Source: Pseudomonas taiwanensis (lineage in GTDB: Bacteria > Pseudomonadota > Gammaproteobacteria > Pseudomonadales > Pseudomonadaceae). From it: a stretch of DNA of 64,000 nucleotides. How positions within the stretch are numbered: position 1 is the first letter of the stretch; every line of letters begins with the position of its first letter. Positions 1-64,000 of the stretch are shown one piece after another. The notes below the pieces were generated by a model. That model saw nothing but the letters and a program-made list of their open reading frames with translations. It searched no databases and was not told where the DNA came from. Both the position numbers and the translations under genes were made by a program. The stretch spans positions 1-64,000 of the forward strand of contig NZ_QJRF01000057.1 of the NCBI RefSeq assembly GCF_013393345.1. Direction: 5' to 3'.

Positions 1-1103
1 TCTGGCTGCTGGCCGAGCTGACCTACCGTTGCCCGCTGCAGTGCCCGTACTGTTCCAACCCGCTGGATTTCGCCCAGCAGGGCGAGGAGCTCACGACGGC
101 ACAGTGGATCGAGGTGTTCCGCCAGGGCCGCGAGCTGGGCGCTGCACAGCTGGGTTTCTCCGGTGGCGAGCCGCTGGTTCGTCAGGACCTGGAAGAGCTG
201 ATCCGCGCCGCCCGCGAGCTGGGCTACTACACCAACCTGATCACTTCCGGCATCGGCCTCACCGAGGCGCGCATCGAAGCCTTCAAGGACGCCGGGCTGG
301 ACCATATCCAGGTCAGCTTCCAGGCTGCCGACGAGGCGGTGAACAACCTGCTGGCCGGCTCGCGCAAGGCCTTCGCGCAGAAACTGGCGATGGCCCGCGC
401 GGTGAAGGCGGCGGGCTACCCGATGGTGCTGAACTTCGTCATCCACCGGCACAACATCGACCAGATCGAGCGGATCATCGAGCTGTGCCTGGAACTGGAA
501 GCGGACTTCGTCGAACTCGCCATCTGCCAGTTCTACGGCTGGGCCGAACTGAACCGCGCCGGCCTGTTGCCGACCCGCGCTCAGTTGGAACGCGCCGAAG
601 GCATCACCAACCAGTACCGGGCCAAGCTGGCCGCCGAGAAGCACCCCTGCAAGCTGATCTTCGTCACCCCGGACTACTACGAGGAACGCCCCAAGGCCTG
701 CATGAACGGCTGGGGCAGCCTGTTCCTCGACATCACCCCGGACGGCACCGCGCTGCCGTGCCACAGCGCGCGCCAGTTGCCGGTGCAGTTCCCCAATGTG
801 CGCGAGCACTCGCTGCGGCACATCTGGTACGAGTCCTTCGGCTTCAACCGCTTCCGCGGCTATGACTGGATGCCCGAACCGTGCCGCTCCTGCGACGAGA
901 AGGAAAAGGACTTCGGCGGCTGCCGCTGCCAGGCCTTCCTGCTCACCGGTGACGCCAGCAACGCCGACCCGGTCTGCGCCAAGTCGCGCCACCACGGCCA
1001 GATACTCGCGGCCCGGGAGGAAGCGGAACATGCCGCCCAGCCGCTGGAACAACTGACCTATCGCAACGAGAAGAATGGCCGGCTCATCGCCACGAGCCGC
1101 TGA
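1..1103 (+). CDS. pqqE: PQQ biosynthesis radical SAM protein PqqE, 5' end outside window
   Basis: PqqE forms the Glu-Tyr carbon-carbon crosslink in the PqqA precursor peptide, the first step of PQQ assembly in the cytoplasm. The first full codon is at base 3. The radical-SAM cluster motif CxxxCxxC is present as CPLQCPYC, with Cys codons at 30, 42 and 51, so only a few N-terminal residues are missing. A GGEP motif follows (about 165-176). The C-terminal SPASM region holds clustered cysteines ([21 protein letters not shown]) for auxiliary FeS clusters. The TGA at 1101-1103 lies a few bases before the likely pqqF start, which indicates co-transcription. The identification is firm. Confidence 0.96.
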
Positions 1104-1107
1104 AACC

Positions 1108-3555
1108 ATGAACAGCCGACACGTCCCCGGACCCAGCCCATTGCGTACCCGCCTGGACAATGGCCTGGAGCTGGTTCTGCTCCATCAGCCCGGCCTTGGC
1201 AGGGCCGCTGCCGCCCTGCGGATACATGCCGGAAGCCATGATGCTCCGCAGGCCTATCCCGGCATGGCGCACTTCCTCGAACACCTGGTTTTTCTCGGCA
1301 GCGCCCACTTCCCCTCGGGACAGGGCCTGATTCCCTTCGTCCTGGCCCAGGGTGGCGAGGTCAATGCGACCACTCGCGAGCGCCATACCGACTTCTTCTT
1401 CGAGCTGCCGCGCAGCGCCTTCGATGGCGGGCTGGCGCGGCTCTGCGACATGATTGCCGCGCCAGCGCTGACCCTGCCCAGCCAGGAGCGGGAGCGCGAG
1501 GTACTGCATGCCGAATTCCTCGCCTGGTCACGCGCCGACGGGCGCAGCGCCCTGCCATTGGCGGCCAGCCTGCCCCGGAATCATCCTTCTGCGCGCTTCC
1601 ATGCCGGCAATCGCTACAGCCTGCCGATCCGCCAGCCGGCTTTCCAGGCGGCGCTGCACGAACACCATCGCCATTTCTACCGAGCCGGTCAGAAGACCCT
1701 GGTGCTGGCGGGGCCGCAACCGCTCCATGAACTGCACTGGCTTGCTCAGCGCCACGCGTCCCAGCTTGACAGTGCCCCGCTGCTGACACGTCCAGCGACA
1801 CCCGCCCTCTTTCCCCTGCGGCAAGGCCTTGCGCCCGCGCCTTCCGACTCCGACCTGAGCCTGGCCTTTGTCCTCGACAGCCTGCCGCGAGATGCCGAAA
1901 TGGCCCTCGACTTCATCGCCTTCTGGCTGGCTCATGAGGGACCTGGCAGTTGGTTCGGCCATCTTCGCGAGGCCGGGATTGCAGAGCGGCTGGACCTCAA
2001 GACATCGAAGGTCGGAGACCGCCAGGCCATTCTGCAGCTCGACCTGCAACTGGCCCGACCGCCATCCGCCGACCAGCCGGATGCCGTGGCCCTGCTGTTC
2101 AGCTGGCTGGAATTCTTTGCCGGCCTGCAGGACAAGGACGCCTTGTTGGGCGAGTACGTTCGTGTGCAACTGCGTCAGTTGGAATCCATGGGACCATTGG
2201 CAGTGGCGCGGCACTGGCTGTGCAATGACCGGCAGTTGCCTGGTTCCGGCCGAAAGATACTGGCCGCCCTCCCCGCCGTTCTGGCGCAATTGAAGCCGGC
2301 ACAGCTGGTGCATCTGCGCGGCGGTCTTGCACGCTCCCCCAGCGCGTCCTCAACCGAATGGCAGGTCCCCCCTGCCAACCGTTTCCTGCGCGAGGAGGAA
2401 TGGCCCCGCATTGCGCCCGCCGACCTGACCGAGCACGCACCAGCCAGCCTGCGGATTGCACCTGATCCACCCGGCCCCGGCGGTCAGGGCGCACTCTTCC
2501 TGCGTTGGCGCGCCGCTTCGGCCATCCCTGCGCAACCCCGACTGCTGGCGATGCTGCGCACGAGGCTCGCCCCAGTCATTGCTGAAGCCCGGCAAGCCGG
2601 ACTGGAAATCCGCCTGCTCCAGCAGCAAACGGATTGGGAGATTGCCTTCAGTGGAATCGCTCGCGTGATTCCATCGGCACTGCAAGCCGTACTCGAACGG
2701 CTCCGGGTCATGCCGACGCTATCGTCCGTATTGCCTGGGCCGGGGAAACCCAGGGGTATCCTCATCCAGCAAATGTTCCACAGACTGGATCAGGGCACAG
2801 AAGCGGATTCCACTTTCACCGCCGAGGAACTGGTGTGTGCATGGCATGACTTCTGGCAGTCGGCTGCCTGGGATGGGCTCGCGTTTGGGCTGGATGCCCG
2901 CACGCAGGCCCAGGTCATCGCCCAGACTCGTACGCTGCCTGGCCGATCCATCGGTCCGCTTCCCTCGATGGCCCCCAATCCTGCCGGATGCTGCTGGACA
3001 CCTTTCGAAACCGCCGACCCGCAACACGTCCTCCTGCTGTTCTGCGCCCAACCCGGCCAGGACACGCTCACCGAGGCGACCTGGCGCGCGCTCGCGCAAC
3101 TCATCGAGCCCGCCTTCTTCCAGCGCATGCGCACCGAGCTGCAATTGGGCTATGGCGTCCTGTCAGGCTATCGGCGAATACGTGGACGACCCGGCATCCT
3201 CTTCGGACTCCAGTCACCCTCCATCCCACCGGAGGAATTGCTTCATCTGATCGAGCACTTCCTCGCCGCATTTTCAGAGCCGCTGGCAACACTGAAACCG
3301 CTGATGCTCCGACACGGCATTGCCCAGCTCAGCACTCAATTCGACGACCCTCGCCAAGCCGCCGAACAGCAATGGCAAGCCTGCAAAGGCGGCCAGGTGC
3401 CCGGCCTGCAGCTTCTGCGCGATGCCCTGTCACTGTTGGGCGCGGATGACCTGTTGCTTGGCCTGGATGACCTGCGGCAATCGCGGAATGAATGGGTGTG
3501 CATGGCGAGTTGTAAACCGGGCGGCCCCACCCCTCTCCCGAAGGGAGAAGGGTGA
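1108..3555 (+). CDS. pqqF: PqqF, M16-family zinc peptidase of PQQ biosynthesis
   Basis: About 815 aa. The inverted zinc motif HxxEH is seen as HFLEH around residue 55, in an insulinase-type N-terminal domain (MAHFLEHLVFLGS, then the NATT segment typical of M16). The family cleaves the modified PqqA peptide to release the crosslinked Glu-Tyr. I chose the ATG at 1108, giving MNSRHVPG, just after the pqqE stop. An in-frame ATG at 1075 overlapping pqqE is possible because neither start has a strong Shine-Dalgarno. The last residues (GGPTPLPKGEG) and the stop codon fall in a dispersed repeat sequence (3529-3560), so the native C-terminus may have been altered. Confidence 0.9.
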   Translation: MNSRHVPGPSPLRTRLDNGLELVLLHQPGLGRAAAALRIHAGSHDAPQAYPGMAHFLEHLVFLGSAHFPSGQGLIPFVLAQGGEVNATTRERHTDFFFELPRSAFDGGLARLCDMIAAPALTLPSQEREREVLHAEFLAWSRADGRSALPLAASLPRNHPSARFHAGNRYSLPIRQPAFQAALHEHHRHFYRAGQKTLVLAGPQPLHELHWLAQRHASQLDSAPLLTRPATPALFPLRQGLAPAPSDSDLSLAFVLDSLPRDAEMALDFIAFWLAHEGPGSWFGHLREAGIAERLDLKTSKVGDRQAILQLDLQLARPPSADQPDAVALLFSWLEFFAGLQDKDALLGEYVRVQLRQLESMGPLAVARHWLCNDRQLPGSGRKILAALPAVLAQLKPAQLVHLRGGLARSPSASSTEWQVPPANRFLREEEWPRIAPADLTEHAPASLRIAPDPPGPGGQGALFLRWRAASAIPAQPRLLAMLRTRLAPVIAEARQAGLEIRLLQQQTDWEIAFSGIARVIPSALQAVLERLRVMPTLSSVLPGPGKPRGILIQQMFHRLDQGTEADSTFTAEELVCAWHDFWQSAAWDGLAFGLDARTQAQVIAQTRTLPGRSIGPLPSMAPNPAGCCWTPFETADPQHVLLLFCAQPGQDTLTEATWRALAQLIEPAFFQRMRTELQLGYGVLSGYRRIRGRPGILFGLQSPSIPPEELLHLIEHFLAAFSEPLATLKPLMLRHGIAQLSTQFDDPRQAAEQQWQACKGGQVPGLQLLRDALSLLGADDLLLGLDDLRQSRNEWVCMASCKPGGPTPLPKGEG

Positions 3556-3560
3556 CTCGC
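3529..3560 (+). repeat. Repeat module overlapping the pqqF 3' end
   Basis: An inverted repeat built on CCCCTCTCCC / GGGAGAAGGG followed by GTGACTC. The same module, in the form CCCCTCTCCC..GGCGAGGGGTGACTC, recurs in the 9.4-10.4 kb array and in reverse orientation near 32665-32722. Here it supplies the last codons and the TGA of pqqF. Confidence 0.75.
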
Positions 3561-3598
3561 GCTGGACCAACCATCCTCCAGACCCTGCGCACCCCCAC

Positions 3599-4354
3599 TC
3601 AGAACGGCAACGGCAACTTCGCGGTTCGTCCCCCGTCGACGACGATCACCTGGCCGGTGATGAAAGCCGCCGCCTCGCTGGCCAGGAAGACGACGACGTT
3701 GCCGATGTCCTCCGGCTCGCCGGTACGTCCAACCGGGTGCAGCTTGAGCAGGCCGGCACGGGCTTGTGCGGGGTCGGGCTGTGCGTCGATGTAGGCGTGG
3801 CTGAGGTCCGAGTTGATCCACCCGGGGGCGATGGCGTTGCAGCGGATGCCGTCGCGTCCCAGGTCGACGGCCATGGCGCGGGTGAAGCCATGGACGCCGG
3901 CCTTGGAACCGCAATAGGCGGTGTGCCAGGGGTTGGCGCCGATGCCTTCGATGGAGCCGATGTTGACGATGCTGCCGCCCCGCACGCGCAACTGCGGCAG
4001 CAACGCCTTCGCCAGGAAGACCGGGGCGCGGAGGTTGACGGCCATCATCCGATCCCAGTCCTCTTCGTCCATCTCGTCGAGCGAGCGCTCGAACATGAAT
4101 CCGGCATTGTTGACCAGGATATCGGCGCCACCGAATCGATCCTCGACGGCCCGCGCAATGATCGAGGGCGCGGTGCGCTCGGCCAGGTCGACCTCAACCC
4201 AGGCTACCTGCGGGTTGGCAGCCAGGCTGTCCTCCAGCGGTTGGCGCTGCGCGACCAGCACGCGGGCACCGGCTTGCAGCAGTTTTTCGGTAATCCCGCG
4301 ACCGATTCCACGTCCGCCGCCGGTCACGACGGCCACCTTGTTGTTCAGCATCAT
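3599..4354 (-). CDS. SDR-family oxidoreductase
   Basis: A 251-aa classical short-chain dehydrogenase/reductase. The N-terminal cofactor motif TGGGRGIG is at about residues 11-18 and NNAG at about 87-90. The catalytic Ser lies in NIGSIEG and the Tyr/Lys pair in YCGSK. The C-terminus has the usual GQVIVVDGG. The start ATG (MM) has GAGGAA eight bases upstream. The gene lies nine bases downstream of a second SDR on the same strand, so the two probably form an operon read away from the LysR gene at 5342. The substrate cannot be deduced; sugar alcohols, hydroxy acids or keto esters are all possible. Confidence 0.9.
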   Translation of the reverse strand: MMLNNKVAVVTGGGRGIGRGITEKLLQAGARVLVAQRQPLEDSLAANPQVAWVEVDLAERTAPSIIARAVEDRFGGADILVNNAGFMFERSLDEMDEEDWDRMMAVNLRAPVFLAKALLPQLRVRGGSIVNIGSIEGIGANPWHTAYCGSKAGVHGFTRAMAVDLGRDGIRCNAIAPGWINSDLSHAYIDAQPDPAQARAGLLKLHPVGRTGEPEDIGNVVVFLASEAAAFITGQVIVVDGGRTAKLPLPF

Positions 4355-4363
4355 GGACGTTCC

Positions 4364-5131
4364 TCAGCCTGAAACCGGTTTGGCGCCGGTGACTTCCACC
4401 GTCTCGCCAGCGATGTAACGAGCCTGGTCGGACGCCAGGAAGGCAATCACATCGGCGATGTCCTCCGGCTCGGCGATGCGCCCCAGCGGCACGGTCTTGT
4501 TCAGTTCCTCGATTGCCTTGTCCGGGTCCAGGCCACGGCGCTCGAAGCCGCTGCGGATCATCGGCGTGTTGATTTCATGCGGGCACACGGCATTGACGCG
4601 GATGCCCAGGGGCGCGCAGTCGCGGCCCAGGTTTTTCGACAGCGCAGCCACCGCGCCCTTGCTGGTGCAATAGGCGACGTGGCCAGGCCCCGGATAGGTG
4701 CCCCAGACCGAGGACGTGTTGACGATGGCGCCGCCGCCGCGCTGTTTCATATGGGGGATCGCGGCGCGGCAGAGGAAGAACACCGCGTTGAGGTTGACGT
4801 CCATCGCGGTGAACCACATGTCGTCGGTGGTCTCTTCGATGGTGCCGCGTGGAATGATGCCGGCGTTGTTGAGCAGGATGTCGACACCGCCGAAGCGCTC
4901 CACCGTCCGCGCAATGACCGCTTCGCAATACTCCTTCTCCCGGAGATTGCCGGCCAGGCAGTCGGCCTCTGCGCCGAGCTGGCGGGCCTGCTCGACCATC
5001 GCCTGGCAACCCTCGGCATTGAGGTCCGAGATCATCACGCGTGCGCCTTCTGCAGCGAATAGTTTCACCAGTGCCTGACCGACGCCGCCGGCACCCCCGG
5101 TTATCACGACAACTTTGTTTTCGAATCGCAT
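4364..5131 (-). CDS. SDR-family oxidoreductase
   Basis: About 255 aa from ATG 5131 (MRFENKVVVITGG), preceded by GGGAG. An upstream in-frame extension to 5194 lacks a comparable ribosome site. TGGAGGVG binds NAD(P), NNAG is present, and the active site is Ser (NTSSVWG) plus YCTSK. The end, GETVEVTGAKPVSG, departs slightly from the usual VDGG. It is the first gene of a two-SDR operon divergent from a LysR regulator, a layout typical of a small substrate-inducible catabolic unit. The substrate is unknown. Confidence 0.9.
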   Translation of the reverse strand: MRFENKVVVITGGAGGVGQALVKLFAAEGARVMISDLNAEGCQAMVEQARQLGAEADCLAGNLREKEYCEAVIARTVERFGGVDILLNNAGIIPRGTIEETTDDMWFTAMDVNLNAVFFLCRAAIPHMKQRGGGAIVNTSSVWGTYPGPGHVAYCTSKGAVAALSKNLGRDCAPLGIRVNAVCPHEINTPMIRSGFERRGLDPDKAIEELNKTVPLGRIAEPEDIADVIAFLASDQARYIAGETVEVTGAKPVSG

Positions 5132-5213
5132 GGCTTGCTCCCATCTACTGGTTGATCCGGGGTCGATCATCGATAGACGGCAAACCGCTGACAAACGAGT
5201 TTTGCGCGGGTTT

Positions 5214-5234
5214 CACTTAGCTTTTTGTTAAGTG
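5214..5234. promoter_or_regulatory. Candidate LysR operator between SDR operon and LysR gene
   Basis: A perfect inverted repeat CACTTA-N9-TAAGTG lies in an AT-richer stretch between the divergent genes. It contains the T-N11-A arrangement bound by LysR-type regulators. The role is inferred from position and symmetry. Confidence 0.6.
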
Positions 5235-5341
5235 GGAACGAGGGCTAATGATTAGAGGCTGGCAGCTGTATCGCGGGCATCTGTCATTCTCGATTGCGCT
5301 TTGGTTAACTGCCTCAAGTACCCGGCTCGGCATCTGCAACC

Positions 5342-6271
5342 ATGAAAAACCTCAGACAGCTCCTTCCGCCCCTGAACGCGTTGCGAACCTTCGAAGCGGC
5401 CGCCCGCCATGGCAGTTTCAAGCTGGCGGCGGAGGAACTCTGCGTGACGCAGGCAGCGGTCAGCCGCCAGATACAGACGCTGGAAGACTTCTATGGCTTG
5501 AAGCTGTTCTTGCGTGGCAACCGCAAGGTCCAACTCACCAGCGAAGGACACTCGCTGTTCCTGGCAGCCTCCTCTGCCTTGCAGCACATCGCGACCACCT
5601 CCCGCGAACTGCTCCGCCGCAACAGCCTGGATTATCTGGCACTGATCACCACCACCGCCTTCGCCCAGCTGTGGCTGATGCCACGGCTGAAGCAACTGCG
5701 GGCCGAGCATCCGCAACTTCAGTTGCATCTGATCAGTTCCGACGCCAACCCGGACTACCAGGAGCGCTTCGGCGCCGCGGTGACCCTGGGTCTCGAAGAG
5801 CATCCCCAGTACGTGGCCGAGTACCTCTTCTCCGAGGAGATATTCCCGGTCTGCACGCCGGGATTCCTCGCACAGAACCCGCAGATCACCACCCTGGAGG
5901 GGCTGAAGAGCGTCACGCTGCTGAACCTCAGTGCCAGCCACTGGAAAGCGAGGCTCTGGGCACCGGTGGATTGGGCATTCTGGTTCAAGCAGTTCGGCGC
6001 CGACGCATCGACGGGCAAGGAGACCATGGACTTCAGCCACTTCTCGATGCTGCTGGACGCCGTGCAGGAGGAAGTGGGTGTCGGCCTCGCCTGGCGCCAT
6101 CTCGTCCAGCCACAACTCGACGCCGGCAAGCTGGTGCGACCGACCCGCGAGTCCTTGCTTGCCAACGACCGCAGGCACTACTTCGTCTGCCGCCGCGACC
6201 TGGCTGGCTCGATGGAGATGCAGATACTCCGCGACTGGTTGCTGGAGCAAACGCAGGCGCTGCGGGGCTGA
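5342..6271 (+). CDS. LysR-family regulator, GcvA-like
   Basis: 309 aa. The N-terminal winged helix-turn-helix (about residues 10-70) reads LNALRTFEAAARHGSF, then LCVTQAAVSRQIQTLE, a pattern typical of GcvA-type LysR proteins. An effector-binding domain follows. The gene is divergent from two SDR genes, which it probably controls from the shared 210-bp region. It ends 32 bp before the convergent MBL-fold gene. The inducer is unknown. Confidence 0.92.
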   Translation: MKNLRQLLPPLNALRTFEAAARHGSFKLAAEELCVTQAAVSRQIQTLEDFYGLKLFLRGNRKVQLTSEGHSLFLAASSALQHIATTSRELLRRNSLDYLALITTTAFAQLWLMPRLKQLRAEHPQLQLHLISSDANPDYQERFGAAVTLGLEEHPQYVAEYLFSEEIFPVCTPGFLAQNPQITTLEGLKSVTLLNLSASHWKARLWAPVDWAFWFKQFGADASTGKETMDFSHFSMLLDAVQEEVGVGLAWRHLVQPQLDAGKLVRPTRESLLANDRRHYFVCRRDLAGSMEMQILRDWLLEQTQALRG

Positions 6272-6302
6272 CCGGGCCAGTTCCCGTATAAGCAGCCGAC
6301 GC

Positions 6303-7166
6303 TCAGGTCTCGCACCGGTCCAGGCAACGATGGTGATCGAACGCGCAGTAACGTGACTGGCGATCTCGGGTGACTTTCGCCAGGGCGACAGCCGGGTCGC
6401 GCGCCAGCATCAGACGGCCGCCCGCAGCCACGATGTGATCCAGCAGGCTCTCCTTCTCTTCGACCAGGCATTCGGGATTGCGGTCGAAGGCGCTGGCCAT
6501 GTCCAGATCCAGCCAATGCAAACCGGGGATGAGGTCGCCCGCGAACACCACAGGCCCGCCGGGCATTTCCAGTTCCGGGAGGAGCTGTCCCGGCGTGTAG
6601 CCGTCGCTGACATGGAACTTCCAGCCCTCCCCCATCACGTCGCAGGCGCAGTCCTCGACCAGTTCCAGACGACCGCTCGATTCGAGCTGATCGAGGATTT
6701 GCGGCACGAACCAGATGCGGTCGCGGGGATGCGGGCGCAGGGCACGGGACCATTGGCGCGCCCCGGTGACGTAAGCCGCCCTGGGGAAGAGCAGCCGGGG
6801 CGGGTCCCCGGCCTGGAAGGCGCTGCGAACATCAGGCGGCAGCAACGCCTGTACATGGCACAGGATCACCGTATCGATGTCGTCCTCGTCCAACCCCCGC
6901 TGCGCCAGGCTGTCGAGCAGGCCCAGCGGCTGCGGCTGGCAGCGGCAGGTCCTGGGAACCGGCGCGAGCAAGGGTTCGCTACCGGCCATGATCAGCACAT
7001 TCCGCCCGGGCTCCTGCACCAGCAGGACACGCGAGCCAAGGGCGATCTGGTTGTCCGGGTCGGTCTCGACCCAGTCCGCCCAATGCTGGCGCGGCAGGCT
7101 GCCGAACATGCTGCCGCCATCCAGCTTGCGCATGCGGCCGGCCAGAACGGAAAGACGACGTGTCAC
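6303..7166 (-). CDS. Metallo-beta-lactamase-fold protein lacking the metal-binding motifs
   Basis: 287 aa from a GTG at 7166, with GAGG nine bases upstream. The framework of a glyoxalase-II-like MBL hydrolase is clear: LDGGSMFG near residues 15-22, ETDPDNQIALGSRVLLVQ, VVFAGDLIPGLHWL and the C-terminal EEKESLLDHIVAAGGR. The catalytic motifs are lost. The expected THLHxDH reads CHVQALL, the GHTPGH loop reads DGYTPGQ, and the C-terminal HDP reads RDP. Only the Asp of GDL remains. The frame is intact over the full family length, so this is a preserved protein that is probably not a metallo-hydrolase, rather than a decayed gene. It converges on the LysR gene at 5342. Confidence 0.8.
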   Translation of the reverse strand: MTRRLSVLAGRMRKLDGGSMFGSLPRQHWADWVETDPDNQIALGSRVLLVQEPGRNVLIMAGSEPLLAPVPRTCRCQPQPLGLLDSLAQRGLDEDDIDTVILCHVQALLPPDVRSAFQAGDPPRLLFPRAAYVTGARQWSRALRPHPRDRIWFVPQILDQLESSGRLELVEDCACDVMGEGWKFHVSDGYTPGQLLPELEMPGGPVVFAGDLIPGLHWLDLDMASAFDRNPECLVEEKESLLDHIVAAGGRLMLARDPAVALAKVTRDRQSRYCAFDHHRCLDRCET

Positions 7167-7234
7167 GATTTCTACCTCATTACTTCAAGTGCGCGCGTCC
7201 TTCGCATGGATTCCCCGGGCTCGGTGCCGCGAGG

Positions 7235-8260
7235 TCAGATCAGGCTCAGCACACCGCCGACGATCATCAGTTGCGCGGTCAGGGCGAAGGCCAGCAACAG
7301 GGGCTTGAGTCCGGCCTTGCGCAGGTCGCTGAGGCGGGTACTGAAACCGAGCGCGCCCATGGCGGCGGCGAGCAGCAGGTCATCCGCGCCGACCGCCATT
7401 TGGTGCAGGTCCTGCGGCAAGGGCAGCCAGGAGTTGAGCAGCATGCAGACCACGAAACCGATGACGAACAGCGGCACCTTGACCGGAGCCACCGCGTGGC
7501 CCGGCGCGCTGCGGCGGGACAGCCAGACTCCCAGACCCAACAGGAACGGTGCCAGCAGCAAGACGCGAATCAGTTTGGCAACGATGGCCGCCTCGGCTGC
7601 CTGCGGGTCCATGGCCTGGCCGGCGGCGACCACCTGGGCCACTTCATGCAGGGTCGCCCCGGTGAATACGCCGAAGCCATGGCTGTCGCCCAACAGCGTC
7701 GGCGCGAGGGTGAACACCCAGGGGTAGAGCAGCATGCCCACGGTGCCGAAGAGCACCACGCAGGCGATGGCGATGGCCACTTGGTCATTGCGTCCCTTCA
7801 CCATCCCGGCGCTGGCAAGCACAGCGGCGGCCCCACAGATGGCATGACCGGCGCCGATCAGGATCGCGGTCTCGCGCTCCAGGCGCAGCACCCGCGTGCC
7901 CAGCCAGATCGCCAGGGTAATGGTGGAAAGGATCAGTACGGCATCGATGACGAAGGCCTGTACGCCCAGCGCCTGGACCTGCTGGACTGTCAGGCGCAGG
8001 CCGTAGAGCGCGACGCCGAAACGCAGGACCGGCTGCTTGCAGAATTGCAGGCCGGCGCCGAGTGCGTCGTGGATGCGTCCGGAAGACAGGTTGCCGGCCA
8101 GCAGTCCCAGCAGCATGGCCAGGGTCAGCGCGCCAAGGCCCATTCCCTGCAGGGCCGAAGTCGTGGAAAGCCAGAGCGCCAGGCCGGCCAGCAGGAAGCT
8201 GACGCCGACCCCGGCGAGGAGGACGAAAGGCGAACGTTCAGTGCGACTCAGGACTAGCAT
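7235..8260 (-). CDS. yeiH: YeiH/UPF0324-family membrane protein, putative sulfate/anion exporter
   Basis: About 341 aa with roughly ten hydrophobic helices. The ATG at 8260 (MLVLSRTERSPF) has GAGGT just upstream, which favours it over the in-frame start at 8287. Family traits visible are GAGHAICGAAAV mid-protein and GATLHEVAQVVAAG. YeiH proteins are predicted inner-membrane transporters often linked to sulfur compounds. The gene is divergent from a YeiE-like LysR regulator, the same pairing as in enterobacteria, which supports regulation by that neighbour. The substrate is not proven. Confidence 0.85.
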   Translation of the reverse strand: MLVLSRTERSPFVLLAGVGVSFLLAGLALWLSTTSALQGMGLGALTLAMLLGLLAGNLSSGRIHDALGAGLQFCKQPVLRFGVALYGLRLTVQQVQALGVQAFVIDAVLILSTITLAIWLGTRVLRLERETAILIGAGHAICGAAAVLASAGMVKGRNDQVAIAIACVVLFGTVGMLLYPWVFTLAPTLLGDSHGFGVFTGATLHEVAQVVAAGQAMDPQAAEAAIVAKLIRVLLLAPFLLGLGVWLSRRSAPGHAVAPVKVPLFVIGFVVCMLLNSWLPLPQDLHQMAVGADDLLLAAAMGALGFSTRLSDLRKAGLKPLLLAFALTAQLMIVGGVLSLI

Positions 8261-8334
8261 GGCGATACCTCGCTTGTGGTAGCGCAAGCTTGCCGCGGCA
8301 TATAACCTAAACGAAGCGACCTATTCTTATTGGT

Positions 8335-8355
8335 CATATCAGGAATGCTGATATG
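8335..8355. promoter_or_regulatory. Candidate regulator operator overlapping the yeiE-like start codon
   Basis: A perfect inverted repeat CATATCA-N7-TGATATG. The last three bases are the ATG of the LysR gene, and the spacer carries its AGGA ribosome site. The T-N11-A geometry fits LysR binding. A site here could block both transcription and translation initiation. Confidence 0.6.
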
Positions 8356-9225
8356 CAATGCCGCATCACCCTCCGCCAACTCGCCACGTTCATCGCCATC
8401 GCCGATCTCGGCAGCGTCACCCGCGCCAGCAAGGAACTCAGCCTCACCCAGTCGGCGGCGAGCATGTCCCTGCAGGACCTGGAACATCAGCTGGGTACGC
8501 GGCTGTTCGATCGCCACGGCAAGCGCCTGGTGCTGAATGAGCACGGGCGTCGCCTGTATCCCCGTGCGCAAGCGACCCTCGAAGGCGCCCAGGAGGTGGA
8601 ATCGCTCTTCCAGCAGCAACTCGCCTGCCATCTACGCATTGGCGCCAGCACCACCATCGGCGGCTACCTGCTGCCGGAGAAACTGGCGGCCTTTCTCGAG
8701 GCCGAGCCGGACAGCCGCCTCGAACTGAAGGTGGAGAACACAGAGCGCATCGTCGAGTCGTTGTGCAACTTCACGGTGGACGTGGCATTCGTGGAAGGAC
8801 CGGTGCAGCACCCGGACATCGACGTACGGCCCTGGCTTGAAGACGAACTGGTGCTGATCGCGGCGCCGAGCCATCCGTTGTCAAGGTTGAAGGCGCCAAC
8901 AGCCGAGGAGCTGGCGAGTACACGCTGGATCATGCGCGAGCCGGGTTCGGGCACCCGGAACATGCTGGAACACCTGATCGGCCCCTGGCTGGGCAGCCCG
9001 CGCCAACTGCTGGAGGTTTCCGACGGCGAGGCGATCAAGCGTTGCGTGATTGCCGGTGCAGGCATCGCCTGTGTTTCCCGACTCATGGTGCGTGGCGAGC
9101 TGGCCCTGGGACAGCTGTGCACCCTGCCCTCCCCCAGCGGCCCGCTGAAACGCGTGTTCTATCGCGCCATCCACCAGGACAAGCAGCCGACTCGTGGTCT
9201 CAGGCGCTTCCTGGATTTTCTGTAG
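8353..9225 (+). CDS. yeiE: LysR-family regulator, YeiE-like
   Basis: 290 aa. The HTH near the N-terminus reads TLRQLATFIAIADLGSVTRASKELSLTQS, split as VTRASKELSLTQSAASMSLQ, close to YeiE/CysB-type regulators. The effector domain includes MREPGSGTRNMLE, a small-ligand pocket segment seen in this group. It is divergent from the yeiH-like gene, and E. coli YeiE responds to sulfite stress. A perfect inverted repeat covers its start codon, which suggests autoregulation. The following 170 bp carries degenerate repeat fragments and no gene. Confidence 0.85.
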   Translation: MQCRITLRQLATFIAIADLGSVTRASKELSLTQSAASMSLQDLEHQLGTRLFDRHGKRLVLNEHGRRLYPRAQATLEGAQEVESLFQQQLACHLRIGASTTIGGYLLPEKLAAFLEAEPDSRLELKVENTERIVESLCNFTVDVAFVEGPVQHPDIDVRPWLEDELVLIAAPSHPLSRLKAPTAEELASTRWIMREPGSGTRNMLEHLIGPWLGSPRQLLEVSDGEAIKRCVIAGAGIACVSRLMVRGELALGQLCTLPSPSGPLKRVFYRAIHQDKQPTRGLRRFLDFL

Positions 9226-9395
9226 GGCGAAATGGCCTGACATCGAGCCAGCCTGCACCACCCTCTCCCCCGGCCCCCGCCCTGCGCCCCGGCCTGATCG
9301 CTTCGCGCTCAGGCGTTCATCTGCACTGGAAGCGGTGCTTCCAAAAGCGTGCCTCTTCACCCCGGAGGGCGAGGGGTGACGCCAGACGGCTCAGC

Positions 9396-10388
9396 CCTGT
9401 AGGGGCGAATTCATTCGCCAAGGCCACGCAGTGGCCCCTTCGGGGTTGATGGGTATCGCTCCGCTCCACCCATCCTACGAATCCGGTCCTGTGGGAGCGA
9501 ATTCATTCGCGAAATGGTTCGGCACCGAGCCGGCCGGCTGCAACCCTCTCCCCCGGCCCCTCTCCCGGAGGGCGAGGGGTGACTCTCGGCCCACTTTCGG
9601 CACAGTCCTGTGGGGGCGATTTCAATCGCTATGCAGGACGCAGTCCTGTCTGCTCTTGTGGGAGCGAATGCATTCGCGAAATGGTTGGGCACCGCGCTAG
9701 CAGGCCACACCCTCATCCGAACGCGGCCCGCCCCGGCCCCTCTCCCAGAGGGCGAGGGGTGACTCCCAGCCCACCTCCGGCGCAATCCTGTGGGGGCGAT
9801 TTCAATCGCTATGCAGGACGCAGTCCTGCCCGCTCTTGTAGGAGCGAATTCATTCGCGAAATGGTCGGGCACCGAGCCGGCCGGGTGCCACCCTCACCCC
9901 CGGCCCCTCTCCCGCAGGCGGGAGAGGGGTGACTCTCGGCTCACCTCCGCATCTCCCTGTGGGGGCGATTTCAATCGCTATGCTGGACGCAGTCCTGCCC
10001 GCTCTTGTGGGAGCGAATTCATTCGCGAAATGGTTAGGCACCGAGCCAGCCGGTTGCAACCCTATCCCCCGGCCCCTCTCCCGCAGGCGGGAGAGGGGTG
10101 ACTCCCGGCTCAGCTTCGGCGCAGTCCTTTGGGTGCGATTTCAATCGCTAAGCAGGACGCAGTCCTGCCTGCTGTTGTGGGAGCGAATTCATTCGCGAAA
10201 TGGTTGGGCACCGCGCTAGCCGGCCACACCCTCATCCGAACGCGGCCCGCCCCGGCCCCTCTCCCAGAGGGCGAGGGGTGACTCTCGGCCCACTTTCGGC
10301 ACAGTCCTGTAGGGGCGAATTCATTCGCCAAGGCCACGCAGTGGCCCCATCGGGGTTGATGGGTATCGCTCCGCTCCACCCATCCTAC
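9396..10388. repeat. Tandem REP-containing repeat array with 83-bp terminal direct repeats
   Basis: Five head-to-tail units begin at 9491, 9658, 9838, 10007 and 10177 (about 167-180 bp, the last one partial). Each holds a GCGAATTCATTCGC palindrome with GCGAAATGGT, a CCCCTCTCCC..GAGGGGTGACTC inverted repeat, and a GCGATTTCAATCGC palindrome with GCAGGACGCAGTCCTG. Units 2 and 5 share a longer variant segment. The flanks 9396-9478 and 10306-10388 are direct repeats differing at one base by eye. No plausible gene lies here, and 9226-9395 holds only broken copies of the same modules. The array separates the yeiE-like gene from the convergent stressosome operon. Confidence 0.9.
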
Positions 10389-10402
10389 AAATGGGGTACC
10401 GA

Positions 10403-11521
10403 CTACGGGCTGACCGAGGCGATCGCAGCCGGCAGGCGCAACTCGACGCAGGCCAGGTCATTGGTGTTGCTGAATTGCACCCCGCCTCCGAAGCTTTCGG
10501 TCAGGGCCTTCACGATGGGCAGGCCCAGCCCCCAGCCCTTCGCATCGCTCTGGGTAGAGATGAAATACGGCGTGGCGAGGTTCTTCAGCACGTCATCCGG
10601 AAACAGGCCCTCGTTGCATACCGTGAGATGAACCCAGCCGTCCTTGCTGGTCTGGGTGATGCGGATCGGTGCGCCCGACTTGCCATGCTTGGCGGCGTTG
10701 CCCACCAGGTTGTCGAAGATACGCACGAACGCCGCCCGATCCCAGACCACCACACCGGAGTTCTCGTCCATTTCCAGTTCCAGGGGATTGGTCAAGTGCA
10801 GCGCCAGATTGGCTACGGCTTCGCGCAAGAGCGAAGGCAGGTCGAGCTGCGCCCCCACCAATTTGATGCCACCTCCTACGCTGACATGGGAAATGTCCAG
10901 CAGGTTGGCCACCATCTCATCGATGCGCTTCAGGTTGTTTTCCAGGATGGCGAGGAGTTCATCGGTGCGTCGCGACGGGTTGCTGCGCATCAATCCCGTG
11001 GCCATCACCGCAGCGGACAAGGGTGAGCGCAGGTCGTGGGTGAACGAGCGCATGAAGCGCTGCAGCATGATCTTCTCCCTGCTCAGCTGCTCGTTGCGCG
11101 CCTTCGCCCGATTGCGCTGCCGTTCGAGCCTTTCGACGCGGCTGTTGCTCTTCATCAGGCTGGCGATGGTCGCCATCACCTCTTCGGGATTGATCGGGTG
11201 GGTCAGGTAGGCCCTGGCGCCGGTATTGATCCCCTTGGCCTTGTCGCTGCTACTGACGAAGGTGGCGGAGATGTTGATGATCGCGGGCAGGCGCGACGGA
11301 CCGAGTTGCTTCTCGGCCACCTGGATCAGTTCGAAACCGGTCATGTCGGGCAGGTTGATGTCGAGGATCACCAGATCGACGCCTTGCATCATCAGGGCAA
11401 GGCCTTCAGCACCGTTCCTTGCCTCGATGATCTCGAAACCCGGGTCGTTGGTGACGATCTTGCGCAGTACATAGCGGTTGGCTTCGAGGTCGTCGATGAT
11501 CAGGACTCTCTTAGTGTCCAT
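10403..11521 (-). CDS. Hybrid receiver-histidine kinase, last gene of stressosome-like operon
   Basis: 372 aa. The receiver domain (1-120) has acidic residues DD at 10-11 and phospho-acceptor Asp54 in LDINLPD. The invariant receiver Lys is His (AYLTHPINP). Residues 121-155 form a basic coiled coil. The DHp helix has His162 in FTHDLRSPLS. The ATPase domain has an N box (NLVGNAAKHG) and G2 box (GWGLGLPIV), with a G1 box reading NEGLF where DxGxG is usual. There is no DNA-binding, GGDEF or other output domain. It overlaps the upstream kinase gene by 11 bp, so translation is coupled. It may act as a phosphorelay intermediate or protein kinase. The partner is unknown. Confidence 0.85.
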   Translation of the reverse strand: MDTKRVLIIDDLEANRYVLRKIVTNDPGFEIIEARNGAEGLALMMQGVDLVILDINLPDMTGFELIQVAEKQLGPSRLPAIINISATFVSSSDKAKGINTGARAYLTHPINPEEVMATIASLMKSNSRVERLERQRNRAKARNEQLSREKIMLQRFMRSFTHDLRSPLSAAVMATGLMRSNPSRRTDELLAILENNLKRIDEMVANLLDISHVSVGGGIKLVGAQLDLPSLLREAVANLALHLTNPLELEMDENSGVVVWDRAAFVRIFDNLVGNAAKHGKSGAPIRITQTSKDGWVHLTVCNEGLFPDDVLKNLATPYFISTQSDAKGWGLGLPIVKALTESFGGGVQFSNTNDLACVELRLPAAIASVSP

Positions 11522-13274
11522 CGCTTTGTTCCTCCGTCAGGCGCCGCACATGATGCAGCACCTGCTCGCTGTAGTCCGGCTGGGACTTTTGCAGGATCGC
11601 CCGGCTCTGGCGGCCGAGCCGCTCCAGGCTCGCCTCGTCGAGAATCTTGGCGGTACAGATCAGAACCCTTGAATGCAGGCTCCAATCCATGCTTTCCAAC
11701 AGGTCCTCCCCAGCGATGTCGGGAAGGTCCAGGTCAAGGAAGATGATGTCCGGCCGTACGGCGAACAGCTTGTCGATGCTCGATGCCGCATTGGCGGCCT
11801 CGAAGATCACCGGGTGATAGGGCTGCAGCAGGCGCGCGAGGAAGTAGCGATCCGCCTCGCTGTCGTCGATCAGCAGAATGCTGACGCCGGACAGGTCGAG
11901 GTTACTCGCTTCGCTGCTGGCTCGGTCATGAAAGCGAGCGATGCGCAGCAGGAACCGGCTGCCTCGCCCCAGCGCGCTGTCCACGCTGATGTCGCCGTGA
12001 AGCAGTCTCGCCAGGCGCTGAGCCAGCGGCAGGCCGAGGCCGGTACCCTGGACCTTGGCCTGGTCATGGCCACGCACCCGCAGGAACTCTTCGAACACCC
12101 GGACATGATTTTCCGGCGCGATACCAATGCCGGTGTCTTCCACCAGGAACTCCACGCTTTGTTCGTCCGGCCGGTAGATGCGCACGCAGACCTTGCCACT
12201 GGGGGTGTACTTGAAGGCGTTGTCGATCAGGTTGCGCATGACCTGGAACAGCCTGTGCCGGTCGGTCTCCAGCTCCACGTCGCAAGGCGCGCTGTCCACT
12301 TCCCACTGCAGCAACGGGAAGCGCAAGGCGATGGCACTGGTGAACTGGCGCAGCTCATGGACGAAATCATCGAGGGTGAAACGCACGGGAATGATCTCGA
12401 TTCGTCCGGACTCGGCCTTGGACAGGTCAAGCAGGTCATTCACCACGGCCGAGAGTTCGGCAGCGGCTTCGCTGATGAAGGTCACCTGCTTGTACTGCTC
12501 CTGATTGAGCGTACCGTCGACACCCTGGAGCAGCAGCTTGCTGATGTTTTCGACGATGTTGATCGGGGTGCGGATCTCATGGGTCATATTGGTGAAGAAG
12601 CGACTCTTCGACTCACTGGCCTCGCGCACCTCCTCGTTGGCCTTCTCCAGTTCGGAATACAGGGCGACCACCCCCTTGTTGGTGTTTTCCAGCTCCACGT
12701 TGATGGCTTCCAGCTCGATCTGCTTGTTCTGCAATTCCGATGTGGTGAGCAGCAGCTCGGTACCGCGCACCTGAAGCTCGATATAGGGGTCAGCTGCACC
12801 TTCGGCCTGCAGCTGGGCACGAATCTCGTTGGTCTGCGACGAGGAAGGAAATGGGCGCGCAGGGAAAATCACCTTGCGTGCACGAATTTGCGTTCCGCTG
12901 GACGAAGTGCGTATCTCGAATTCGTCCATCAGCCGCTGTGCGCCCCGCAGGCCGAGGCCCATGCCGGTGGGCGAGACATAGCTGCCGTCGAGGATCTGCT
13001 CGATGCTGTCGATACCCGGGCCCTCGTCCATGGCCTCGAAACACAGGTGGCTCAACTGGCCTCGGGTATCCGCCGAAAGATCGAAATGGAAGGTTCCCCC
13101 GCCAGCGTACTGATAGATATTGCGCGCCAGCTCCGACACTGCCGTGGCAAAGCGGATCTGTTCGATCTGTGGCAGGTCGAGCCAGCCCGCGACGCGCCGG
13201 GCACTCTGGCGGCAGGCAACGACATCGACTTCCTCACGGATGTGGATGCTGGCGATGCGTTGCTTCTTCTGCAT
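11511..13274 (-). CDS. Hybrid histidine kinase with N-terminal RsbT-like ATPase domain
   Basis: 587 aa in four parts. Residues 1-140 form an RsbT/RsbW-type GHKL ATPase (SELARNIYQYAGGG, DEGPGI, TGMGLGLRGAQ). Residues 175-222 form a coiled coil. The HisKA/HATPase core has His232 (MTHEIRTP), NLIDNAFKYTPSG, DTGIGI and GTGLGLPLA. The C-terminal receiver has Asp514 in FLDLDLPD and a Lys near 562. Two ATP-binding domains in one chain suggest it can exchange signals with the RsbS/RsbR core through one and by phosphotransfer through the other. No membrane segments are present. It overlaps its upstream and downstream neighbours, so translation is coupled. Confidence 0.88.
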   Translation of the reverse strand: MQKKQRIASIHIREEVDVVACRQSARRVAGWLDLPQIEQIRFATAVSELARNIYQYAGGGTFHFDLSADTRGQLSHLCFEAMDEGPGIDSIEQILDGSYVSPTGMGLGLRGAQRLMDEFEIRTSSSGTQIRARKVIFPARPFPSSSQTNEIRAQLQAEGAADPYIELQVRGTELLLTTSELQNKQIELEAINVELENTNKGVVALYSELEKANEEVREASESKSRFFTNMTHEIRTPINIVENISKLLLQGVDGTLNQEQYKQVTFISEAAAELSAVVNDLLDLSKAESGRIEIIPVRFTLDDFVHELRQFTSAIALRFPLLQWEVDSAPCDVELETDRHRLFQVMRNLIDNAFKYTPSGKVCVRIYRPDEQSVEFLVEDTGIGIAPENHVRVFEEFLRVRGHDQAKVQGTGLGLPLAQRLARLLHGDISVDSALGRGSRFLLRIARFHDRASSEASNLDLSGVSILLIDDSEADRYFLARLLQPYHPVIFEAANAASSIDKLFAVRPDIIFLDLDLPDIAGEDLLESMDWSLHSRVLICTAKILDEASLERLGRQSRAILQKSQPDYSEQVLHHVRRLTEEQSDGH

Positions 13275-14238
13275 ATCGGGTCACTACCACAGTGGCGTCG
13301 TCGTTATGGCGTTTGAAGTCGCGGTGAATCACCGCGGCGATTACCGCAGGATGCCGCATCGTCAGGCCGGAATAGCTGGCCAGGTCATGGCGGGTGCTGA
13401 TCCCGTCGGAGGCCAGCAGCAACAAGGTGGAGGGCGTCCACGGATAGCTGAAGCTGCGGATCTTCCCGATCCGATAGCCCACGGTGCCATTGCCGGAAAC
13501 CATGCTGCGGCTGCGGCCGTCATGCAGTAAGCCGGCAATGTTGCCCATTCCGCAAAAGCGCACCTGGGCCTGATGGGGCAGGACTTCGGTCAATGCCACC
13601 GCTCCGCCTCGGGTCGCCATCAACGCCCGGTGCAAACATTCGAGCAGGGTTTCCAGCGAGAGGTTCAGGTCATGTTTGAGGAACAGCTGGCAGGCCCTGT
13701 TGCTGGCCGCGTTGGCAGCGTGACCGTGGCCGAGGCCGTCACACACCATCACCCGATTGCCCTTGACCGCCCAGGCATCGCCACTCACCGTTTCTCCCGG
13801 ATAGGGCGTACAGATGCCGCCCACCAGCCAATCGCTCGCCGTTGCTTGCAGGCGGAACTGCGCGAGCACGGTAGTGCCCTGCCCTGGCTGGGAGTAGATG
13901 TCGAACAGGTCGGAGAGCCGGCTGATTGCCCCGAGGCCAGCGCCCATGGTCCCGCTGGTCGAGTAGCTGTCGGCCAGGCAGCGGGCCACGTCGGTCATGC
14001 CCGGCCCCCGGTCGACGGCAAGCAACTCGAGGCGATTCGGGTCCTGGGAGAAGAGGATTTCACCGCCCTTGGCGTGAATCACCAGATTACGCGCCATTTC
14101 CTGGATCACCACGGCAAGGCGGTCCAGCACCGATTCGTCGGTACATACCTGGCGCGCATGGCTGACTATCGAGCGGCGCACGGCGTCCGCATGGGCCAGA
14201 TGGGTAACGGCATGAACCTGCGTGGCCTGGCCGTTCAT
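13234..14238 (-). CDS. rsbX: GHKL ATPase-SpoIIE phosphatase fusion (RsbX-like)
   Basis: 334 aa from ATG 14238, which overlaps the rsbT stop as ATGA; a slightly longer start at 14250 is possible. Residues 1-130 form an RsbT-like ATPase fold with intact N box (EMARNLVIHAKGG), G1 (DRGPGM) and G2 (GTMGAGLGA). Residues 135-325 form a PP2C/SpoIIE phosphatase with metal Asp in VCDGLGHG and LLLLASDGIS. Bacillus RsbX, which removes the stressosome phosphates, has only the phosphatase part. This arrangement could hold kinase-like and phosphatase functions in one chain. Its 3' end overlaps the next gene by 41 bp. Confidence 0.88.
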   Translation of the reverse strand: MNGQATQVHAVTHLAHADAVRRSIVSHARQVCTDESVLDRLAVVIQEMARNLVIHAKGGEILFSQDPNRLELLAVDRGPGMTDVARCLADSYSTSGTMGAGLGAISRLSDLFDIYSQPGQGTTVLAQFRLQATASDWLVGGICTPYPGETVSGDAWAVKGNRVMVCDGLGHGHAANAASNRACQLFLKHDLNLSLETLLECLHRALMATRGGAVALTEVLPHQAQVRFCGMGNIAGLLHDGRSRSMVSGNGTVGYRIGKIRSFSYPWTPSTLLLLASDGISTRHDLASYSGLTMRHPAVIAAVIHRDFKRHNDDATVVVTRYAEEATHRQHPHP

Positions 14239-14633
14239 TTCCACTTCCACATTTCAACCGTGGTGCCGCTGCCGGGCTCGCTGCGGATCGAGAACTCGTC
14301 GACCAGCCGTCGCGAACCGCTGAGCCCCAGCCCCAGCCCATTACCCGAGGTGTAACCATCGCGCAGCGCCTGTTCGATATCCGCTATGCCGGGGCCCTGG
14401 TCGGTGATGACCAGGCGCAGCGCTGCACGTGCCTCACGCTGGGTGATCTCGATAAGGCATTCGCCGCCACCGCCATAGAGCAGTGCGTTGCGCCCGATTT
14501 CACTGGCTGCGGTAACGATCTTGGTCTGCGAGACCAGCCCGAGGTTGGCCTGCGCGGCGGCTTTGCGAACCTGCTGGCGGACGACAACGATGTCAGTTTC
14601 CTGCTTCAGCGGGAGCGTCTGTGTCGTCGTCAC
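14235..14633 (-). CDS. rsbT: Stressosome switch kinase RsbT
   Basis: 132 aa, a single GHKL kinase domain. The N box is SEIGRNALLYGGGG, the G1 box DQGPGI and the G2 box GNGLGLGLSGSRRL. In Bacillus, RsbT phosphorylates the STAS domains of RsbR and RsbS and is then released to activate a downstream target. It starts inside the 3' end of rsbS (41-bp overlap) and its stop overlaps the next ATG. No rsbU or sigB homologue is in the window, so its target here is not evident. Confidence 0.92.
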   Translation of the reverse strand: MTTTQTLPLKQETDIVVVRQQVRKAAAQANLGLVSQTKIVTAASEIGRNALLYGGGGECLIEITQREARAALRLVITDQGPGIADIEQALRDGYTSGNGLGLGLSGSRRLVDEFSIRSEPGSGTTVEMWKWK

Positions 14634-15015
14634 GTTCGTGCTCCCAGGGCTCGTCGTCGCTCAGGCTGGTTTCGAGCCAGCGCATGCCTTTTTCGATATT
14701 CAGTGCCGTGGCGATGCCTTCCAGCGAGAGCCCCAGCTCCACCAGTGTGATCGCCACTGCCGGCTGCATGCCGACCACGATCACCTTGGCGTCGAGAATC
14801 CGCGAGACGTTGGCGATATGGGAAAGCATGCGCCCGATGAAAGAGTCGACTATCTCCAGGGAGGAAATATCGATCAGCACGCCTTTCGCCCTGTGCCGCA
14901 CGATCTGGTCGGTCAGGTCCTCCTGCAGGTCCATGGCCAGTTGATCGTGCATGTCGACCTGGATGCTGAGCAGCAAGTACCTGCCCATTTTGAGAATCGG
15001 GATACGATCTACCAT
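14593..15015 (-). CDS. rsbS: Stressosome scaffold RsbS, STAS-domain protein
   Basis: 140 aa from ATG 15015 (MVDRIPILKMGR), preceded by GAGGAA at good spacing. The single STAS domain keeps the RsbT phosphorylation site as Ser58 in EIVDSFIGRM, with the family segment VIVVGMQPAVAITLVELG. Residues 115-140 form an acidic, probably disordered tail (DDEPWEHERDDD) beyond the usual ~120-aa length. This tail lies in the region overlapping rsbT. RsbS forms the core of the stressosome with RsbR. Confidence 0.93.
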   Translation of the reverse strand: MVDRIPILKMGRYLLLSIQVDMHDQLAMDLQEDLTDQIVRHRAKGVLIDISSLEIVDSFIGRMLSHIANVSRILDAKVIVVGMQPAVAITLVELGLSLEGIATALNIEKGMRWLETSLSDDEPWEHERDDDTDAPAEAGN

Positions 15016-15025
15016 GCTGGCTTCC

Positions 15026-15862
15026 TCAGCGAGACAAGGTGCTGCTGACCACACGCATGTCCATCTGTTTCAGGGCCATCTTGAAGGCGTCCGCCAGGGA
15101 AGCCTTGGTCACGACATCACCCAGCTCCACGCCCAAGTGGACGATGGTTGCGGCGATCTGCGGGCGGATACCGCTGATGATGCATCTGGCACCCATCAGC
15201 TTGGCGGCGGTGATGGTCTTGAGCAGGTGCTGGGCGACCATGGTGTCGACGGTGGGCACGCCGGTGATGTCGATGATGGCGATATCCGACTCGGTTTCGA
15301 CGATCTTCTCCAGCAAAGACTCCATCACGATCTGCGTGCGGTTGCTGTCCAGCGCACCGATCAGTGGCACGGCCAGCACGCCGTCCCACAACTGGACCAC
15401 CGGCGTGGACAATTCCAGCATGCTCTCCTGCTGCTCGCGGATCACCGTTTCCCGGCCGGCTATGAAGTATTCGAGGCTGAACAGGCCCAGTTGGTCGATC
15501 AACCTGCTGACTTGCCAGAGCGCCTCGACGGAATCGCCCTCCTGCATCAACTCGAACAGCGGTTCCTTGAGCGAGAAGACGAAGGTGGCGGTTTCGGAAG
15601 GGCTGAATCCCTGGCGGGCCTGGGCCACCGACAGGCGTTCCAGCTGCAGCTTCAGCGGTTGCCACGCGGCTGCTTCGAAGCTGTCGGAGCCTTGTGCCAG
15701 GGCCATGGTGAAGGCCTTGAGCAACTCACGGGAGTTCTCTTCCACCGCCCGCTCGTCAATCAGGTCCAGGCGAATCCCGGCTGCCCGCTGGGCCGCCAAC
15801 CACTTCTCCAACAGTTGCTGTTCGTTCCGTTTGAAAAGCTCGGCAAGCAAAGACATGGACAT
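15026..15862 (-). CDS. rsbR: Stressosome sensor RsbR, N-terminal sensory domain plus STAS
   Basis: 278 aa. The N-terminal helical domain (about 5-135) looks like the RsbRD-type sensor rather than the globin-like one, with EKWLAAQRAAG at 19-29. A linker helix follows (LSTPVVQLWDGVLAVPLIG). The C-terminal STAS domain has Thr207 in TVDTMVA, equivalent to the RsbT-targeted Thr of Bacillus RsbR, and Thr239 in GIRPQIAAT, probably the second site. It is the first gene of the six-gene operon. The 255-bp region upstream, shared with the divergent GNAT gene, must hold the promoter; I saw no convincing -35/-10 pair. Confidence 0.92.
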   Translation of the reverse strand: MSMSLLAELFKRNEQQLLEKWLAAQRAAGIRLDLIDERAVEENSRELLKAFTMALAQGSDSFEAAAWQPLKLQLERLSVAQARQGFSPSETATFVFSLKEPLFELMQEGDSVEALWQVSRLIDQLGLFSLEYFIAGRETVIREQQESMLELSTPVVQLWDGVLAVPLIGALDSNRTQIVMESLLEKIVETESDIAIIDITGVPTVDTMVAQHLLKTITAAKLMGARCIISGIRPQIAATIVHLGVELGDVVTKASLADAFKMALKQMDMRVVSSTLSR

Positions 15863-16117
15863 TGTTTTGTTCCTGCTGAGATGGGATTGCCGTGTTCACG
15901 GCCGAAGTTGATCGCCGCGGATCAGCCTGGAGAGGGTCCAGTAACAGTAGGTTAGGACCGACCATATGCCAGCCGGTGGCGCTCGATGCAGACGGTTGGC
16001 AGTCCACGACTCGCAACTCGCGCCCCGGTCGCTGTATGGAGATTTCAGCTTCGATCTGGACCTATCACTGACCTGTGCTCCGCCCTAGGATCGACAACTC
16101 CGTACCCGGTTCGTGCA

Positions 16118-16609
16118 ATGAAAAAGATTCCCGAAGATATCGATTTTTCAGGGCTGGAGGCACGTCGACTTCAGCCGGAAGACGTTTCGATGATTTGCCG
16201 GCATCGCGAAGCCATGTTCCTCGAGGCGGGGGGCGTTCCGTCGGGTTTGCGGGTGATGACCGAGCACTTCCGCCCCTGGCTGCACGAGCGCCTCGCCGAT
16301 GGCCGTTACTACGGGTTTGCCTTGATGGACGAGGGACAGCCCGTGGCCGCGATAGGCCTCATGAGCATCGACTGGCCCCCGCATCCGGCCCATCCGGATC
16401 GGGACCAGCGCGGCTATGTGCTGAATGTTTTCGTCGAGGCGGCCTATCGACGCCGAGGCCTGGCCTCCGCGCTGATGAAACTGGCGGAAGCCGAGTTCGA
16501 AGAGCGTGGACTGAGCTTCGCCGTGCTGCACGCGACCGAGGCAGGCAGACCGGTCTACCAAGAACTGGGCTGGGCCGCGACCAGTGAAATGGCCAAGGCA
16601 ATCGGCTGA
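16118..16609 (+). CDS. GNAT-family N-acetyltransferase
   Basis: 163 aa from ATG 16118 (MKKIPEDID). The acetyl-CoA-binding segment of motif A is VEAAYRRRGLASALM, preceded by the beta-strand YVLNVF, and the C-terminal part ends with YQELGWAATSEM. The acceptor is unknown. The gene is divergent from rsbR, sharing a 255-bp region with it, and is followed 18 bp later by a convergent GFA-family gene. Confidence 0.85.
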   Translation: MKKIPEDIDFSGLEARRLQPEDVSMICRHREAMFLEAGGVPSGLRVMTEHFRPWLHERLADGRYYGFALMDEGQPVAAIGLMSIDWPPHPAHPDRDQRGYVLNVFVEAAYRRRGLASALMKLAEAEFEERGLSFAVLHATEAGRPVYQELGWAATSEMAKAIG

Positions 16610-16627
16610 CCGGGCTGCTGCCCCGCC

Positions 16628-17020
16628 CTACTCATCGAAACGCCCGGTGGGGTCACGATCGCGCTCGTAGTGTCGCGCTAGCGGGAATGCCGGCAACCAG
16701 GATTCGCGCCGGACGATCCAGCTTTCGTAGGTCGGCATCAGTTGGTCGGGGGCATCCAGGGCACCCAGGTGCACTTCGATTTCGTCTGAGCTGCGGGCAA
16801 AGACGGATGAACCACAGCGGGGACAGAAGAATCGACCGGCATAGTCACGGGTTTCGCCATCGATGGTTACCGCATCCTGGGGGAACACCGCGCAAGCGTT
16901 GAATAGAGCTCCATGATGCTTGCGGCAATCGAGGCAGTGACAGAGGCCGACCCGATACGGGAGCCCCGACGCCACGATTCGGACATTGCCGCAGAGGCAA
17001 CCGCCGGTGAATCGGTCCAT
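16628..17020 (-). CDS. GFA-family (glutathione-dependent formaldehyde-activating-like) zinc protein
   Basis: About 130 aa from ATG 17020 (MDRFTGGCLCG), preceded by GAGGAG. Zinc-ligand cysteines are visible as GCLCG, GLCHCLDCRK and FFCPRCGSSVF, the standard GFA/CENP-V pattern. Most members have no proven substrate, so formaldehyde detoxification should not be assumed. The start lies 41 bp downstream of the stop of the small gene at 17062, on the same strand. Confidence 0.85.
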   Translation of the reverse strand: MDRFTGGCLCGNVRIVASGLPYRVGLCHCLDCRKHHGALFNACAVFPQDAVTIDGETRDYAGRFFCPRCGSSVFARSSDEIEVHLGALDAPDQLMPTYESWIVRRESWLPAFPLARHYERDRDPTGRFDE

Positions 17021-17061
17021 GCCGCGTCTCCTCTGAAGCGACAGGAAGACCTGCAACCACC

Positions 17062-17334
17062 TCAGCCGGACTTCGTCTCGACCGGGTCCTCGGCCGGCAG
17101 GTCTCCGACAATGGCCTGAATCTCGAACAAGAGCTGCTCGATCGTCCTATCAAGTGCTCCCGGCCCTCGGAGCTCGGCCATCCTGATGCCCGTTATGCGT
17201 ATCGACTCGCGCGAGCTGCTTCGCCGCAGGCGGATCTCGATGACCTGGCCCAAACCGAACTCGCAAAGGACCTCGAACCCAGGCAGCACCAAATCCACCT
17301 GGGTTTGAAGACGTTGTTGAAGCAGGCGCTTCAT
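17062..17334 (-). CDS. Small DUF1652-like protein
   Basis: 90 aa, start ATG with CGGAGG five bases upstream. The core SRESIRITGIRMAEL and the following acidic helix (ALDRTIEQLLFEIQAIVGDL) resemble DUF1652, a short domain common in Pseudomonas. No catalytic motif or signal peptide is seen. The function is unknown. It is followed by the GFA gene on the same strand. Confidence 0.6.
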   Translation of the reverse strand: MKRLLQQRLQTQVDLVLPGFEVLCEFGLGQVIEIRLRRSSSRESIRITGIRMAELRGPGALDRTIEQLLFEIQAIVGDLPAEDPVETKSG

Positions 17335-17429
17335 GCTGCCTCCGGACGCGATCCTGCGGCCATCAAGGCAATTTAGACAACGGGATTCGCTGCATCTGCT
17401 CCGGGGAATTTCGCACCGTTCGTCTGCCG

Positions 17430-17492
17430 GTAGGAGCGAGCTTGCTCGCGAACGGTTCGAGCACGTTCTTTCGCGAGCAAGCTCGCTCCTAC
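17430..17492. repeat. REP pair (BIME)
   Basis: Two inverted REP halves, GTAGGAGCGAGCTTGCTCGC and its complement, separated by about 20 bp. The inner palindrome is GCGAGC-TT-GCTCGC. It lies between the DUF1652-like gene and the BCCT gene, whose stop is at 17536. Confidence 0.85.
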
Positions 17493-17535
17493 AAAAAGGC
17501 AGGGATCGAGGTTTGCAATGTTGGGTTTCGCTTCG

Positions 17536-19098
17536 CTAATCCGAAGCGGCCGCTGGATCACGGAGCGCGGCGAGCGGTTCATGCGCCACGCTCACCTGCC
17601 GCTCGCTCAGCAGTGCCTTCCACAGCGACACGCACAACCCCAACATCACCGCCAGGAACGGCGCGGCGAAGATGATGGCTGCGGTCTGCAGTGCGACCAG
17701 GCCGCCCATCACCAGCAGCACCGAGGCCGCCGCACTGCTCAACGTGCCCCACAGCACCACCAGCCAGCCCGGCGGCTTCAGGCTGCCGCGCGCGCAGAGC
17801 ATGCCCATGACGATGGAACCCGCGTCGGCTCCCGAGATGAAGAACACGCCGACCAGCACGATGGCGGCAAACGAAGTCAGTGCCGCAGCGGGGTACTGGC
17901 CCAGTAAGGTGAAGAGCGCCACCGCCGGTCCCTGGTCGTTCACGGCGGCGGCGATGCCGCCAGCGCCTGCCAGCTCCGAGTACAGGGCCGCGCCGCCCAT
18001 GATCGCGAACCACACCATCGTGACTCCACTGGGAATGAAGATGACGCCGATGACGAACTCGCGAATGGTGCGGCCTCGGGAGATCCGCGCGATGAAGGTG
18101 CCGACGAAGGGCGCCCAGGAAATCCACCAGGCCCAGTAGAAGATGGTCCAGCCAGCGAGCCACTTGCCATCGCTGAAGGCTGCGGTGCGGAACGACATCG
18201 GCACCAGCTCCCGGAGGTATTCGCCTATCGATGCGACCAGCGTGTTCATGATGAATACGCTTGGGCCTACCGCCGCCAGGAACAGCAGCAACAACACCGC
18301 GACCACCATGTTGACGTTGCTCAGGAACTGCACGCCCTTGCCCACGCCGGACACCGCGGAAAGGATGAACAGCACCGTCATCACCGCGATGATCGCCAAC
18401 GCAATGCTGTTCGATTCGCCGGTGTGCCACAGGTAGTTGAGACCGCTGTTGATCTGCTGCGCGCCCAGGCCGAGGGAGGTGGCGGTGCCGAACAGCGTGG
18501 CCAGGACGGCCAGCATGTCGATCGACTTGCCCAATGGCCCGCGAACGCCCGCCTCGCCGATCAGTGGCGTGAAGGCGCTGGAGATCAGGTTCGGCAGCCC
18601 TTTGCGGAACGAGAAGTAAGCCATCACCAGGCCGACGATGGCGTAGATCGCCCAGGGGTGGAAAGCCCAATGGAAGTACGCGTAGCCCATGGCCACCTTG
18701 GCCGCCTCCCTGGAGTGCGGCGGCGCCAGGTCGTTGGGCAGCGTCGAAAAGTGTGTGATCGGTTCGGCCACACCCCAGAACATGAGGCCGATTCCCATGC
18801 CGACACTGAACATCATCGCAATCCACGACGACGTGCTGAACTCGGGTTCTTCGTCATCCTGGCCCAGCCTGATCCGGCCAAAGCGGCTGAACGCGAGGAA
18901 CAGCGCGAAGCCCAGGAAGAATGCCGTGGAGAGCACGAAGCTCCAGCCGAACCAGTCGATGATGGTGTTCAGCAGCGCCTGTGACGCCGTCGCCATGGCC
19001 GCGGGCGCGAGAGCCCCCCAGGTGACCAACGAGGCTGAAATCGCAGCCGCCCCCCAGAAAACGACCTTGTCGACGGGTGATCCAGGTGTCTTGTGCAT
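17536..19098 (-). CDS. BCCT-family (betaine/carnitine/choline) transporter
   Basis: About 520 aa from ATG 19098 (MHKTPGSP), with GAGGAGG just upstream; a TTG four codons earlier is less likely. About 12 membrane helices are present. The family segment WTIFYWAWWISWAPFVGTF is at about 320, followed by ISRGRTIREFV. Early parts include GMGIGLMFWGVAEP. BCCT proteins take up quaternary ammonium compounds with Na+ or H+. The long cytoplasmic C-terminal osmosensing tail of BetP is absent. The precise substrate is not readable. The 200 bp upstream of it shows no gene. Confidence 0.9.
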   Translation of the reverse strand: MHKTPGSPVDKVVFWGAAAISASLVTWGALAPAAMATASQALLNTIIDWFGWSFVLSTAFFLGFALFLAFSRFGRIRLGQDDEEPEFSTSSWIAMMFSVGMGIGLMFWGVAEPITHFSTLPNDLAPPHSREAAKVAMGYAYFHWAFHPWAIYAIVGLVMAYFSFRKGLPNLISSAFTPLIGEAGVRGPLGKSIDMLAVLATLFGTATSLGLGAQQINSGLNYLWHTGESNSIALAIIAVMTVLFILSAVSGVGKGVQFLSNVNMVVAVLLLLFLAAVGPSVFIMNTLVASIGEYLRELVPMSFRTAAFSDGKWLAGWTIFYWAWWISWAPFVGTFIARISRGRTIREFVIGVIFIPSGVTMVWFAIMGGAALYSELAGAGGIAAAVNDQGPAVALFTLLGQYPAAALTSFAAIVLVGVFFISGADAGSIVMGMLCARGSLKPPGWLVVLWGTLSSAAASVLLVMGGLVALQTAAIIFAAPFLAVMLGLCVSLWKALLSERQVSVAHEPLAALRDPAAASD

Positions 19099-19302
19099 GG
19101 GCCTCCTCAAGCTTGAATGCCTTTCTTCTTGTTAGCGGTGAAACCTGCCGTGGCGGGCGACGGTCAGTGCCCCGCGATGGTCGCGCGACCTGGCAAAGGC
19201 GACTTGCGCATGGACGATGCCCACCGATCCAAATGCGACAGCCCCCAGGCCGAACAGGCTTGTTTCAGGGCGTCTGGAACGAGGGTCCCAGCCCGCCGGG
19301 CC

Positions 19303-20592
19303 TCAGGGCCGATAGCCCTGCGCCAGCAACCAGCCCTGCACCATCCGCCGCTGGGCTTCCGGCAACGCGGCCAGGGCGTGGTTCAGTTCTCCGCGCTGGA
19401 GAGCCGTGATGACGGGCGCGAGTTCGACACCTTGCAGGTGCCACATGCCCAGTGGCTGGTCGGCGGTGACCACCACCTCGACTTCTTCGATCAGGTCACC
19501 GTGGATGACCGGGGCGCGCTCTACCCTGACCTGACTGAAATCAGGCGCCGCATGCATGGGCTCGGCATCCGGCCAGCTGCGCCGGTCGCGCCAGAAGGAT
19601 TGGTCGGGCCAGCGCTGCTCCAGGGCGTAGAAATCGCGACCGGTGCGGGCGAAGCGCAGGAAGAGATGTTCCACCCTGCGCTGGTGGAAGCGTCGGGCAA
19701 GGTCGGCGCGATCCGGCCGTTGCAGCATCGTATTGATCACCGCCGGTGCCTGCAGGGCGGACGACAGGGACTGGAAGATGCCGTTGCCGGAGAGCGGGTC
19801 CACGGCCATGGCTGCGTCCCCGACCCTCAGCCAGTTCGAGCCGCTGGCTTCATGGAAGAGGATGGCGGTGCTGCTGCGCGCATGGAGGCTGGCCGGCTGC
19901 AATGCGGCGTCGCCGAACAGCTCGCGCACCAGACCGGATTCGGCGCGACGCTGGGCGCAGTAGTCTGGGAGCTGGTCCTTGGGCGGCAGGCCGCTGGCGT
20001 CCAGGGTGATCTGCCAGTAGCAACGGCCATCGACCAGGCGCGCCATCCAGGCCCAGCCATCGGGCAGGCTTTCCACCGCCGAACCGGGATGGCCCGGTGC
20101 TTCCTGCCACTGGTTGAGCAGGCTGAGGGTTTCCGGCCCGCGCAGGCGGCCGCCGGCCAGCGGTGCCGAACGGCCTCGGGCTTCGACGAGGAAGTCAGCA
20201 CGCAGCGGCTCGCCCGATTCGAGCTCGATCAGATGGCCGTCGTCGCTGCTCGCCACTTTCAGCACGCGGGCTTCCAATGTTTCGATTCCCGCCGCGTGCA
20301 GGTCTTCGCGGATGGCCGTATCGAACTGCGGGCGGTCCAGGAGGCATTCCTGGTTGATGGACTGGCCGTCGCCATTCCACAGGACACGACGCGGCGAAGG
20401 AGCGGCAGCGCAGGCAAGTGCATGTCGCAGGCCGGCCTGTCGCAGTCCATCCAGCACACGCTGGGAGACGCCTTCTACGGCCGTGAAGCGGCGCCACTCG
20501 CTGACCACGCACACGGAGTAGCCCAGCCGCTTCAGCCCCAAGGCCACCGCAGCGCCTGCGGGTCCGGCACCGAGTACGACGATTTCAGGCAT
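19303..20592 (-). CDS. qhpG: FAD-dependent monooxygenase, QhpG-like
   Basis: About 429 aa from ATG 20592 (MPEIVVLGAGPAGAA), overlapping the subtilase gene by eight bases. The FAD dinucleotide motif GAGPAG is at residues 8-13 and the second FAD motif is GDAAMAVDPLSGNGI, as in tryptophan-halogenase-like and geranylgeranyl-reductase-like monooxygenases. QhpG hydroxylates the Trp that becomes the CTQ cofactor of quinohemoprotein amine dehydrogenase. Identification rests mainly on its grouping with a small subtilase and an ABC exporter, the QhpE/QhpF pair. The dehydrogenase subunit genes and the radical-SAM gene are not in this window. Confidence 0.68.
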   Translation of the reverse strand: MPEIVVLGAGPAGAAVALGLKRLGYSVCVVSEWRRFTAVEGVSQRVLDGLRQAGLRHALACAAAPSPRRVLWNGDGQSINQECLLDRPQFDTAIREDLHAAGIETLEARVLKVASSDDGHLIELESGEPLRADFLVEARGRSAPLAGGRLRGPETLSLLNQWQEAPGHPGSAVESLPDGWAWMARLVDGRCYWQITLDASGLPPKDQLPDYCAQRRAESGLVRELFGDAALQPASLHARSSTAILFHEASGSNWLRVGDAAMAVDPLSGNGIFQSLSSALQAPAVINTMLQRPDRADLARRFHQRRVEHLFLRFARTGRDFYALEQRWPDQSFWRDRRSWPDAEPMHAAPDFSQVRVERAPVIHGDLIEEVEVVVTADQPLGMWHLQGVELAPVITALQRGELNHALAALPEAQRRMVQGWLLAQGYRP

Positions 20593-21259
20593 GGCCACGG
20601 CGCTCCGGCCCGGTATAGGCAGCTCCTTCGTGCAGCCACTCCAGCACCGATTCACGACTGGCGCCAGGACGGGACTGTAGGTAACCGGCGATAATTCCGC
20701 TCAATGCCGCGCAACCAACGCTGGCGCCGGCCACGCCGTTGGCCGCCGCGACATGCGCACCAAAATCGGCCTGCGGGCTGTTCAGCCAGGACCACTGCCC
20801 CGGCGCGCAGCGAGCGTCGCCGGTTACACGGATCACGCCCGGATAGGCGGCCGGATACACCGGCTCGCCCTGCGCCGGGCTGGAAGCGCAAAGCAGGATG
20901 CCGGAGGCCTGGGCCAGCACGCAGGCCTCGCGCAGTACCGGTCGGTCGTTGCGCAGGCCAAGACTCATAGTGATCAAGGCCACGTCCTGTTCGATCAGCC
21001 AGTGCACTGCGGCGGCGATTTGCAGCGGGCTGGTCTGCCAGCGTTCGCCGAACACCTGGGCGACGCAGAGTCGGACCGGGCCGCACTGTCGCGTCAAGGT
21101 ATCCAGCACGACGCGGCCGTGACCAAGGGCGTCGGGCTGGGTATCGCCTTCCTGCAATTCCCCACCTTCCAGCCAGAAGCGACGTGACTGGGCGACGACA
21201 CCCGCCTGCTCCTGCGCAAATCCGCTGTCGACGATGCCGATGGCGAGGTCAATGGCCAT
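20585..21259 (-). CDS. qhpE: Small subtilisin-like (S8) protease, QhpE-like
   Basis: 224 aa, much shorter than secreted subtilases and with no signal peptide. The catalytic triad is visible: Asp in GIVDSG (about 11), His in LGHGRVV (about 47) and Ser in GASVGCAALSG (about 183). QhpE is an intracellular S8 protease that cuts the leader from the QHNDH gamma subunit. The start overlaps the end of the ABC transporter gene by 11 bp and the stop overlaps the monooxygenase start, so the three genes are translationally coupled. Confidence 0.72.
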   Translation of the reverse strand: MAIDLAIGIVDSGFAQEQAGVVAQSRRFWLEGGELQEGDTQPDALGHGRVVLDTLTRQCGPVRLCVAQVFGERWQTSPLQIAAAVHWLIEQDVALITMSLGLRNDRPVLREACVLAQASGILLCASSPAQGEPVYPAAYPGVIRVTGDARCAPGQWSWLNSPQADFGAHVAAANGVAGASVGCAALSGIIAGYLQSRPGASRESVLEWLHEGAAYTGPERRGHA

Positions 21260-22982
21260 GGCTCACCTGCTCGGGTTCCAGGCTGTGCAACTGGCCGTGC
21301 TCCAGCCGGAAGGCGATGTCAGCCTGGGCCAGAGTGGAGGGCCGGTGGCTGATGAGGATGCGCGTGCGCCCGGCAAAGAGCTGGTCGATGGCGGCGATCA
21401 CTTCGCGCTCGGTGGCTTCGTCCACCGCCGAGGTGGCCTCGTCCAGCACGAGAATGAGCGGGTCCTGCAACAGTGCGCGGGCGATGGCGATGCGTTGTTT
21501 CTGGCCGCCGGAAAGCTGCTGGCCGCGTTCGCCCAACGGGCTGTCCAGGCCCAGCGGCAGGGATTCGATCAGGCTATCGAGCCGAGCCAGCCGCGCCACC
21601 TGTTCCAGGGCTTCGCGGCTGGCGTCCGGAGCGCTGTAGGCAAGGTTCTCGGCCAGGGTGCCACGGAACAGGACGATGTCCTGGCTGACCACGGCGATGC
21701 GCCGGCGCAGGGCGAACAGGTCCAGCTCGCGCAGGTCGGCGCCATCCAGCAGCACGCGGCCCTGGTCCGGGTCGTAGAAGCGTTGCAGCAAGTCGATCAG
21801 GGTGGATTTGCCGACGCCCGAAGCGCCGCTGAGGGCCACCTTGAGGCCAGCGGGAATGACCGCATCCACCCCGCGCAGTACAGCGCCAGCGCGCTGTTCA
21901 TGGGCGAAGTGCACGCCCTCCAGGCGCAGCTCTCCCCTGCCCTCCGGCATGGCTTTGGGCGACTCGGGCTGGCGTACCGGCACCGGCTCCTGTTGCAGCT
22001 CCATCACCCGGCCAAGGCTGACGGTCATGCGTTGCAGCGCGACGTAGAGGCCCAGCAGGCTCTGCACCGGCCCCACGGCCATGCCGAGGTAGGTGGAGAA
22101 AGCGATCAGCGCGCCCAGCTGCCAGGTGCCCTGTATGACCCAGTAACCGCCGATGAGGAAAGCGCAGGCGCGGGACAGCGAGGTGAGCGTGCCGGGCACG
22201 GCGTGCGTGAAGAATTCGGTGACCTGCACCCGCAGCAATTGGCTCATGTAGCCCTGTCCCAACCCTTCCAGGCGGCGCGATTCGCGCTTCTGCTGGCCAG
22301 CGGCCTGGATGAATTTCATCGCCGGCAGGGTTTCCACCAGGAAGGACGACACATCCGCCGAACGCTCGCGCAGGCTGCGCACTTCGCGTTCCACCTTGCG
22401 CCGCATCCAGCGCAGCCAGAGCACTTCGATGGGGATCAACAGCGCCAGCAGCAACGACAATTGCCAGGACAGCAGCAGCATGAGGGTCACGGCGCCGATC
22501 AGGCCGATGACGCTGGAAACCGCCGAGAACAGCGAATCCACGGCGAATCGCTGGATCTCCGCCACATCGCCATCGAGTCGGGACAGGATGTCGCCGAGGC
22601 GCTTGCGACCGTAGAAGGCTGGCGAGAGTTGCTGGAGGTGGCGATAGAGGTCATCCCGCAAGGCGAAGAGGATGCGCCCGGAAAGCCGCGTGTGCAGGTA
22701 ACGGTTGATACCCGACAGCGCCGTGCCAAGGATGCCGACGGCGATCATCGCGATAGCCACCTGCACCAGCTTGCTGAAATCCTTGGCCAGCAGCCCGTCG
22801 TCGATCAGGGTCTTGGTTAGCCAGGGCTGGGCCAGCACCAGCAGCGATGCGCCGAGGGACAGGCCGAGCAGCACCAGGATGGCGCGCAGCTGGGGACGGA
22901 CGAAGCCATAGAGCCAGGCCAGGGCACGGCGCAGCAGGTCGGGGTCGCTGGTTTCTACGAGTTTGAGGAAGAGGCGGGTCAT
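21249..22982 (-). CDS. qhpF: ABC exporter, fused permease-ATPase, QhpF-like
   Basis: 577 aa. Six transmembrane helices (about 30-320) precede a nucleotide-binding domain with Walker A GASGVGKST, signature LSGGQKQ, Walker B LILVLDEAT and the switch His in ISHRPS. This is a half-transporter of the MsbA/LapB type that works as a homodimer. In the QHNDH system QhpF exports the matured gamma subunit. It is first in a coupled three-gene group with the S8 protease and flavoprotein. Without those neighbours it would be annotated only as a generic exporter. Confidence 0.75.
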   Translation of the reverse strand: MTRLFLKLVETSDPDLLRRALAWLYGFVRPQLRAILVLLGLSLGASLLVLAQPWLTKTLIDDGLLAKDFSKLVQVAIAMIAVGILGTALSGINRYLHTRLSGRILFALRDDLYRHLQQLSPAFYGRKRLGDILSRLDGDVAEIQRFAVDSLFSAVSSVIGLIGAVTLMLLLSWQLSLLLALLIPIEVLWLRWMRRKVEREVRSLRERSADVSSFLVETLPAMKFIQAAGQQKRESRRLEGLGQGYMSQLLRVQVTEFFTHAVPGTLTSLSRACAFLIGGYWVIQGTWQLGALIAFSTYLGMAVGPVQSLLGLYVALQRMTVSLGRVMELQQEPVPVRQPESPKAMPEGRGELRLEGVHFAHEQRAGAVLRGVDAVIPAGLKVALSGASGVGKSTLIDLLQRFYDPDQGRVLLDGADLRELDLFALRRRIAVVSQDIVLFRGTLAENLAYSAPDASREALEQVARLARLDSLIESLPLGLDSPLGERGQQLSGGQKQRIAIARALLQDPLILVLDEATSAVDEATEREVIAAIDQLFAGRTRILISHRPSTLAQADIAFRLEHGQLHSLEPEQVSHGH

Positions 22983-23011
22983 GGAGTTACGGCCAGAATT
23001 CGCAGATCAAT

Positions 23012-23110
23012 TGTGGGGGCGAATTCATTCGCTATGGGCTGCAACGCAGCCTCCTTCGCTCTCGCAGGGCAAACCTGCGGTCTGCTTAGCGAATGAATTC
23101 GCCCCCACAG
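23012..23110. repeat. REP pair (BIME), GAATTC type
   Basis: Inverted halves TGTGGGGGCGAATTCATTCGC and its complement bracket about 55 bp that contains GGCTGCAACGCAGCC. It sits between the sigma-54 activator stop and the QhpF-like start, so it interrupts any simple operon between them. Confidence 0.85.
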
Positions 23111-23142
23111 GGTTTCAGCCCCACATTGGCAGTTTGGGCGAG

Positions 23143-25050
23143 TCATCCCCGCAGCTGCTTCAACTTGCGATACAACGTCGCGCGGCTGATGCCAAGGGAA
23201 TCGGCGGCGGCCGACACATTGCCCTGGTGGCGATCCAGCGCGCCGCGGATCAGTTCCAGTTCGTTCTCGCGGATGCTGCCGGGCTGGCGGCAGCTGGCGG
23301 TCAGGTCGTCCAGCAGGCTGTCGGTGAGGTGGTCGAGACCAAGCACCGTCTCGCCCTCTTCGCGCATGGCCAGGGCCGAGCGCAGGACCATTTCCAGCTG
23401 GCGGATGTTGCCCGGCCAGTCGTAGCCGGCGAGCAGTTCGGTGAGGTCCTTGTCGAGGCTCACATTGGTGGCGCCGAATTTGTGCAACACGCCGCTGATC
23501 ATCCCCGCCAGGTCATCGCGCTCGCGCAGGGCCGGCAGGCGCAGGCTGACGCCGTTGATGCGGTAGTAGAGGTCTTCGCGGAAGTGCTTGTCCTGCACCA
23601 GGCGCTTGAGGTCACGGTGGGTCGCGCAGATCACCGCAACGTCTATGTGCTGCTCTTCCCCGGCACCCAGCGGCGCCACCTTGCGCTCCTGCAGCACGCG
23701 CAACAGTCGCGCCTGGAGGCTGAGCGGCATGTCGCCGATTTCATCGAGGAACAGGGTGCCGCCGTGGGCCTGCATCAGTCGGCCGACCATCCCACCCCGG
23801 CGCGAACCGGTGAAGGCGCCTTCGCGGTAGCCGAAGAGTTCGGATTCGATCAGGCCTTCAGGGATGGCGGCGCAGTTCACCGCCACGAAAGGTTTGTCGG
23901 CGCGCGGGCCGGACTGGTGCAGCGCGCGGGCCACCACCTCCTTGCCGGTACCGGTTTCGCCCAGCAGCAGCACCGGCAGCTCGTTGGCCAACCCCTGGCG
24001 GGCCATGCGCAGGGCACGGGCGAAGCGGCCGTCGCGGCCGGCCAATTCTTCCAGCAGTTGGGCCTTCTGCGCGGACGGAACCTTGGCAGCAGGTGCCGGG
24101 CCACTCAGGTTGGTGTGGCGCGGCACCTGCAAGGCACGGAAGAAGAACTCGCCCTTGGCCGTCTGCACGCTGCTCACGCCGCCCTGCAACAGGCGCGCGA
24201 TGAACTGCGGCGAGCGCTCGCCGATCAGGTCGCTGGAACGCCGTCCCACCAGGGATTCACGGCGTATCTGCAGGAGGTCGCAGGCGCGCTCGTTGGCGGC
24301 CAGCACCTCGCCGTCGAGGCTCAGCGCCAGCAAGCCGTGCCAGGCGCTGCCGAGGTATTGCGGGCGGTTGTGGAAGGACAGCACCAGATGGTCCGGATAG
24401 CAGAGGCCAAACATGCGGCTCTCGATGTTTCCGGCCGCCAGCATCAGCGTGGAGAGGTTGTCCTGGGGCTGTGCCATGACGCCTTCGCGGGTCAGGTCGA
24501 GCACACCCATCACGCGGCCCTGCGGGTCACGCAGTGGGACCGAGGTGCAGGAAAACGGGCTGAGGCGATCGAGGTAATGCTCGCCGCAGTTGATCAGCGT
24601 CGGGCGCCCTTCGACCACTGCGGTGCCGATGGCGTTGGTGCCGCGCAGGGATTCGCTCCAGCAACTGCCGGGCTTGAGGTCGCGCAGGCCGAAGGTCTTG
24701 AGGAATTCAGTCTGGCCCTCGATGGCGAGGACGTTGGCCTGGGCATCGCCGAGGATGATCAGCCCGCCCTTGCCCTGCTGGCTGACCAGGTATTCGAGTT
24801 CGGGAGTGGCGGCGTCGATCAAAAGGCGGTTGCTGTCCAACAGCAGTTGCAGGTCGTGGCCCTGCTCCAGCCCCACCTGGTCACCTTCCAGGCAGTTGAG
24901 GCCGTGCTCCAGGCTGCGCCGCCAGGAGGCATCGATTTCGTCGCGCAGCACGCCCTGGGGCAGTTCGCCCTCGCTGGCCAGCTTCAGGCGGAACTCCCGC
25001 GATTCTTGCAATGGATCGGCAGCGGTTTTTATTCGAATGTCTTGCGCCAT
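23143..25050 (-). CDS. Sigma-54-dependent activator, AcoR type
   Basis: About 635 aa from ATG 25050 ([13 protein letters not shown]), with GGAG upstream; the longer in-frame start at 25170 lacks a ribosome site. Domains in order are a GAF-like sensor (about 60-200), a PAS-like region (about 225-300), an AAA+ domain with Walker A GETGTGKE and Walker [14 protein letters not shown], and a C-terminal Fis-type HTH ([20 protein letters not shown]). The sigma-54 contact loop reads GAFTGS rather than GAFTGA, a variant found in some AcoR-like proteins. It is transcribed toward the QhpFEG-like genes and may control them. The effector is unknown. Confidence 0.88.
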
Positions 25051-25228
25051 CTCTCGCTCCAGCGTGCGCCCCGGCTTAGGCCGGCGGTTGATCGCACGCC
25101 ATGAATGTCTACACCCCCGGCCCGCGTCCGTAAAGAGCGGGCCACTTCCCCCGCAAGGAGCAAGTATCAAGCCATTTCGGCCGTCGCCTGCCGTTGCGGT
25201 GCGTAGTTGACAGTCAGGTTGGCACAGG

Positions 25229-25244
25229 TTTACGTTAACGTAAA
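25229..25244. promoter_or_regulatory. Candidate LiuR operator
   Basis: A perfect 16-bp palindrome TTTACGTTAACGTAAA lies 24 bp upstream of liuR. A TTGACA hexamer is at 25207-25212, so the palindrome falls in the spacer/-10 region where MerR-type regulators bind. Its assignment to LiuR is inferred. Confidence 0.75.
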
Positions 25245-25268
25245 GGTAAACACAGAGACGGCTCTTCC

Positions 25269-25667
25269 ATGCCCACCACTTACAGCATTTCCGACCTGGC
25301 CCGCGAACTGGACGTCACCACCCGCGCCATCCGCTTCTATGAAGAGCAAGGCATGCTCAGCCCCGAGCGCCGTGGCCAGGAACGCATCTACAGCCCGAAG
25401 GACCTGGTGGCGCTGAAGCTCATCCTGCGGGGCAAGCGCATCGGCTTCTCCCTGGCCGAATGCAAGGAACTGATCGACCTCTACGACCCCAGCAGCGGCA
25501 ACCGCAAGCAGCTGGAAACCTTCATGGGCAAGATCGCCGCGCGCCGCGCGCAGCTTGAACAGCAGTTGCTGGACATCCAGCAGATGCAGCTGGAACTGGA
25601 TACGGCCGAGGAACGCTGCCTGGCGGCGATGGCTGAAACCGAACGCAAACAGGGCGTCGATGCCTGA
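25269..25667 (+). CDS. liuR: MerR-family regulator LiuR
   Basis: 132 aa. The N-terminal MerR winged HTH reads [21 protein letters not shown], split as [16 protein letters not shown] dimerisation coiled coil follows (about 80-115). No effector-binding cysteines are present, as in the LiuR group, which responds to branched-chain CoA intermediates. It is the first gene of the liu cluster, with a palindromic operator just upstream, so it probably regulates itself and the five downstream catabolic genes. Confidence 0.92.
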
Positions 25668-25709
25668 CCCCTCCCCCACTCACCGACAATGACAAGCACA
25701 GGTGTAACG

Positions 25710-26873
25710 ATGAGCTATCCCACCCTCAATTTCGGTCTCGGCGAGACCATCGACATGCTGCGCGATTCCGTCTATCAGTTCGCTCAGGCCGAGCTGGCTC
25801 CGCGTGCTGCGCAGATCGACCGCGATAATGAGTTCCCCATGGACATGTGGCGCAAGTTCGGCGACATGGGCCTGCTGGGCATGACCGTGGAAGAGGAGTA
25901 CGGCGGCACCAACATGGGTTACCTCGCTCACGTGGTGGCCATGGAAGAGATCAGCCGCGCGTCCGCCTCGGTCGGCCTGTCCTACGGCGCCCACTCCAAC
26001 CTGTGCCTCAACCAGATCCGCAAGAACGGCACCCACGAGCAGAAGCTCAAGTACCTGCCCAAGCTGTGCTCCGGCGAACACGTCGGCGCACTGGCCATGA
26101 GCGAGCCCAATGCCGGCTCGGACGTGGTGTCGATGAAGCTGCGCGCCGAGAAGAAAGGCGACCGCTACGTGCTCAACGGCAACAAGATGTGGATCACCAA
26201 CGGCCCGGACGCCAACACCTACGTGATCTATGCCAAGACCGACGTCAACGCCGGTTCGCGCGGCATGACCGCCTTCATCGTCGAGCGCGACTACAAGGGC
26301 TTCTCCCGCCACCAGAAGCTGGACAAGCTTGGGATGCGCGGCTCCAACACCTGCGAGCTGGTGTTCGAGGACGTTGAAGTACCGGAGGAAAACATCCTCG
26401 GTGCGGAAGGCCGTGGCGTGGCCGTGCTGATGAGCGGCCTGGACTACGAGCGCACCGTGCTCTCGGGTGGCCCGACCGGGATCATGACCGCCTGCATGGA
26501 CGTGGTGCTGCCCTACGTGCATGAGCGCCAGCAGTTCAAGCAATCCATCGGCGAATTCCAGCTGGTGCAGGGCAAGCTGGCCGACATGTACGCCGGCATG
26601 AACGCCTCCAAGTCCTACCTGTACAACGTTGCCAAGGCCTGCGACCGCGGCGAGGAATCGCGCAAGGACGCCGCCGCAGTGATCCTCTACACCGCAGAGA
26701 TGGCCACCAAGATGGCCCTGGACACCATCCAGCTGCTCGGTGGCAACGGCTACACCAACGAGTACCCGGCCGGCCGCCTGCTGCGCGACGCCAAGCTCTA
26801 CGAGATCGGCGCCGGCACCAGCGAAATCCGCCGCATGCTGATCGGCCGCGAGCTGTACAACGAAACCCGCTGA
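25710..26873 (+). CDS. liuA: Isovaleryl-CoA dehydrogenase
   Basis: 387 aa from ATG 25710 ([13 protein letters not shown]), with AGGTGT upstream; an ATG seven codons earlier is possible. It is an acyl-CoA dehydrogenase with FAD/substrate motifs [13 protein letters not shown] and [10 protein letters not shown]. The catalytic Glu is in SGLDYERTV and the C-terminal part includes [12 protein letters not shown]. It oxidises isovaleryl-CoA to 3-methylcrotonyl-CoA, passing electrons to ETF. It heads the liuABCDE catabolic genes of leucine breakdown. Confidence 0.96.
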
Positions 26874-26887
26874 TCGCCACACCGCCC

Positions 26888-26943
26888 CTGTAGGAGCGAG
26901 CTTGCTCGCGAACAAGCCTTCGCCAGCAAGCTGGCTCCTACAG
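26888..26943. repeat. REP pair inside the liu operon (liuA-liuB)
   Basis: Inverted halves TGTAGGAGCGAGCTTGCTCGC and GCCAGCAAGCTGGCTCCTACA. The two inner palindromes differ in sequence (GCGAGC/GCTCGC and GCCAGC/GCTGGC) but each is self-complementary. It fills most of the liuA-liuB gap. Confidence 0.85.
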
Positions 26944-26980
26944 GAAAGCGCCGGTACAGACACTCGACGGAGCGCGCCAG

Positions 26981-28588
<1,608 letters not shown>

Positions 28589-28615
28589 ACCCTGCTTGCG
28601 AGCGGTGGAGCCATC

Positions 28616-28678
28616 GTAGGAGCCAGCTTGCTGGCGAACCCGGGGACCACCGCTGATCGCGAGCAAGCTCGCTCCTAC
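28616..28678. repeat. REP pair abutting the liuC ribosome site
   Basis: Inverted halves with inner palindromes GCCAGC-TT-GCTGGC and GCGAGC-AA-GCTCGC. The right end (..GCTCCTAC) is followed at once by AGGAGAG, the liuC Shine-Dalgarno, and then ATG 28690. Confidence 0.85.
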
Positions 28679-28689
28679 AGGAGAGCACC

Positions 28690-29484
28690 ATGACCGACTT
28701 CACCACGCTGCAACTGGACTTCGCCGACAACGGCGTCGCCACCCTCTGGCTCAACCGCCCGGAGAAGAACAACGCCTTCAACGCCGGGATGATCCGCGAA
28801 CTGATCCTCGCCCTGGACGCCATCAAGGACCACGGCAAGGTGCGTTTCCTGGTCCTGCGCGGCCGTGGCCGGCACTTCTCCGCCGGCGCGGACCTGGCCT
28901 GGATGCAGGAATCCGCCCAGCTCGACTACGCCGCCAACCTCGATGATTCCCGCGAGCTGGCCGAGCTGATGTACAACCTCTACCACCTCAAGGTACCGAC
29001 CCTGGCCGTGGTGCAAGGCGCTGCCTTCGGTGGCGCCCTGGGCCTGATCAGCTGCTGCGACATGGCCATCGGCGCCGTGGACGCACAGTTCTCCCTCTCC
29101 GAAGTACGCATCGGCCTCGCCCCCGCGGTGATCAGCCCCTTCGTGGTGCAGGCCATCGGCGAACGCGCCGCGCGCCGCTATGCCCTGACCGCCGAGCGTT
29201 TCAGCGGCGAGCGTGCCCGTGAACTGGGTCTGCTCGCCGAGTGCTACCCGGCCGAGGAGCTGGACCAGGCGCTGGAAACCTGGACCGCCAACCTGCTGCA
29301 GAACAGCCCGCAGGCCATGAGTGCCACCAAGGACCTGCTGCGCGAAGTCGGCAGCGGTGTCCTCAGCCCCAACCTGCGCCGCTACACCGAGAGCGCCATC
29401 GCCCGCATCCGGGTAAGCCCCGAAGGCCAGGAGGGCCTGCGCGCCTTCCTGGAAAAACGCAAACCGTCCTGGCAGGAGCAATAA
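28690..29484 (+). CDS. liuC: Methylglutaconyl-CoA hydratase (enoyl-CoA hydratase family)
   Basis: 264 aa, crotonase fold. Oxyanion-hole motifs are FSAGADLAWMQ near residue 65 and the GGALGLISCCDMAIG segment near 115; the Glu in SEVRIGLAPAVISPFV is the likely catalytic residue. It hydrates 3-methylglutaconyl-CoA to HMG-CoA. The start has AGGAGAG upstream. It is followed two bases later by liuD, so the two are tightly coupled. Confidence 0.95.
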   Translation: MTDFTTLQLDFADNGVATLWLNRPEKNNAFNAGMIRELILALDAIKDHGKVRFLVLRGRGRHFSAGADLAWMQESAQLDYAANLDDSRELAELMYNLYHLKVPTLAVVQGAAFGGALGLISCCDMAIGAVDAQFSLSEVRIGLAPAVISPFVVQAIGERAARRYALTAERFSGERARELGLLAECYPAEELDQALETWTANLLQNSPQAMSATKDLLREVGSGVLSPNLRRYTESAIARIRVSPEGQEGLRAFLEKRKPSWQEQ

Positions 29485-29486
29485 GA

Positions 29487-31430
29487 ATGATCACCACCCT
29501 GCTGATCGCCAACCGCGGTGAGATCGCCTGCCGCGTCATGCGCACCGCCAAGGCGCTGGGTATCCGTACCGTCGCCGTACACAGCGCCATCGACCGCAAC
29601 GCCCGCCATGTGCGCGAAGCCGATATCGCCGTCGACCTCGGCGGCGCCAAGCCGGCGGAAAGCTACCTGCTGGTGGACAAGCTGATCGCCGCCGCCAAGG
29701 TCAGCGGCGCCCAGGCCATCCACCCCGGCTACGGTTTCCTCTCGGAGAACGCCGGCTTCGCCCGCGCCATCGCCGATGCCGGCCTGATCTTCCTCGGCCC
29801 ACCGGCCACCGCCATCGACGCCATGGGCAGCAAGTCCGCCGCCAAGGCCCTGATGGAAGCTGCCGGCGTACCGCTGGTGCCCGGCTACCACGGCGAAGCC
29901 CAGGACCTGGAAACCTTCCGCGACGCCGCCGAGCGCATCGGCTACCCGGTGCTGCTGAAGGCCGCCGCTGGTGGTGGCGGCAAGGGCATGAAGGTGGTCG
30001 AGCGCGAAAGCGAGCTGGCCGAAGCCCTCGCCTCCGCCCAGCGCGAAGCCAAGTCTGCCTTTGGCGACTCGCGCATGCTGGTGGAGAAGTACGTCCTCAA
30101 GCCGCGCCACGTTGAAATCCAGGTATTCGCCGACAGCCACGGCAACTGCCTGTACCTGAACGAGCGCGATTGCTCCATCCAGCGCCGTCACCAGAAAGTC
30201 GTGGAAGAAGCGCCCGCCCCCGGCCTCTCGCCGGACATCCGCAAGGCCATGGGTGAGTCCGCCGTGCGTGCCGCCCAGGCCATCGGCTACGTGGGCGCCG
30301 GCACCGTGGAATTCCTGCTGGACGAGCGCGGCGACTTCTTCTTCATGGAGATGAACACCCGCCTGCAGGTGGAACACCCGGTCACCGAAGCCATCACCGG
30401 CCTCGACCTGGTGGCCTGGCAGATTCGCGTTGCCCGTGGCGAAGCACTGCCGATCACCCAGGAGCAGGTGCCGCTGATCGGCCATGCCATTGAAGTGCGC
30501 CTCTACGCCGAAGACCCGGACCAGGACTTCCTGCCCGCCAGTGGTCGTCTCGCCCTCTACCGCGAAGCCAATGCCGGCCCGGGCCGCCGCGTGGACAGCG
30601 GGGTTGCCGAAGGCGACGAAGTTTCGCCCTTCTACGACCCGATGCTGGCCAAGCTGATCGCCTGGGGCGAGAACCGCGAGGAAGCCCGTCAACGCCTGCT
30701 GGCCATGCTCGACGAAACCGCCGTAGGCGGCTTCAAGACCAACCTGGCCTTCCTTCGTCGCGTGCTGGCCCATCCGGCCTTCGCCGATGCGGAGCTGGAC
30801 ACTGGCTTCATCGCCCGTCACCAGGAGCAACTGCTGCCCGCCCCGGCCGCCCTGCCCCCGGCCTTCTGGCAGGTGGCCGGCGAAGCCTTCCGCCAAGGCG
30901 AAGCCGAGCGTGTACGCGGCGACGACCCGCACTCGCCGTGGAGCCGTAACAGCGGCTGGCGCGCGGGCCTGCCGAGCGAAACTGACCTGCATCTGACCTG
31001 CGGCGATGAGCGCCAGGTAGTGCGCCTGCGTGGCGCCGCCGCCAGCCCGATCCAGCTCAAGGGCGAGCAGATCACCCTGGAGCAGGACGGTCTGCGCCGC
31101 CAGCACCTGGCGATCCGTCGCGGTGAAAACCTCTACCTGGAATGGGACGGCGAGCTGCGCAGCGTCGCCCGCGTCGACCCCATCGAAGAAGTGGAAGCCA
31201 GCCACGCCCATCACGGCGGGCTGACGGCGCCCATGAACGGCAGTATCGTGCGTGTCCTGGTGGAAGCCGGTCAGAAGGTCGAAGCCGGCACCGCCCTGGT
31301 GGTGCTCGAAGCCATGAAGATGGAACACAGCATCCGCGCGCCCCACGACGGCGTGGTCAAGGCGCTGTATTGCAACGAGGGCGAGCTGGTCAAAGAAGGC
31401 ACCGCGCTGGTGGAGCTGGAAGAGGCCTGA
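29487..31430 (+). CDS. liuD: Methylcrotonyl-CoA carboxylase, biotin-containing (alpha) subunit
   Basis: 647 aa from ATG 29487 (MITTLLIANRGEIACRV), with AGGAG upstream. The biotin carboxylase domain (1-445) includes the ATP-grasp glycine loop KAAAGGGGKGMKVV, ERDCSIQRRHQKVVEE, and FMEMNTRLQVEHPVTE. A linker and a BCCP domain follow, with the biotinylation site EAMKMEH (Lys near 611). It carboxylates its own biotin at ATP cost and feeds LiuB. The start is two bases after the liuC stop. Confidence 0.97.
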   Translation: MITTLLIANRGEIACRVMRTAKALGIRTVAVHSAIDRNARHVREADIAVDLGGAKPAESYLLVDKLIAAAKVSGAQAIHPGYGFLSENAGFARAIADAGLIFLGPPATAIDAMGSKSAAKALMEAAGVPLVPGYHGEAQDLETFRDAAERIGYPVLLKAAAGGGGKGMKVVERESELAEALASAQREAKSAFGDSRMLVEKYVLKPRHVEIQVFADSHGNCLYLNERDCSIQRRHQKVVEEAPAPGLSPDIRKAMGESAVRAAQAIGYVGAGTVEFLLDERGDFFFMEMNTRLQVEHPVTEAITGLDLVAWQIRVARGEALPITQEQVPLIGHAIEVRLYAEDPDQDFLPASGRLALYREANAGPGRRVDSGVAEGDEVSPFYDPMLAKLIAWGENREEARQRLLAMLDETAVGGFKTNLAFLRRVLAHPAFADAELDTGFIARHQEQLLPAPAALPPAFWQVAGEAFRQGEAERVRGDDPHSPWSRNSGWRAGLPSETDLHLTCGDERQVVRLRGAAASPIQLKGEQITLEQDGLRRQHLAIRRGENLYLEWDGELRSVARVDPIEEVEASHAHHGGLTAPMNGSIVRVLVEAGQKVEAGTALVVLEAMKMEHSIRAPHDGVVKALYCNEGELVKEGTALVELEEA

Positions 31431-31450
31431 GGCTTTGCCATGGCGCTTCT

Positions 31451-31519
31451 GTAGGATGGGTGGAGCCTGCGATACCCATCGCGGAGTTGATGGGTATCGC
31501 TCCGCTCCACCCATCCTAC
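31451..31519. repeat. Inverted repeat between liuD and liuE
   Basis: Inverted arms GTAGGATGGGTGGAGC.. and ..GCTCCACCCATCCTAC surround two copies of GATACCCATC / GATGGGTATC. The right half matches the end of the 83-bp terminal repeats at 9396-9478 and 10306-10388. Confidence 0.85.
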
Positions 31520-31565
31520 GAAATGGATACGCCTTGCCTGTATGCATCGAAAGAGAGATGACGCA

Positions 31566-32471
31566 ATGACTATTCCCAGCAAGGTCCGCCTGGTCGAAGT
31601 CGGCCCGCGCGATGGCCTGCAGAACGAGAAACAACCCATCAGCGTCGCCGACAAGGTGCGCCTGGTGGACGACCTCACCGCCGCCGGCCTCGGCTATGTC
31701 GAAGTCGGCAGTTTCGTCTCGCCCAAGTGGGTGCCACAGATGGCAGGCTCCGCCGAAGTCTTCGCGCAGATCCAGCGCAAGGTTGGCGTCACCTACGCGG
31801 CCCTGGCACCGAACCTCAAGGGTTTCGAGGCGGCCGTGGAGGCCGGGGTGAAGGAAGTGGCGGTGTTCGCTGCCGCGTCCGAGTCCTTCTCGCAGAAGAA
31901 CATCAACTGCTCCATCGCCGAGAGCCTGGAACGCTTCGTCCCTGTGATGGAAGCGGCCAAGGCCAACGGCATCAGCGTGCGCGGCTATGTGTCCTGCGTG
32001 CTGGGTTGCCCCTATGACGGCGAGGTGCCCGCCGAACAGGTGGCTGCCGTCGCCGCCGAGCTGTACGCCATGGGCTGCTACGAAGTTTCCCTGGGCGACA
32101 CCATCGGCACCGGCACCGCCGGCGCGACCCGCCATCTGATCAACGTGGTGGGCACCCGCGTGCCGCGCGACAAGCTCGCCGGCCATTTCCACGACACCTT
32201 CGGCCAAGCGGTGGCGAACATCCACGCCAGCCTGCTGGAAGGCATCGCCGTGTTCGACAGCTCGGTCGCGGGGCTGGGCGGCTGCCCTTATGCCAAAGGC
32301 GCCACCGGCAACGTCGCCACCGAGGATGTGCTCTACCTGCTCAATGGCATGGGCATCGAGACCGGTATCGACATGGGCAAGCTGGTGGATGCGGGGCAAC
32401 GCATCTGCGCGGTGCTCGGCAAGGAGAATGGCTCGCGGGTTGCGCGGGCGATTCTGGCGAAGCGGGGCTGA
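31566..32471 (+). CDS. liuE: Hydroxymethylglutaryl-CoA lyase
   Basis: 301 aa from ATG 31566 (MTIPSKVRLVEVGPRDGLQNE), the family N-terminus; the in-frame ATG at 31542 adds eight unlikely residues. A TIM-barrel lyase with metal/substrate motifs VGPRDGLQNEK, HFHDTFGQAVAN and the signature Cys in GLGGCPYAKGATGNVATED. It cleaves HMG-CoA to acetyl-CoA plus acetoacetate, which completes leucine degradation. The acetoacetate can then be used by the CoA-transferase or synthetase genes at 35.9-40.3 kb. Confidence 0.97.
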   Translation: MTIPSKVRLVEVGPRDGLQNEKQPISVADKVRLVDDLTAAGLGYVEVGSFVSPKWVPQMAGSAEVFAQIQRKVGVTYAALAPNLKGFEAAVEAGVKEVAVFAAASESFSQKNINCSIAESLERFVPVMEAAKANGISVRGYVSCVLGCPYDGEVPAEQVAAVAAELYAMGCYEVSLGDTIGTGTAGATRHLINVVGTRVPRDKLAGHFHDTFGQAVANIHASLLEGIAVFDSSVAGLGGCPYAKGATGNVATEDVLYLLNGMGIETGIDMGKLVDAGQRICAVLGKENGSRVARAILAKRG

Positions 32472-32499
32472 CCTCAGCGCGTGATTCGCCCCTCTTCTG

Positions 32500-32722
32500 T
32501 GGGGGCGAATTCATTCGCCAAGGAGCGCGTAGCGCTCCTATTGCTGTGTCCATCTGAAGCTTCTGGCCGGGTGATCAGCATTTCCCCCTCACCCCAACCC
32601 TCTCCCTCAGGGAGAGGGGGCTGTCCGTGCGACGCTTCAGGATTGCACGGAACATCAGGCGCGAGTCACCCCTCTCCTCTTCAGGGAGAGGGGCCGGGGC
32701 GGGCCGCGTTCGGATGAGGGCA
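32500..32722. repeat. Composite repeat region downstream of liuE
   Basis: TGTGGGGGCGAATTCATTCGCC begins at 32500, followed by AGGAGCG-CGTAG-CGCTCCT, a CCCTCTCCCTCAGGGAGAGGG inverted repeat, and at 32665-32722 a reverse-complement copy of the long repeat module of array units 2 and 5 (GAGTCACCCCTCTCC.. to ..GCCGCGTTCGGATGAGGGC). No gene is seen in this 293-bp gap between convergent liuE and atoE. Confidence 0.75.
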
Positions 32723-32764
32723 ATTCCCCGCGCAGATATCACAATCGACGCCCTCCCCAAAACC

Positions 32765-34183
32765 TCAAGGCATCACCGGCGGCACATACGTCAGGGTGGT
32801 CCCCAGCGCCCACAGCAGCACCATCACCAGCGGGATATGCACCAGCAGCTGGACGAAGGAGAAGCCGATCAGGTCGCGCGCCTTCAGCCCCAGCACGCCC
32901 AGCAGCGGCAGCATGTAGAAGGGGTTGATCAGGTTCGGCAGCGCTTCCGCAGCGTTGTAGATCTGCACCGACCAGCCCAGGTGGTACTGCAGCTCGTTCG
33001 CCACCTGCATCACGTAGGGCGCCTCGATGATCCACTTGCCGCCACCCGACGGGATGAAGAAGCCCAGAACAGCCGAATACACGCCCATCAGCAGCGCGTA
33101 GGTATCGTGGTTGGCGATCTGCACGAAGAAGGTGGAGATGTGGTGCGCCAGGGTCTGGCCGTCGCTGCCGTTGACGGTGGTCATGATGGCGGCGATGGAG
33201 CCGTACAGCGGGAACTGGATCAGCACGCCAGTGGTGGTCGGCACAGCGCGGGCCACGGCGTCGAGGAAGCTGCGCGGGCGCCAGTGCAGCAGCGCGCCGG
33301 CCATGATGAACAGCAGGTTGTAGGTGTTCAGGCCGGAGATGGCGGTGATCGCCGGCTTGCTGGCGAACTCCTGGGCCAGCCAACCGCCGGCCAGGGCCAC
33401 CAGCAGGATGATCAGCAGCGGGCTGTGTTCCAGCCATTCGCCCGGACGGGTCGGCTTGACCTGGGGCGGCGCGGTGAAGCTCGGGTCCACGCCACAGGCT
33501 TTGGCGTCACGAGCACTGGCAGCGCTCGGCGCGGTCATGTAGGCGATCACCAGCGACACCACGATCAGCGCCAGCAGCATCACACCCGACTGCCAGAGGA
33601 AGATGGTCTCGGTGAAGGGAATCACGCCGGTGATGGCAAGGATGGACGGCGGCAGGCTGGCCGGGTTGGCCTGCAGCTGGGCGGCCGACGAAGACAGGCC
33701 CAGCGCCCAGACCGCGCCCAGGCCCAGGTAGGCGGCGGCACCGGCCGCGCGGTAATCCATCTTCAGCTCTTCGCGGCGGGCCAGGGCGCGCACCAGCAGG
33801 CCACCGAACACCAGGGACAGCCCCCAGTTGAGCAAGGACGCGACCATCGAGATCAGCGCCACCCAGCACACGGCGGAGCGGCCGTTTTTCGGCACGCGGG
33901 CCAGCAGGTCGATCAGGCGCGAGGCTGGGCCGGAGCTGGCGACCACGTAGCCGCCGATGACCACGAAGGCCATTTGCATGGTGAAGGGAATCAGGCTCCA
34001 GAATCCGTCGCCAAAGGCTTTGGCCGCCTGGCTGGCCGGTGCACCCATGCCCAGCGCGGCGACGGTGACCAGCAGTACGGCGACTGCGGCGAAGACCCAG
34101 GAATCGGGGAACCAACGTTCCGCCCAGGCGGAGCAGCGCATGGCAAAGCGGGCTGAACGACTTTCTTGAAGTGTGGTGGCCAT
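32765..34183 (-). CDS. atoE: Short-chain fatty acid permease AtoE
   Basis: About 472 aa from ATG 34183 (MATTLQESRSARFAMRC), with GAGG upstream. About 11-12 hydrophobic helices. The family traits are SPLLIILLVALAGGWLAQEF and FFIPSGGGKWIIEAPYV. AtoE imports short-chain fatty acids such as acetoacetate or butyrate. It lies downstream of atoB on the same strand but across a 355-bp gap holding a repeat, so it may have its own promoter. Confidence 0.9.
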   Translation of the reverse strand: MATTLQESRSARFAMRCSAWAERWFPDSWVFAAVAVLLVTVAALGMGAPASQAAKAFGDGFWSLIPFTMQMAFVVIGGYVVASSGPASRLIDLLARVPKNGRSAVCWVALISMVASLLNWGLSLVFGGLLVRALARREELKMDYRAAGAAAYLGLGAVWALGLSSSAAQLQANPASLPPSILAITGVIPFTETIFLWQSGVMLLALIVVSLVIAYMTAPSAASARDAKACGVDPSFTAPPQVKPTRPGEWLEHSPLLIILLVALAGGWLAQEFASKPAITAISGLNTYNLLFIMAGALLHWRPRSFLDAVARAVPTTTGVLIQFPLYGSIAAIMTTVNGSDGQTLAHHISTFFVQIANHDTYALLMGVYSAVLGFFIPSGGGKWIIEAPYVMQVANELQYHLGWSVQIYNAAEALPNLINPFYMLPLLGVLGLKARDLIGFSFVQLLVHIPLVMVLLWALGTTLTYVPPVMP

Positions 34184-34431
34184 CGGGTACCTCGGGAGTG
34201 TTGTTTTTATCGGCATTCACCCAGTCGGAGCCGGGTGCCGGGACAGTGGTCTTGAAAAGAATCCGAGGGTCTTTGCCCTCTTTTCTGTCTGAAACGACGA
34301 CGCCACGCCTGGGAGGGGCATGGTGAGGTCGGGTGCCCGTGACCTTTCAGCCTTGGGCTCTTGCGTGATGGCCTTGCGAAGACCAGGTGGGCCTGGTCCA
34401 TTGGAGCTTTCTAGTTATGGGGTGAAGCAAC

Positions 34432-34519
34432 GTAGGTTGGCGCTGAGCGAAGCGAAGCCCAACAAAGTGCCTGAATCGGCATCGTTGCGTTGGGCTTCGC
34501 GGAGCTCTGCCCAACCTAC
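34432..34519. repeat. Inverted repeat, GTAGGTTGG type, in the atoB-atoE gap
   Basis: Arms GTAGGTTGGCGCTGAGC.. and ..GCTCTGCCCAACCTAC, with inner GCGAAGCCCAAC / GTTGGGCTTCGC. A shorter relative occurs at 46603-46657. The rest of the 34184-34538 gap shows one weak 5-bp hairpin (GAGGG/CCCTC near 34270) and no gene. Confidence 0.8.
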
Positions 34520-34538
34520 GGGTGGTGCAATACCGGAA

Positions 34539-35717
34539 CTAGCGCTCGACTGCCAGGGCTACACCCATGCCGCCGCCGATGCACAGGGTCGCCAGACCCT
34601 TCTTCGCGTCGCGCTTGATCATTTCGTGCAGCAGGCTGACCAGTACGCGGCAGCCGGAAGCGCCGATGGGGTGGCCGAGGGCGATGGCGCCACCGTTGAC
34701 GTTGACCTTGGCCATGTCCCAGCCCAGTTCCTTGCTGACCGACAGGGACTGCGCGGCGAAGGCTTCGTTGGCTTCGATCAGGTCCAGGTCGGCCAGGTTC
34801 CAGCCGGCCTTGTCCAGGCAACGACGGGTAGCGGTGACCGGGCCGATGCCCATGATCGCCGGGTCGACACCGGAGTTGGCGTAGCCAGCGATGCGGGCCA
34901 GAACCGGCAGGCCCAGGGACTTGGCCTTCTCGGCGCTCATCAGCACCACGGCGGCAGCGCCGTCGTTGAGGGTGGAGGCGTTGCCAGCGGTGACGCTGCC
35001 GTCTTTCTTGAAGGCGGGCTTCAGCTTGGCGAGGGAGTCGGCGGTGGTGCCGGCGCGCGGACCTTCGTCGGTATCGAAGGCGACCGGGTCGCCCTTCTTC
35101 TGCGGAATCAGGATGGGAGTGATCTCATCCTTGAAACGGCCGGCCTCGATGGCGGCGGCGGCTTTCTGCTGGGAAGCGGCGGCAAAGGCGTCCTGCTGTT
35201 CGCGGGTCAGGCCGTACTTCTCCACCAGATTCTCGGCAGTGACGCCCATGTGGTAATTGTTGAAGGCGTCGGTCAGGCCGTCGTGGATCATGCTGTCCAG
35301 CGCCTTGGCGTGGCCCATGCGCATACCGGTACGGGCTGCCGGGAGGATGTAGGGAGCCAGGCTCATGCTTTCCTGACCACCAGCGATGATCACCTCGGCG
35401 TCGCCGCAACGGATGGCCTGGATGCCCAGGTGCAGGGCCTTGAGGCCGGAACCGCAGAGCTTGTTCAGGCTCATGGCCGGTACCGCGTGAGGCAGGCCGG
35501 CGAGGACGGCAGCCTGGCGGGCCGGGTTCTGGCCGGCACCGGCGGTGAGCACCTGACCGAGGATCACTTCATCGATCTGCTCGCCCTTGAGGCCGGTCTG
35601 CTCCAGCAGCTGGCGGATCACGGCAGCGCCCAGTTCATGGGCGGGAATGTTGGCCAGCGCGCCCTGGAAGCTGCCGATGGCAGTGCGGGTGGCGGCGACG
35701 ATTACGACGTCTTGCAT
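34539..35717 (-). CDS. atoB: Acetyl-CoA acetyltransferase (thiolase)
   Basis: 392 aa from ATG 35717 ([15 protein letters not shown]), with GGAG upstream. Thiolase motifs are the nucleophile Cys in [11 protein letters not shown] (about 88), [15 protein letters not shown] with the catalytic His, and CIGGGMG near the end. It cleaves acetoacetyl-CoA to two acetyl-CoA. It is third in the dhcA-dhcB-atoB order, downstream of a REP pair. Confidence 0.95.
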
Positions 35718-35736
35718 GGGGATCTCCATTTGATCC

Positions 35737-35793
35737 GTAGGAGCGATCTTGCTCGCGAATCGGTTCGATCTTCGCGAGCAAGATCGCTCCTAC
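35737..35793. repeat. REP pair between dhcB and atoB
   Basis: Inverted halves GTAGGAGCGATCTTGCTCGC and its exact complement. The inner palindrome GCGATC/GCTCGC has one mismatch, unlike most other copies, but the two outer halves pair perfectly with each other. Confidence 0.85.
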
Positions 35794-35861
35794 ATAAGCC
35801 TTGAAAAAACCGCGCCGGAGGAGCGCCATGCGTGGTGGCCTCCTCCAGAGCGGCAGAGCAA

Positions 35862-36518
35862 TCAGAACGTCATTTCGACGACGTCGTCCGGGACGATCAG
35901 GCGGCCGGCGGTCTTCTCGGCGATCTCGGCGATGCTCACACCCGGCGCGGTTTCACGCAGGATGAAGGCGCCATTCTCGATCTCCAGGTAGGCCAGGTCG
36001 GTCAGCACCTTGCGGATGCAGCCGGCGCCGGTCAGCGGCAGCGAGCAGCTTTCCAGCAGCTTGGACTCGCCGTCCTTGGAGGCGTGGGTCATGGTGACAA
36101 TGATGTTTTCGGCACCGGCCACCAGGTCCATGGCGCCGCCCATGCCCTTGACCAGCTTGCCCGGAACCATCCAGGAGGCGATGTTGCCCTGGACATCCAC
36201 TTCGAAGGCGCCAAGCACGGTGAGGTCGACGTGGCCGCCGCGGATCATCGCGAAGGACTCGGCGGAGGAGAAGATCGAAGCACCCTTCACCGCGGTGACG
36301 GTCTGCTTGCCGGCGTTGATCATGTCGGCGTCGACTTCATCTTCGGTGGGGAAGGCGCCCATGCCCAGCAGGCCGTTCTCGGACTGCAGCATCACTTGCA
36401 TGCCTTCGGGTACGTAGTTGGCGACCAGGGTCGGAATGCCGATACCCAGGTTCACGTAGTAGCCGTCTTTCAGTTCGCGGGCCACGCGCTGGGCCATCTG
36501 TTCGCGGGTCAGTGCCAT
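35862..36518 (-). CDS. dhcB: 3-oxoacid/dehydrocarnitine CoA-transferase subunit B
   Basis: 218 aa. The catalytic Glu of family I CoA-transferases is in QSENGLLGMG (about 47), with GIGIPTLVANYVPEG before it and MGGAMDLVAGAENIIVTM later. Together with subunit A it moves CoA to a 3-keto acid. In P. aeruginosa the corresponding pair acts on 3-dehydrocarnitine; acetoacetate is an alternative substrate given the nearby liu and thiolase genes. Confidence 0.92.
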   Translation of the reverse strand: MALTREQMAQRVARELKDGYYVNLGIGIPTLVANYVPEGMQVMLQSENGLLGMGAFPTEDEVDADMINAGKQTVTAVKGASIFSSAESFAMIRGGHVDLTVLGAFEVDVQGNIASWMVPGKLVKGMGGAMDLVAGAENIIVTMTHASKDGESKLLESCSLPLTGAGCIRKVLTDLAYLEIENGAFILRETAPGVSIAEIAEKTAGRLIVPDDVVEMTF

Positions 36519-36548
36519 GTCGGTTTCCTCGAATTCTTCTTGTCGTGA

Positions 36549-37247
36549 TCAGGAGCGGACGGTGCGCTTTTCGATGCGTTTCTCGAAGCTGCCAACAATC
36601 ACGCGGTCAACGTAGATGCCCGGCGTGTGGATGTGGGCAGGGTCCAGTTCGCCCGGCTCGACGATTTCTTCCACCTCGACCACGGTGATACGGCCGGCGG
36701 TGGCCGCCAGCGGGTTGAAGTTCTGCGCGGTGTGGCGATAGATCACGTTGCCGAAGTGGTCGGCCTTCCAGCCTTTGACGATGGCGAAGTCGCCAGTAAT
36801 CGACGGCTCGAGGATGTACTTGCGGCCGTTGAACTCACGCACTTCCTTGCCTTCGGCAATCGGGGTGCCGTAGCCGGTGGCGGTGAAGAAGGCCGGGATA
36901 CCGGCGCCGCCTGCGCGCATCTTCTCGGCGAGGGTGCCCTGGGGGGTCAGTTCGACTTCCAGTTCGCCGCTCAGCAGCTGCTGCTCGAACAGGGCGTTCT
37001 CACCCACGTAGGAAGCGATCATCTTGCGGATCTGGCGGTCTTCGAGCAGCACGCCCAGGCCGAAACCATCGATGCCGCAGTTGTTGGAAACCACGGTGAG
37101 GCCCTTGACGCCACGGCGGCGGATCTCGGCGATCAGGTTCTCGGGGATGCCACAGATGCCGAAACCACCGGCCAGGACGGTCATGTCGTCTGTCAGCCCG
37201 TCCAGGGCTTCCTCGTAGCTGTATACGCGCTTGTCGAGTCCACTCAT
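36549..37247 (-). CDS. dhcA: 3-oxoacid/dehydrocarnitine CoA-transferase subunit A
   Basis: 232 aa from ATG 37247 ([15 protein letters not shown]); an ATG two codons upstream sits very close to the AGAGG ribosome site. The CoA-binding glycine loop is [15 protein letters not shown], followed by [12 protein letters not shown]. It is first in the operon and divergent from a LysR gene of the DhcR type. A 127-bp AT-rich region separates the two and must hold the promoters for both. Confidence 0.93.
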
Positions 37248-37374
37248 GCTCATGTGCCTCTTTGTCTTTATTGGTCGCGGCGGGGATACCGCCGTTGAGT
37301 GGGTCAGAGCTTCTCCCGCGCAGACTGATTTGTTAAGTTTGTTTTTCCTAACGATTAATAAGCAAACCAAATCA

Positions 37375-38283
37375 ATGACCATAAAGCAGCTGCGCGCCTT
37401 CCTCGCCGTGGCGCAGAGCCTGAGCTTCGCCCAGGCCTGCGAGCGGTTGCACCTGTCCCAGCCAGCCCTCTCCCTGGCGATCAAGAACCTGGAAGATTCC
37501 CTCGGCGGCCAACTGCTGGTGCGCACCACCCGCAGCGTCGCCCTGACGCCCGAGGGCGAAACCCTGCTGCCCATCGCCCGGCGCCTGCTGGCGGACTGGG
37601 ACAACGCCGAAGAACTGCTGCGCCAGCACTTCACCCTGCAGCTGGGCAAGGTTTCCATCGCCGCCATGCCTTCCTTCGCCGGCAACTTGCTGCCGGCAGC
37701 CCTCAAGGCGTTCCGCGACCAACACCCCAAGGTCAACGTGGCGGTGCATGACGTGATCAACGAGCAGGTGCTGGAGATGGTGCGCAACCGGCGGGTGGAA
37801 CTGGGCATCGCCTTCGAGCCGGAGTCCCTCGACGGCCTGGATTTCATGCCCTTCTACACCGACCGCTTCGTTGCCGTGGTACCCGCTGACTGTGAGCTGG
37901 CGCAGCGCACCGAAATTGGTTGGAAGGAACTGCTGCAGGGCAACTTCATCACCCTGCAGCGCCCTTCCGCAGTGCGCCTGATGCTCGAACAAGTACTCGC
38001 GCCGCAGCACGGCCGCCTGCCGGTGGCCTTCGAGAGCCACCAGTTGGTGACCGTGGGCCGCATGGTGGCCCAGGGGCTGGGCGTCAGCGCCGTACCCAGC
38101 CTGTGCGTCCAGCAGATGGAGGAGCTCGGCGCCCACTGCATCGCCTTGCATAGCCCGCAGGTGGAGCGCCGCGTGGGCCTCTTTCGGCTGGCCGAGCACC
38201 AGCTCTCCACCGCCGCCCAGGCCCTCAGCGACGTGTTGCTGAAGGCTCACGACTGGAGCCGCATGGACCTGCCCCGGCCTTGA
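37375..38283 (+). CDS. dhcR: LysR-family regulator, DhcR-like
   Basis: 302 aa from ATG 37375 ([18 protein letters not shown]); the longer open frame upstream runs into the intergenic region. The HTH is [15 protein letters not shown]. It is divergent from the CoA-transferase genes. In P. aeruginosa the equivalent DhcR activates dhcAB. The AT-rich upstream region holds TTAAG-N9-CCTAA (37333-37351), a near-palindrome with T-N11-A character that could be its binding site. Confidence 0.88.
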
Positions 38284-38344
38284 GTCAGGGCCTATGCTGA
38301 ATAGCAACCGGATGACCCACGTCTCGCCAGATGAGGATGCGCAG

Positions 38345-40300
<1,956 letters not shown>

Positions 40301-40335
40301 AGGGGCCGCGCGCGCATCCTCAAGGGGGTCGCCTT

Positions 40336-40392
40336 GTAGGGTGGGCTTTAGCCCACAGCTGACCTGCAATGGTGGGCTGAAGCCCACCCTAC
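40336..40392. repeat. REP-like pair, GTAGGGTGGGCT type
   Basis: Halves GTAGGGTGGGCTTTAGCCCA and TGGGCTGAAGCCCACCCTAC in inverted order. Each half is itself a short palindrome (TGGGCT-TT-AGCCCA). Confidence 0.85.
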
Positions 40393-40410
40393 GGCCTGGC
40401 CCGATCTTGT

Positions 40411-40505
40411 GTGGGGGCGATTTCAATCGCTATGGCGCGCCCAGCGCGCCCTGAGGTATCGAAGGCCGTACCTTCGGTCCGGTCAGCGAATGAATTCGCC
40501 CCCAC
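40411..40505. repeat. REP pair, mixed GATTTC / GAATTC arms
   Basis: The left arm GTGGGGGCGATTTCAATCGC and right arm GCGAATGAATTCGCCCCCAC are inverted around about 55 bp containing GGCGCGCCCAGCGCGCC. The two palindromes carry swapped but self-complementary base pairs. Confidence 0.85.
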
Positions 40506-40529
40506 AGGAAAAGCGAGGTCCGAACCGGA

Positions 40530-41126
40530 TTACAGGTAGGGCCGAATCACACCCAGCGCCCGCTCCACATAGGCCTCTTTCTCCCCTACCGGCGCCACGT
40601 AGTGCAGCACGGAAGCTGCGGCGTCTTCGCCGGCCAGCTTGGCAATCACCCAGGCCGCCAGGTAGGGCGCGGAGAGGCAGCCACCCGCCGTGGCGAGATT
40701 TCCGCTGGCGAAGAACGGCTGGTCGAGCACCTGCACGCCCGCCTCGATCACCCAGGGTTTGGTGGTGAGGTCGGTACAGGCCGGCAGATTGTCGAGCAGG
40801 CCGAGTTTGGCCATGAGCAAGGCGCCGGAGCACTGGGAGCCGATCAGCTGACGCTGTGGGTCCAGTTGCAGGCGGTCGAGGATGCTCCGGTCCTTGGCGA
40901 TGTCACGGGTCAGGATGCCGCTGCCGAACAGCACTACATCCGCACTGTTGGCAAACTCCAGCGGCTGTTGCGCCTGCACCCGCACGCCATTCATCGAGGT
41001 CACCCACTCGCTGGGCGCCGTGATTTCCGCCTTCCAGCCTTCGCCGCGCATGCGGTTGAGCAGGCCGGCGGCGACAAAGGAGTCCAGCTCGTTGAAACCT
41101 TCGAACGTCAGTACGGCGATACGCAT
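40530..41126 (-). CDS. DJ-1/PfpI-family protein
   Basis: 198 aa from ATG 41126, with GGGAGG six bases upstream. The class-I glutamine amidotransferase-like fold has its nucleophile elbow at GSQCSGALLMA (Cys about 106), followed by ATAGGCLSAPYLA. Members include chaperones, glyoxalases and AraC-type N-terminal domains. A GATase-like isonitrile hydratase is also possible. No partner gene clarifies its role. Confidence 0.85.
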   Translation of the reverse strand: MRIAVLTFEGFNELDSFVAAGLLNRMRGEGWKAEITAPSEWVTSMNGVRVQAQQPLEFANSADVVLFGSGILTRDIAKDRSILDRLQLDPQRQLIGSQCSGALLMAKLGLLDNLPACTDLTTKPWVIEAGVQVLDQPFFASGNLATAGGCLSAPYLAAWVIAKLAGEDAAASVLHYVAPVGEKEAYVERALGVIRPYL

Positions 41127-41256
41127 CACGACCTCCCGGATCGGTTTGGTGCATGGGGCGAATCTATGCGCGCCGGAACCTGGTCGCTATGTACAGACGC
41201 AATTAAATTTGGCCGTACAGGTCTGGGCGATTTCAATCGTTGTTACCACGAGCCTT

Positions 41257-41311
41257 GTAGGAGCTAGCTTGCTAGCGAAAAGGGGCCATTCGCTGGCAAG
41301 CCAGCTCCTAC
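41257..41311. repeat. REP pair upstream of the DJ-1/PfpI gene
   Basis: Halves GTAGGAGCTAGCTTGCTAGC and GCTGGCAAGCCAGCTCCTAC. The inner stems GCTAGC/GCTAGC and GCTGGC/GCCAGC are each self-complementary though different. A lone GGGCGATTTCAATCG copy lies at about 41225. Confidence 0.85.
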
Positions 41312-41333
41312 CGGCAATCCATGGCCGAACCTT

Positions 41334-42539
41334 CTAACGAGGCCCCAGCTCCTCCGGCCCCTCTTCTTCGAGATCTTCCAGCTTCAGCTCCAGCCCCCAG
41401 CTGGCGGCGTCCTGGGTGGCGCTCGGAGCCGCTGCCGGCGCAGGGGTCGCCGCAGCTGGCGCGGGAGCCGCTGCGGGCCCATCGCGATAGAGCTTGAGCT
41501 TCAGGCGCAGGTTGTTCGCCGAGTCGGCGTTCTTGATCGCCTCCTCTTCGGGAATCGCGCCCTCCACCACCAGGTCGAACAGCGCCTGGTCGAAGGTCTG
41601 CATGCCCAGGCCGCGGGACTTTTCCATGATTTCCTTGATGGAATGGAATTCACCGCGCTTGATCAGGTCGCTGATGGTGGAAGTTCCCAGCAGCACCTCC
41701 ACCGCCGCTCGGCGCTTGCCGTCCTGGGTGCGCACCAGGCGCTGGGAGACGAAGGCCTTGAGGTTGTTGCCCAGGTCGTTGAGCAACTGCGGGCGGCGTT
41801 CTTCCGGGAAGAAGTTGATGATGCGGTCCAGCGCCTGGTTGGCGTTGTTGGCGTGCAGGGTGGAAATCGCCAGGTGGCCGGTATCGGCGAAGGCCAGGGC
41901 ATGCTCCATGGTCTCGCGGTCACGGATTTCGCCGATCAGGATCACGTCCGGCGCCTGGCGCAGGGTGTTCTTCAGCGCGGCGTGGAAGCTGCGGGTGTCC
42001 ACCCCCACTTCGCGCTGGTTGATGATGGACTTCTTGTGCCGGTGCACGTATTCCACCGGGTCCTCGATGGTGATGATGTGGCCGCCGGTGTTGCGATTGC
42101 GGTAGTCGATCAGCGCCGCCAGGGAGGTGGACTTACCGGAGCCGGTGCCACCGACGAAGAGCACCAGGCCGCGCTTCTCCATCACCATCTTGAGCAGCAC
42201 TTCGGGCAACTTGAGGTCTTCGAAGCGCGGGATATCCAGCTTGATGTTCCGCGCGACGATGGACACCTCGTTGCGCTGGCGGAAGATGTTGATGCGGAAA
42301 CGCCCGATGTTCGGCAGCGAGATGGCCAGGTTCATCTCCAGTTCGCGGTCGAACTCGGCGCGCTGCTCTGGGTCCATGATCGATTCGGCGATCCTGGCCA
42401 CGTCACCGGCCTTCAGGGGCTCATTGCTGAGCGGCCGCAACAGGCCGTTGAACTTGGCACAGGGCGGCGCGCCCGTGGACAGGTAGAGGTCGGAACCATC
42501 CTGGCTGGCCAGGATTTTCAGCATCGCGGAGAGGTCCAT
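41334..42539 (-). CDS. PilT/PilU-family type IV pilus retraction ATPase homologue
   Basis: About 401 aa from ATG 42539 (MDLSAMLKILASQDGSDLYL); no clear ribosome site, and a start at 42569 is possible. Walker A is GGTGSGKST, the Asp box runs HIITIEDPVEYVH, Walker B is DVILIGEIRD and the His box AISTLHANNANQ. Residues about 345-375 form an Ala/Pro linker, followed by an acidic tail (LEDLEEEGPEELG), both absent from standard PilT and PilU. It stands alone, next to ppiC and away from other pilus genes. Retraction or a non-pilus motor role are both possible. Confidence 0.88.
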   Translation of the reverse strand: MDLSAMLKILASQDGSDLYLSTGAPPCAKFNGLLRPLSNEPLKAGDVARIAESIMDPEQRAEFDRELEMNLAISLPNIGRFRINIFRQRNEVSIVARNIKLDIPRFEDLKLPEVLLKMVMEKRGLVLFVGGTGSGKSTSLAALIDYRNRNTGGHIITIEDPVEYVHRHKKSIINQREVGVDTRSFHAALKNTLRQAPDVILIGEIRDRETMEHALAFADTGHLAISTLHANNANQALDRIINFFPEERRPQLLNDLGNNLKAFVSQRLVRTQDGKRRAAVEVLLGTSTISDLIKRGEFHSIKEIMEKSRGLGMQTFDQALFDLVVEGAIPEEEAIKNADSANNLRLKLKLYRDGPAAAPAPAAATPAPAAAPSATQDAASWGLELKLEDLEEEGPEELGPR

Positions 42540-42655
42540 GGAGGTGCGTCCAGTCAAGTGTGAAGGCATCCGCGTAGCGGATCACAGGGGAGCAACTGTA
42601 TGGCGACCGCCCGTGCTGGCACAATGAACCGCTCCACAGTCCAAGAGGAAATCCC

Positions 42656-42934
42656 ATGGCCAAGGCCCTTGCCCGCCATATTCTGGTCAAGACCGAGGCG
42701 GAAGCCGAACAGCTGAAGAAACGCCTGGATAAGGGCGAAGACTTCGCCACCCTGGCCAAGAAGCACTCCATCTGCCCTTCCGCCAAGCGCGGCGGCGACC
42801 TGGGCGAGGTGCGCCCCGGACAGATGGTGCGTGTGATCGATCAGGTGATCTTCAAGAAACCGGTGCGCGTCATCCACGGCCCAGTGAAGAGCCAGTTCGG
42901 CTATCACCTGGTGCAGGTTTTCTTCAGGGAGTGA
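42656..42934 (+). CDS. ppiC: Peptidyl-prolyl cis-trans isomerase C (parvulin)
   Basis: 92 aa, a single parvulin domain without signal peptide, so cytoplasmic. Characteristic segments are ARHILVKTEAEAEQL, FATLAKKHSICPS, GGDLGEVRPGQMV and the end VKSQFGYHLVQV. GAGGAAATCCC precedes the start. It is divergent from the PilT/PilU-like gene. Confidence 0.96.
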   Translation: MAKALARHILVKTEAEAEQLKKRLDKGEDFATLAKKHSICPSAKRGGDLGEVRPGQMVRVIDQVIFKKPVRVIHGPVKSQFGYHLVQVFFRE

Positions 42935-43011
42935 GGGGATGCGGGGAGATGGGCACCGTCCGTGGCGCAGTGCCCATTCTAGGGAACGGATATGACGACC
43001 TGGTTACCGGC

Positions 43012-43311
43012 TCATTTCAGCGTTTCGCTGGCGCAGGAGCGCGAGATATCGGTCAGGACCGACAATTCTTCATTGGTCGGTTTACGCCCCTCGGTAACGC
43101 CCATCAACTGCTGGGTCGTGAAGGCTTCCTGCATCATGTTGCTGGAGCACTGGCAATAGGCGACCGCCTTGTCCTGCGGGACTTGCCGGGCCGCGCTGAC
43201 GACGCACTCCTGGGTGAACTTCTCGCCGCCACCTTGCGGCCATTCCCCCGCCACTGCCACCAGGGCGAAGGTTTGCAAAGCCAGAGCGCCGAAAAACAGA
43301 GTCTTTTTCAC
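43012..43311 (-). CDS. Small secreted protein with four cysteines
   Basis: 99 aa if read from the GTG at 43311, which has GGAG seven bases upstream; no suitable in-frame ATG is near. The N-terminus is a signal peptide (VKKTLFFGALALQTFALVAVAG). The mature part has cysteines in QECVV, YCQCSS and RSCAS, which could form disulfides or bind a metal in the periplasm. I do not recognise the family. It converges on ppiC. Confidence 0.65.
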   Translation of the reverse strand: MKKTLFFGALALQTFALVAVAGEWPQGGGEKFTQECVVSAARQVPQDKAVAYCQCSSNMMQEAFTTQQLMGVTEGRKPTNEELSVLTDISRSCASETLK

Positions 43312-43396
43312 ATGCCATCTCCTGCTGGTCCTGAGGGCACATTCTTGCCGCAACGGACGCCTTGCAGGCAATAGCTGAAAACGACAGCACGCGGCA

Positions 43397-43582
43397 TCAA
43401 CCTTCCATGCCCTCCCGCTTTTCCGGGTTCGGCAACATATGCGGCGCCTCTACCCGCTCCTGCAGCCGGACCGCGAACGCCAACGCCGAAGCCCGGTCGC
43501 GAAACGGGACCTTCATGCCGAGGGCCTCCACCAGCCACTCGTGCCTGCCGCCCCGATTGACCTGCTGGATCGAGATTTCCAT
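43397..43582 (-). CDS. Small conserved-looking protein, unknown function
   Basis: 61 aa from ATG 43582 (MEISIQQVNRGG), preceded by GGGAG at seven bases. The pattern HEWLVEALGMKVPFRDRASA, split as WLVEALGMKVPF and RDRASALAFAVRLQE, looks like a compact alpha/beta fold. The frame runs upstream without a better start. No signal peptide or membrane helix. It lies upstream of the secreted-protein gene on the same strand. Function unknown. Confidence 0.6.
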   Translation of the reverse strand: MEISIQQVNRGGRHEWLVEALGMKVPFRDRASALAFAVRLQERVEAPHMLPNPEKREGMEG

Positions 43583-44084
43583 GGATGACTCCCGCGTGAC
43601 CTGGTGGAAGCACGGCAAAGACGGCAGGCAGAAAAAAGGCCAACTGATCGAGTTGGCCTGCACCGCGAGGGTGTGGGAGATGCGCTGCCGCATCAGAAAG
43701 TGCCGTGGAAGCGACGTCAGGCTAGCGCCGGAAGTTGACGGTTCTGCGACAGCGGCGAGAACTGCCCGTGCAGCGCCCTATTTCATGGAGTTGGTAAAGG
43801 CGTTCCACTCATCGGTAGCCCGGTATCCTTCAGGCGCTATCCCGGTTCAACGACCGACCGTCATGTAATTGCCGTCACACCTATGCGACAATCTGCGCAA
43901 TGTCCGGCATGAACCCCGCCTTCATATCCCAGTAGCCTGGCCCCAGCGGTCAGTTGTTGCTGTCGACGTATGCCCGCTGGATCAACTTCTGCTCCGACTG
44001 GAGCGAACTCACAAAGTTGAATATCGGTATCGGATCGGTATCAGCCGAAGGCGCCAATTCGTAAGTTATTGATAGGTAATTCCC
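43583..44084. other. 502-bp gap upstream of ybiT, possible gene remnant
   Basis: No convincing intact gene. On the minus strand, 43950-44080 reads as an open C-terminal segment (LSITYELAPSADTDPIP, then FVSSLQSEQKLIQRAYV and a stop). It has no ATG/GTG start before it collides with the ybiT start, so it could be a truncated gene end or chance. AT content rises toward 44080, where the ybiT promoter must lie. Confidence 0.4.
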
Positions 44085-45674
44085 TTGATCTCCACCGCTA
44101 ACATCACCATGCAGTTCGGCCCCAAGCCGCTGTTCGAGAACGTTTCCGTCAAGTTCGGCAACGGCAACCGCTACGGCCTGATCGGCGCCAACGGCTGCGG
44201 CAAGTCGACCTTCATGAAAATCCTCGGCAGTGATCTGGAGCCTTCTGGCGGCCAGGTGATGCTGGAACCCAACGTGCGCCTCGGCAAGCTGCGCCAGGAT
44301 CAGTTCGCGTACGAAGAATTCAGCGTGATCGACACCGTGATCATGGGCCATGCCGAGCTGTGGCGGGTCAAGGCCGAACGTGACCGCATCTATTCGCTGC
44401 CGGAAATGAGCGAGGACGACGGCATGGCAGTGGCCGAGCTGGAGACAGAGTTCGCCGAGATGGATGGCTACACCGCCGAATCCCGCGCCGGCGAGCTGCT
44501 GCTCGGCCTCGGCATTCCGCTCAGCCAGCATTTCGGTCCGATGAGCGAAGTCGCTCCCGGCTGGAAGCTGCGCGTGTTGCTGGCCCAGGCGCTGTTCTCG
44601 GACCCGGATGTGCTGCTGCTGGACGAGCCGACCAACCACCTGGACATCAACACCATCCGCTGGCTGGAAAACATCCTCACGGCGCGTAACAGCACCATGA
44701 TCATCATTTCCCACGACCGCCACTTCCTGAACAGCGTGTGCACCCACATGGCGGACCTGGATTACGGCGAGCTGCGTCTGTTCCCAGGCAACTACGACGA
44801 GTACATGACCGCCGCGACCCAGTCCCGCGAGCAACTCCTGGCCGACAACGCGAAGAAGAAAGCGCAGATCGCCGAGCTGCAGACCTTCGTCAGCCGCTTC
44901 TCCGCCAACGCCTCGAAAGCCAAGCAGGCCACCTCGCGCGCCAAGCAGATCGACAAGATCCAACTGGCCGAGGTCAAGCCGTCCAGCCGTGTCAGCCCCT
45001 TCATTCGCTTCGACCAGCACAAGAAGCTGCACCGCCAGGCGGTGACCGTGGAGAAACTGGCCAAGGGCTTCGAGGACAAGCAACTGTTCAAGGGTCTGGA
45101 CCTGCAGATCGAAGCCGGCGAGCGCGTCGCCATCATCGGCCCGAACGGCATCGGCAAAACCACCCTGCTGCGTACCCTGGTCGGCGAGATGACCCCGGAC
45201 TCCGGCAGCGTGAAATGGACCGAAAGCGCGGACCTTGGCTACTACGCCCAGGACCACGCCCATGACTTCGAAGACGATGTGACTCTGTTCGATTGGATGG
45301 GTCAGTGGACCCAGGGTGGCGAGCAGCTGGTGCGCGGCACCCTCGGCCGCATGCTGTTCTCCAACGACGAGATCCTCAAGTCGGTGAAGGTCATCTCCGG
45401 TGGCGAGCAGGGCCGCATGCTGTTCGGCAAGCTGATCCTGAAGAAGCCTAACGTGCTGGTGATGGACGAACCCACCAACCACCTGGACATGGAATCCATC
45501 GAGGCTCTCAACCTGGCGCTGGAGAACTACCCGGGCACCCTGATCTTCGTCAGCCACGACCGTGAGTTCGTCGGCTCCCTGGCCACCCGCATCATCGAGC
45601 TGGACGAGAACGGCGTGACCGACTTCAGCGGCACCTATGACGATTACCTGCGTAGCCAGGGTGTGATTGTCTGA
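44085..45674 (+). CDS. ybiT: ABC-F ATPase YbiT
   Basis: 529 aa from a TTG at 44085 ([12 protein letters not shown]), which matches the family N-terminus; AGG lies eight to ten bases upstream. Two ABC domains have Walker A motifs GANGCGKST and GPNGIGKTT, Walker B/D-loop segments [10 protein letters not shown] and [10 protein letters not shown], and an ABC-F linker near 240-290. No membrane domains. ABC-F proteins act on the ribosome during stalled translation. A strong terminator follows at 45821. Confidence 0.93.
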
Positions 45675-45696
45675 GGCTGAGGGGACCCTGCTCTTC

Positions 45697-45792
45697 GTGG
45701 GGGCGAATTCATTCGCAAAGGGTCGCGAAGCGGCCCCCTGCAATACCAAAAGGCGAATCTTCGGTCCGGCTAGCGAATGAATTCGCCCCCAC
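45697..45792. repeat. REP pair downstream of ybiT
   Basis: Inverted arms GTGGGGGCGAATTCATTCGC and GCGAATGAATTCGCCCCCAC around about 55 bp that contains GGGTCGCGAAGCGGCCCC. Same class as 23012-23110. Confidence 0.85.
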
Positions 45793-45820
45793 AGGTAAAG
45801 CAACAGGTTCCTGAAACGAC

Positions 45821-45850
45821 AAAGCCCCGCAATTGCGGGGCTTTGTGTTT
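45821..45850. terminator. Rho-independent terminator between ybiT and azoR
   Basis: Perfect stem AAAGCCCCGC / GCGGGGCTTT with loop AATT, followed by TGTTTT on the plus strand and preceded by A-rich sequence that gives U on the minus strand. It can serve both convergent genes. Confidence 0.9.
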
Positions 45851-45864
45851 TCCGGCTAGCAGAA

Positions 45865-46473
45865 TCAGGCGGTGGCGAACAGCTCGCCGATCTGCTGCTG
45901 GGCGGCGCTGAAGGCGTTGGCGCGGGGCTCTTCGCCGTAGGCCAGGCCTTCGGCACGGACGATCTCGATGTCGGTCACGCCGAGGAAGTTCAGCACCAGC
46001 CTCAGGTAATCCTCGTGGGCCTGGCCCGAGGCCTGGCCGGCGTGGATGCCGCCAGCGGTGGAAACGATTACCACCTTCTTGCCGCCTGCCAGGCCTTCCG
46101 GGCCGTTCTCGGTGTAGCGGAAGGTCTTGCCGGCGATGGCGATGCGGTCGATCCAGGCTTTCAGCTGAGTCGGGATGGTGAAGTTGTACATCGGCGCACC
46201 GATGACGATGGCGTCGGCCGCGAGGAATTCATTCAGAGTGGCTTCACCCAGCTCGGCTTCGTGCTTCTGCGCGGCGTCGCGCAGTTCAGCCGGGGTGCCT
46301 CCGGCGACCAGGGTCAGGGCGGACAGGTGGCTGATGGCGTCGCTGGCCAGGTCGCGGTAGCTGACCTGAGCGTCCGGCTCGGCGGCTTCCCAGGCTGCGA
46401 CCACGTCGCGGCTCAGTTGGCGGGAGGCGGAGGCGTCGCCGAGGATGCTGGAATCGAGGTGCAGGAGTTTCAT
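45865..46473 (-). CDS. azoR: FMN-dependent NADH azoreductase
   Basis: 202 aa, flavodoxin-like fold. FMN-binding segments are [15 protein letters not shown] at the N-terminus and [17 protein letters not shown] (about 95); STAGGIHAG is near 140. AzoR reduces azo dyes and quinones with NADH. It converges on ybiT through a shared terminator. The 200 bp upstream holds a repeat at 46603 and no gene. A LysR gene is at 47392, beyond a DUF1993 gene. Confidence 0.95.
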
Positions 46474-46602
46474 GGATGGTTACCCTCAGTTGGGCGACCG
46501 GCGACGGCCGATCGGAATGGAGGTAATCCTATCCATGTCGATAAATGCTGATTAGTCGGGGATTATGTAATTCAGCGTCCCATCCATGGGACGAATAGAA
46601 CG

Positions 46603-46657
46603 GTAGGTTAGCTCGGGACCGCTTCGTTGGGCCTCGCTGTGCTCGGCGCCAACCTAC
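46603..46657. repeat. Inverted repeat, GTAGGTT type
   Basis: Imperfect arms GTAGGTTAGCTCGG.. and ..GCGCCAACCTAC with TTGGGCCTCGC inside. It is a degenerate relative of the copy at 34432-34519. Confidence 0.7.
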
Positions 46658-46673
46658 CAGAGCAAAAAACGAC

Positions 46674-47180
46674 TCAGACGCCGCCGAGGAAATCCATCTT
46701 GCCCACGTCCACGCCGTTGTGGCGGAGGATCGCGTAGGCGGCCGTGATGTGGAAATAGAAGTTCGGCAGCGCAAAGCCGAGCAGGTAATCGCGGCCACTG
46801 AAGCTCATATCGCCGCTGCGCATTTTCAACACCACGGTGCGGTCTTCGCTGCCGTCGAGTTTGCTGGCGTCGATGTCCTTGATGAACATCTGGGTCTTGG
46901 CAATGCGCGCCTGCAGTTCCTCGAAGGTGGTTTCGGTGTCGGCCCAGCTCGGCACGTCGACACCCGCCAGTCGCGCGGCGCAGCCCTTGGCCATGTCGCT
47001 GGCGATCTGCACCTGGCGGGCCAGGGCGTACATGTCCGGCGCCAGGCGCGATTCGATGAACACCTTGGGATCGATGCCGCGCGCCTGGGCGTTGGCCTCG
47101 GCTTTCTTGAGGATGTTGGACAGGTTGCCGAGCATGCGTGCCAGGACCGGGATGGAGGCCTCGTACATGGACAAGGACAT
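46674..47180 (-). CDS. DUF1993-family protein
   Basis: 168 aa from ATG 47180 (MSLSMYEASIPVLARML), with CGGAG upstream. The DinB-like helical family is marked by the N-terminal helix, ARGIDPKVFIESRLAPDM and the C-terminal FYFHITAAYAILRHNGVDVGK. Its molecular role is unknown. It is divergent from the LysR gene at 47392, which may control it. Confidence 0.88.
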   Translation of the reverse strand: MSLSMYEASIPVLARMLGNLSNILKKAEANAQARGIDPKVFIESRLAPDMYALARQVQIASDMAKGCAARLAGVDVPSWADTETTFEELQARIAKTQMFIKDIDASKLDGSEDRTVVLKMRSGDMSFSGRDYLLGFALPNFYFHITAAYAILRHNGVDVGKMDFLGGV

Positions 47181-47391
47181 GGTGATCGCTCCGTTTTCGG
47201 GTGGATTGAGAGGCTCAGGTATAGCGCCTGGTCGGCTACCCGGCAACGAGCATGCAGACGCAGCGACAGGGTCGAACCCTGGCGGTCGGGTCTAAAGGCC
47301 TCCCGGCACGATCGTACCGCCAGCGAAAACGATGGCACCGAATCGGGTGCCAATGCCATATTTTCGTATCCCACATGGAACAATCCCGATC

Positions 47392-48300
47392 ATGCAGGAC
47401 CTCAACGACCTCTTCTACTTCGCCAAGGTGGTGGAGCACGGCGGCTTCTCCGCTGCCGCGCGCTTGCTCGGCGTGCCGAAGTCACGCCTGTCGCGGCGAA
47501 TCGCCGAGCTGGAGACCCGTCTGGATGCCCGATTGCTGCAGCGCACGACCCGCAAGATGGCCCTGACCGATGTCGGCGAGCGCTTCCTGCGCCATTGCCA
47601 GGCGATGCTGCTGGAAGCCGAGCAGGCCGAGGAAGTGGTCGCCAGCCTCACGGTCGAGCCACGGGGCCGCTTGCGGGTGTCCTGCCCAACCGAACTCGCG
47701 CACGCGATGCTGCGGCCGATGATCACCGACTTCCTCCAGCAATATCCCCTCGTGCAGCTGGACATGATCCTGACCAACCGCCGGGTGGACTTGCGCGAAG
47801 AAGGTGTGGACGTGGCGCTGCGGGTACGCGAGGAAGGTGATGAAGACCCCACGCTGATCGCCCGCGTCCTGAGACCGGCGCAGGCCTTCCTGGTAGCCGC
47901 CCCCAGCCTGGTTCAAGGCAGGAACATCCTCGTCCCTGACGACCTCCAACTGCTGCCGGCCCTGGGCGGCCTGGAAGCTGACCGGCGCATCCATCACTAC
48001 CTGCGGGACGCCCAGGGCAATCGCCGTGAGGTGGTTCTGGAGGCGCGCCTGGGCATCGAGGATTTCGATGTGCGCAAGCATGCGGTGCTGGCAGGTCTGG
48101 GCTTCAGCATGCTGCCGCAGATGAACTGCGAGGCCGAACTGCGCGACGGCAGCATGGTGCGCCTGCTGCCGGACTGGCATATGCCGGGTGGCCACCTGCA
48201 GGCGGTCTACACCCACAGACGCGGCCTGCTGCCGGCGGTTCGCGCCTGGATCGAACACCTCGCAGAAGCCTTCTCCCATCATCAGGGGACGGTGATCTGA
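47392..48300 (+). CDS. LysR-family regulator
   Basis: 302 aa from ATG 47392 (MQDLNDLFYFAKVVEHGGFS). The HTH is LGVPKSRLSRRIAELE, the CrgA/DsdC-like subgroup common in pseudomonads. It is divergent from the DUF1993 gene, and azoR lies beyond that on the same strand as DUF1993. A link to quinone or azo stress is plausible but not shown. Confidence 0.9.
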   Translation: MQDLNDLFYFAKVVEHGGFSAAARLLGVPKSRLSRRIAELETRLDARLLQRTTRKMALTDVGERFLRHCQAMLLEAEQAEEVVASLTVEPRGRLRVSCPTELAHAMLRPMITDFLQQYPLVQLDMILTNRRVDLREEGVDVALRVREEGDEDPTLIARVLRPAQAFLVAAPSLVQGRNILVPDDLQLLPALGGLEADRRIHHYLRDAQGNRREVVLEARLGIEDFDVRKHAVLAGLGFSMLPQMNCEAELRDGSMVRLLPDWHMPGGHLQAVYTHRRGLLPAVRAWIEHLAEAFSHHQGTVI

Positions 48301-48398
48301 AGCCTGGCAAGCAAGACAACCATTAGCCAGCTTCCTTTGCCGCCGGGACTCAGGGATGATGGGCGGCGCCCTCCCCCATCTCGATTCCAGGTTCTGCC

Positions 48399-49580
48399 AT
48401 GAGCACGCTACAGCCGTCCGCGTCCTCCCCCACCCTGCAGATCATCACCGTCGTTTTCTTCACCTTCATCAGTTTCTTCTGCGTCGGCCTGCCGATTGCC
48501 GTACTGCCCGGCTACGTGCACAACGACATGGGCTATGGCTCGGTGATGGCAGGGATCGTCATCAGCGTGCAGTACCTCGCCACCCTCCTCTCCCGCCCCA
48601 TGTCCGGCAGCCTGGCTGACCGCCTCGGTGCCAAGCGCGCGGTCATGTACGGCATGGCCTGCTGTGGCCTTTCCGGGGTGCTGACGCTGCTCTCCACCTC
48701 GCTGGCGCAGCTACCCCTTTTGAGCCTGGCGCTACTGCTCGGCGGACGGGTGATGCTGGGCATCGGCCAGGGTCTGGTGGGCACCGGCTCCATCAGTTGG
48801 GGCGTGGGGCTGGTGGGTGCGGAGAACATGGCGCGGGTGATCTCCTTCAACGGCATCGCCTCCTACGGCGCAGTAGCCATTGGCGCCCCGCTTGGCGTGG
48901 TCCTGGTGGACGGGCTGGGCCTGTGGAGCATCGGCGGGCTGATGGCCGTGCTCTGTGCCGTTGCCCTGCTGTTGGCCTGGCCCAAGCGGCCGTCGCCCAT
49001 CGTCCATGGTGAGCGACTACCGTTCCGCAACGTGTTCCTGCGCATCGCCCCCAACGGCACAGCGCTGGCACTAGGGTCCATCGGCTTCGGCACCCTGGCC
49101 ACCTTCATCACGCTCTATTACGCAAGCGTCGGTTGGGATGGCGCGGCCTGGTGCCTGACCGCATTCGGCTGTGCCTTCATCGGTGCGCGACTGCTGTTCG
49201 TCAACAGCATCAAGCACTTGGGCGGTTACCGCGTCGCCATCATCTGCCTGGCCGTGGAAAGCCTCGGACTGTTCCTGCTCTGGGCGGCGCCAACGCCCTG
49301 GCTGGCCCTGGCCGGCGCGGCACTGACGGGCTTCGGCCTGTCGCTGGTCTACCCTGCCCTTGGCGTCGAAGCGGTCACGCGCATTCCTGCCGCCAGCCGC
49401 AGTTCGGCGCTGGGTGCCTACGCGGTATTCTTCGACCTGGCCCTGGGCATCGCCGGCCCACTGATGGGCGCCATCGCCGGCGGCGCGGGTTTCGCCGTGA
49501 TCTTCCTGGTGGCGGCGCTGATGGCGGTGACCGGCATGCTGATGAGTTACTGGCTACTGCGCAGCGAATCCAGAACCTGA
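48399..49580 (+). CDS. MFS transporter
   Basis: 393 aa, 12 predicted helices. The loop 2-3 motif is [14 protein letters not shown] (about 68), and the second half has [12 protein letters not shown]. The group includes YhhS-type efflux proteins, which often lack a known substrate. It is followed closely by four small genes on the same strand (14, 26 and 4 bp gaps), a likely operon. Confidence 0.9.
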
Positions 49581-49594
49581 AGGAGCAGGAATCC

Positions 49595-49942
49595 ATGACC
49601 CCCGATCAAGTCGCCGCTTTCTGCCTGCAACTACCCGGTGCCCGCGAGGACCTCAAATGGGGCAGCAACCGGGTATTCTCGATCGCCGGCAACAAGATGT
49701 TCGCCATCCTCGATTTCATGGGCGACGGCCTCACCTTCAAAGTCGACAAGGACCTCTTCCTCGGCTATGTCGACCGCCCCGGCATCATTCCCGCGCCCTA
49801 CCTTGCACGGGCCCACTGGATCGCCATGCAGCGCCCCTACCCCATGGGTGACGGCGAACTGCGCGAGCTGATCACCCGCTCCCACCAACTGGTGGTAGCG
49901 CGCCTGCCGAAGATCCGGCAAGTGGGGCTGCTGCTGGACTAA
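49595..49942 (+). CDS. MmcQ/YjbR-family DNA-binding-fold protein
   Basis: 115 aa from ATG 49595 (MTPDQVAAFCLQLPGARED), with AAGGAG upstream. The double-wing fold is marked by WGSNRVFSIAGNKMFAIL, LTFKVD and RAHWIAMQ. The YjbR fold resembles DNA-binding domains, though the true function is unproven. It starts 14 bp after the MFS gene. Confidence 0.9.
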   Translation: MTPDQVAAFCLQLPGAREDLKWGSNRVFSIAGNKMFAILDFMGDGLTFKVDKDLFLGYVDRPGIIPAPYLARAHWIAMQRPYPMGDGELRELITRSHQLVVARLPKIRQVGLLLD

Positions 49943-49968
49943 CACCCCCAAACGACAAGGAAAGTCTC

Positions 49969-50280
49969 ATGTCCGTTCGTCTCTTCGCGCTGGTCGCCCT
50001 GGCCCTCTTCGGTGGCTACACCCTCTGGGTCATGGCCATCAGCGAACAACCCCTGCTCGAATTCGGCGCCCAACTGATGGGCCGCCCTGATACCGCACAG
50101 GTGGTGATCGACCTTTACCTCGCCTGCGCCCTGATCGGCATCTGGATGTACCAGGACAACCGCCGCCAGGGCCGTGGCCTGGCCTACTTGCTACCCTTCT
50201 ACCTGTTGACGGCGGTGTTCGCTTCCATCGGGCCGCTGCTCTATCTGGTCTTGCGCACACCCCGACGCCACGAGGCATGA
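49969..50280 (+). CDS. DUF2834-family membrane protein
   Basis: 103 aa with three hydrophobic segments (about 4-24, 45-62 and 72-94) and the motif IDLYLACALIGIWMYQDN plus SIGPLLYLVLR, characteristic of DUF2834. It is a small inner-membrane protein of unknown role, 26 bp after the MmcQ gene and 4 bp before the next. Confidence 0.85.
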   Translation: MSVRLFALVALALFGGYTLWVMAISEQPLLEFGAQLMGRPDTAQVVIDLYLACALIGIWMYQDNRRQGRGLAYLLPFYLLTAVFASIGPLLYLVLRTPRRHEA

Positions 50281-50284
50281 GCTG

Positions 50285-50842
50285 ATGAGAACCACTGCCC
50301 TCTGGACCCACCTCTGGAACAATCGGGCCCCCGCCCAGGGCCTGGAAGACTTCCGCCTGGAGGGGCGACGGGTGGACAGCGGCATGCTGGCCTTCGACGA
50401 CGACGGCGCCTGCTACCGCCTGAATTACACCCTGGAGTACGACAAAGGCTGGGAGCCCCGGGTCTTCAATGCGACGGTCCGCGATGGGCGCGGAACCCGC
50501 AACCTGACGCTGCGGCGTGACGGGCTGCACTGGTTCGATGGCAACGGCCAGAAGCTCCCGGAACTGTCCGGCAGCCTCGACCTGGACCTCTGGCCCACGC
50601 CCTTCACCAACAGCCCGAGCATCTGGCGGCTGTTCCTCAACCCCGGCGAACGCCGGGAAATCGAAGTGGTGTTCATCGAGGCGCCGCAACTGTCCGTGCG
50701 GCGCATGCGCCAGGCCTATACGCGCCTGGACCAGACCCGCTACCTCTACCAGAACCTCGACGGCAATGGCTTCGAGGCCGTGCTGACCCTGGACGAGGAT
50801 GGGCTGGTGAATCGCTACCCGCTGTTCTTCCAGCGGTTGTGA
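50285..50842 (+). CDS. Putative glycolipid-binding protein (PF06475 family)
   Basis: 185 aa, mainly beta-strand. Segments LEDFRLEGRRVDSGML and the repeated short-strand pattern (DGLHWFDGNGQKLPEL, LDLDLWPTPFTNS) match the family whose P. aeruginosa member (PA1994) has a known structure and a suggested glycolipid-binding cleft. No signal peptide. It is last of the MFS-led operon. The ligand is not known. Confidence 0.85.
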   Translation: MRTTALWTHLWNNRAPAQGLEDFRLEGRRVDSGMLAFDDDGACYRLNYTLEYDKGWEPRVFNATVRDGRGTRNLTLRRDGLHWFDGNGQKLPELSGSLDLDLWPTPFTNSPSIWRLFLNPGERREIEVVFIEAPQLSVRRMRQAYTRLDQTRYLYQNLDGNGFEAVLTLDEDGLVNRYPLFFQRL

Positions 50843-50861
50843 TGGAGCGGGACTCGAACTT

Positions 50862-50948
50862 GTAGGGGCGATTTCAATCGCCAAGCAGGCCGAAGGTCTG
50901 CCCGCCGGAGGCACCCGGGGGCAGCTTCGCTACCCTTGGCGAATGACT
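50862..50948. repeat. REP element, GATTTC type
   Basis: The left arm TGTAGGGGCGATTTCAATCGCC is intact; the right arm (TTGGCGAATGACTTGG) is degenerate. Between them is GCAGGCCGAAGGTCTGC. Confidence 0.75.
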
Positions 50949-50983
50949 TGGCCGTGTCTGCATTGCAAGTAGCTGCATTGCCC

Positions 50984-51038
50984 GTAGGAGCTGGCTTGCC
51001 AGCGAATGGTCCCATTTCGCTAGCAAGCTAGCTCCTAC
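50984..51038. repeat. REP pair downstream of lifO
   Basis: Halves GTAGGAGCTGGCTTGCCAGC and GCTAGCAAGCTAGCTCCTAC. It lies 18 bp after the lifO stop and uses the same two stem sequences as the copy at 41257-41311, in exchanged positions. Confidence 0.85.
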
Positions 51039-51056
51039 AAGGCTCCTGCCACTGGC

Positions 51057-51893
51057 TCAGCGTTCCACAGGCGGGATGTCGCTTTTCCCATCGACTGGCG
51101 TGCTGGTGACCTTTGCCCGTTCCCGGTCCAGTTGTGCCAGGCGATCCGCCGCTTCCGGGTTCAGTGTCGCTGCCCGCATGCGGTAAACCTCGTCATCGCT
51201 TGCCCCTTGCTCGCGCATCTTGCTCACCGCGGCCTCCAGCTTGAGTATCTGCAACGGCGCTTCCTTGGCGTCCCGCGCTTCCGGCACCAGCGCCGCATCC
51301 AGTGCGGCCAGTTTCTGTTGCTTTTGCGCGTCGGAGAGTCTGTGGTCCTGCAGGATTTCCAGCCGCACCAGTGCATCCGCGTTGAACGCGTCCTCGTCGC
51401 CAAACAAGCCTTGCACTTCCTTCGGACTGAAAAAGCGATCCCGCGTCTGACTCATGGCGTCCATGCGAGCTCGCATGTCTTCCAACGGATCACCCTGCGC
51501 CTGAATACGGTTTTCCGCCGCCACCAGCGCCCTCTTGTAATCGAAATAGCATCCCAGCAGGCGCTTGGCGTCGGCTGCCGGAACGGGCTTGAGGCGCTTG
51601 TCGATCTCGCGCTCGATTTCAGTCCGGATCTGGTCGAGGCTCGCTTCGCCCACTGCCGCCAAGAAGTACTCGAACAACAGGCGCATGCCGCTATCGACGA
51701 CCAGCACATCGCCGTCGCTGCGCAAGTCGCCATCGGGCTGGGTGCCATCCATGGAACGCACGAAGGAAGGCGCATGGGTATCGCCTACCCTGGGCGTTTC
51801 GACGCCTTGCCGGAGAAGCGACATCTGGACAAGAACGGCGGCCATTACGGCCACCGCTCCCAGTCCCGCACAGATTGCTTTGGTTTTCTTCAT
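51057..51893 (-). CDS. lifO: Lipase-specific foldase (Lif), apparently short at the C-terminus
   Basis: 278 aa, against about 340 for P. aeruginosa LipH. An N-terminal membrane anchor (about 8-27) precedes SFVRSMDGTQPDG and the family motif region RLLFEYFLAA (71-80). The usual RxxFDY reads RxxFEY. The extended helical domain is present, but the chain stops after LAQLDRERAKVTS with a polar tail, so the second mini-domain seems missing. Lif folds the secreted lipase in the periplasm. It lies 15 bp after lipA. Confidence 0.85.
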   Translation of the reverse strand: MKKTKAICAGLGAVAVMAAVLVQMSLLRQGVETPRVGDTHAPSFVRSMDGTQPDGDLRSDGDVLVVDSGMRLLFEYFLAAVGEASLDQIRTEIEREIDKRLKPVPAADAKRLLGCYFDYKRALVAAENRIQAQGDPLEDMRARMDAMSQTRDRFFSPKEVQGLFGDEDAFNADALVRLEILQDHRLSDAQKQQKLAALDAALVPEARDAKEAPLQILKLEAAVSKMREQGASDDEVYRMRAATLNPEAADRLAQLDRERAKVTSTPVDGKSDIPPVER

Positions 51894-51908
51894 GCCGATC
51901 TCTTGCCG

Positions 51909-52877
51909 CTACAGACCCGCATTCTTCAGGCGATTTGCGTGTTGCCGATACAGCGTGATCGGGTTGGTCTCGAAGAGGTTCACGAGGCCCGCCGTATGGT
52001 TGATCGCATCCATATGGTTCATGCCGTAATCATCGCGAATGACTTTGCCCAGATGCTGGGCGCAGCTACTGACAAGGCCATCGTTCTTCGCTCCCCGGAA
52101 GACCAGCGATACCAATGCCAGGGTTGGATCGATGGCATCGGCGGTGTTGGTGTACGCCTGCGCACCGCCCCAGGAAAAGTACTTCACGCCATTGACCTGA
52201 TAAGCCCCTTCGCCGCACTCGGTGGTCGGGATACCTTCTGGATGCGCGGCGTTGAATGCCAACGAGCCGGCGGTGCTCAGGGATTGAAGCGAGGCGGCAG
52301 AGTTTTGCGGTAAGCCGTCGTCATTCGAGAGGATGCCGATCAATTGCGCGAGGCCATTGGATATCGACTGCACGGCATCGCCGGCCATTCCAGGCGGGGT
52401 AATGCCGAGGATCGCATCCACGGCCTCTCCCTTGCCGTTGGCCCCGTGCACGCTGGTAACCGAAGCCACCAGGTCCGGTCGCACCGAAGCGACATAGCGC
52501 GCGGTCGGACTACCCTGACTGTGGCCGATGAGGTTGACCTTGGACTTGCCGGTGACTGCGAGAATCTGCTGAACCTGAAGCAGCAATTGTTCGCCGCGCA
52601 CTTCATGGCTGTTGGAGGCGGACACTTGCGTCAGATAGACGTCGGCGCCGTCGTAGGCGCGCAACTGATCAGGGATGCCGTACCAGTAATCGAGCAAGCC
52701 GATCTTGTCGAAACCGAGCGCACCATGTACCAGCACGATCGGGGATTGGGTTTTCGTATAGCCGCACTGGCCGGTGAGGCTGAAACATGCGGCCTGCGCA
52801 GACAGCGGCAGGGCTGCGGTGATGGTGACGGCGGTGAGCATTGCGGCGGCAAGTAGCTTGCCAACGTGCTTTTTCAT
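51909..52877 (-). CDS. lipA: Secreted triacylglycerol lipase, family I
   Basis: 322 aa with a Sec signal peptide (cleavage near LSAQA-ACF). Oxyanion-hole region LVHGALGFDKIGLLDYWYG and the nucleophile elbow GHSQGS; the common family I.1 form is GHSHGG. The catalytic Asp is in GAKNDGLVSS and the His in MNHMDAINH. Two cysteines (CGEGAY and VSSCAQHL) likely form the family disulfide; two more sit at the mature N-terminus. It needs the following foldase. A G/C-rich inverted repeat (CCCCCC / GGGGGG near 53003-53026) lies upstream. Confidence 0.95.
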   Translation of the reverse strand: MKKHVGKLLAAAMLTAVTITAALPLSAQAACFSLTGQCGYTKTQSPIVLVHGALGFDKIGLLDYWYGIPDQLRAYDGADVYLTQVSASNSHEVRGEQLLLQVQQILAVTGKSKVNLIGHSQGSPTARYVASVRPDLVASVTSVHGANGKGEAVDAILGITPPGMAGDAVQSISNGLAQLIGILSNDDGLPQNSAASLQSLSTAGSLAFNAAHPEGIPTTECGEGAYQVNGVKYFSWGGAQAYTNTADAIDPTLALVSLVFRGAKNDGLVSSCAQHLGKVIRDDYGMNHMDAINHTAGLVNLFETNPITLYRQHANRLKNAGL

Positions 52878-53136
52878 TTCATTCCCTCTGGTTTTTTATT
52901 TTTGTAGTTCTGGAATGCGGTTTTTAGTTGGCGGCCTGGTCGCGAGTACCTCCTTTGCTGTTCTGGTAGTCATTTCCGAAGGTATTTGATTCAGGTGCGA
53001 CCCTCCCCCCTCCAAACAAGGGGGGGCAATGAGATCGACATGCTCGTGATCAGGATGGGGAGAGCCAGACACTGGTGTCTGTTCGCGAGCGCTTATCCTG
53101 CGAAGCGCGGCGGTTTCCTGCAGAACAGAGTGCCCA

Positions 53137-56100
53137 TCAGGCCGTCGCCGCTTCCAGCTTGTGAATCGGCTTCCAGCGGCGCACTTGCTGGTAGAGGGTG
53201 GGCACTACGAAGAGTGTGAAGAAGGTACCCACCAGCAGGCCGCCGACTATCACCATGCCGATCTGTTGCCGGCTTTCCGCTCCGGCGCCCGAGGCGATGG
53301 CGAGCGGTACCGAACCCAGGACCATGGCGCCGGTGGTCATCAGGATCGGCCGCAGGCGTTTCACCGAGGCTTCCATCACCGCCTCATGCAGGTCCATGCC
53401 CTGGCGCAGCAACTGGTTGGCGAACTCGACTATGAGGATGCCGTGCTTGGTGATCAGGCCGATGAGGGTGACCATCCCCACCTGCGAGTAGATGTTCAGG
53501 GTGCCACCGAAGAGGGTCAGCGCCAGCAAGGCGCCAGCCATGGAGAGCGGCACGCTGAAGAGGATGATCAGCGGATCGATGAAGCTCTCGAACTGCGCCG
53601 CCAGCACCAGGTAGATGAACACCAGGGCCAGGGCGAAGATCAGCGCGACGCCGGTGCTGGAATCCTTGAAGTCCCGCGAGGTGCCGGTGTAGTCGAACTG
53701 GGTGTCCTGCGGGAACACCGAACGCGCCGCCTCTTCCAGATAATCCAGCGCCTCGCCGAGGGTGTAGCCGGAGCCGACGTTCGCCGTCACCGTCACCGCG
53801 CGTAGCTGGTTGAAGTGGTTGAGTTCGCGAGGCGCCACGGTTTCCCGCACATCGATCAGGTTGGCCAGTTGCACCATGCTGTCGTTGCGGCCGCGGACGT
53901 AGACGCGATTGAGGTCGTCCGGATTGCTGCGGTCAACGTTGGCCAGCTGCACCAGCACGTCGTACTGCTCGCCATTCTGCTTGAAGCGGGTGACCTGGCG
54001 ACTGCCGAACAGGCTTTCCAGGCTGCGGCCAATGGCGGCGGTGTCCGTGCCCACTGCCACCGCCTGCTCGCGGTTGACCGTGACCTTGAGCTGCGGTGAG
54101 TTGAGTTTGAGGTCGCTGTCCAGGCTTTCCAGCGCCGGGTTGTCGCGCACCCGCTCCATCAGCTGGTCGACGTACTTCTGCAGTTCGCTGTACTCCAGCG
54201 AGGAACGGATGACGAAGTTGACCGGCTGGTTGCGCGCGCTCTGCCCGAGCGGCGGCCGGTTGATCGGGAAGGCGCGCACGCCGGGTATGTCACGCAGCTT
54301 GGGCAGGAGCTCGTCGCGAATCTCGAACTGGCTGCGGCCACGGGAGTCCCAATCCTCCAGCTTGAGGAAGGACAGGCCCTGGGCCACGGTGGGGAAGCCC
54401 ACCACCACCATGTAGCGGTTGGCTTCGGGAATCGATTTGTAGGCCTCTTCCAGCAGCTTCGCGTAGCGGCTGGTGTATTCGATGGTGGCGCCATCGGGGC
54501 CGTTGATCGAGCCGACTATGGTGCCGGTGTCCTCGGTGGGCGCCAGCTCGCTACGCAGGCCGCTGAACAGGATCAGGCAGAACACCAGGATGCCCGCCAG
54601 CAGCAGGATGATCAGCATCCAGGCACGCAGCACCCGTTCCAGCAGGTGGCGGTAGCTGTAGGTCAGCGCATGGAGGAAGGACTCCACCAGGTTGTACAGG
54701 CGGCCGTGCTTCTGCTCGGCATGGGGCTTGAGCAACTGCCCGCACATCATGGGCGACAGGGTCAACGCGACGAAGCCGGACACCAGCACCGCGCCGGCGA
54801 GTGTCCAGGAGAATTCGGTGAAGAGCTTGCCCGAGGTGCCTTGCATGAAGCCGATGGGGGCGTACACGGCAGCCAGCGTCAGGGTCATGGCGATCACCGC
54901 GAAGGCGATTTCCCGGCTGCCCTTGTAGGCGGCCTGGATCGGCGACATGCCCTCCTCGATGTGCCGGTGGATGTTCTCCAGCACGACGATGGCATCGTCC
55001 ACCACCAGGCCGATGGCCAACACCATGGCCAGTAAGGTCAGAGTGTTGATGGAGAAGCCGAGCAGCACCATGAGGCTGAAGGCACCGATCAGCGACACCG
55101 GGATGGTCACCAGCGGAATCAGGGTGGCGCGCAGGGAGCGCAGGAACAGGAAGATGATCAGGATCACCAGCACCACCGCCTCCCAGATGGTGGTGTAGAC
55201 GTTGTCGATGGACTCGCGGATGAACAGCGAGTTGTCGTTGGCGATGGTCATCTTCATGCCGTCGGGTAGCAACGCCCGCAGTTCCGGCAACGCGGCATTG
55301 AGGCCATCGGAGATTTCCAGCGGGTTGGCCGTGGCCTGCTTGACCAGCCCCAGGGAGACCGCCGCGCGGCCATTGAAGCGCACGATGCTGCGTTCGTCTG
55401 CCGCGCCGATCTCGGCGTGCCCCACGTCGGCCAGCCGCAGCAGATAGCCGCGCTGGTCGTTGAGGATCAGGTCGTTGAATTCTTCGGGGGTGCGCAGGTC
55501 GGTTTCCGACAGCACGCTGAACTCGCGCTGCACGGACTCGATGCGCCCGGCCGGAATCTCCACGTTCTGCCGGCGCAGCGCGTCTTCCACGTCCTGCACG
55601 GTGAGGTCATGGGCGGCGAGCTTTTCCGGGTCCAGCCAGATGCGCATGGCGAAGCGCCGGGCGCCGCGAACCTGCACCTCGGAGACACCGGGGATGGTCT
55701 GCACGCGGTCGCGAATCACCCGCTCCAGCACATCGGTGATCTCCATCGCCGAATGCTGCTCGCTGTAGAAGGCGATCCAGATCACCGGCTGCGCGTCGGC
55801 CTCGACCTTCTGCACGATGGGTTCGTTGATCTCGTCCGGAAGCAGGCCACGCACCCGCCCCAGCCGGTCGCGCACGTCATTGGCGGCTTCGTCGGCGTTG
55901 GTGCCGAGGCGGAACTGCGCAGTGATCTGGGTATTTTCCGAGCGACTGATGGACGCCACGAAATCCAGCCCCTCGATGCCGGAGAGCACGTCCTCGATGG
56001 GCTGCGCCACCTGGGACTCCATGATCTCCGGGCTGGCGCCGGGGTAGATAACGTTGACGGTGACGATGGGCACGTCGATGTTGGGATATTCCCGCACCGC

Positions 56101-56196
56101 CAGCCTTTGGTAGGCCAGCAACCCGAGCAGGACCAGGATCAGCGACAGGACGGTGGCGAACACCGGCCTGCGGATGCACACATCAGAGAGGGTCAT
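53137..56196 (-). CDS. RND efflux permease, HAE1 family
   Basis: 1019 aa, full length. Twelve helices with large periplasmic loops; N-terminus IRRPVFATVLSLILVLLGL, and the helix-4 proton relay GLVVDDAIVVLENI. It works as a trimer with a periplasmic adaptor and outer-membrane channel. The adaptor gene overlaps upstream by 4 bp. No outer-membrane factor gene is in the window, so it must borrow one. The substrates are not readable. Confidence 0.94.
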   Translation of the reverse strand: MTLSDVCIRRPVFATVLSLILVLLGLLAYQRLAVREYPNIDVPIVTVNVIYPGASPEIMESQVAQPIEDVLSGIEGLDFVASISRSENTQITAQFRLGTNADEAANDVRDRLGRVRGLLPDEINEPIVQKVEADAQPVIWIAFYSEQHSAMEITDVLERVIRDRVQTIPGVSEVQVRGARRFAMRIWLDPEKLAAHDLTVQDVEDALRRQNVEIPAGRIESVQREFSVLSETDLRTPEEFNDLILNDQRGYLLRLADVGHAEIGAADERSIVRFNGRAAVSLGLVKQATANPLEISDGLNAALPELRALLPDGMKMTIANDNSLFIRESIDNVYTTIWEAVVLVILIIFLFLRSLRATLIPLVTIPVSLIGAFSLMVLLGFSINTLTLLAMVLAIGLVVDDAIVVLENIHRHIEEGMSPIQAAYKGSREIAFAVIAMTLTLAAVYAPIGFMQGTSGKLFTEFSWTLAGAVLVSGFVALTLSPMMCGQLLKPHAEQKHGRLYNLVESFLHALTYSYRHLLERVLRAWMLIILLLAGILVFCLILFSGLRSELAPTEDTGTIVGSINGPDGATIEYTSRYAKLLEEAYKSIPEANRYMVVVGFPTVAQGLSFLKLEDWDSRGRSQFEIRDELLPKLRDIPGVRAFPINRPPLGQSARNQPVNFVIRSSLEYSELQKYVDQLMERVRDNPALESLDSDLKLNSPQLKVTVNREQAVAVGTDTAAIGRSLESLFGSRQVTRFKQNGEQYDVLVQLANVDRSNPDDLNRVYVRGRNDSMVQLANLIDVRETVAPRELNHFNQLRAVTVTANVGSGYTLGEALDYLEEAARSVFPQDTQFDYTGTSRDFKDSSTGVALIFALALVFIYLVLAAQFESFIDPLIILFSVPLSMAGALLALTLFGGTLNIYSQVGMVTLIGLITKHGILIVEFANQLLRQGMDLHEAVMEASVKRLRPILMTTGAMVLGSVPLAIASGAGAESRQQIGMVIVGGLLVGTFFTLFVVPTLYQQVRRWKPIHKLEAATA

Positions 56197-57209
56197 GCCC
56201 CACCTCGCGCTACGGTGCGGACCTCCAGTCCGGGACTGACCTTCTGCCAGCCCGCGGTAATCACCTGCTCGTTACCCTGCAGGCCCTCACGAACCTCAGC
56301 CTTGCCGCGCAGGCGCTGGCCAATCTTGATCGGGCGCCGCTCCACCTTGCCGCCCACCACCAGGTTGACGAACAGTTGCTGCCCCACCGGCATCACGGCC
56401 TCTTCAGGGATCAGCAAGGCCTGTGGCCGTTCGGCGAGGATCACCGATACCTTGACGAACTGGCCGGGCTTCAGGCGATGGTCCTGGTTGGGAACCTGGG
56501 CGCGGATCGCCTGGCTGCGGCCGACTTCATCCAGACGCGGGTTGAGGGCGATGATCGCACCCCGGAAACGCTCGCCCGGATAGGCGTCCAGGCTCAGTTC
56601 CACCGCCTGGCCGATGCTCACCTGGCTGACGGCTTTCTGCGGCACACGGAAATCCACCTTCAGCGGGTCCAGTACCTCCAGGTTGACCACATCCTGGCCC
56701 GCGCTGAGATAGTCGCCGACGCTGACCTGGCGCAGGCCGAGGGTGCCGTCGTAGGGCGCACGTATCTGGGTCTTGTCGAGGCGCGCCTGGGCCAGGGCCA
56801 GGCTGGCGCGGGCGGCCTGTTCCCCGGACTGGGATTCGTCCTGGGCCTGGGCGTTGCTCGCGCCCCGGCTGAACAGCAACTTCGCGCGCTGGTAGCTCTT
56901 TTCCGCCAGGTCAAGGTTGGCCCTGGCCTGGGCCAGTTCGGCACGGGCGATTGAATCGTCCAGGCTGACCAGCAGGTCGCCGCCCTTGACCATCTCACCC
57001 TCGCGGAAATGCAGGCTGGCCACCCTGCCCTCCACTTCCGGACGGATCATCACCGACTCGTCCGAACGCAGCGAACCAAAGGTCACCAGTTCGTCGCGCA
57101 CCAGCGCCCGCTGCGGCTCGGCCACTTCGACCAGCGGCGCCTCCTGGGCCAGGGCGGACCACGAGGCGAGTGCCCCGAACAACAGCCAGGCGGTGCGAGG
57201 GAAGGTCAT
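56193..57209 (-). CDS. RND periplasmic adaptor (membrane fusion) protein
   Basis: 338 aa with a signal peptide (MTFPRTAWLLFGALASWSALA). The lipoyl half-motifs (GRVASLHFREGEMVKGGDLL and APYDGTLGLRQVSVGDYL) flank a coiled-coil hairpin rich in Ala/Arg/Gln (about 95-150), and beta-barrel and membrane-proximal domains follow. No lipobox Cys is present. It partners the RND permease whose start overlaps its stop. Confidence 0.94.
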   Translation of the reverse strand: MTFPRTAWLLFGALASWSALAQEAPLVEVAEPQRALVRDELVTFGSLRSDESVMIRPEVEGRVASLHFREGEMVKGGDLLVSLDDSIARAELAQARANLDLAEKSYQRAKLLFSRGASNAQAQDESQSGEQAARASLALAQARLDKTQIRAPYDGTLGLRQVSVGDYLSAGQDVVNLEVLDPLKVDFRVPQKAVSQVSIGQAVELSLDAYPGERFRGAIIALNPRLDEVGRSQAIRAQVPNQDHRLKPGQFVKVSVILAERPQALLIPEEAVMPVGQQLFVNLVVGGKVERRPIKIGQRLRGKAEVREGLQGNEQVITAGWQKVSPGLEVRTVARGGA

Positions 57210-57323
57210 CCGGAGCCTCTGCGACAGGGGATAGGGGGAAGAAAGTCTGCCGACTGTTTCGACAGACTTCCACGGGCGTCGATATTGAGGATAACGCCAG
57301 TCTGTGTCGCTATGTTTCCCGGT

Positions 57324-58103
57324 TTACTGGCGCATGCCGCGCCCGCTCACCAGCAGGCGAATGCAGGCGACGTAGAGAATGGCCATGGTGATCAGCATCA
57401 GCACGATGGCGACACCGATGTTGATGTCGGAAACACCGAGGATGCCGTAACGGAAGGCGTTGACCATGTGCAGGATGGGGTTGCCCAGGGAAACGGCCTG
57501 CCAGAACGGCGGCAGCAGATTGATCGAGTAAAACACCCCGCCCAGGTAGGTCAGCGGCGTCAGCACGAAGGTCGGGACAATCGAGATGTCGTCGAAATTG
57601 CGCGCGTAGACAGCGTTGATGAAGCCGCCGAGGGAGAAAATGGTGGCGGTCAGCAGCACCACCAGCGCGGTCACCCCGATGTGGTGCACCGTGAGCTTGG
57701 TGAAGAACAGCGACAGGAAGGTGACGATCAGGCCCACCGCCAGTCCGCGCAACACGCCGCCGATGGTGTAGCCGAGCAGGATGGTGTGCGGTGACACCGG
57801 CGATACCAGGAGCTCCTCCACCGAACGCTGGAACTTGCTGCCGAAGAAGCTCGACACCACGTTGCTGTAGGAGTTGGTGATGACCGACATCATGATCAAG
57901 CCGGGGACGATGTAGTCCATGTAGCTAAAGCCGCCCATGGCGCCGATTTGCTTGCCGATCAGGTTGCCGAAGATGACGAAGTACAGGGCCATGGTGATGG
58001 CCGGGGGCAGCAGCGTCTGCGGCCAGATGCGTGTGAAACGGCGGACTTCGCGGTAGACGATGGTTTCCAGGGCGACCAGGTTGGCGCGCAGTTCCGAACT
58101 CAT
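57324..58103 (-). CDS. yadH: ABC-2 type permease, YadH family
   Basis: 259 aa, six predicted helices. The ABC-2 conserved segment is SVEELLVSPVSPHTILLGY, with GGVFYSINLLPPFWQ near the C-terminus. It pairs with the ATPase YadG; the start overlaps the yadG stop (ATGA). It probably exports an uncharacterised substrate. A 115-bp gap separates it from the RND adaptor gene. Confidence 0.92.
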   Translation of the reverse strand: MSSELRANLVALETIVYREVRRFTRIWPQTLLPPAITMALYFVIFGNLIGKQIGAMGGFSYMDYIVPGLIMMSVITNSYSNVVSSFFGSKFQRSVEELLVSPVSPHTILLGYTIGGVLRGLAVGLIVTFLSLFFTKLTVHHIGVTALVVLLTATIFSLGGFINAVYARNFDDISIVPTFVLTPLTYLGGVFYSINLLPPFWQAVSLGNPILHMVNAFRYGILGVSDINIGVAIVLMLITMAILYVACIRLLVSGRGMRQ

Positions 58104-59032
58104 ACGGCCACCTTCGCCAGGTTTTTCTCCACCAGGGACACGAACAGCTCCTCAAGGCGATTGGACTTGTTACGCATGCTCAGCACGTCGACGTTCAGGG
58201 CGGCCAGCTGACGGAACAGCTCGGTCAGGCCCTGGGTCTTCTCCACCTGCACTTCCAGGGTGTGGTCATCCACCAGCTCGGCAGGATAGCCATTGAGCTG
58301 CGGCACCACTTCCAGCGGCTCCTTGAGGTCCAGCAGGAACGTCTCCTTGTGCAGCTTCTTCAGGAGGTCCTTCATGCTGGTGTTCTCGACGATGCGGCCG
58401 TGGTCGATGATGCCGATATTGCGGCAAAGCTGCTCAGCCTCCTCCAGATAGTGCGTGGTGAGGATGATGGTGATGCCCTGCTCGTTGAGCTCGGTGAGGA
58501 AGCTCCACATGGAGCGGCGCAGCTCGATATCCACGCCGGCGGTGGGTTCGTCGAGGATCAACAGGCGCGGCTGGTGGACCAACGCGCGGGCGATCATCAG
58601 GCGGCGCTTCATGCCGCCGGACAACTCGCGGGAAGCCGAATTGCGCTTCTCCCAGAGGCCGAGCTGGGTCAGGTACTGCTCGGCGCGCTCCTTGGCGATG
58701 TTCGCGGGGATGCCGTAGTAGCCCGCCTGGGTGACGACGATGTCGAACACCTTCTCGAACTGGTTGAAGTTGAACTCCTGAGGCACCACGCCCAGGCAAC
58801 GCTTGAGCGCATAGGGCGATTTGTCCAGGTCATTGCCAAACACGCTGACGCTGCCGCTGGTCTTGTTCACCAGGGTGGACAGGATACCGATGGTGGTGGA
58901 TTTGCCCGCGCCGTTTGGGCCGAGCAAGGCGAAGAAATCACCTTCGGCTACTTCCAGATCGATGCCCTTGAGGGCCTGGAAGCCATTGCCGTAGGTCTTG
59001 GTCAACTGCCGGATGGACAGGGCGGAACTCAT
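58100..59032 (-). CDS. yadG: ABC transporter ATPase, YadG family
   Basis: 310 aa. Walker A GPNGAGKST, Q-loop in VVPQEFNFNQFE, signature LSGGMKRR, Walker B LLILDEPTAG and the His switch in ILTTHYLEEAE. The sequence follows E. coli YadG closely through the C-terminal SMRNKSNRLEELFVSLV. It energises YadH. No divergent regulator is adjacent. Confidence 0.94.
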   Translation of the reverse strand: MSSALSIRQLTKTYGNGFQALKGIDLEVAEGDFFALLGPNGAGKSTTIGILSTLVNKTSGSVSVFGNDLDKSPYALKRCLGVVPQEFNFNQFEKVFDIVVTQAGYYGIPANIAKERAEQYLTQLGLWEKRNSASRELSGGMKRRLMIARALVHQPRLLILDEPTAGVDIELRRSMWSFLTELNEQGITIILTTHYLEEAEQLCRNIGIIDHGRIVENTSMKDLLKKLHKETFLLDLKEPLEVVPQLNGYPAELVDDHTLEVQVEKTQGLTELFRQLAALNVDVLSMRNKSNRLEELFVSLVEKNLAKVAV

Positions 59033-59146
59033 GATGGATTCGTCTGCTTCAGAAGGAAGGGGCTAGATAAGGCTGATTGCCAGCAATTTCAACCATAAAG
59101 CGCTGCACATCAGCCTAGGTTCCAGGAGCCGGATCGGCGAGTCGGA

Positions 59147-59767
59147 TCACGTCAGTGGCGTCATCACCGCTTTTTGGTAGGCCGGCCGGGCTTTCAGGCG
59201 CTCGTACCAGGCTTCGAGGTTGGGCAATTCCGGGCGCAGGACCGGCATTTCGAACCAGGCGTAGGCAAAGCAGCCCAGGGGAATGTCGCCCATGGCGAAG
59301 GACTCACCCGAGAGATAAGGACGCTCGGCCAGGGCCCGCTCGGGAATGGCGAGTAGTTGACCGCAGCGGGTCAGTGCCGCCTCGATCGCTGCATGATTGC
59401 GTTCGGCCGGCGGCGTGCGCAGGGTGCCCCAGAACAGGTCGCGAAACAGCGTGGCGAAGCTGGAGGTGGCCCAGTCCATCCACTTGTCCCCTTCGGCGCG
59501 CGCCACCGGCGATTCCGGGTAGAGGCTGCCGGCGGCATAGCGCGCGGCGAGGTAACGGACAATGGCGTTGGACTCCCAGAGCACCAGGTCGCCATCTTCG
59601 ATCATCGGCACCAGGCCGTTGGGGTTGCGTTCGCGATACGTCGGCTCATTGACCAGGCCGAAGGCGCCACCGGCATCCAGCTGTTCATAGGCGACGCCGG
59701 TTTCTTCGGCACACCAGAGTGCCTTGCGCACGTTGGTGGAATTGATTCGCCCCCAGATCTTCAGCAT
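59147..59767 (-). CDS. Glutathione S-transferase family protein
   Basis: 206 aa. Thioredoxin-like N-terminal domain (IWGRINSTNVRKALWCAEE, then GLVPMIEDGDLVLWESNAI with the glutathione-contacting ES pair), followed by the all-helical domain with FAMGDIPLGCFAYAWFE. The likely catalytic Ser/Asn lies in the NST segment (about 10-12). The electrophilic substrate is unknown. It is followed 90 bp later by the chemoreceptor gene, also on the minus strand but transcribed separately. Confidence 0.92.
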   Translation of the reverse strand: MLKIWGRINSTNVRKALWCAEETGVAYEQLDAGGAFGLVNEPTYRERNPNGLVPMIEDGDLVLWESNAIVRYLAARYAAGSLYPESPVARAEGDKWMDWATSSFATLFRDLFWGTLRTPPAERNHAAIEAALTRCGQLLAIPERALAERPYLSGESFAMGDIPLGCFAYAWFEMPVLRPELPNLEAWYERLKARPAYQKAVMTPLT

Positions 59768-59857
59768 TGCGACACTCCAGGCCGGTTGGACAGGGGCACC
59801 ATTCTAGGGCGCGAAGCCGGGTGACGGAATGCCGAATCCTCCAGACTTGCGCGGGGC

Positions 59858-61822
59858 TCAAAGCCGGAAGTGACCGGCCATCCCTTGCAGTTCCTGCCCC
59901 AGCCGGGCGAGCTGGACGCTGGAAGTTGCCGTTTCGTCCATGGCAACGGCCGATTGATCGGCGATGTCGCGAATGCTGGTGACGCTGCGATTGATCTCCT
60001 CGGCCACGGCGCTCTGCTGTTCGGCCGCTGCGGCGATCTGCTGGTTCATCTGATGGATCAGGGTCACCGCTTCGGCGATACCGGCCAGCGCCTCTTCGGT
60101 CAGGTTGGCATCCTGCACCGTCAGGCCCACCAGGTTTTCGCTCTGCTGCATGTGCTCCACCGAGCTGCGCACACCCTCACGCAAGGTGGCGATCAGCCGT
60201 TCTATCTCGGCAGTGGAGTGCTGGGTACGCCGCGCCAGCGCCCGCACTTCGTCCGCCACCACGGCAAAACCACGGCCCTGCTCGCCTGCGCGCGCCGCTT
60301 CGATGGCGGCGTTCAGGGCCAGCAGGTTGGTCTGCTCGGCGACGCTCTTGATCACATCCAGCACGGTGCCGATGCTCTGCGTGTCCTGGCTGAGGCGCTG
60401 GATGCTGGACGTGGTTTCTTCCATGGCGTGGGCCAACTGGTTGACCCGCTCGAGGGTCTGGCGCACCACCTGATTGCCACTGCTGACGCGGTTGTCCGCC
60501 GCTTCGGTGGAACTGGCCGCAGCCTCGGCGTTGCGCGCCACCTCCTGCACGGTGGCAGCCATCTGGCTCATCGCCGTGGCCACCTGATCGGTTTCTTCCC
60601 GCTGGCCGTTCACCCCCACTCGGGTCTGTTCGGTGACGCTGGACAGCGCCTGCGCCGAAGCCGAAATCTGCGCCACGCCGCCCTGCAGGCGGCCCACCAT
60701 GTCGCGCAGATTGCCGGACATGCCGGCCATGGCCTCCATCAACTGGCCGATCTCGTCGCGCCGCTGTACCTCGATGCTGGCGCTGAGATCGCCCTCGGCT
60801 ATCTGCCGGGCCAACCCGATGACGCGGCGCAATGGCCGGACGATGAGCAGGCTGATCAGCGCCGTGGCGGCTAGGCCGATCACCAGGGCAAGGGCCGCCG
60901 CCAGCAGGATCAGCAGCGAGCTGGAGTCCTGCTGGGTACGCATGTCGGCCTTCTGCAGTTCGTAGGCACGGTCCACCGCCTGCACCACCCGGTCCGCCTG
61001 GGCGGCCAGGCGCGCGTACTCCTGGCGCTGCTGCTGCAATGTGGCGGTGTAGTCCTTGAGGCGTTCGTTGAAGGAGTCGACGTTGCCGATGACTTCGGTG
61101 AGCACGGCGGCGTAGCCGGGGTCCTGCATGGCGTCGCGCAGTTCGGCGGCGAGCTTCTGCGCGTCCAGCGCTTCCTGGATCTGCGGGGCGCTGGCTTGTT
61201 CCGTGCCCCGGCTCTGTTCCAGGCGCAAGCGGGCCTGGTTGAGCGCCTGCAGGAGTAGCTGGTAGACGCGGCCGATCTGCCCGCCTTGAGTCACCAGATC
61301 GCCGCCCTGCACGCCCTGGGAGCTTTTCAGCAGGTCGACACCATCCTCGTTCAGGCCGCTCTGCAACACATCGAGGCTGTTGGATGCGCTGACCACCAAC
61401 CAGTTGGCCGCGTCGAGTGCCAGGTGCTGGTTGTCGGTGAGTTCCACGTAGCGGTCGAATGCCTGGCGGTACTCGGTCATGGCCTGGGTCACTTCATCCA
61501 GGGCCTCGCGACCGGGGCCGGAAAGCTGTGCGGCCAGCGCCTCACTGCGGGCGGCTATGGCCTCGGCCTGCTGGCGCAGCGTCTCGGCATGCTTGGCGTC
61601 GGCGGTCAGGGCGTAGTCCTTTTCCGTGCGCCGGATCACCAGCACATCGCTGCTGATGGCGCGCATTTCCTCCAGCAGGCGCGCCCTGCCGTCGACCGCG
61701 CGCAAGGCGGTGAAGCCGGTGGCCGCCACCACCAGGGTCAGCGCCAGGACGACGCCGAACCCCAGCATCAACTTGTTGGCAGTGCTCAGGCTCGCCAGCC
61801 TGCGTTGCAAGACAGTCCACAT
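59858..61822 (-). CDS. Methyl-accepting chemotaxis protein with large helical ligand domain (HBM-like)
   Basis: 654 aa from ATG 61822 ([13 protein letters not shown]), with GGGAGG upstream; the longer in-frame start at 61924 lacks one. TM1 (about 18-40), a periplasmic domain of about 245 aa that is all-helical and fits the HBM size class, TM2 (about 285-311), HAMP, and the signalling domain with the conserved hairpin [24 protein letters not shown] receptors sense organic acids such as TCA intermediates; the ligand here is not determined. It is divergent from the P-type ATPase across 261 bp. Confidence 0.88.
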
Positions 61823-62083
61823 GATCCTACCTCCCCGCAAGGCGACAACCGCATGGACGCGATCTGCTATCCGCTTCCCCGAAGGGGCGACCATAGGAGC
61901 TGGCGCATGGTGGCGACAAGCCACAATCCGGCCTTCCCACGGGCCGTGCTGTTTTTGGCTAACTGGAGGTCGTTTCTGGATAGCTTTCTATTCTTCCTAC
62001 AAAAAACCAGGAACTGACCCAGGCCAATAAAGGACTCCCGCCGGGAAACTAGGCTTGACTCAGGATTCGCCAAGGAGGACCCC

Positions 62084-64000
<1,917 letters not shown>

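Follow-up and report, generated by a model that had tools for sequence, protein, structure and literature searches.

A histidine kinase with an RsbT-type domain as a candidate output of a stressosome operon in Pseudomonas taiwanensis

Background

How a signal passes from a stressosome without RsbU_N targets to histidine kinases is an open question in the cited passages of the Vibrio literature, where, of the proteins examined downstream of globin-type systems, most are without RsbU_N, the four-helix N-terminal domain of RsbU (Heinz et al. 2022, PMC9237108). The Pseudomonas taiwanensis DNA analysed here (64,000 nt, hereafter the window) raises this question, having six minus-strand open reading frames, rsbR-rsbS-rsbT-rsbX-like-kinase 1-kinase 2, at positions 10403..15862. 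We report that the first kinase carries an RsbT-type domain of its own, and from the domain content we hold it somewhat probable that the stressosome output is a histidine kinase with such a docking domain. A kinase of this kind brings the stressosome-to-kinase question within reach of a few purified proteins, and ready controls exist in natural loci where the RsbT-type domain is intact, degenerate or absent. If the proposal is correct, Ser/Thr partner switching and a two-component phosphorelay would be linked in one polypeptide.

Results

A conserved six-gene operon

Each of the six genes is backed by Pfam matches. The predicted features are:

15026..15862, minus strand: rsbR, RsbRD_N sensor-type N-terminal domain and STAS domain (Pfam 1.2e-25 and 2.8e-14)
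14593..15015, minus strand: rsbS, ATG start, single STAS domain, 140 aa, phospho-site Ser58
14235..14633, minus strand: rsbT, free switch kinase, 132 aa, GTG start, 41-bp overlap with rsbS
13234..14238, minus strand: rsbX-like feedback phosphatase, ATG start, RsbT-like ATPase (aa 1-130) and PP2C (aa 138-325)
13849..14238, minus strand: RsbT-like domain of the phosphatase (aa 1-130), Arg21, N-box Glu and Asn kept
11511..13274, minus strand: kinase 1 (587 aa), RsbT-like domain, signalling helix, HisKA-HATPase (His232), REC (Asp514)
12861..13274, minus strand: RsbT-like domain of kinase 1 (aa 1-138), Arg22, Glu48, Asn52, Asp83
12618..12704, minus strand: signalling helix, motif ENTNKGVVALYSELEK (aa 191-219 of kinase 1), from an alignment of 18 rows
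11937..12611, minus strand: HisKA-HATPase core of kinase 1 (aa 222-446), from Pfam and Foldseek
11514..11882, minus strand: C-terminal receiver of kinase 1 (aa 465-587), Pfam Response_reg 2.2e-10
10403..11521, minus strand: kinase 2 (372 aa), REC (Asp54), HisKA (His162), HATPase, from Pfam and alignment

For rsbS a longer GTG frame is a mechanical extension, and the ATG start at 15015 was used. The frames lie where an earlier note on this DNA had placed them, and its junction sizes were reproduced: a gap of 10 bp between rsbR and rsbS, followed by overlaps of 41 bp (rsbS/rsbT), 4 bp (rsbT/rsbX-like), 41 bp (rsbX-like/kinase 1) and 11 bp (kinase 1/kinase 2). The search across Pseudomonadaceae that the note had suggested was carried out, and the order recurs in 17/17 related named loci with 55-91% protein identity and differing flanks. 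This recurrence is far beyond chance, and the six-gene stressosome operon is confirmed as real.

The 41-bp rsbS/rsbT overlap is present in 16 of the 17 loci (38 bp in L012), and the other junctions are more variable. Specifically, rsbX and kinase 1 overlap by 8 bp in 15/17 loci and are separated by 3 bp in L015 and 24 bp in L016, and the 41-bp overlap of the window is found in none of the 17; some assignments for L025 and L027 in the junction table represent one frame counted twice, and for these the domain maps were used. No adjacent output gene is common to all 18 Pseudomonadaceae loci: the conserved block stops at kinase 2, and flanks are common only within small subgroups. A shared promoter was rejected, the upstream regions giving no alignment among themselves.

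The stressosome module and its phosphatase

RsbR, RsbS, RsbT and the RsbX-type phosphatase form what is, on sequence grounds, predicted to be an intact stressosome module. The AlphaFold model of RsbR aligned with RsbR of the Listeria innocua stressosome (7b0u) over 278 columns (TM 0.56), RsbS matches B. subtilis RsbS (6jhk, E 1.1e-30), and RsbT has Pfam HATPase_c/HATPase_c_2 matches, SpoIIAB matches (E 1e-6) and intact N, G1 and G2 boxes. The note's statement that Ser58 of RsbS, Thr207 of RsbR and the RsbT ATP motifs are present holds, and the sites are conserved. Among 39 loci compared, Ser58 is Ser in 37 of 38 readable RsbS and Thr in one, Thr207 is kept in 37/37 readable RsbR, and Ser173 of RsbR is Ser in 36/37 and Thr in one, these counts varying as some loci are cut (L097 is without R, S and X, and L025 without a full R). 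We take Ser173 and Thr207 to be the sites of Thr171 and Thr205, respectively, in B. subtilis.

The phosphatase has Pfam matches to HATPase_c_2 (3.5e-11) and SpoIIE (1e-7) and matches RsbX (3w40) by sequence with E 6e-8; the four PP2C Asp positions checked are kept in 38/38. The RsbX of B. subtilis is a single-domain PP2C, and so is that of Vibrio in the passages cited (PMC9237108). The phosphatase of the window has an RsbT-type domain fused at its N terminus, an arrangement present in 37/39 mapped loci, the exceptions being L130 (split) and L097 (cut off). The note had missed the RsbT-type N-terminal domains of both the phosphatase and kinase 1.

Kinase 1 and its N-terminal domain

In kinase 1, HATPase_c_2 matched at aa 18-134, above the Pfam cut-off, and its best stretch is at the N terminus, likewise in the phosphatase. 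This RsbT-type domain is the only N-terminal domain recognised in kinase 1, and one long predicted helix joins it to HisKA; in the AlphaFold model (pLDDT 82.9, pTM 0.41) the helix is unbroken at 163-249. A PDB sequence search with aa 1-141 alone gave nothing at E <= 0.1. The 50 Foldseek matches listed for the model were histidine kinase cores or kinase assemblies, including the cores of HK853, GacS and RetS, a result confined to the kinase cores. In neither kinase was a membrane-like stretch detected (largest 19-residue Kyte-Doolittle mean 1.17 and 1.35), and the phospho-His and phospho-Asp residues are intact (His232 and Asp514 in kinase 1, His162 and Asp54 in kinase 2). The description of the locus as a stressosome module with two soluble kinases therefore stands, while "two hybrid" kinases does not: the classical hybrid layout (HK-REC) is found in kinase 1 alone, and kinase 2 is REC-HK.

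Three RsbT-type domains in the operon

Since the phosphatase and kinase 1 each start with an RsbT-type domain, the operon encodes three such domains. In the domain tree, from which 3/105 domains were left out (the partial L119_K, L131_RsbT and L130_Tb), the kinase-linked domains group in a single clade, K, that spans four phyla (27 rows, support 99/95), and the phosphatase-linked domains a separate clade, X (37 rows, support 100/99); the free RsbT rows were not resolved as a single clade (20% of bootstrap trees). The Arg aligned with SpoIIAB Arg20 is kept in all 104 domains counted, L131_RsbT being left out of the residue counts. We take Arg20 to be a contact to the STAS partner; our search of the open-licence literature found no paper on this docking. 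The conserved Arg is probably a general feature of STAS-binding GHKL kinases, and it therefore shows competence rather than the partner.

The catalytic Glu, Asn, Asp and Gly of the ATP motifs are intact in 26/28 kinase-linked domains, and the domain may therefore be an active kinase and not a dock alone. This speaks for a reading in which it acts as a second, feedback writer that phosphorylates RsbS or RsbR, the histidine kinase half being driven separately. We regard this as distinctly unlikely, because the kinase-linked domains of L096 and L119 persist as remnants in which the presumed docking Arg is kept and the ATP motifs are lost, and the class C loci do without an RsbT-type domain on the kinase.

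The RsbT-type domain is retained while the kinase core behind it changes: the cores are separate in the tree, and L131 has HisKA_2. Two unrelated neighbouring kinases mislabelled C (L016_C and L098_C) had been taken into the kinase-core tree and were disregarded. The retained domain and an orphan RsbR that adjoins an RsbT-kinase in L154 both speak for docking.

The signalling helix and a survey of Pseudomonadaceae

Of all 16-residue stretches in kinase 1, the one most conserved (18 rows) lies in the signalling helix. Among 148 sampled Pseudomonadaceae genomes, a helix-bearing kinase lies directly downstream of RsbS in all 45 genomes that have RsbS. With a match threshold of E <= 1e-9, 45/46 helix matches adjoin RsbS; the exception (G121) is a weak match (E 5e-10) in an 840-aa frame without RsbS. 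That the helix is a generic kinase feature is thus not borne out within Pseudomonadaceae, because nearly all matches are beside RsbS. The class A rows L025 and L027, L125, and the segments of L154 and of Vibrio-type D1 are all without the exact motif, and in L120 it is placed further upstream.

The RsbT-type domain is fused to the helix-kinase in 27/45 genomes, and in 18/45 the frames are too short for it (four of these 18 were domain-mapped). It follows that the latter must use some other route, probably trans action of free RsbT, which could operate here as well. In such a scheme released RsbT would bind the conserved signalling helix of kinase 1 and order it, as for RsbU, and the fused domain would be a dimerisation or ATP-sensing element that does not dock on the core. 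The cited passages report that RsbT orders the coiled-coil linker of RsbU and that kinases with RsbU_N occur in rsbT operons (eLife 2025, PMC12143880), and the class C kinases keep the helix (TN-x-GV-x-ALY) without any RsbT domain. We nevertheless consider activation in trans rather unlikely for kinase 1, given that the two kinases and the phosphatase are all without an RsbU_N match in Pfam (E <= 0.01), and that the cis domain of the 27 fused kinases would be left without a clear role.

Genes that follow kinase 1

A REC-first gene follows kinase 1 in 33/39 mapped loci, with HK, HK-REC or, in D. psychrotolerans, GGDEF as output; in six (L025, L027, L120, L125, L130 and L131) it does not. Among the 33 receivers of the residue counts is that of L027, whose gene lies ahead of kinase 1; L097 (GGDEF) is excluded. 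In the receiver of kinase 2 His108 replaces the usual Lys. The frequency of REC-first genes is consistent with putative phosphotransfer from kinase 1 to REC.

Discussion

The RsbT-type domains on the phosphatase and kinase 1 offer a tangible physical path between stressosome and kinase. In the unstressed state these two proteins and RsbT would all be held on the RsbR/RsbS shell via their RsbT-type domains. Upon stress an RsbT-type kinase would phosphorylate RsbS at Ser58, and kinase 1 would be released together with RsbT, its helix becoming ordered. The freed kinase 1 would then phosphorylate His232, and the phosphate would pass to the receiver of the second gene (Asp54), here controlling the second kinase, while the RsbX-type phosphatase would reset RsbS and RsbR. 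In a wider and more tentative form, which we hold to be possible though short of probable, the RsbT-type domains would be a shared docking plug: RsbT (writer), phosphatase (eraser) and output kinase would vie for the same sites on RsbS/RsbR, and once RsbS is phosphorylated, Ser/Thr partner switching would be converted directly to a His-Asp phosphorelay. The fusion would then have a single origin and be kept in four phyla, some lineages having lost it or worn it down (ATP motifs gone, docking Arg retained).

Compared with RsbRST-RsbU-RsbX of Bacillus subtilis, the window shares the RsbR/RsbS core, the RsbT switch kinase and the RsbX-type feedback phosphatase, but its six genes are without RsbU_N, RsbV, RsbW or a sigma factor, and its RsbT-type domains are fused to the phosphatase and a kinase. 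In B. subtilis the trans target of RsbT is RsbU, with sigma B further along the pathway, according to the passages cited (PMC12143880). The cited account of Moorella thermoacetica (MtT, MtG) resembles our proposal in that a stressosome RsbT-type kinase controls a non-sigma output; there, however, MtT binds in trans to a diguanylate cyclase that has RsbU_N, and this cyclase is the output.

In Vibrio vulnificus (RsbRSTX-D1-D2) RsbR-S-T-X is likewise followed by two-component genes as putative output, as far as the cited passages describe it (Heinz 2022, PMC9237108; Cutugno 2023, PMC10014275). Instead of a globin RsbR and a c-di-GMP type D2, the window has RsbRD_N and REC-HK. In the Vibrio-type locus L158, likened to Vibrio by its genes alone, RsbR has a protoglobin domain, RsbX is PP2C only, D1 is PAS-HK-REC-REC-Hpt without a detectable RsbT-type domain, and D2 is REC-HD. 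The first 150 residues of D1 resemble an RsbT-type domain by eye in three sequences (L158, L161 and L159); the profile comparison of these three recovered a helix segment only (probability 5%), column-shuffled controls reached at least the score of the domain alone, and D1 as a degenerate RsbT-type domain is not supported. Heinz et al. (2022, PMC9237108) obtained no positive RsbT-D1 interaction, in the passages cited, and proposed that RsbT phosphorylates the kinase transiently. Transfer of this idea to the window is very improbable in our judgement, as no phosphorylation site is indicated in kinase 1 and L158 is of a different design; docking through the kinase's own RsbT-type domain is the reading we prefer.

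Closer to the window are Xanthomonas vasicola pXVH29 and the other class C loci, with RsbR-S-T, an RsbT-domain phosphatase, a kinase with the same helix and a REC-first second gene; they differ in that kinase 1 is without the RsbT-type domain and the second gene has the order REC-HK-REC, a PAS-like insert being visible by eye. Moreover, the suggestion of an undescribed, Pseudomonas-type order fails, since the same six genes occur in the same order on plasmid MP1 of Deinococcus radiodurans R1 (DR_RS15570-15595). There, kinase 1 has an RsbT-type domain, HisKA-HATPase and REC, and kinase 2 is REC-HK, as in the window; the differences are the plasmid location and an identity of 37% over kinase 1 residues 13-502. 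The gene order is thus already known. No description of an RsbT-domain histidine kinase was found in the open-licence literature searched. We take the two MP1 kinases to be DR_B0028 and DR_B0029. According to the cited part of a paper that refers to Makarova et al. 2001, the two are presumed to share regulation with an anti-sigma regulatory operon, and DR_B0028 is described in the passage available as more abundant in vacuum-exposed cells.

Organization of the operon

Open reading frames, gene junctions and Pfam assignments agree that the six-gene operon proposed in the earlier note (10403-15862, minus strand) is real, with junctions of +10, -41, -4, -41 and -11 bp from rsbR through kinase 2 and the following products:

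RsbR, minus strand, 278 aa, Pfam RsbRD_N and STAS
RsbS, from ATG 15015, minus strand, 140 aa, Pfam STAS
RsbT, minus strand, GTG start, 132 aa, Pfam HATPase_c_2
RsbX-like protein (phosphatase), from ATG 14238, minus strand, 334 aa, Pfam HATPase_c_2 and SpoIIE
Kinase 1, 13274-11511, minus strand, 587 aa, Pfam HATPase_c_2, HisKA, HATPase_c and Response_reg
Kinase 2, 11521-10403, minus strand, 372 aa, Pfam Response_reg, HisKA and HATPase_c

At the sequence level the operon proteins match the solved structures of RsbS and RsbX from B. subtilis and of RsbR from Vibrio and Listeria, and the closest alignment of the predicted RsbR model (pLDDT 81.6) was to RsbR of the L. innocua stressosome (278 columns, TM 0.56). 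Directly downstream of the operon (9227-10397) lies an array of imperfect repeat units of ≈170 bp, comprising five copies of 163 nt that match the reference at 61-93%, a 39-nt core present six times and a 26-nt G+C-rich inverted repeat.

RsbT-type domains on the phosphatase and kinase 1

Kinase 1 and the RsbX-like protein each begin with an RsbT-type domain, of 135 and 130 residues respectively, which the earlier note had missed. We gathered 105 such domains from 39 loci (the window and the related loci L009-L027, L093, L095-L098 and L118-L131). The phosphatase-linked domains form one clade (37 rows, support 100/99) and the kinase-linked domains a separate one (27 rows, 99/95), each including Pseudomonadota, Deinococcota and one member each of Acidobacteriota and Bacteroidota; no single clade of free RsbT rows was resolved in the same tree. 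The catalytic Glu and the Arg at RsbT position 19 are kept in all 104 domains counted. With the RsbT-SpoIIAB alignment extended by two residues, this Arg occupies the position of SpoIIAB Arg20, which we take to contact its partners. The N-box Asn is kept in all free and phosphatase-linked domains and in 26 of 28 kinase-linked domains; the other two, those of L096 (Caballeronia) and L119, no longer have the ATP motifs but keep the Arg.

Many loci, though not all, have the domain fused to the phosphatase: the fusion was found in 37 of the 39 loci (L130 encodes the two parts in different frames, and L097 is truncated) and, among six further stretches, in L155, with PP2C alone in its frame in L156, L157, L158 and L159 and no PP2C in the stretch examined of L154.

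Conservation and distribution

A scan of genome contigs with kinase 1 confirmed 206 relatives; the best 80 were kept, and the top 19 of these (L009-L027) were examined. Of the 19, 17 are named Pseudomonadaceae loci, and the six-gene order was present in all 17. RsbS and RsbT overlap by 41 bp in 16 of these loci and by 38 bp in one, and the other junctions are more variable. Because flanking genes are common only to small subgroups of these loci, the six genes appear to form a unit of their own. The distribution of kinase 1 is patchy (31/298 sampled family genomes at E ≤ 1e-120 and 4/18 sampled genus genomes at E ≤ 1e-100, the window's own genome counted in both). Within the phylum, RsbS was detected in 19 of 398 sampled genomes (E ≤ 1e-25), and the profile of the kinase-linked domain scored >170 bits in 6 of 299 genomes, with up to 14 candidates scored per genome and other matches at ≤132 bits.

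The signalling helix and its linkage to RsbS

In a comparison of 18 Pseudomonadaceae sequences, conservation over 16-residue windows of kinase 1 peaks in those that start at residues 194-196, above that of the phospho-histidine region, and the AlphaFold model has one helix (163-249) running from just past the RsbT-type domain into HisKA. A helix plus H-box peptide (E ≤ 1e-9) matched once each in 46 of 148 Pseudomonadaceae genomes; RsbS (E ≤ 1e-15) was found in 45 of the 148, all among those 46. In each of the 45, RsbS and the helix share contig and strand, the helix lying 1.4-1.9 kb downstream. Long frames (585-634 aa; 27/45), accompanied by RsbS 80-100% identical to that of the window, all align to kinase 1 from within its first ten residues. 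Short frames (290-339 aa; 18/45) accompany RsbS of 60-66% identity; the RsbT-type domain is absent from the four that were domain-mapped (L121-L124), and the remainder are too small for it. Pseudomonadaceae therefore have two alternative forms of kinase 1, never together in one sampled genome.

Kinase 1 classes

Across lineages, kinase 1 was classified by the state of its RsbT-type domain:

Class A (present), Pseudomonadaceae: the window and its 17 relatives
Class A, Deinococcus: L095 (D. radiodurans MP1), L097, L098
Class A, other: Acidobacteria MAG L025, Bacteroidetes MAG L027, L118, L120, L125
Class B (degenerate): L096, L119
Class C (absent): X. vasicola plasmid L093, L121-L124, L126-L129
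Outside these classes: L130, L131

In the kinase-core tree all nine genuine class C rows group together (99/96) beside the Deinococcus class A rows (88/83) inside a larger A and B set. This position fits a loss of the domain; the tree is unrooted, and its long branches make deeper joins unsure. Kinase cores of other kinds carry the domain too: those of L120 and L125 group away from the rest in this tree, and that of L131 is HisKA_2.

Some related arrangements were also seen. In a Pseudomonadota locus (L131:3683-4918), rsbR-S-T-X is followed immediately by a HisKA_2 kinase that bears an RsbT-type domain as a fusion. In L154 (4018-6521) an RsbR-type gene is divergent to an RsbT-type domain-histidine kinase fusion, with neither RsbS nor free RsbT detected within the 13-kb stretch; this is possibly a two-gene version of the system, and its genome (G581) also carries the full locus L119. 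The class C stressosome operon L093 resides on a 29-kb plasmid, pXVH29, of an X. vasicola isolate from sorghum.

The second gene

A receiver-first gene follows kinase 1 in 33 of the 39 loci:

REC-HK: 18 Pseudomonadaceae class A loci, Deinococcus L095 and L098, and L129 (cut by the contig end)
REC-GGDEF: D. psychrotolerans L097
REC-HK-REC: L093, L096, L118, L119, L121-L124, L126-L128

None was found within the stretch read of L025, L120, L125 and L131; in L027 a REC-REC-HK gene lies before kinase 1, and in L130 a GGDEF gene and then a kinase follow it. Since the receiver is constant while the output domain changes, the data suggest that kinase 1 phosphorylates the second-gene receiver. Residue 108 of kinase 2 is His where receivers usually have Lys, as in 29 of 33 related receivers compared.

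Proposed mechanism

Domains, intact residues, RsbS-kinase linkage and phylogeny are established at the sequence level, and we propose that kinase 1 would dock on RsbR/RsbS via its RsbT-type domain and be released upon RsbS phosphorylation. Its signalling helix might then become ordered, a step modelled by analogy on RsbU, whose coiled-coil linker is ordered by RsbT according to PMC12143880, and phosphotransfer from kinase 1 onward would follow. The main rival is that free RsbT acts in trans on the same helix, and in the class C loci, where kinase 1 has no RsbT-type domain, such action is probably needed.

Relation to known systems

PMC9237108 and PMC10014275 describe the Vibrio system as RsbRSTX followed by the two-component proteins D1 and D2 as a putative output. 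The Vibrio-type locus L158 encodes a protoglobin RsbR, a single-domain PP2C, PAS-HK-REC-REC-Hpt and REC-HD; because the domain make-up of RsbR, PP2C, D1 and D2 differs, it is a different design from the window's operon. The first 150 residues of its D1 (L158:6275-6724) comprise an N-terminal domain that by eye is faintly RsbT-like; a profile test for a worn RsbT-type domain was negative there.

A literature search of limited scope turned up no account of a histidine kinase bearing an RsbT-type domain. The interpretation in the earlier note is partly supported, the stressosome module being joined to two kinases as stated; the gene order is not new, as the same six genes are present in D. radiodurans MP1. 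From gene order we read DR_B0028 and DR_B0029 as the two kinases of this locus (L095). Citing Makarova et al. 2001 among others, PMC6501615 says that both are presumed to share their regulation with an anti-sigma operon, and it lists DR_B0028 among the products of higher abundance in vacuum-exposed cells.
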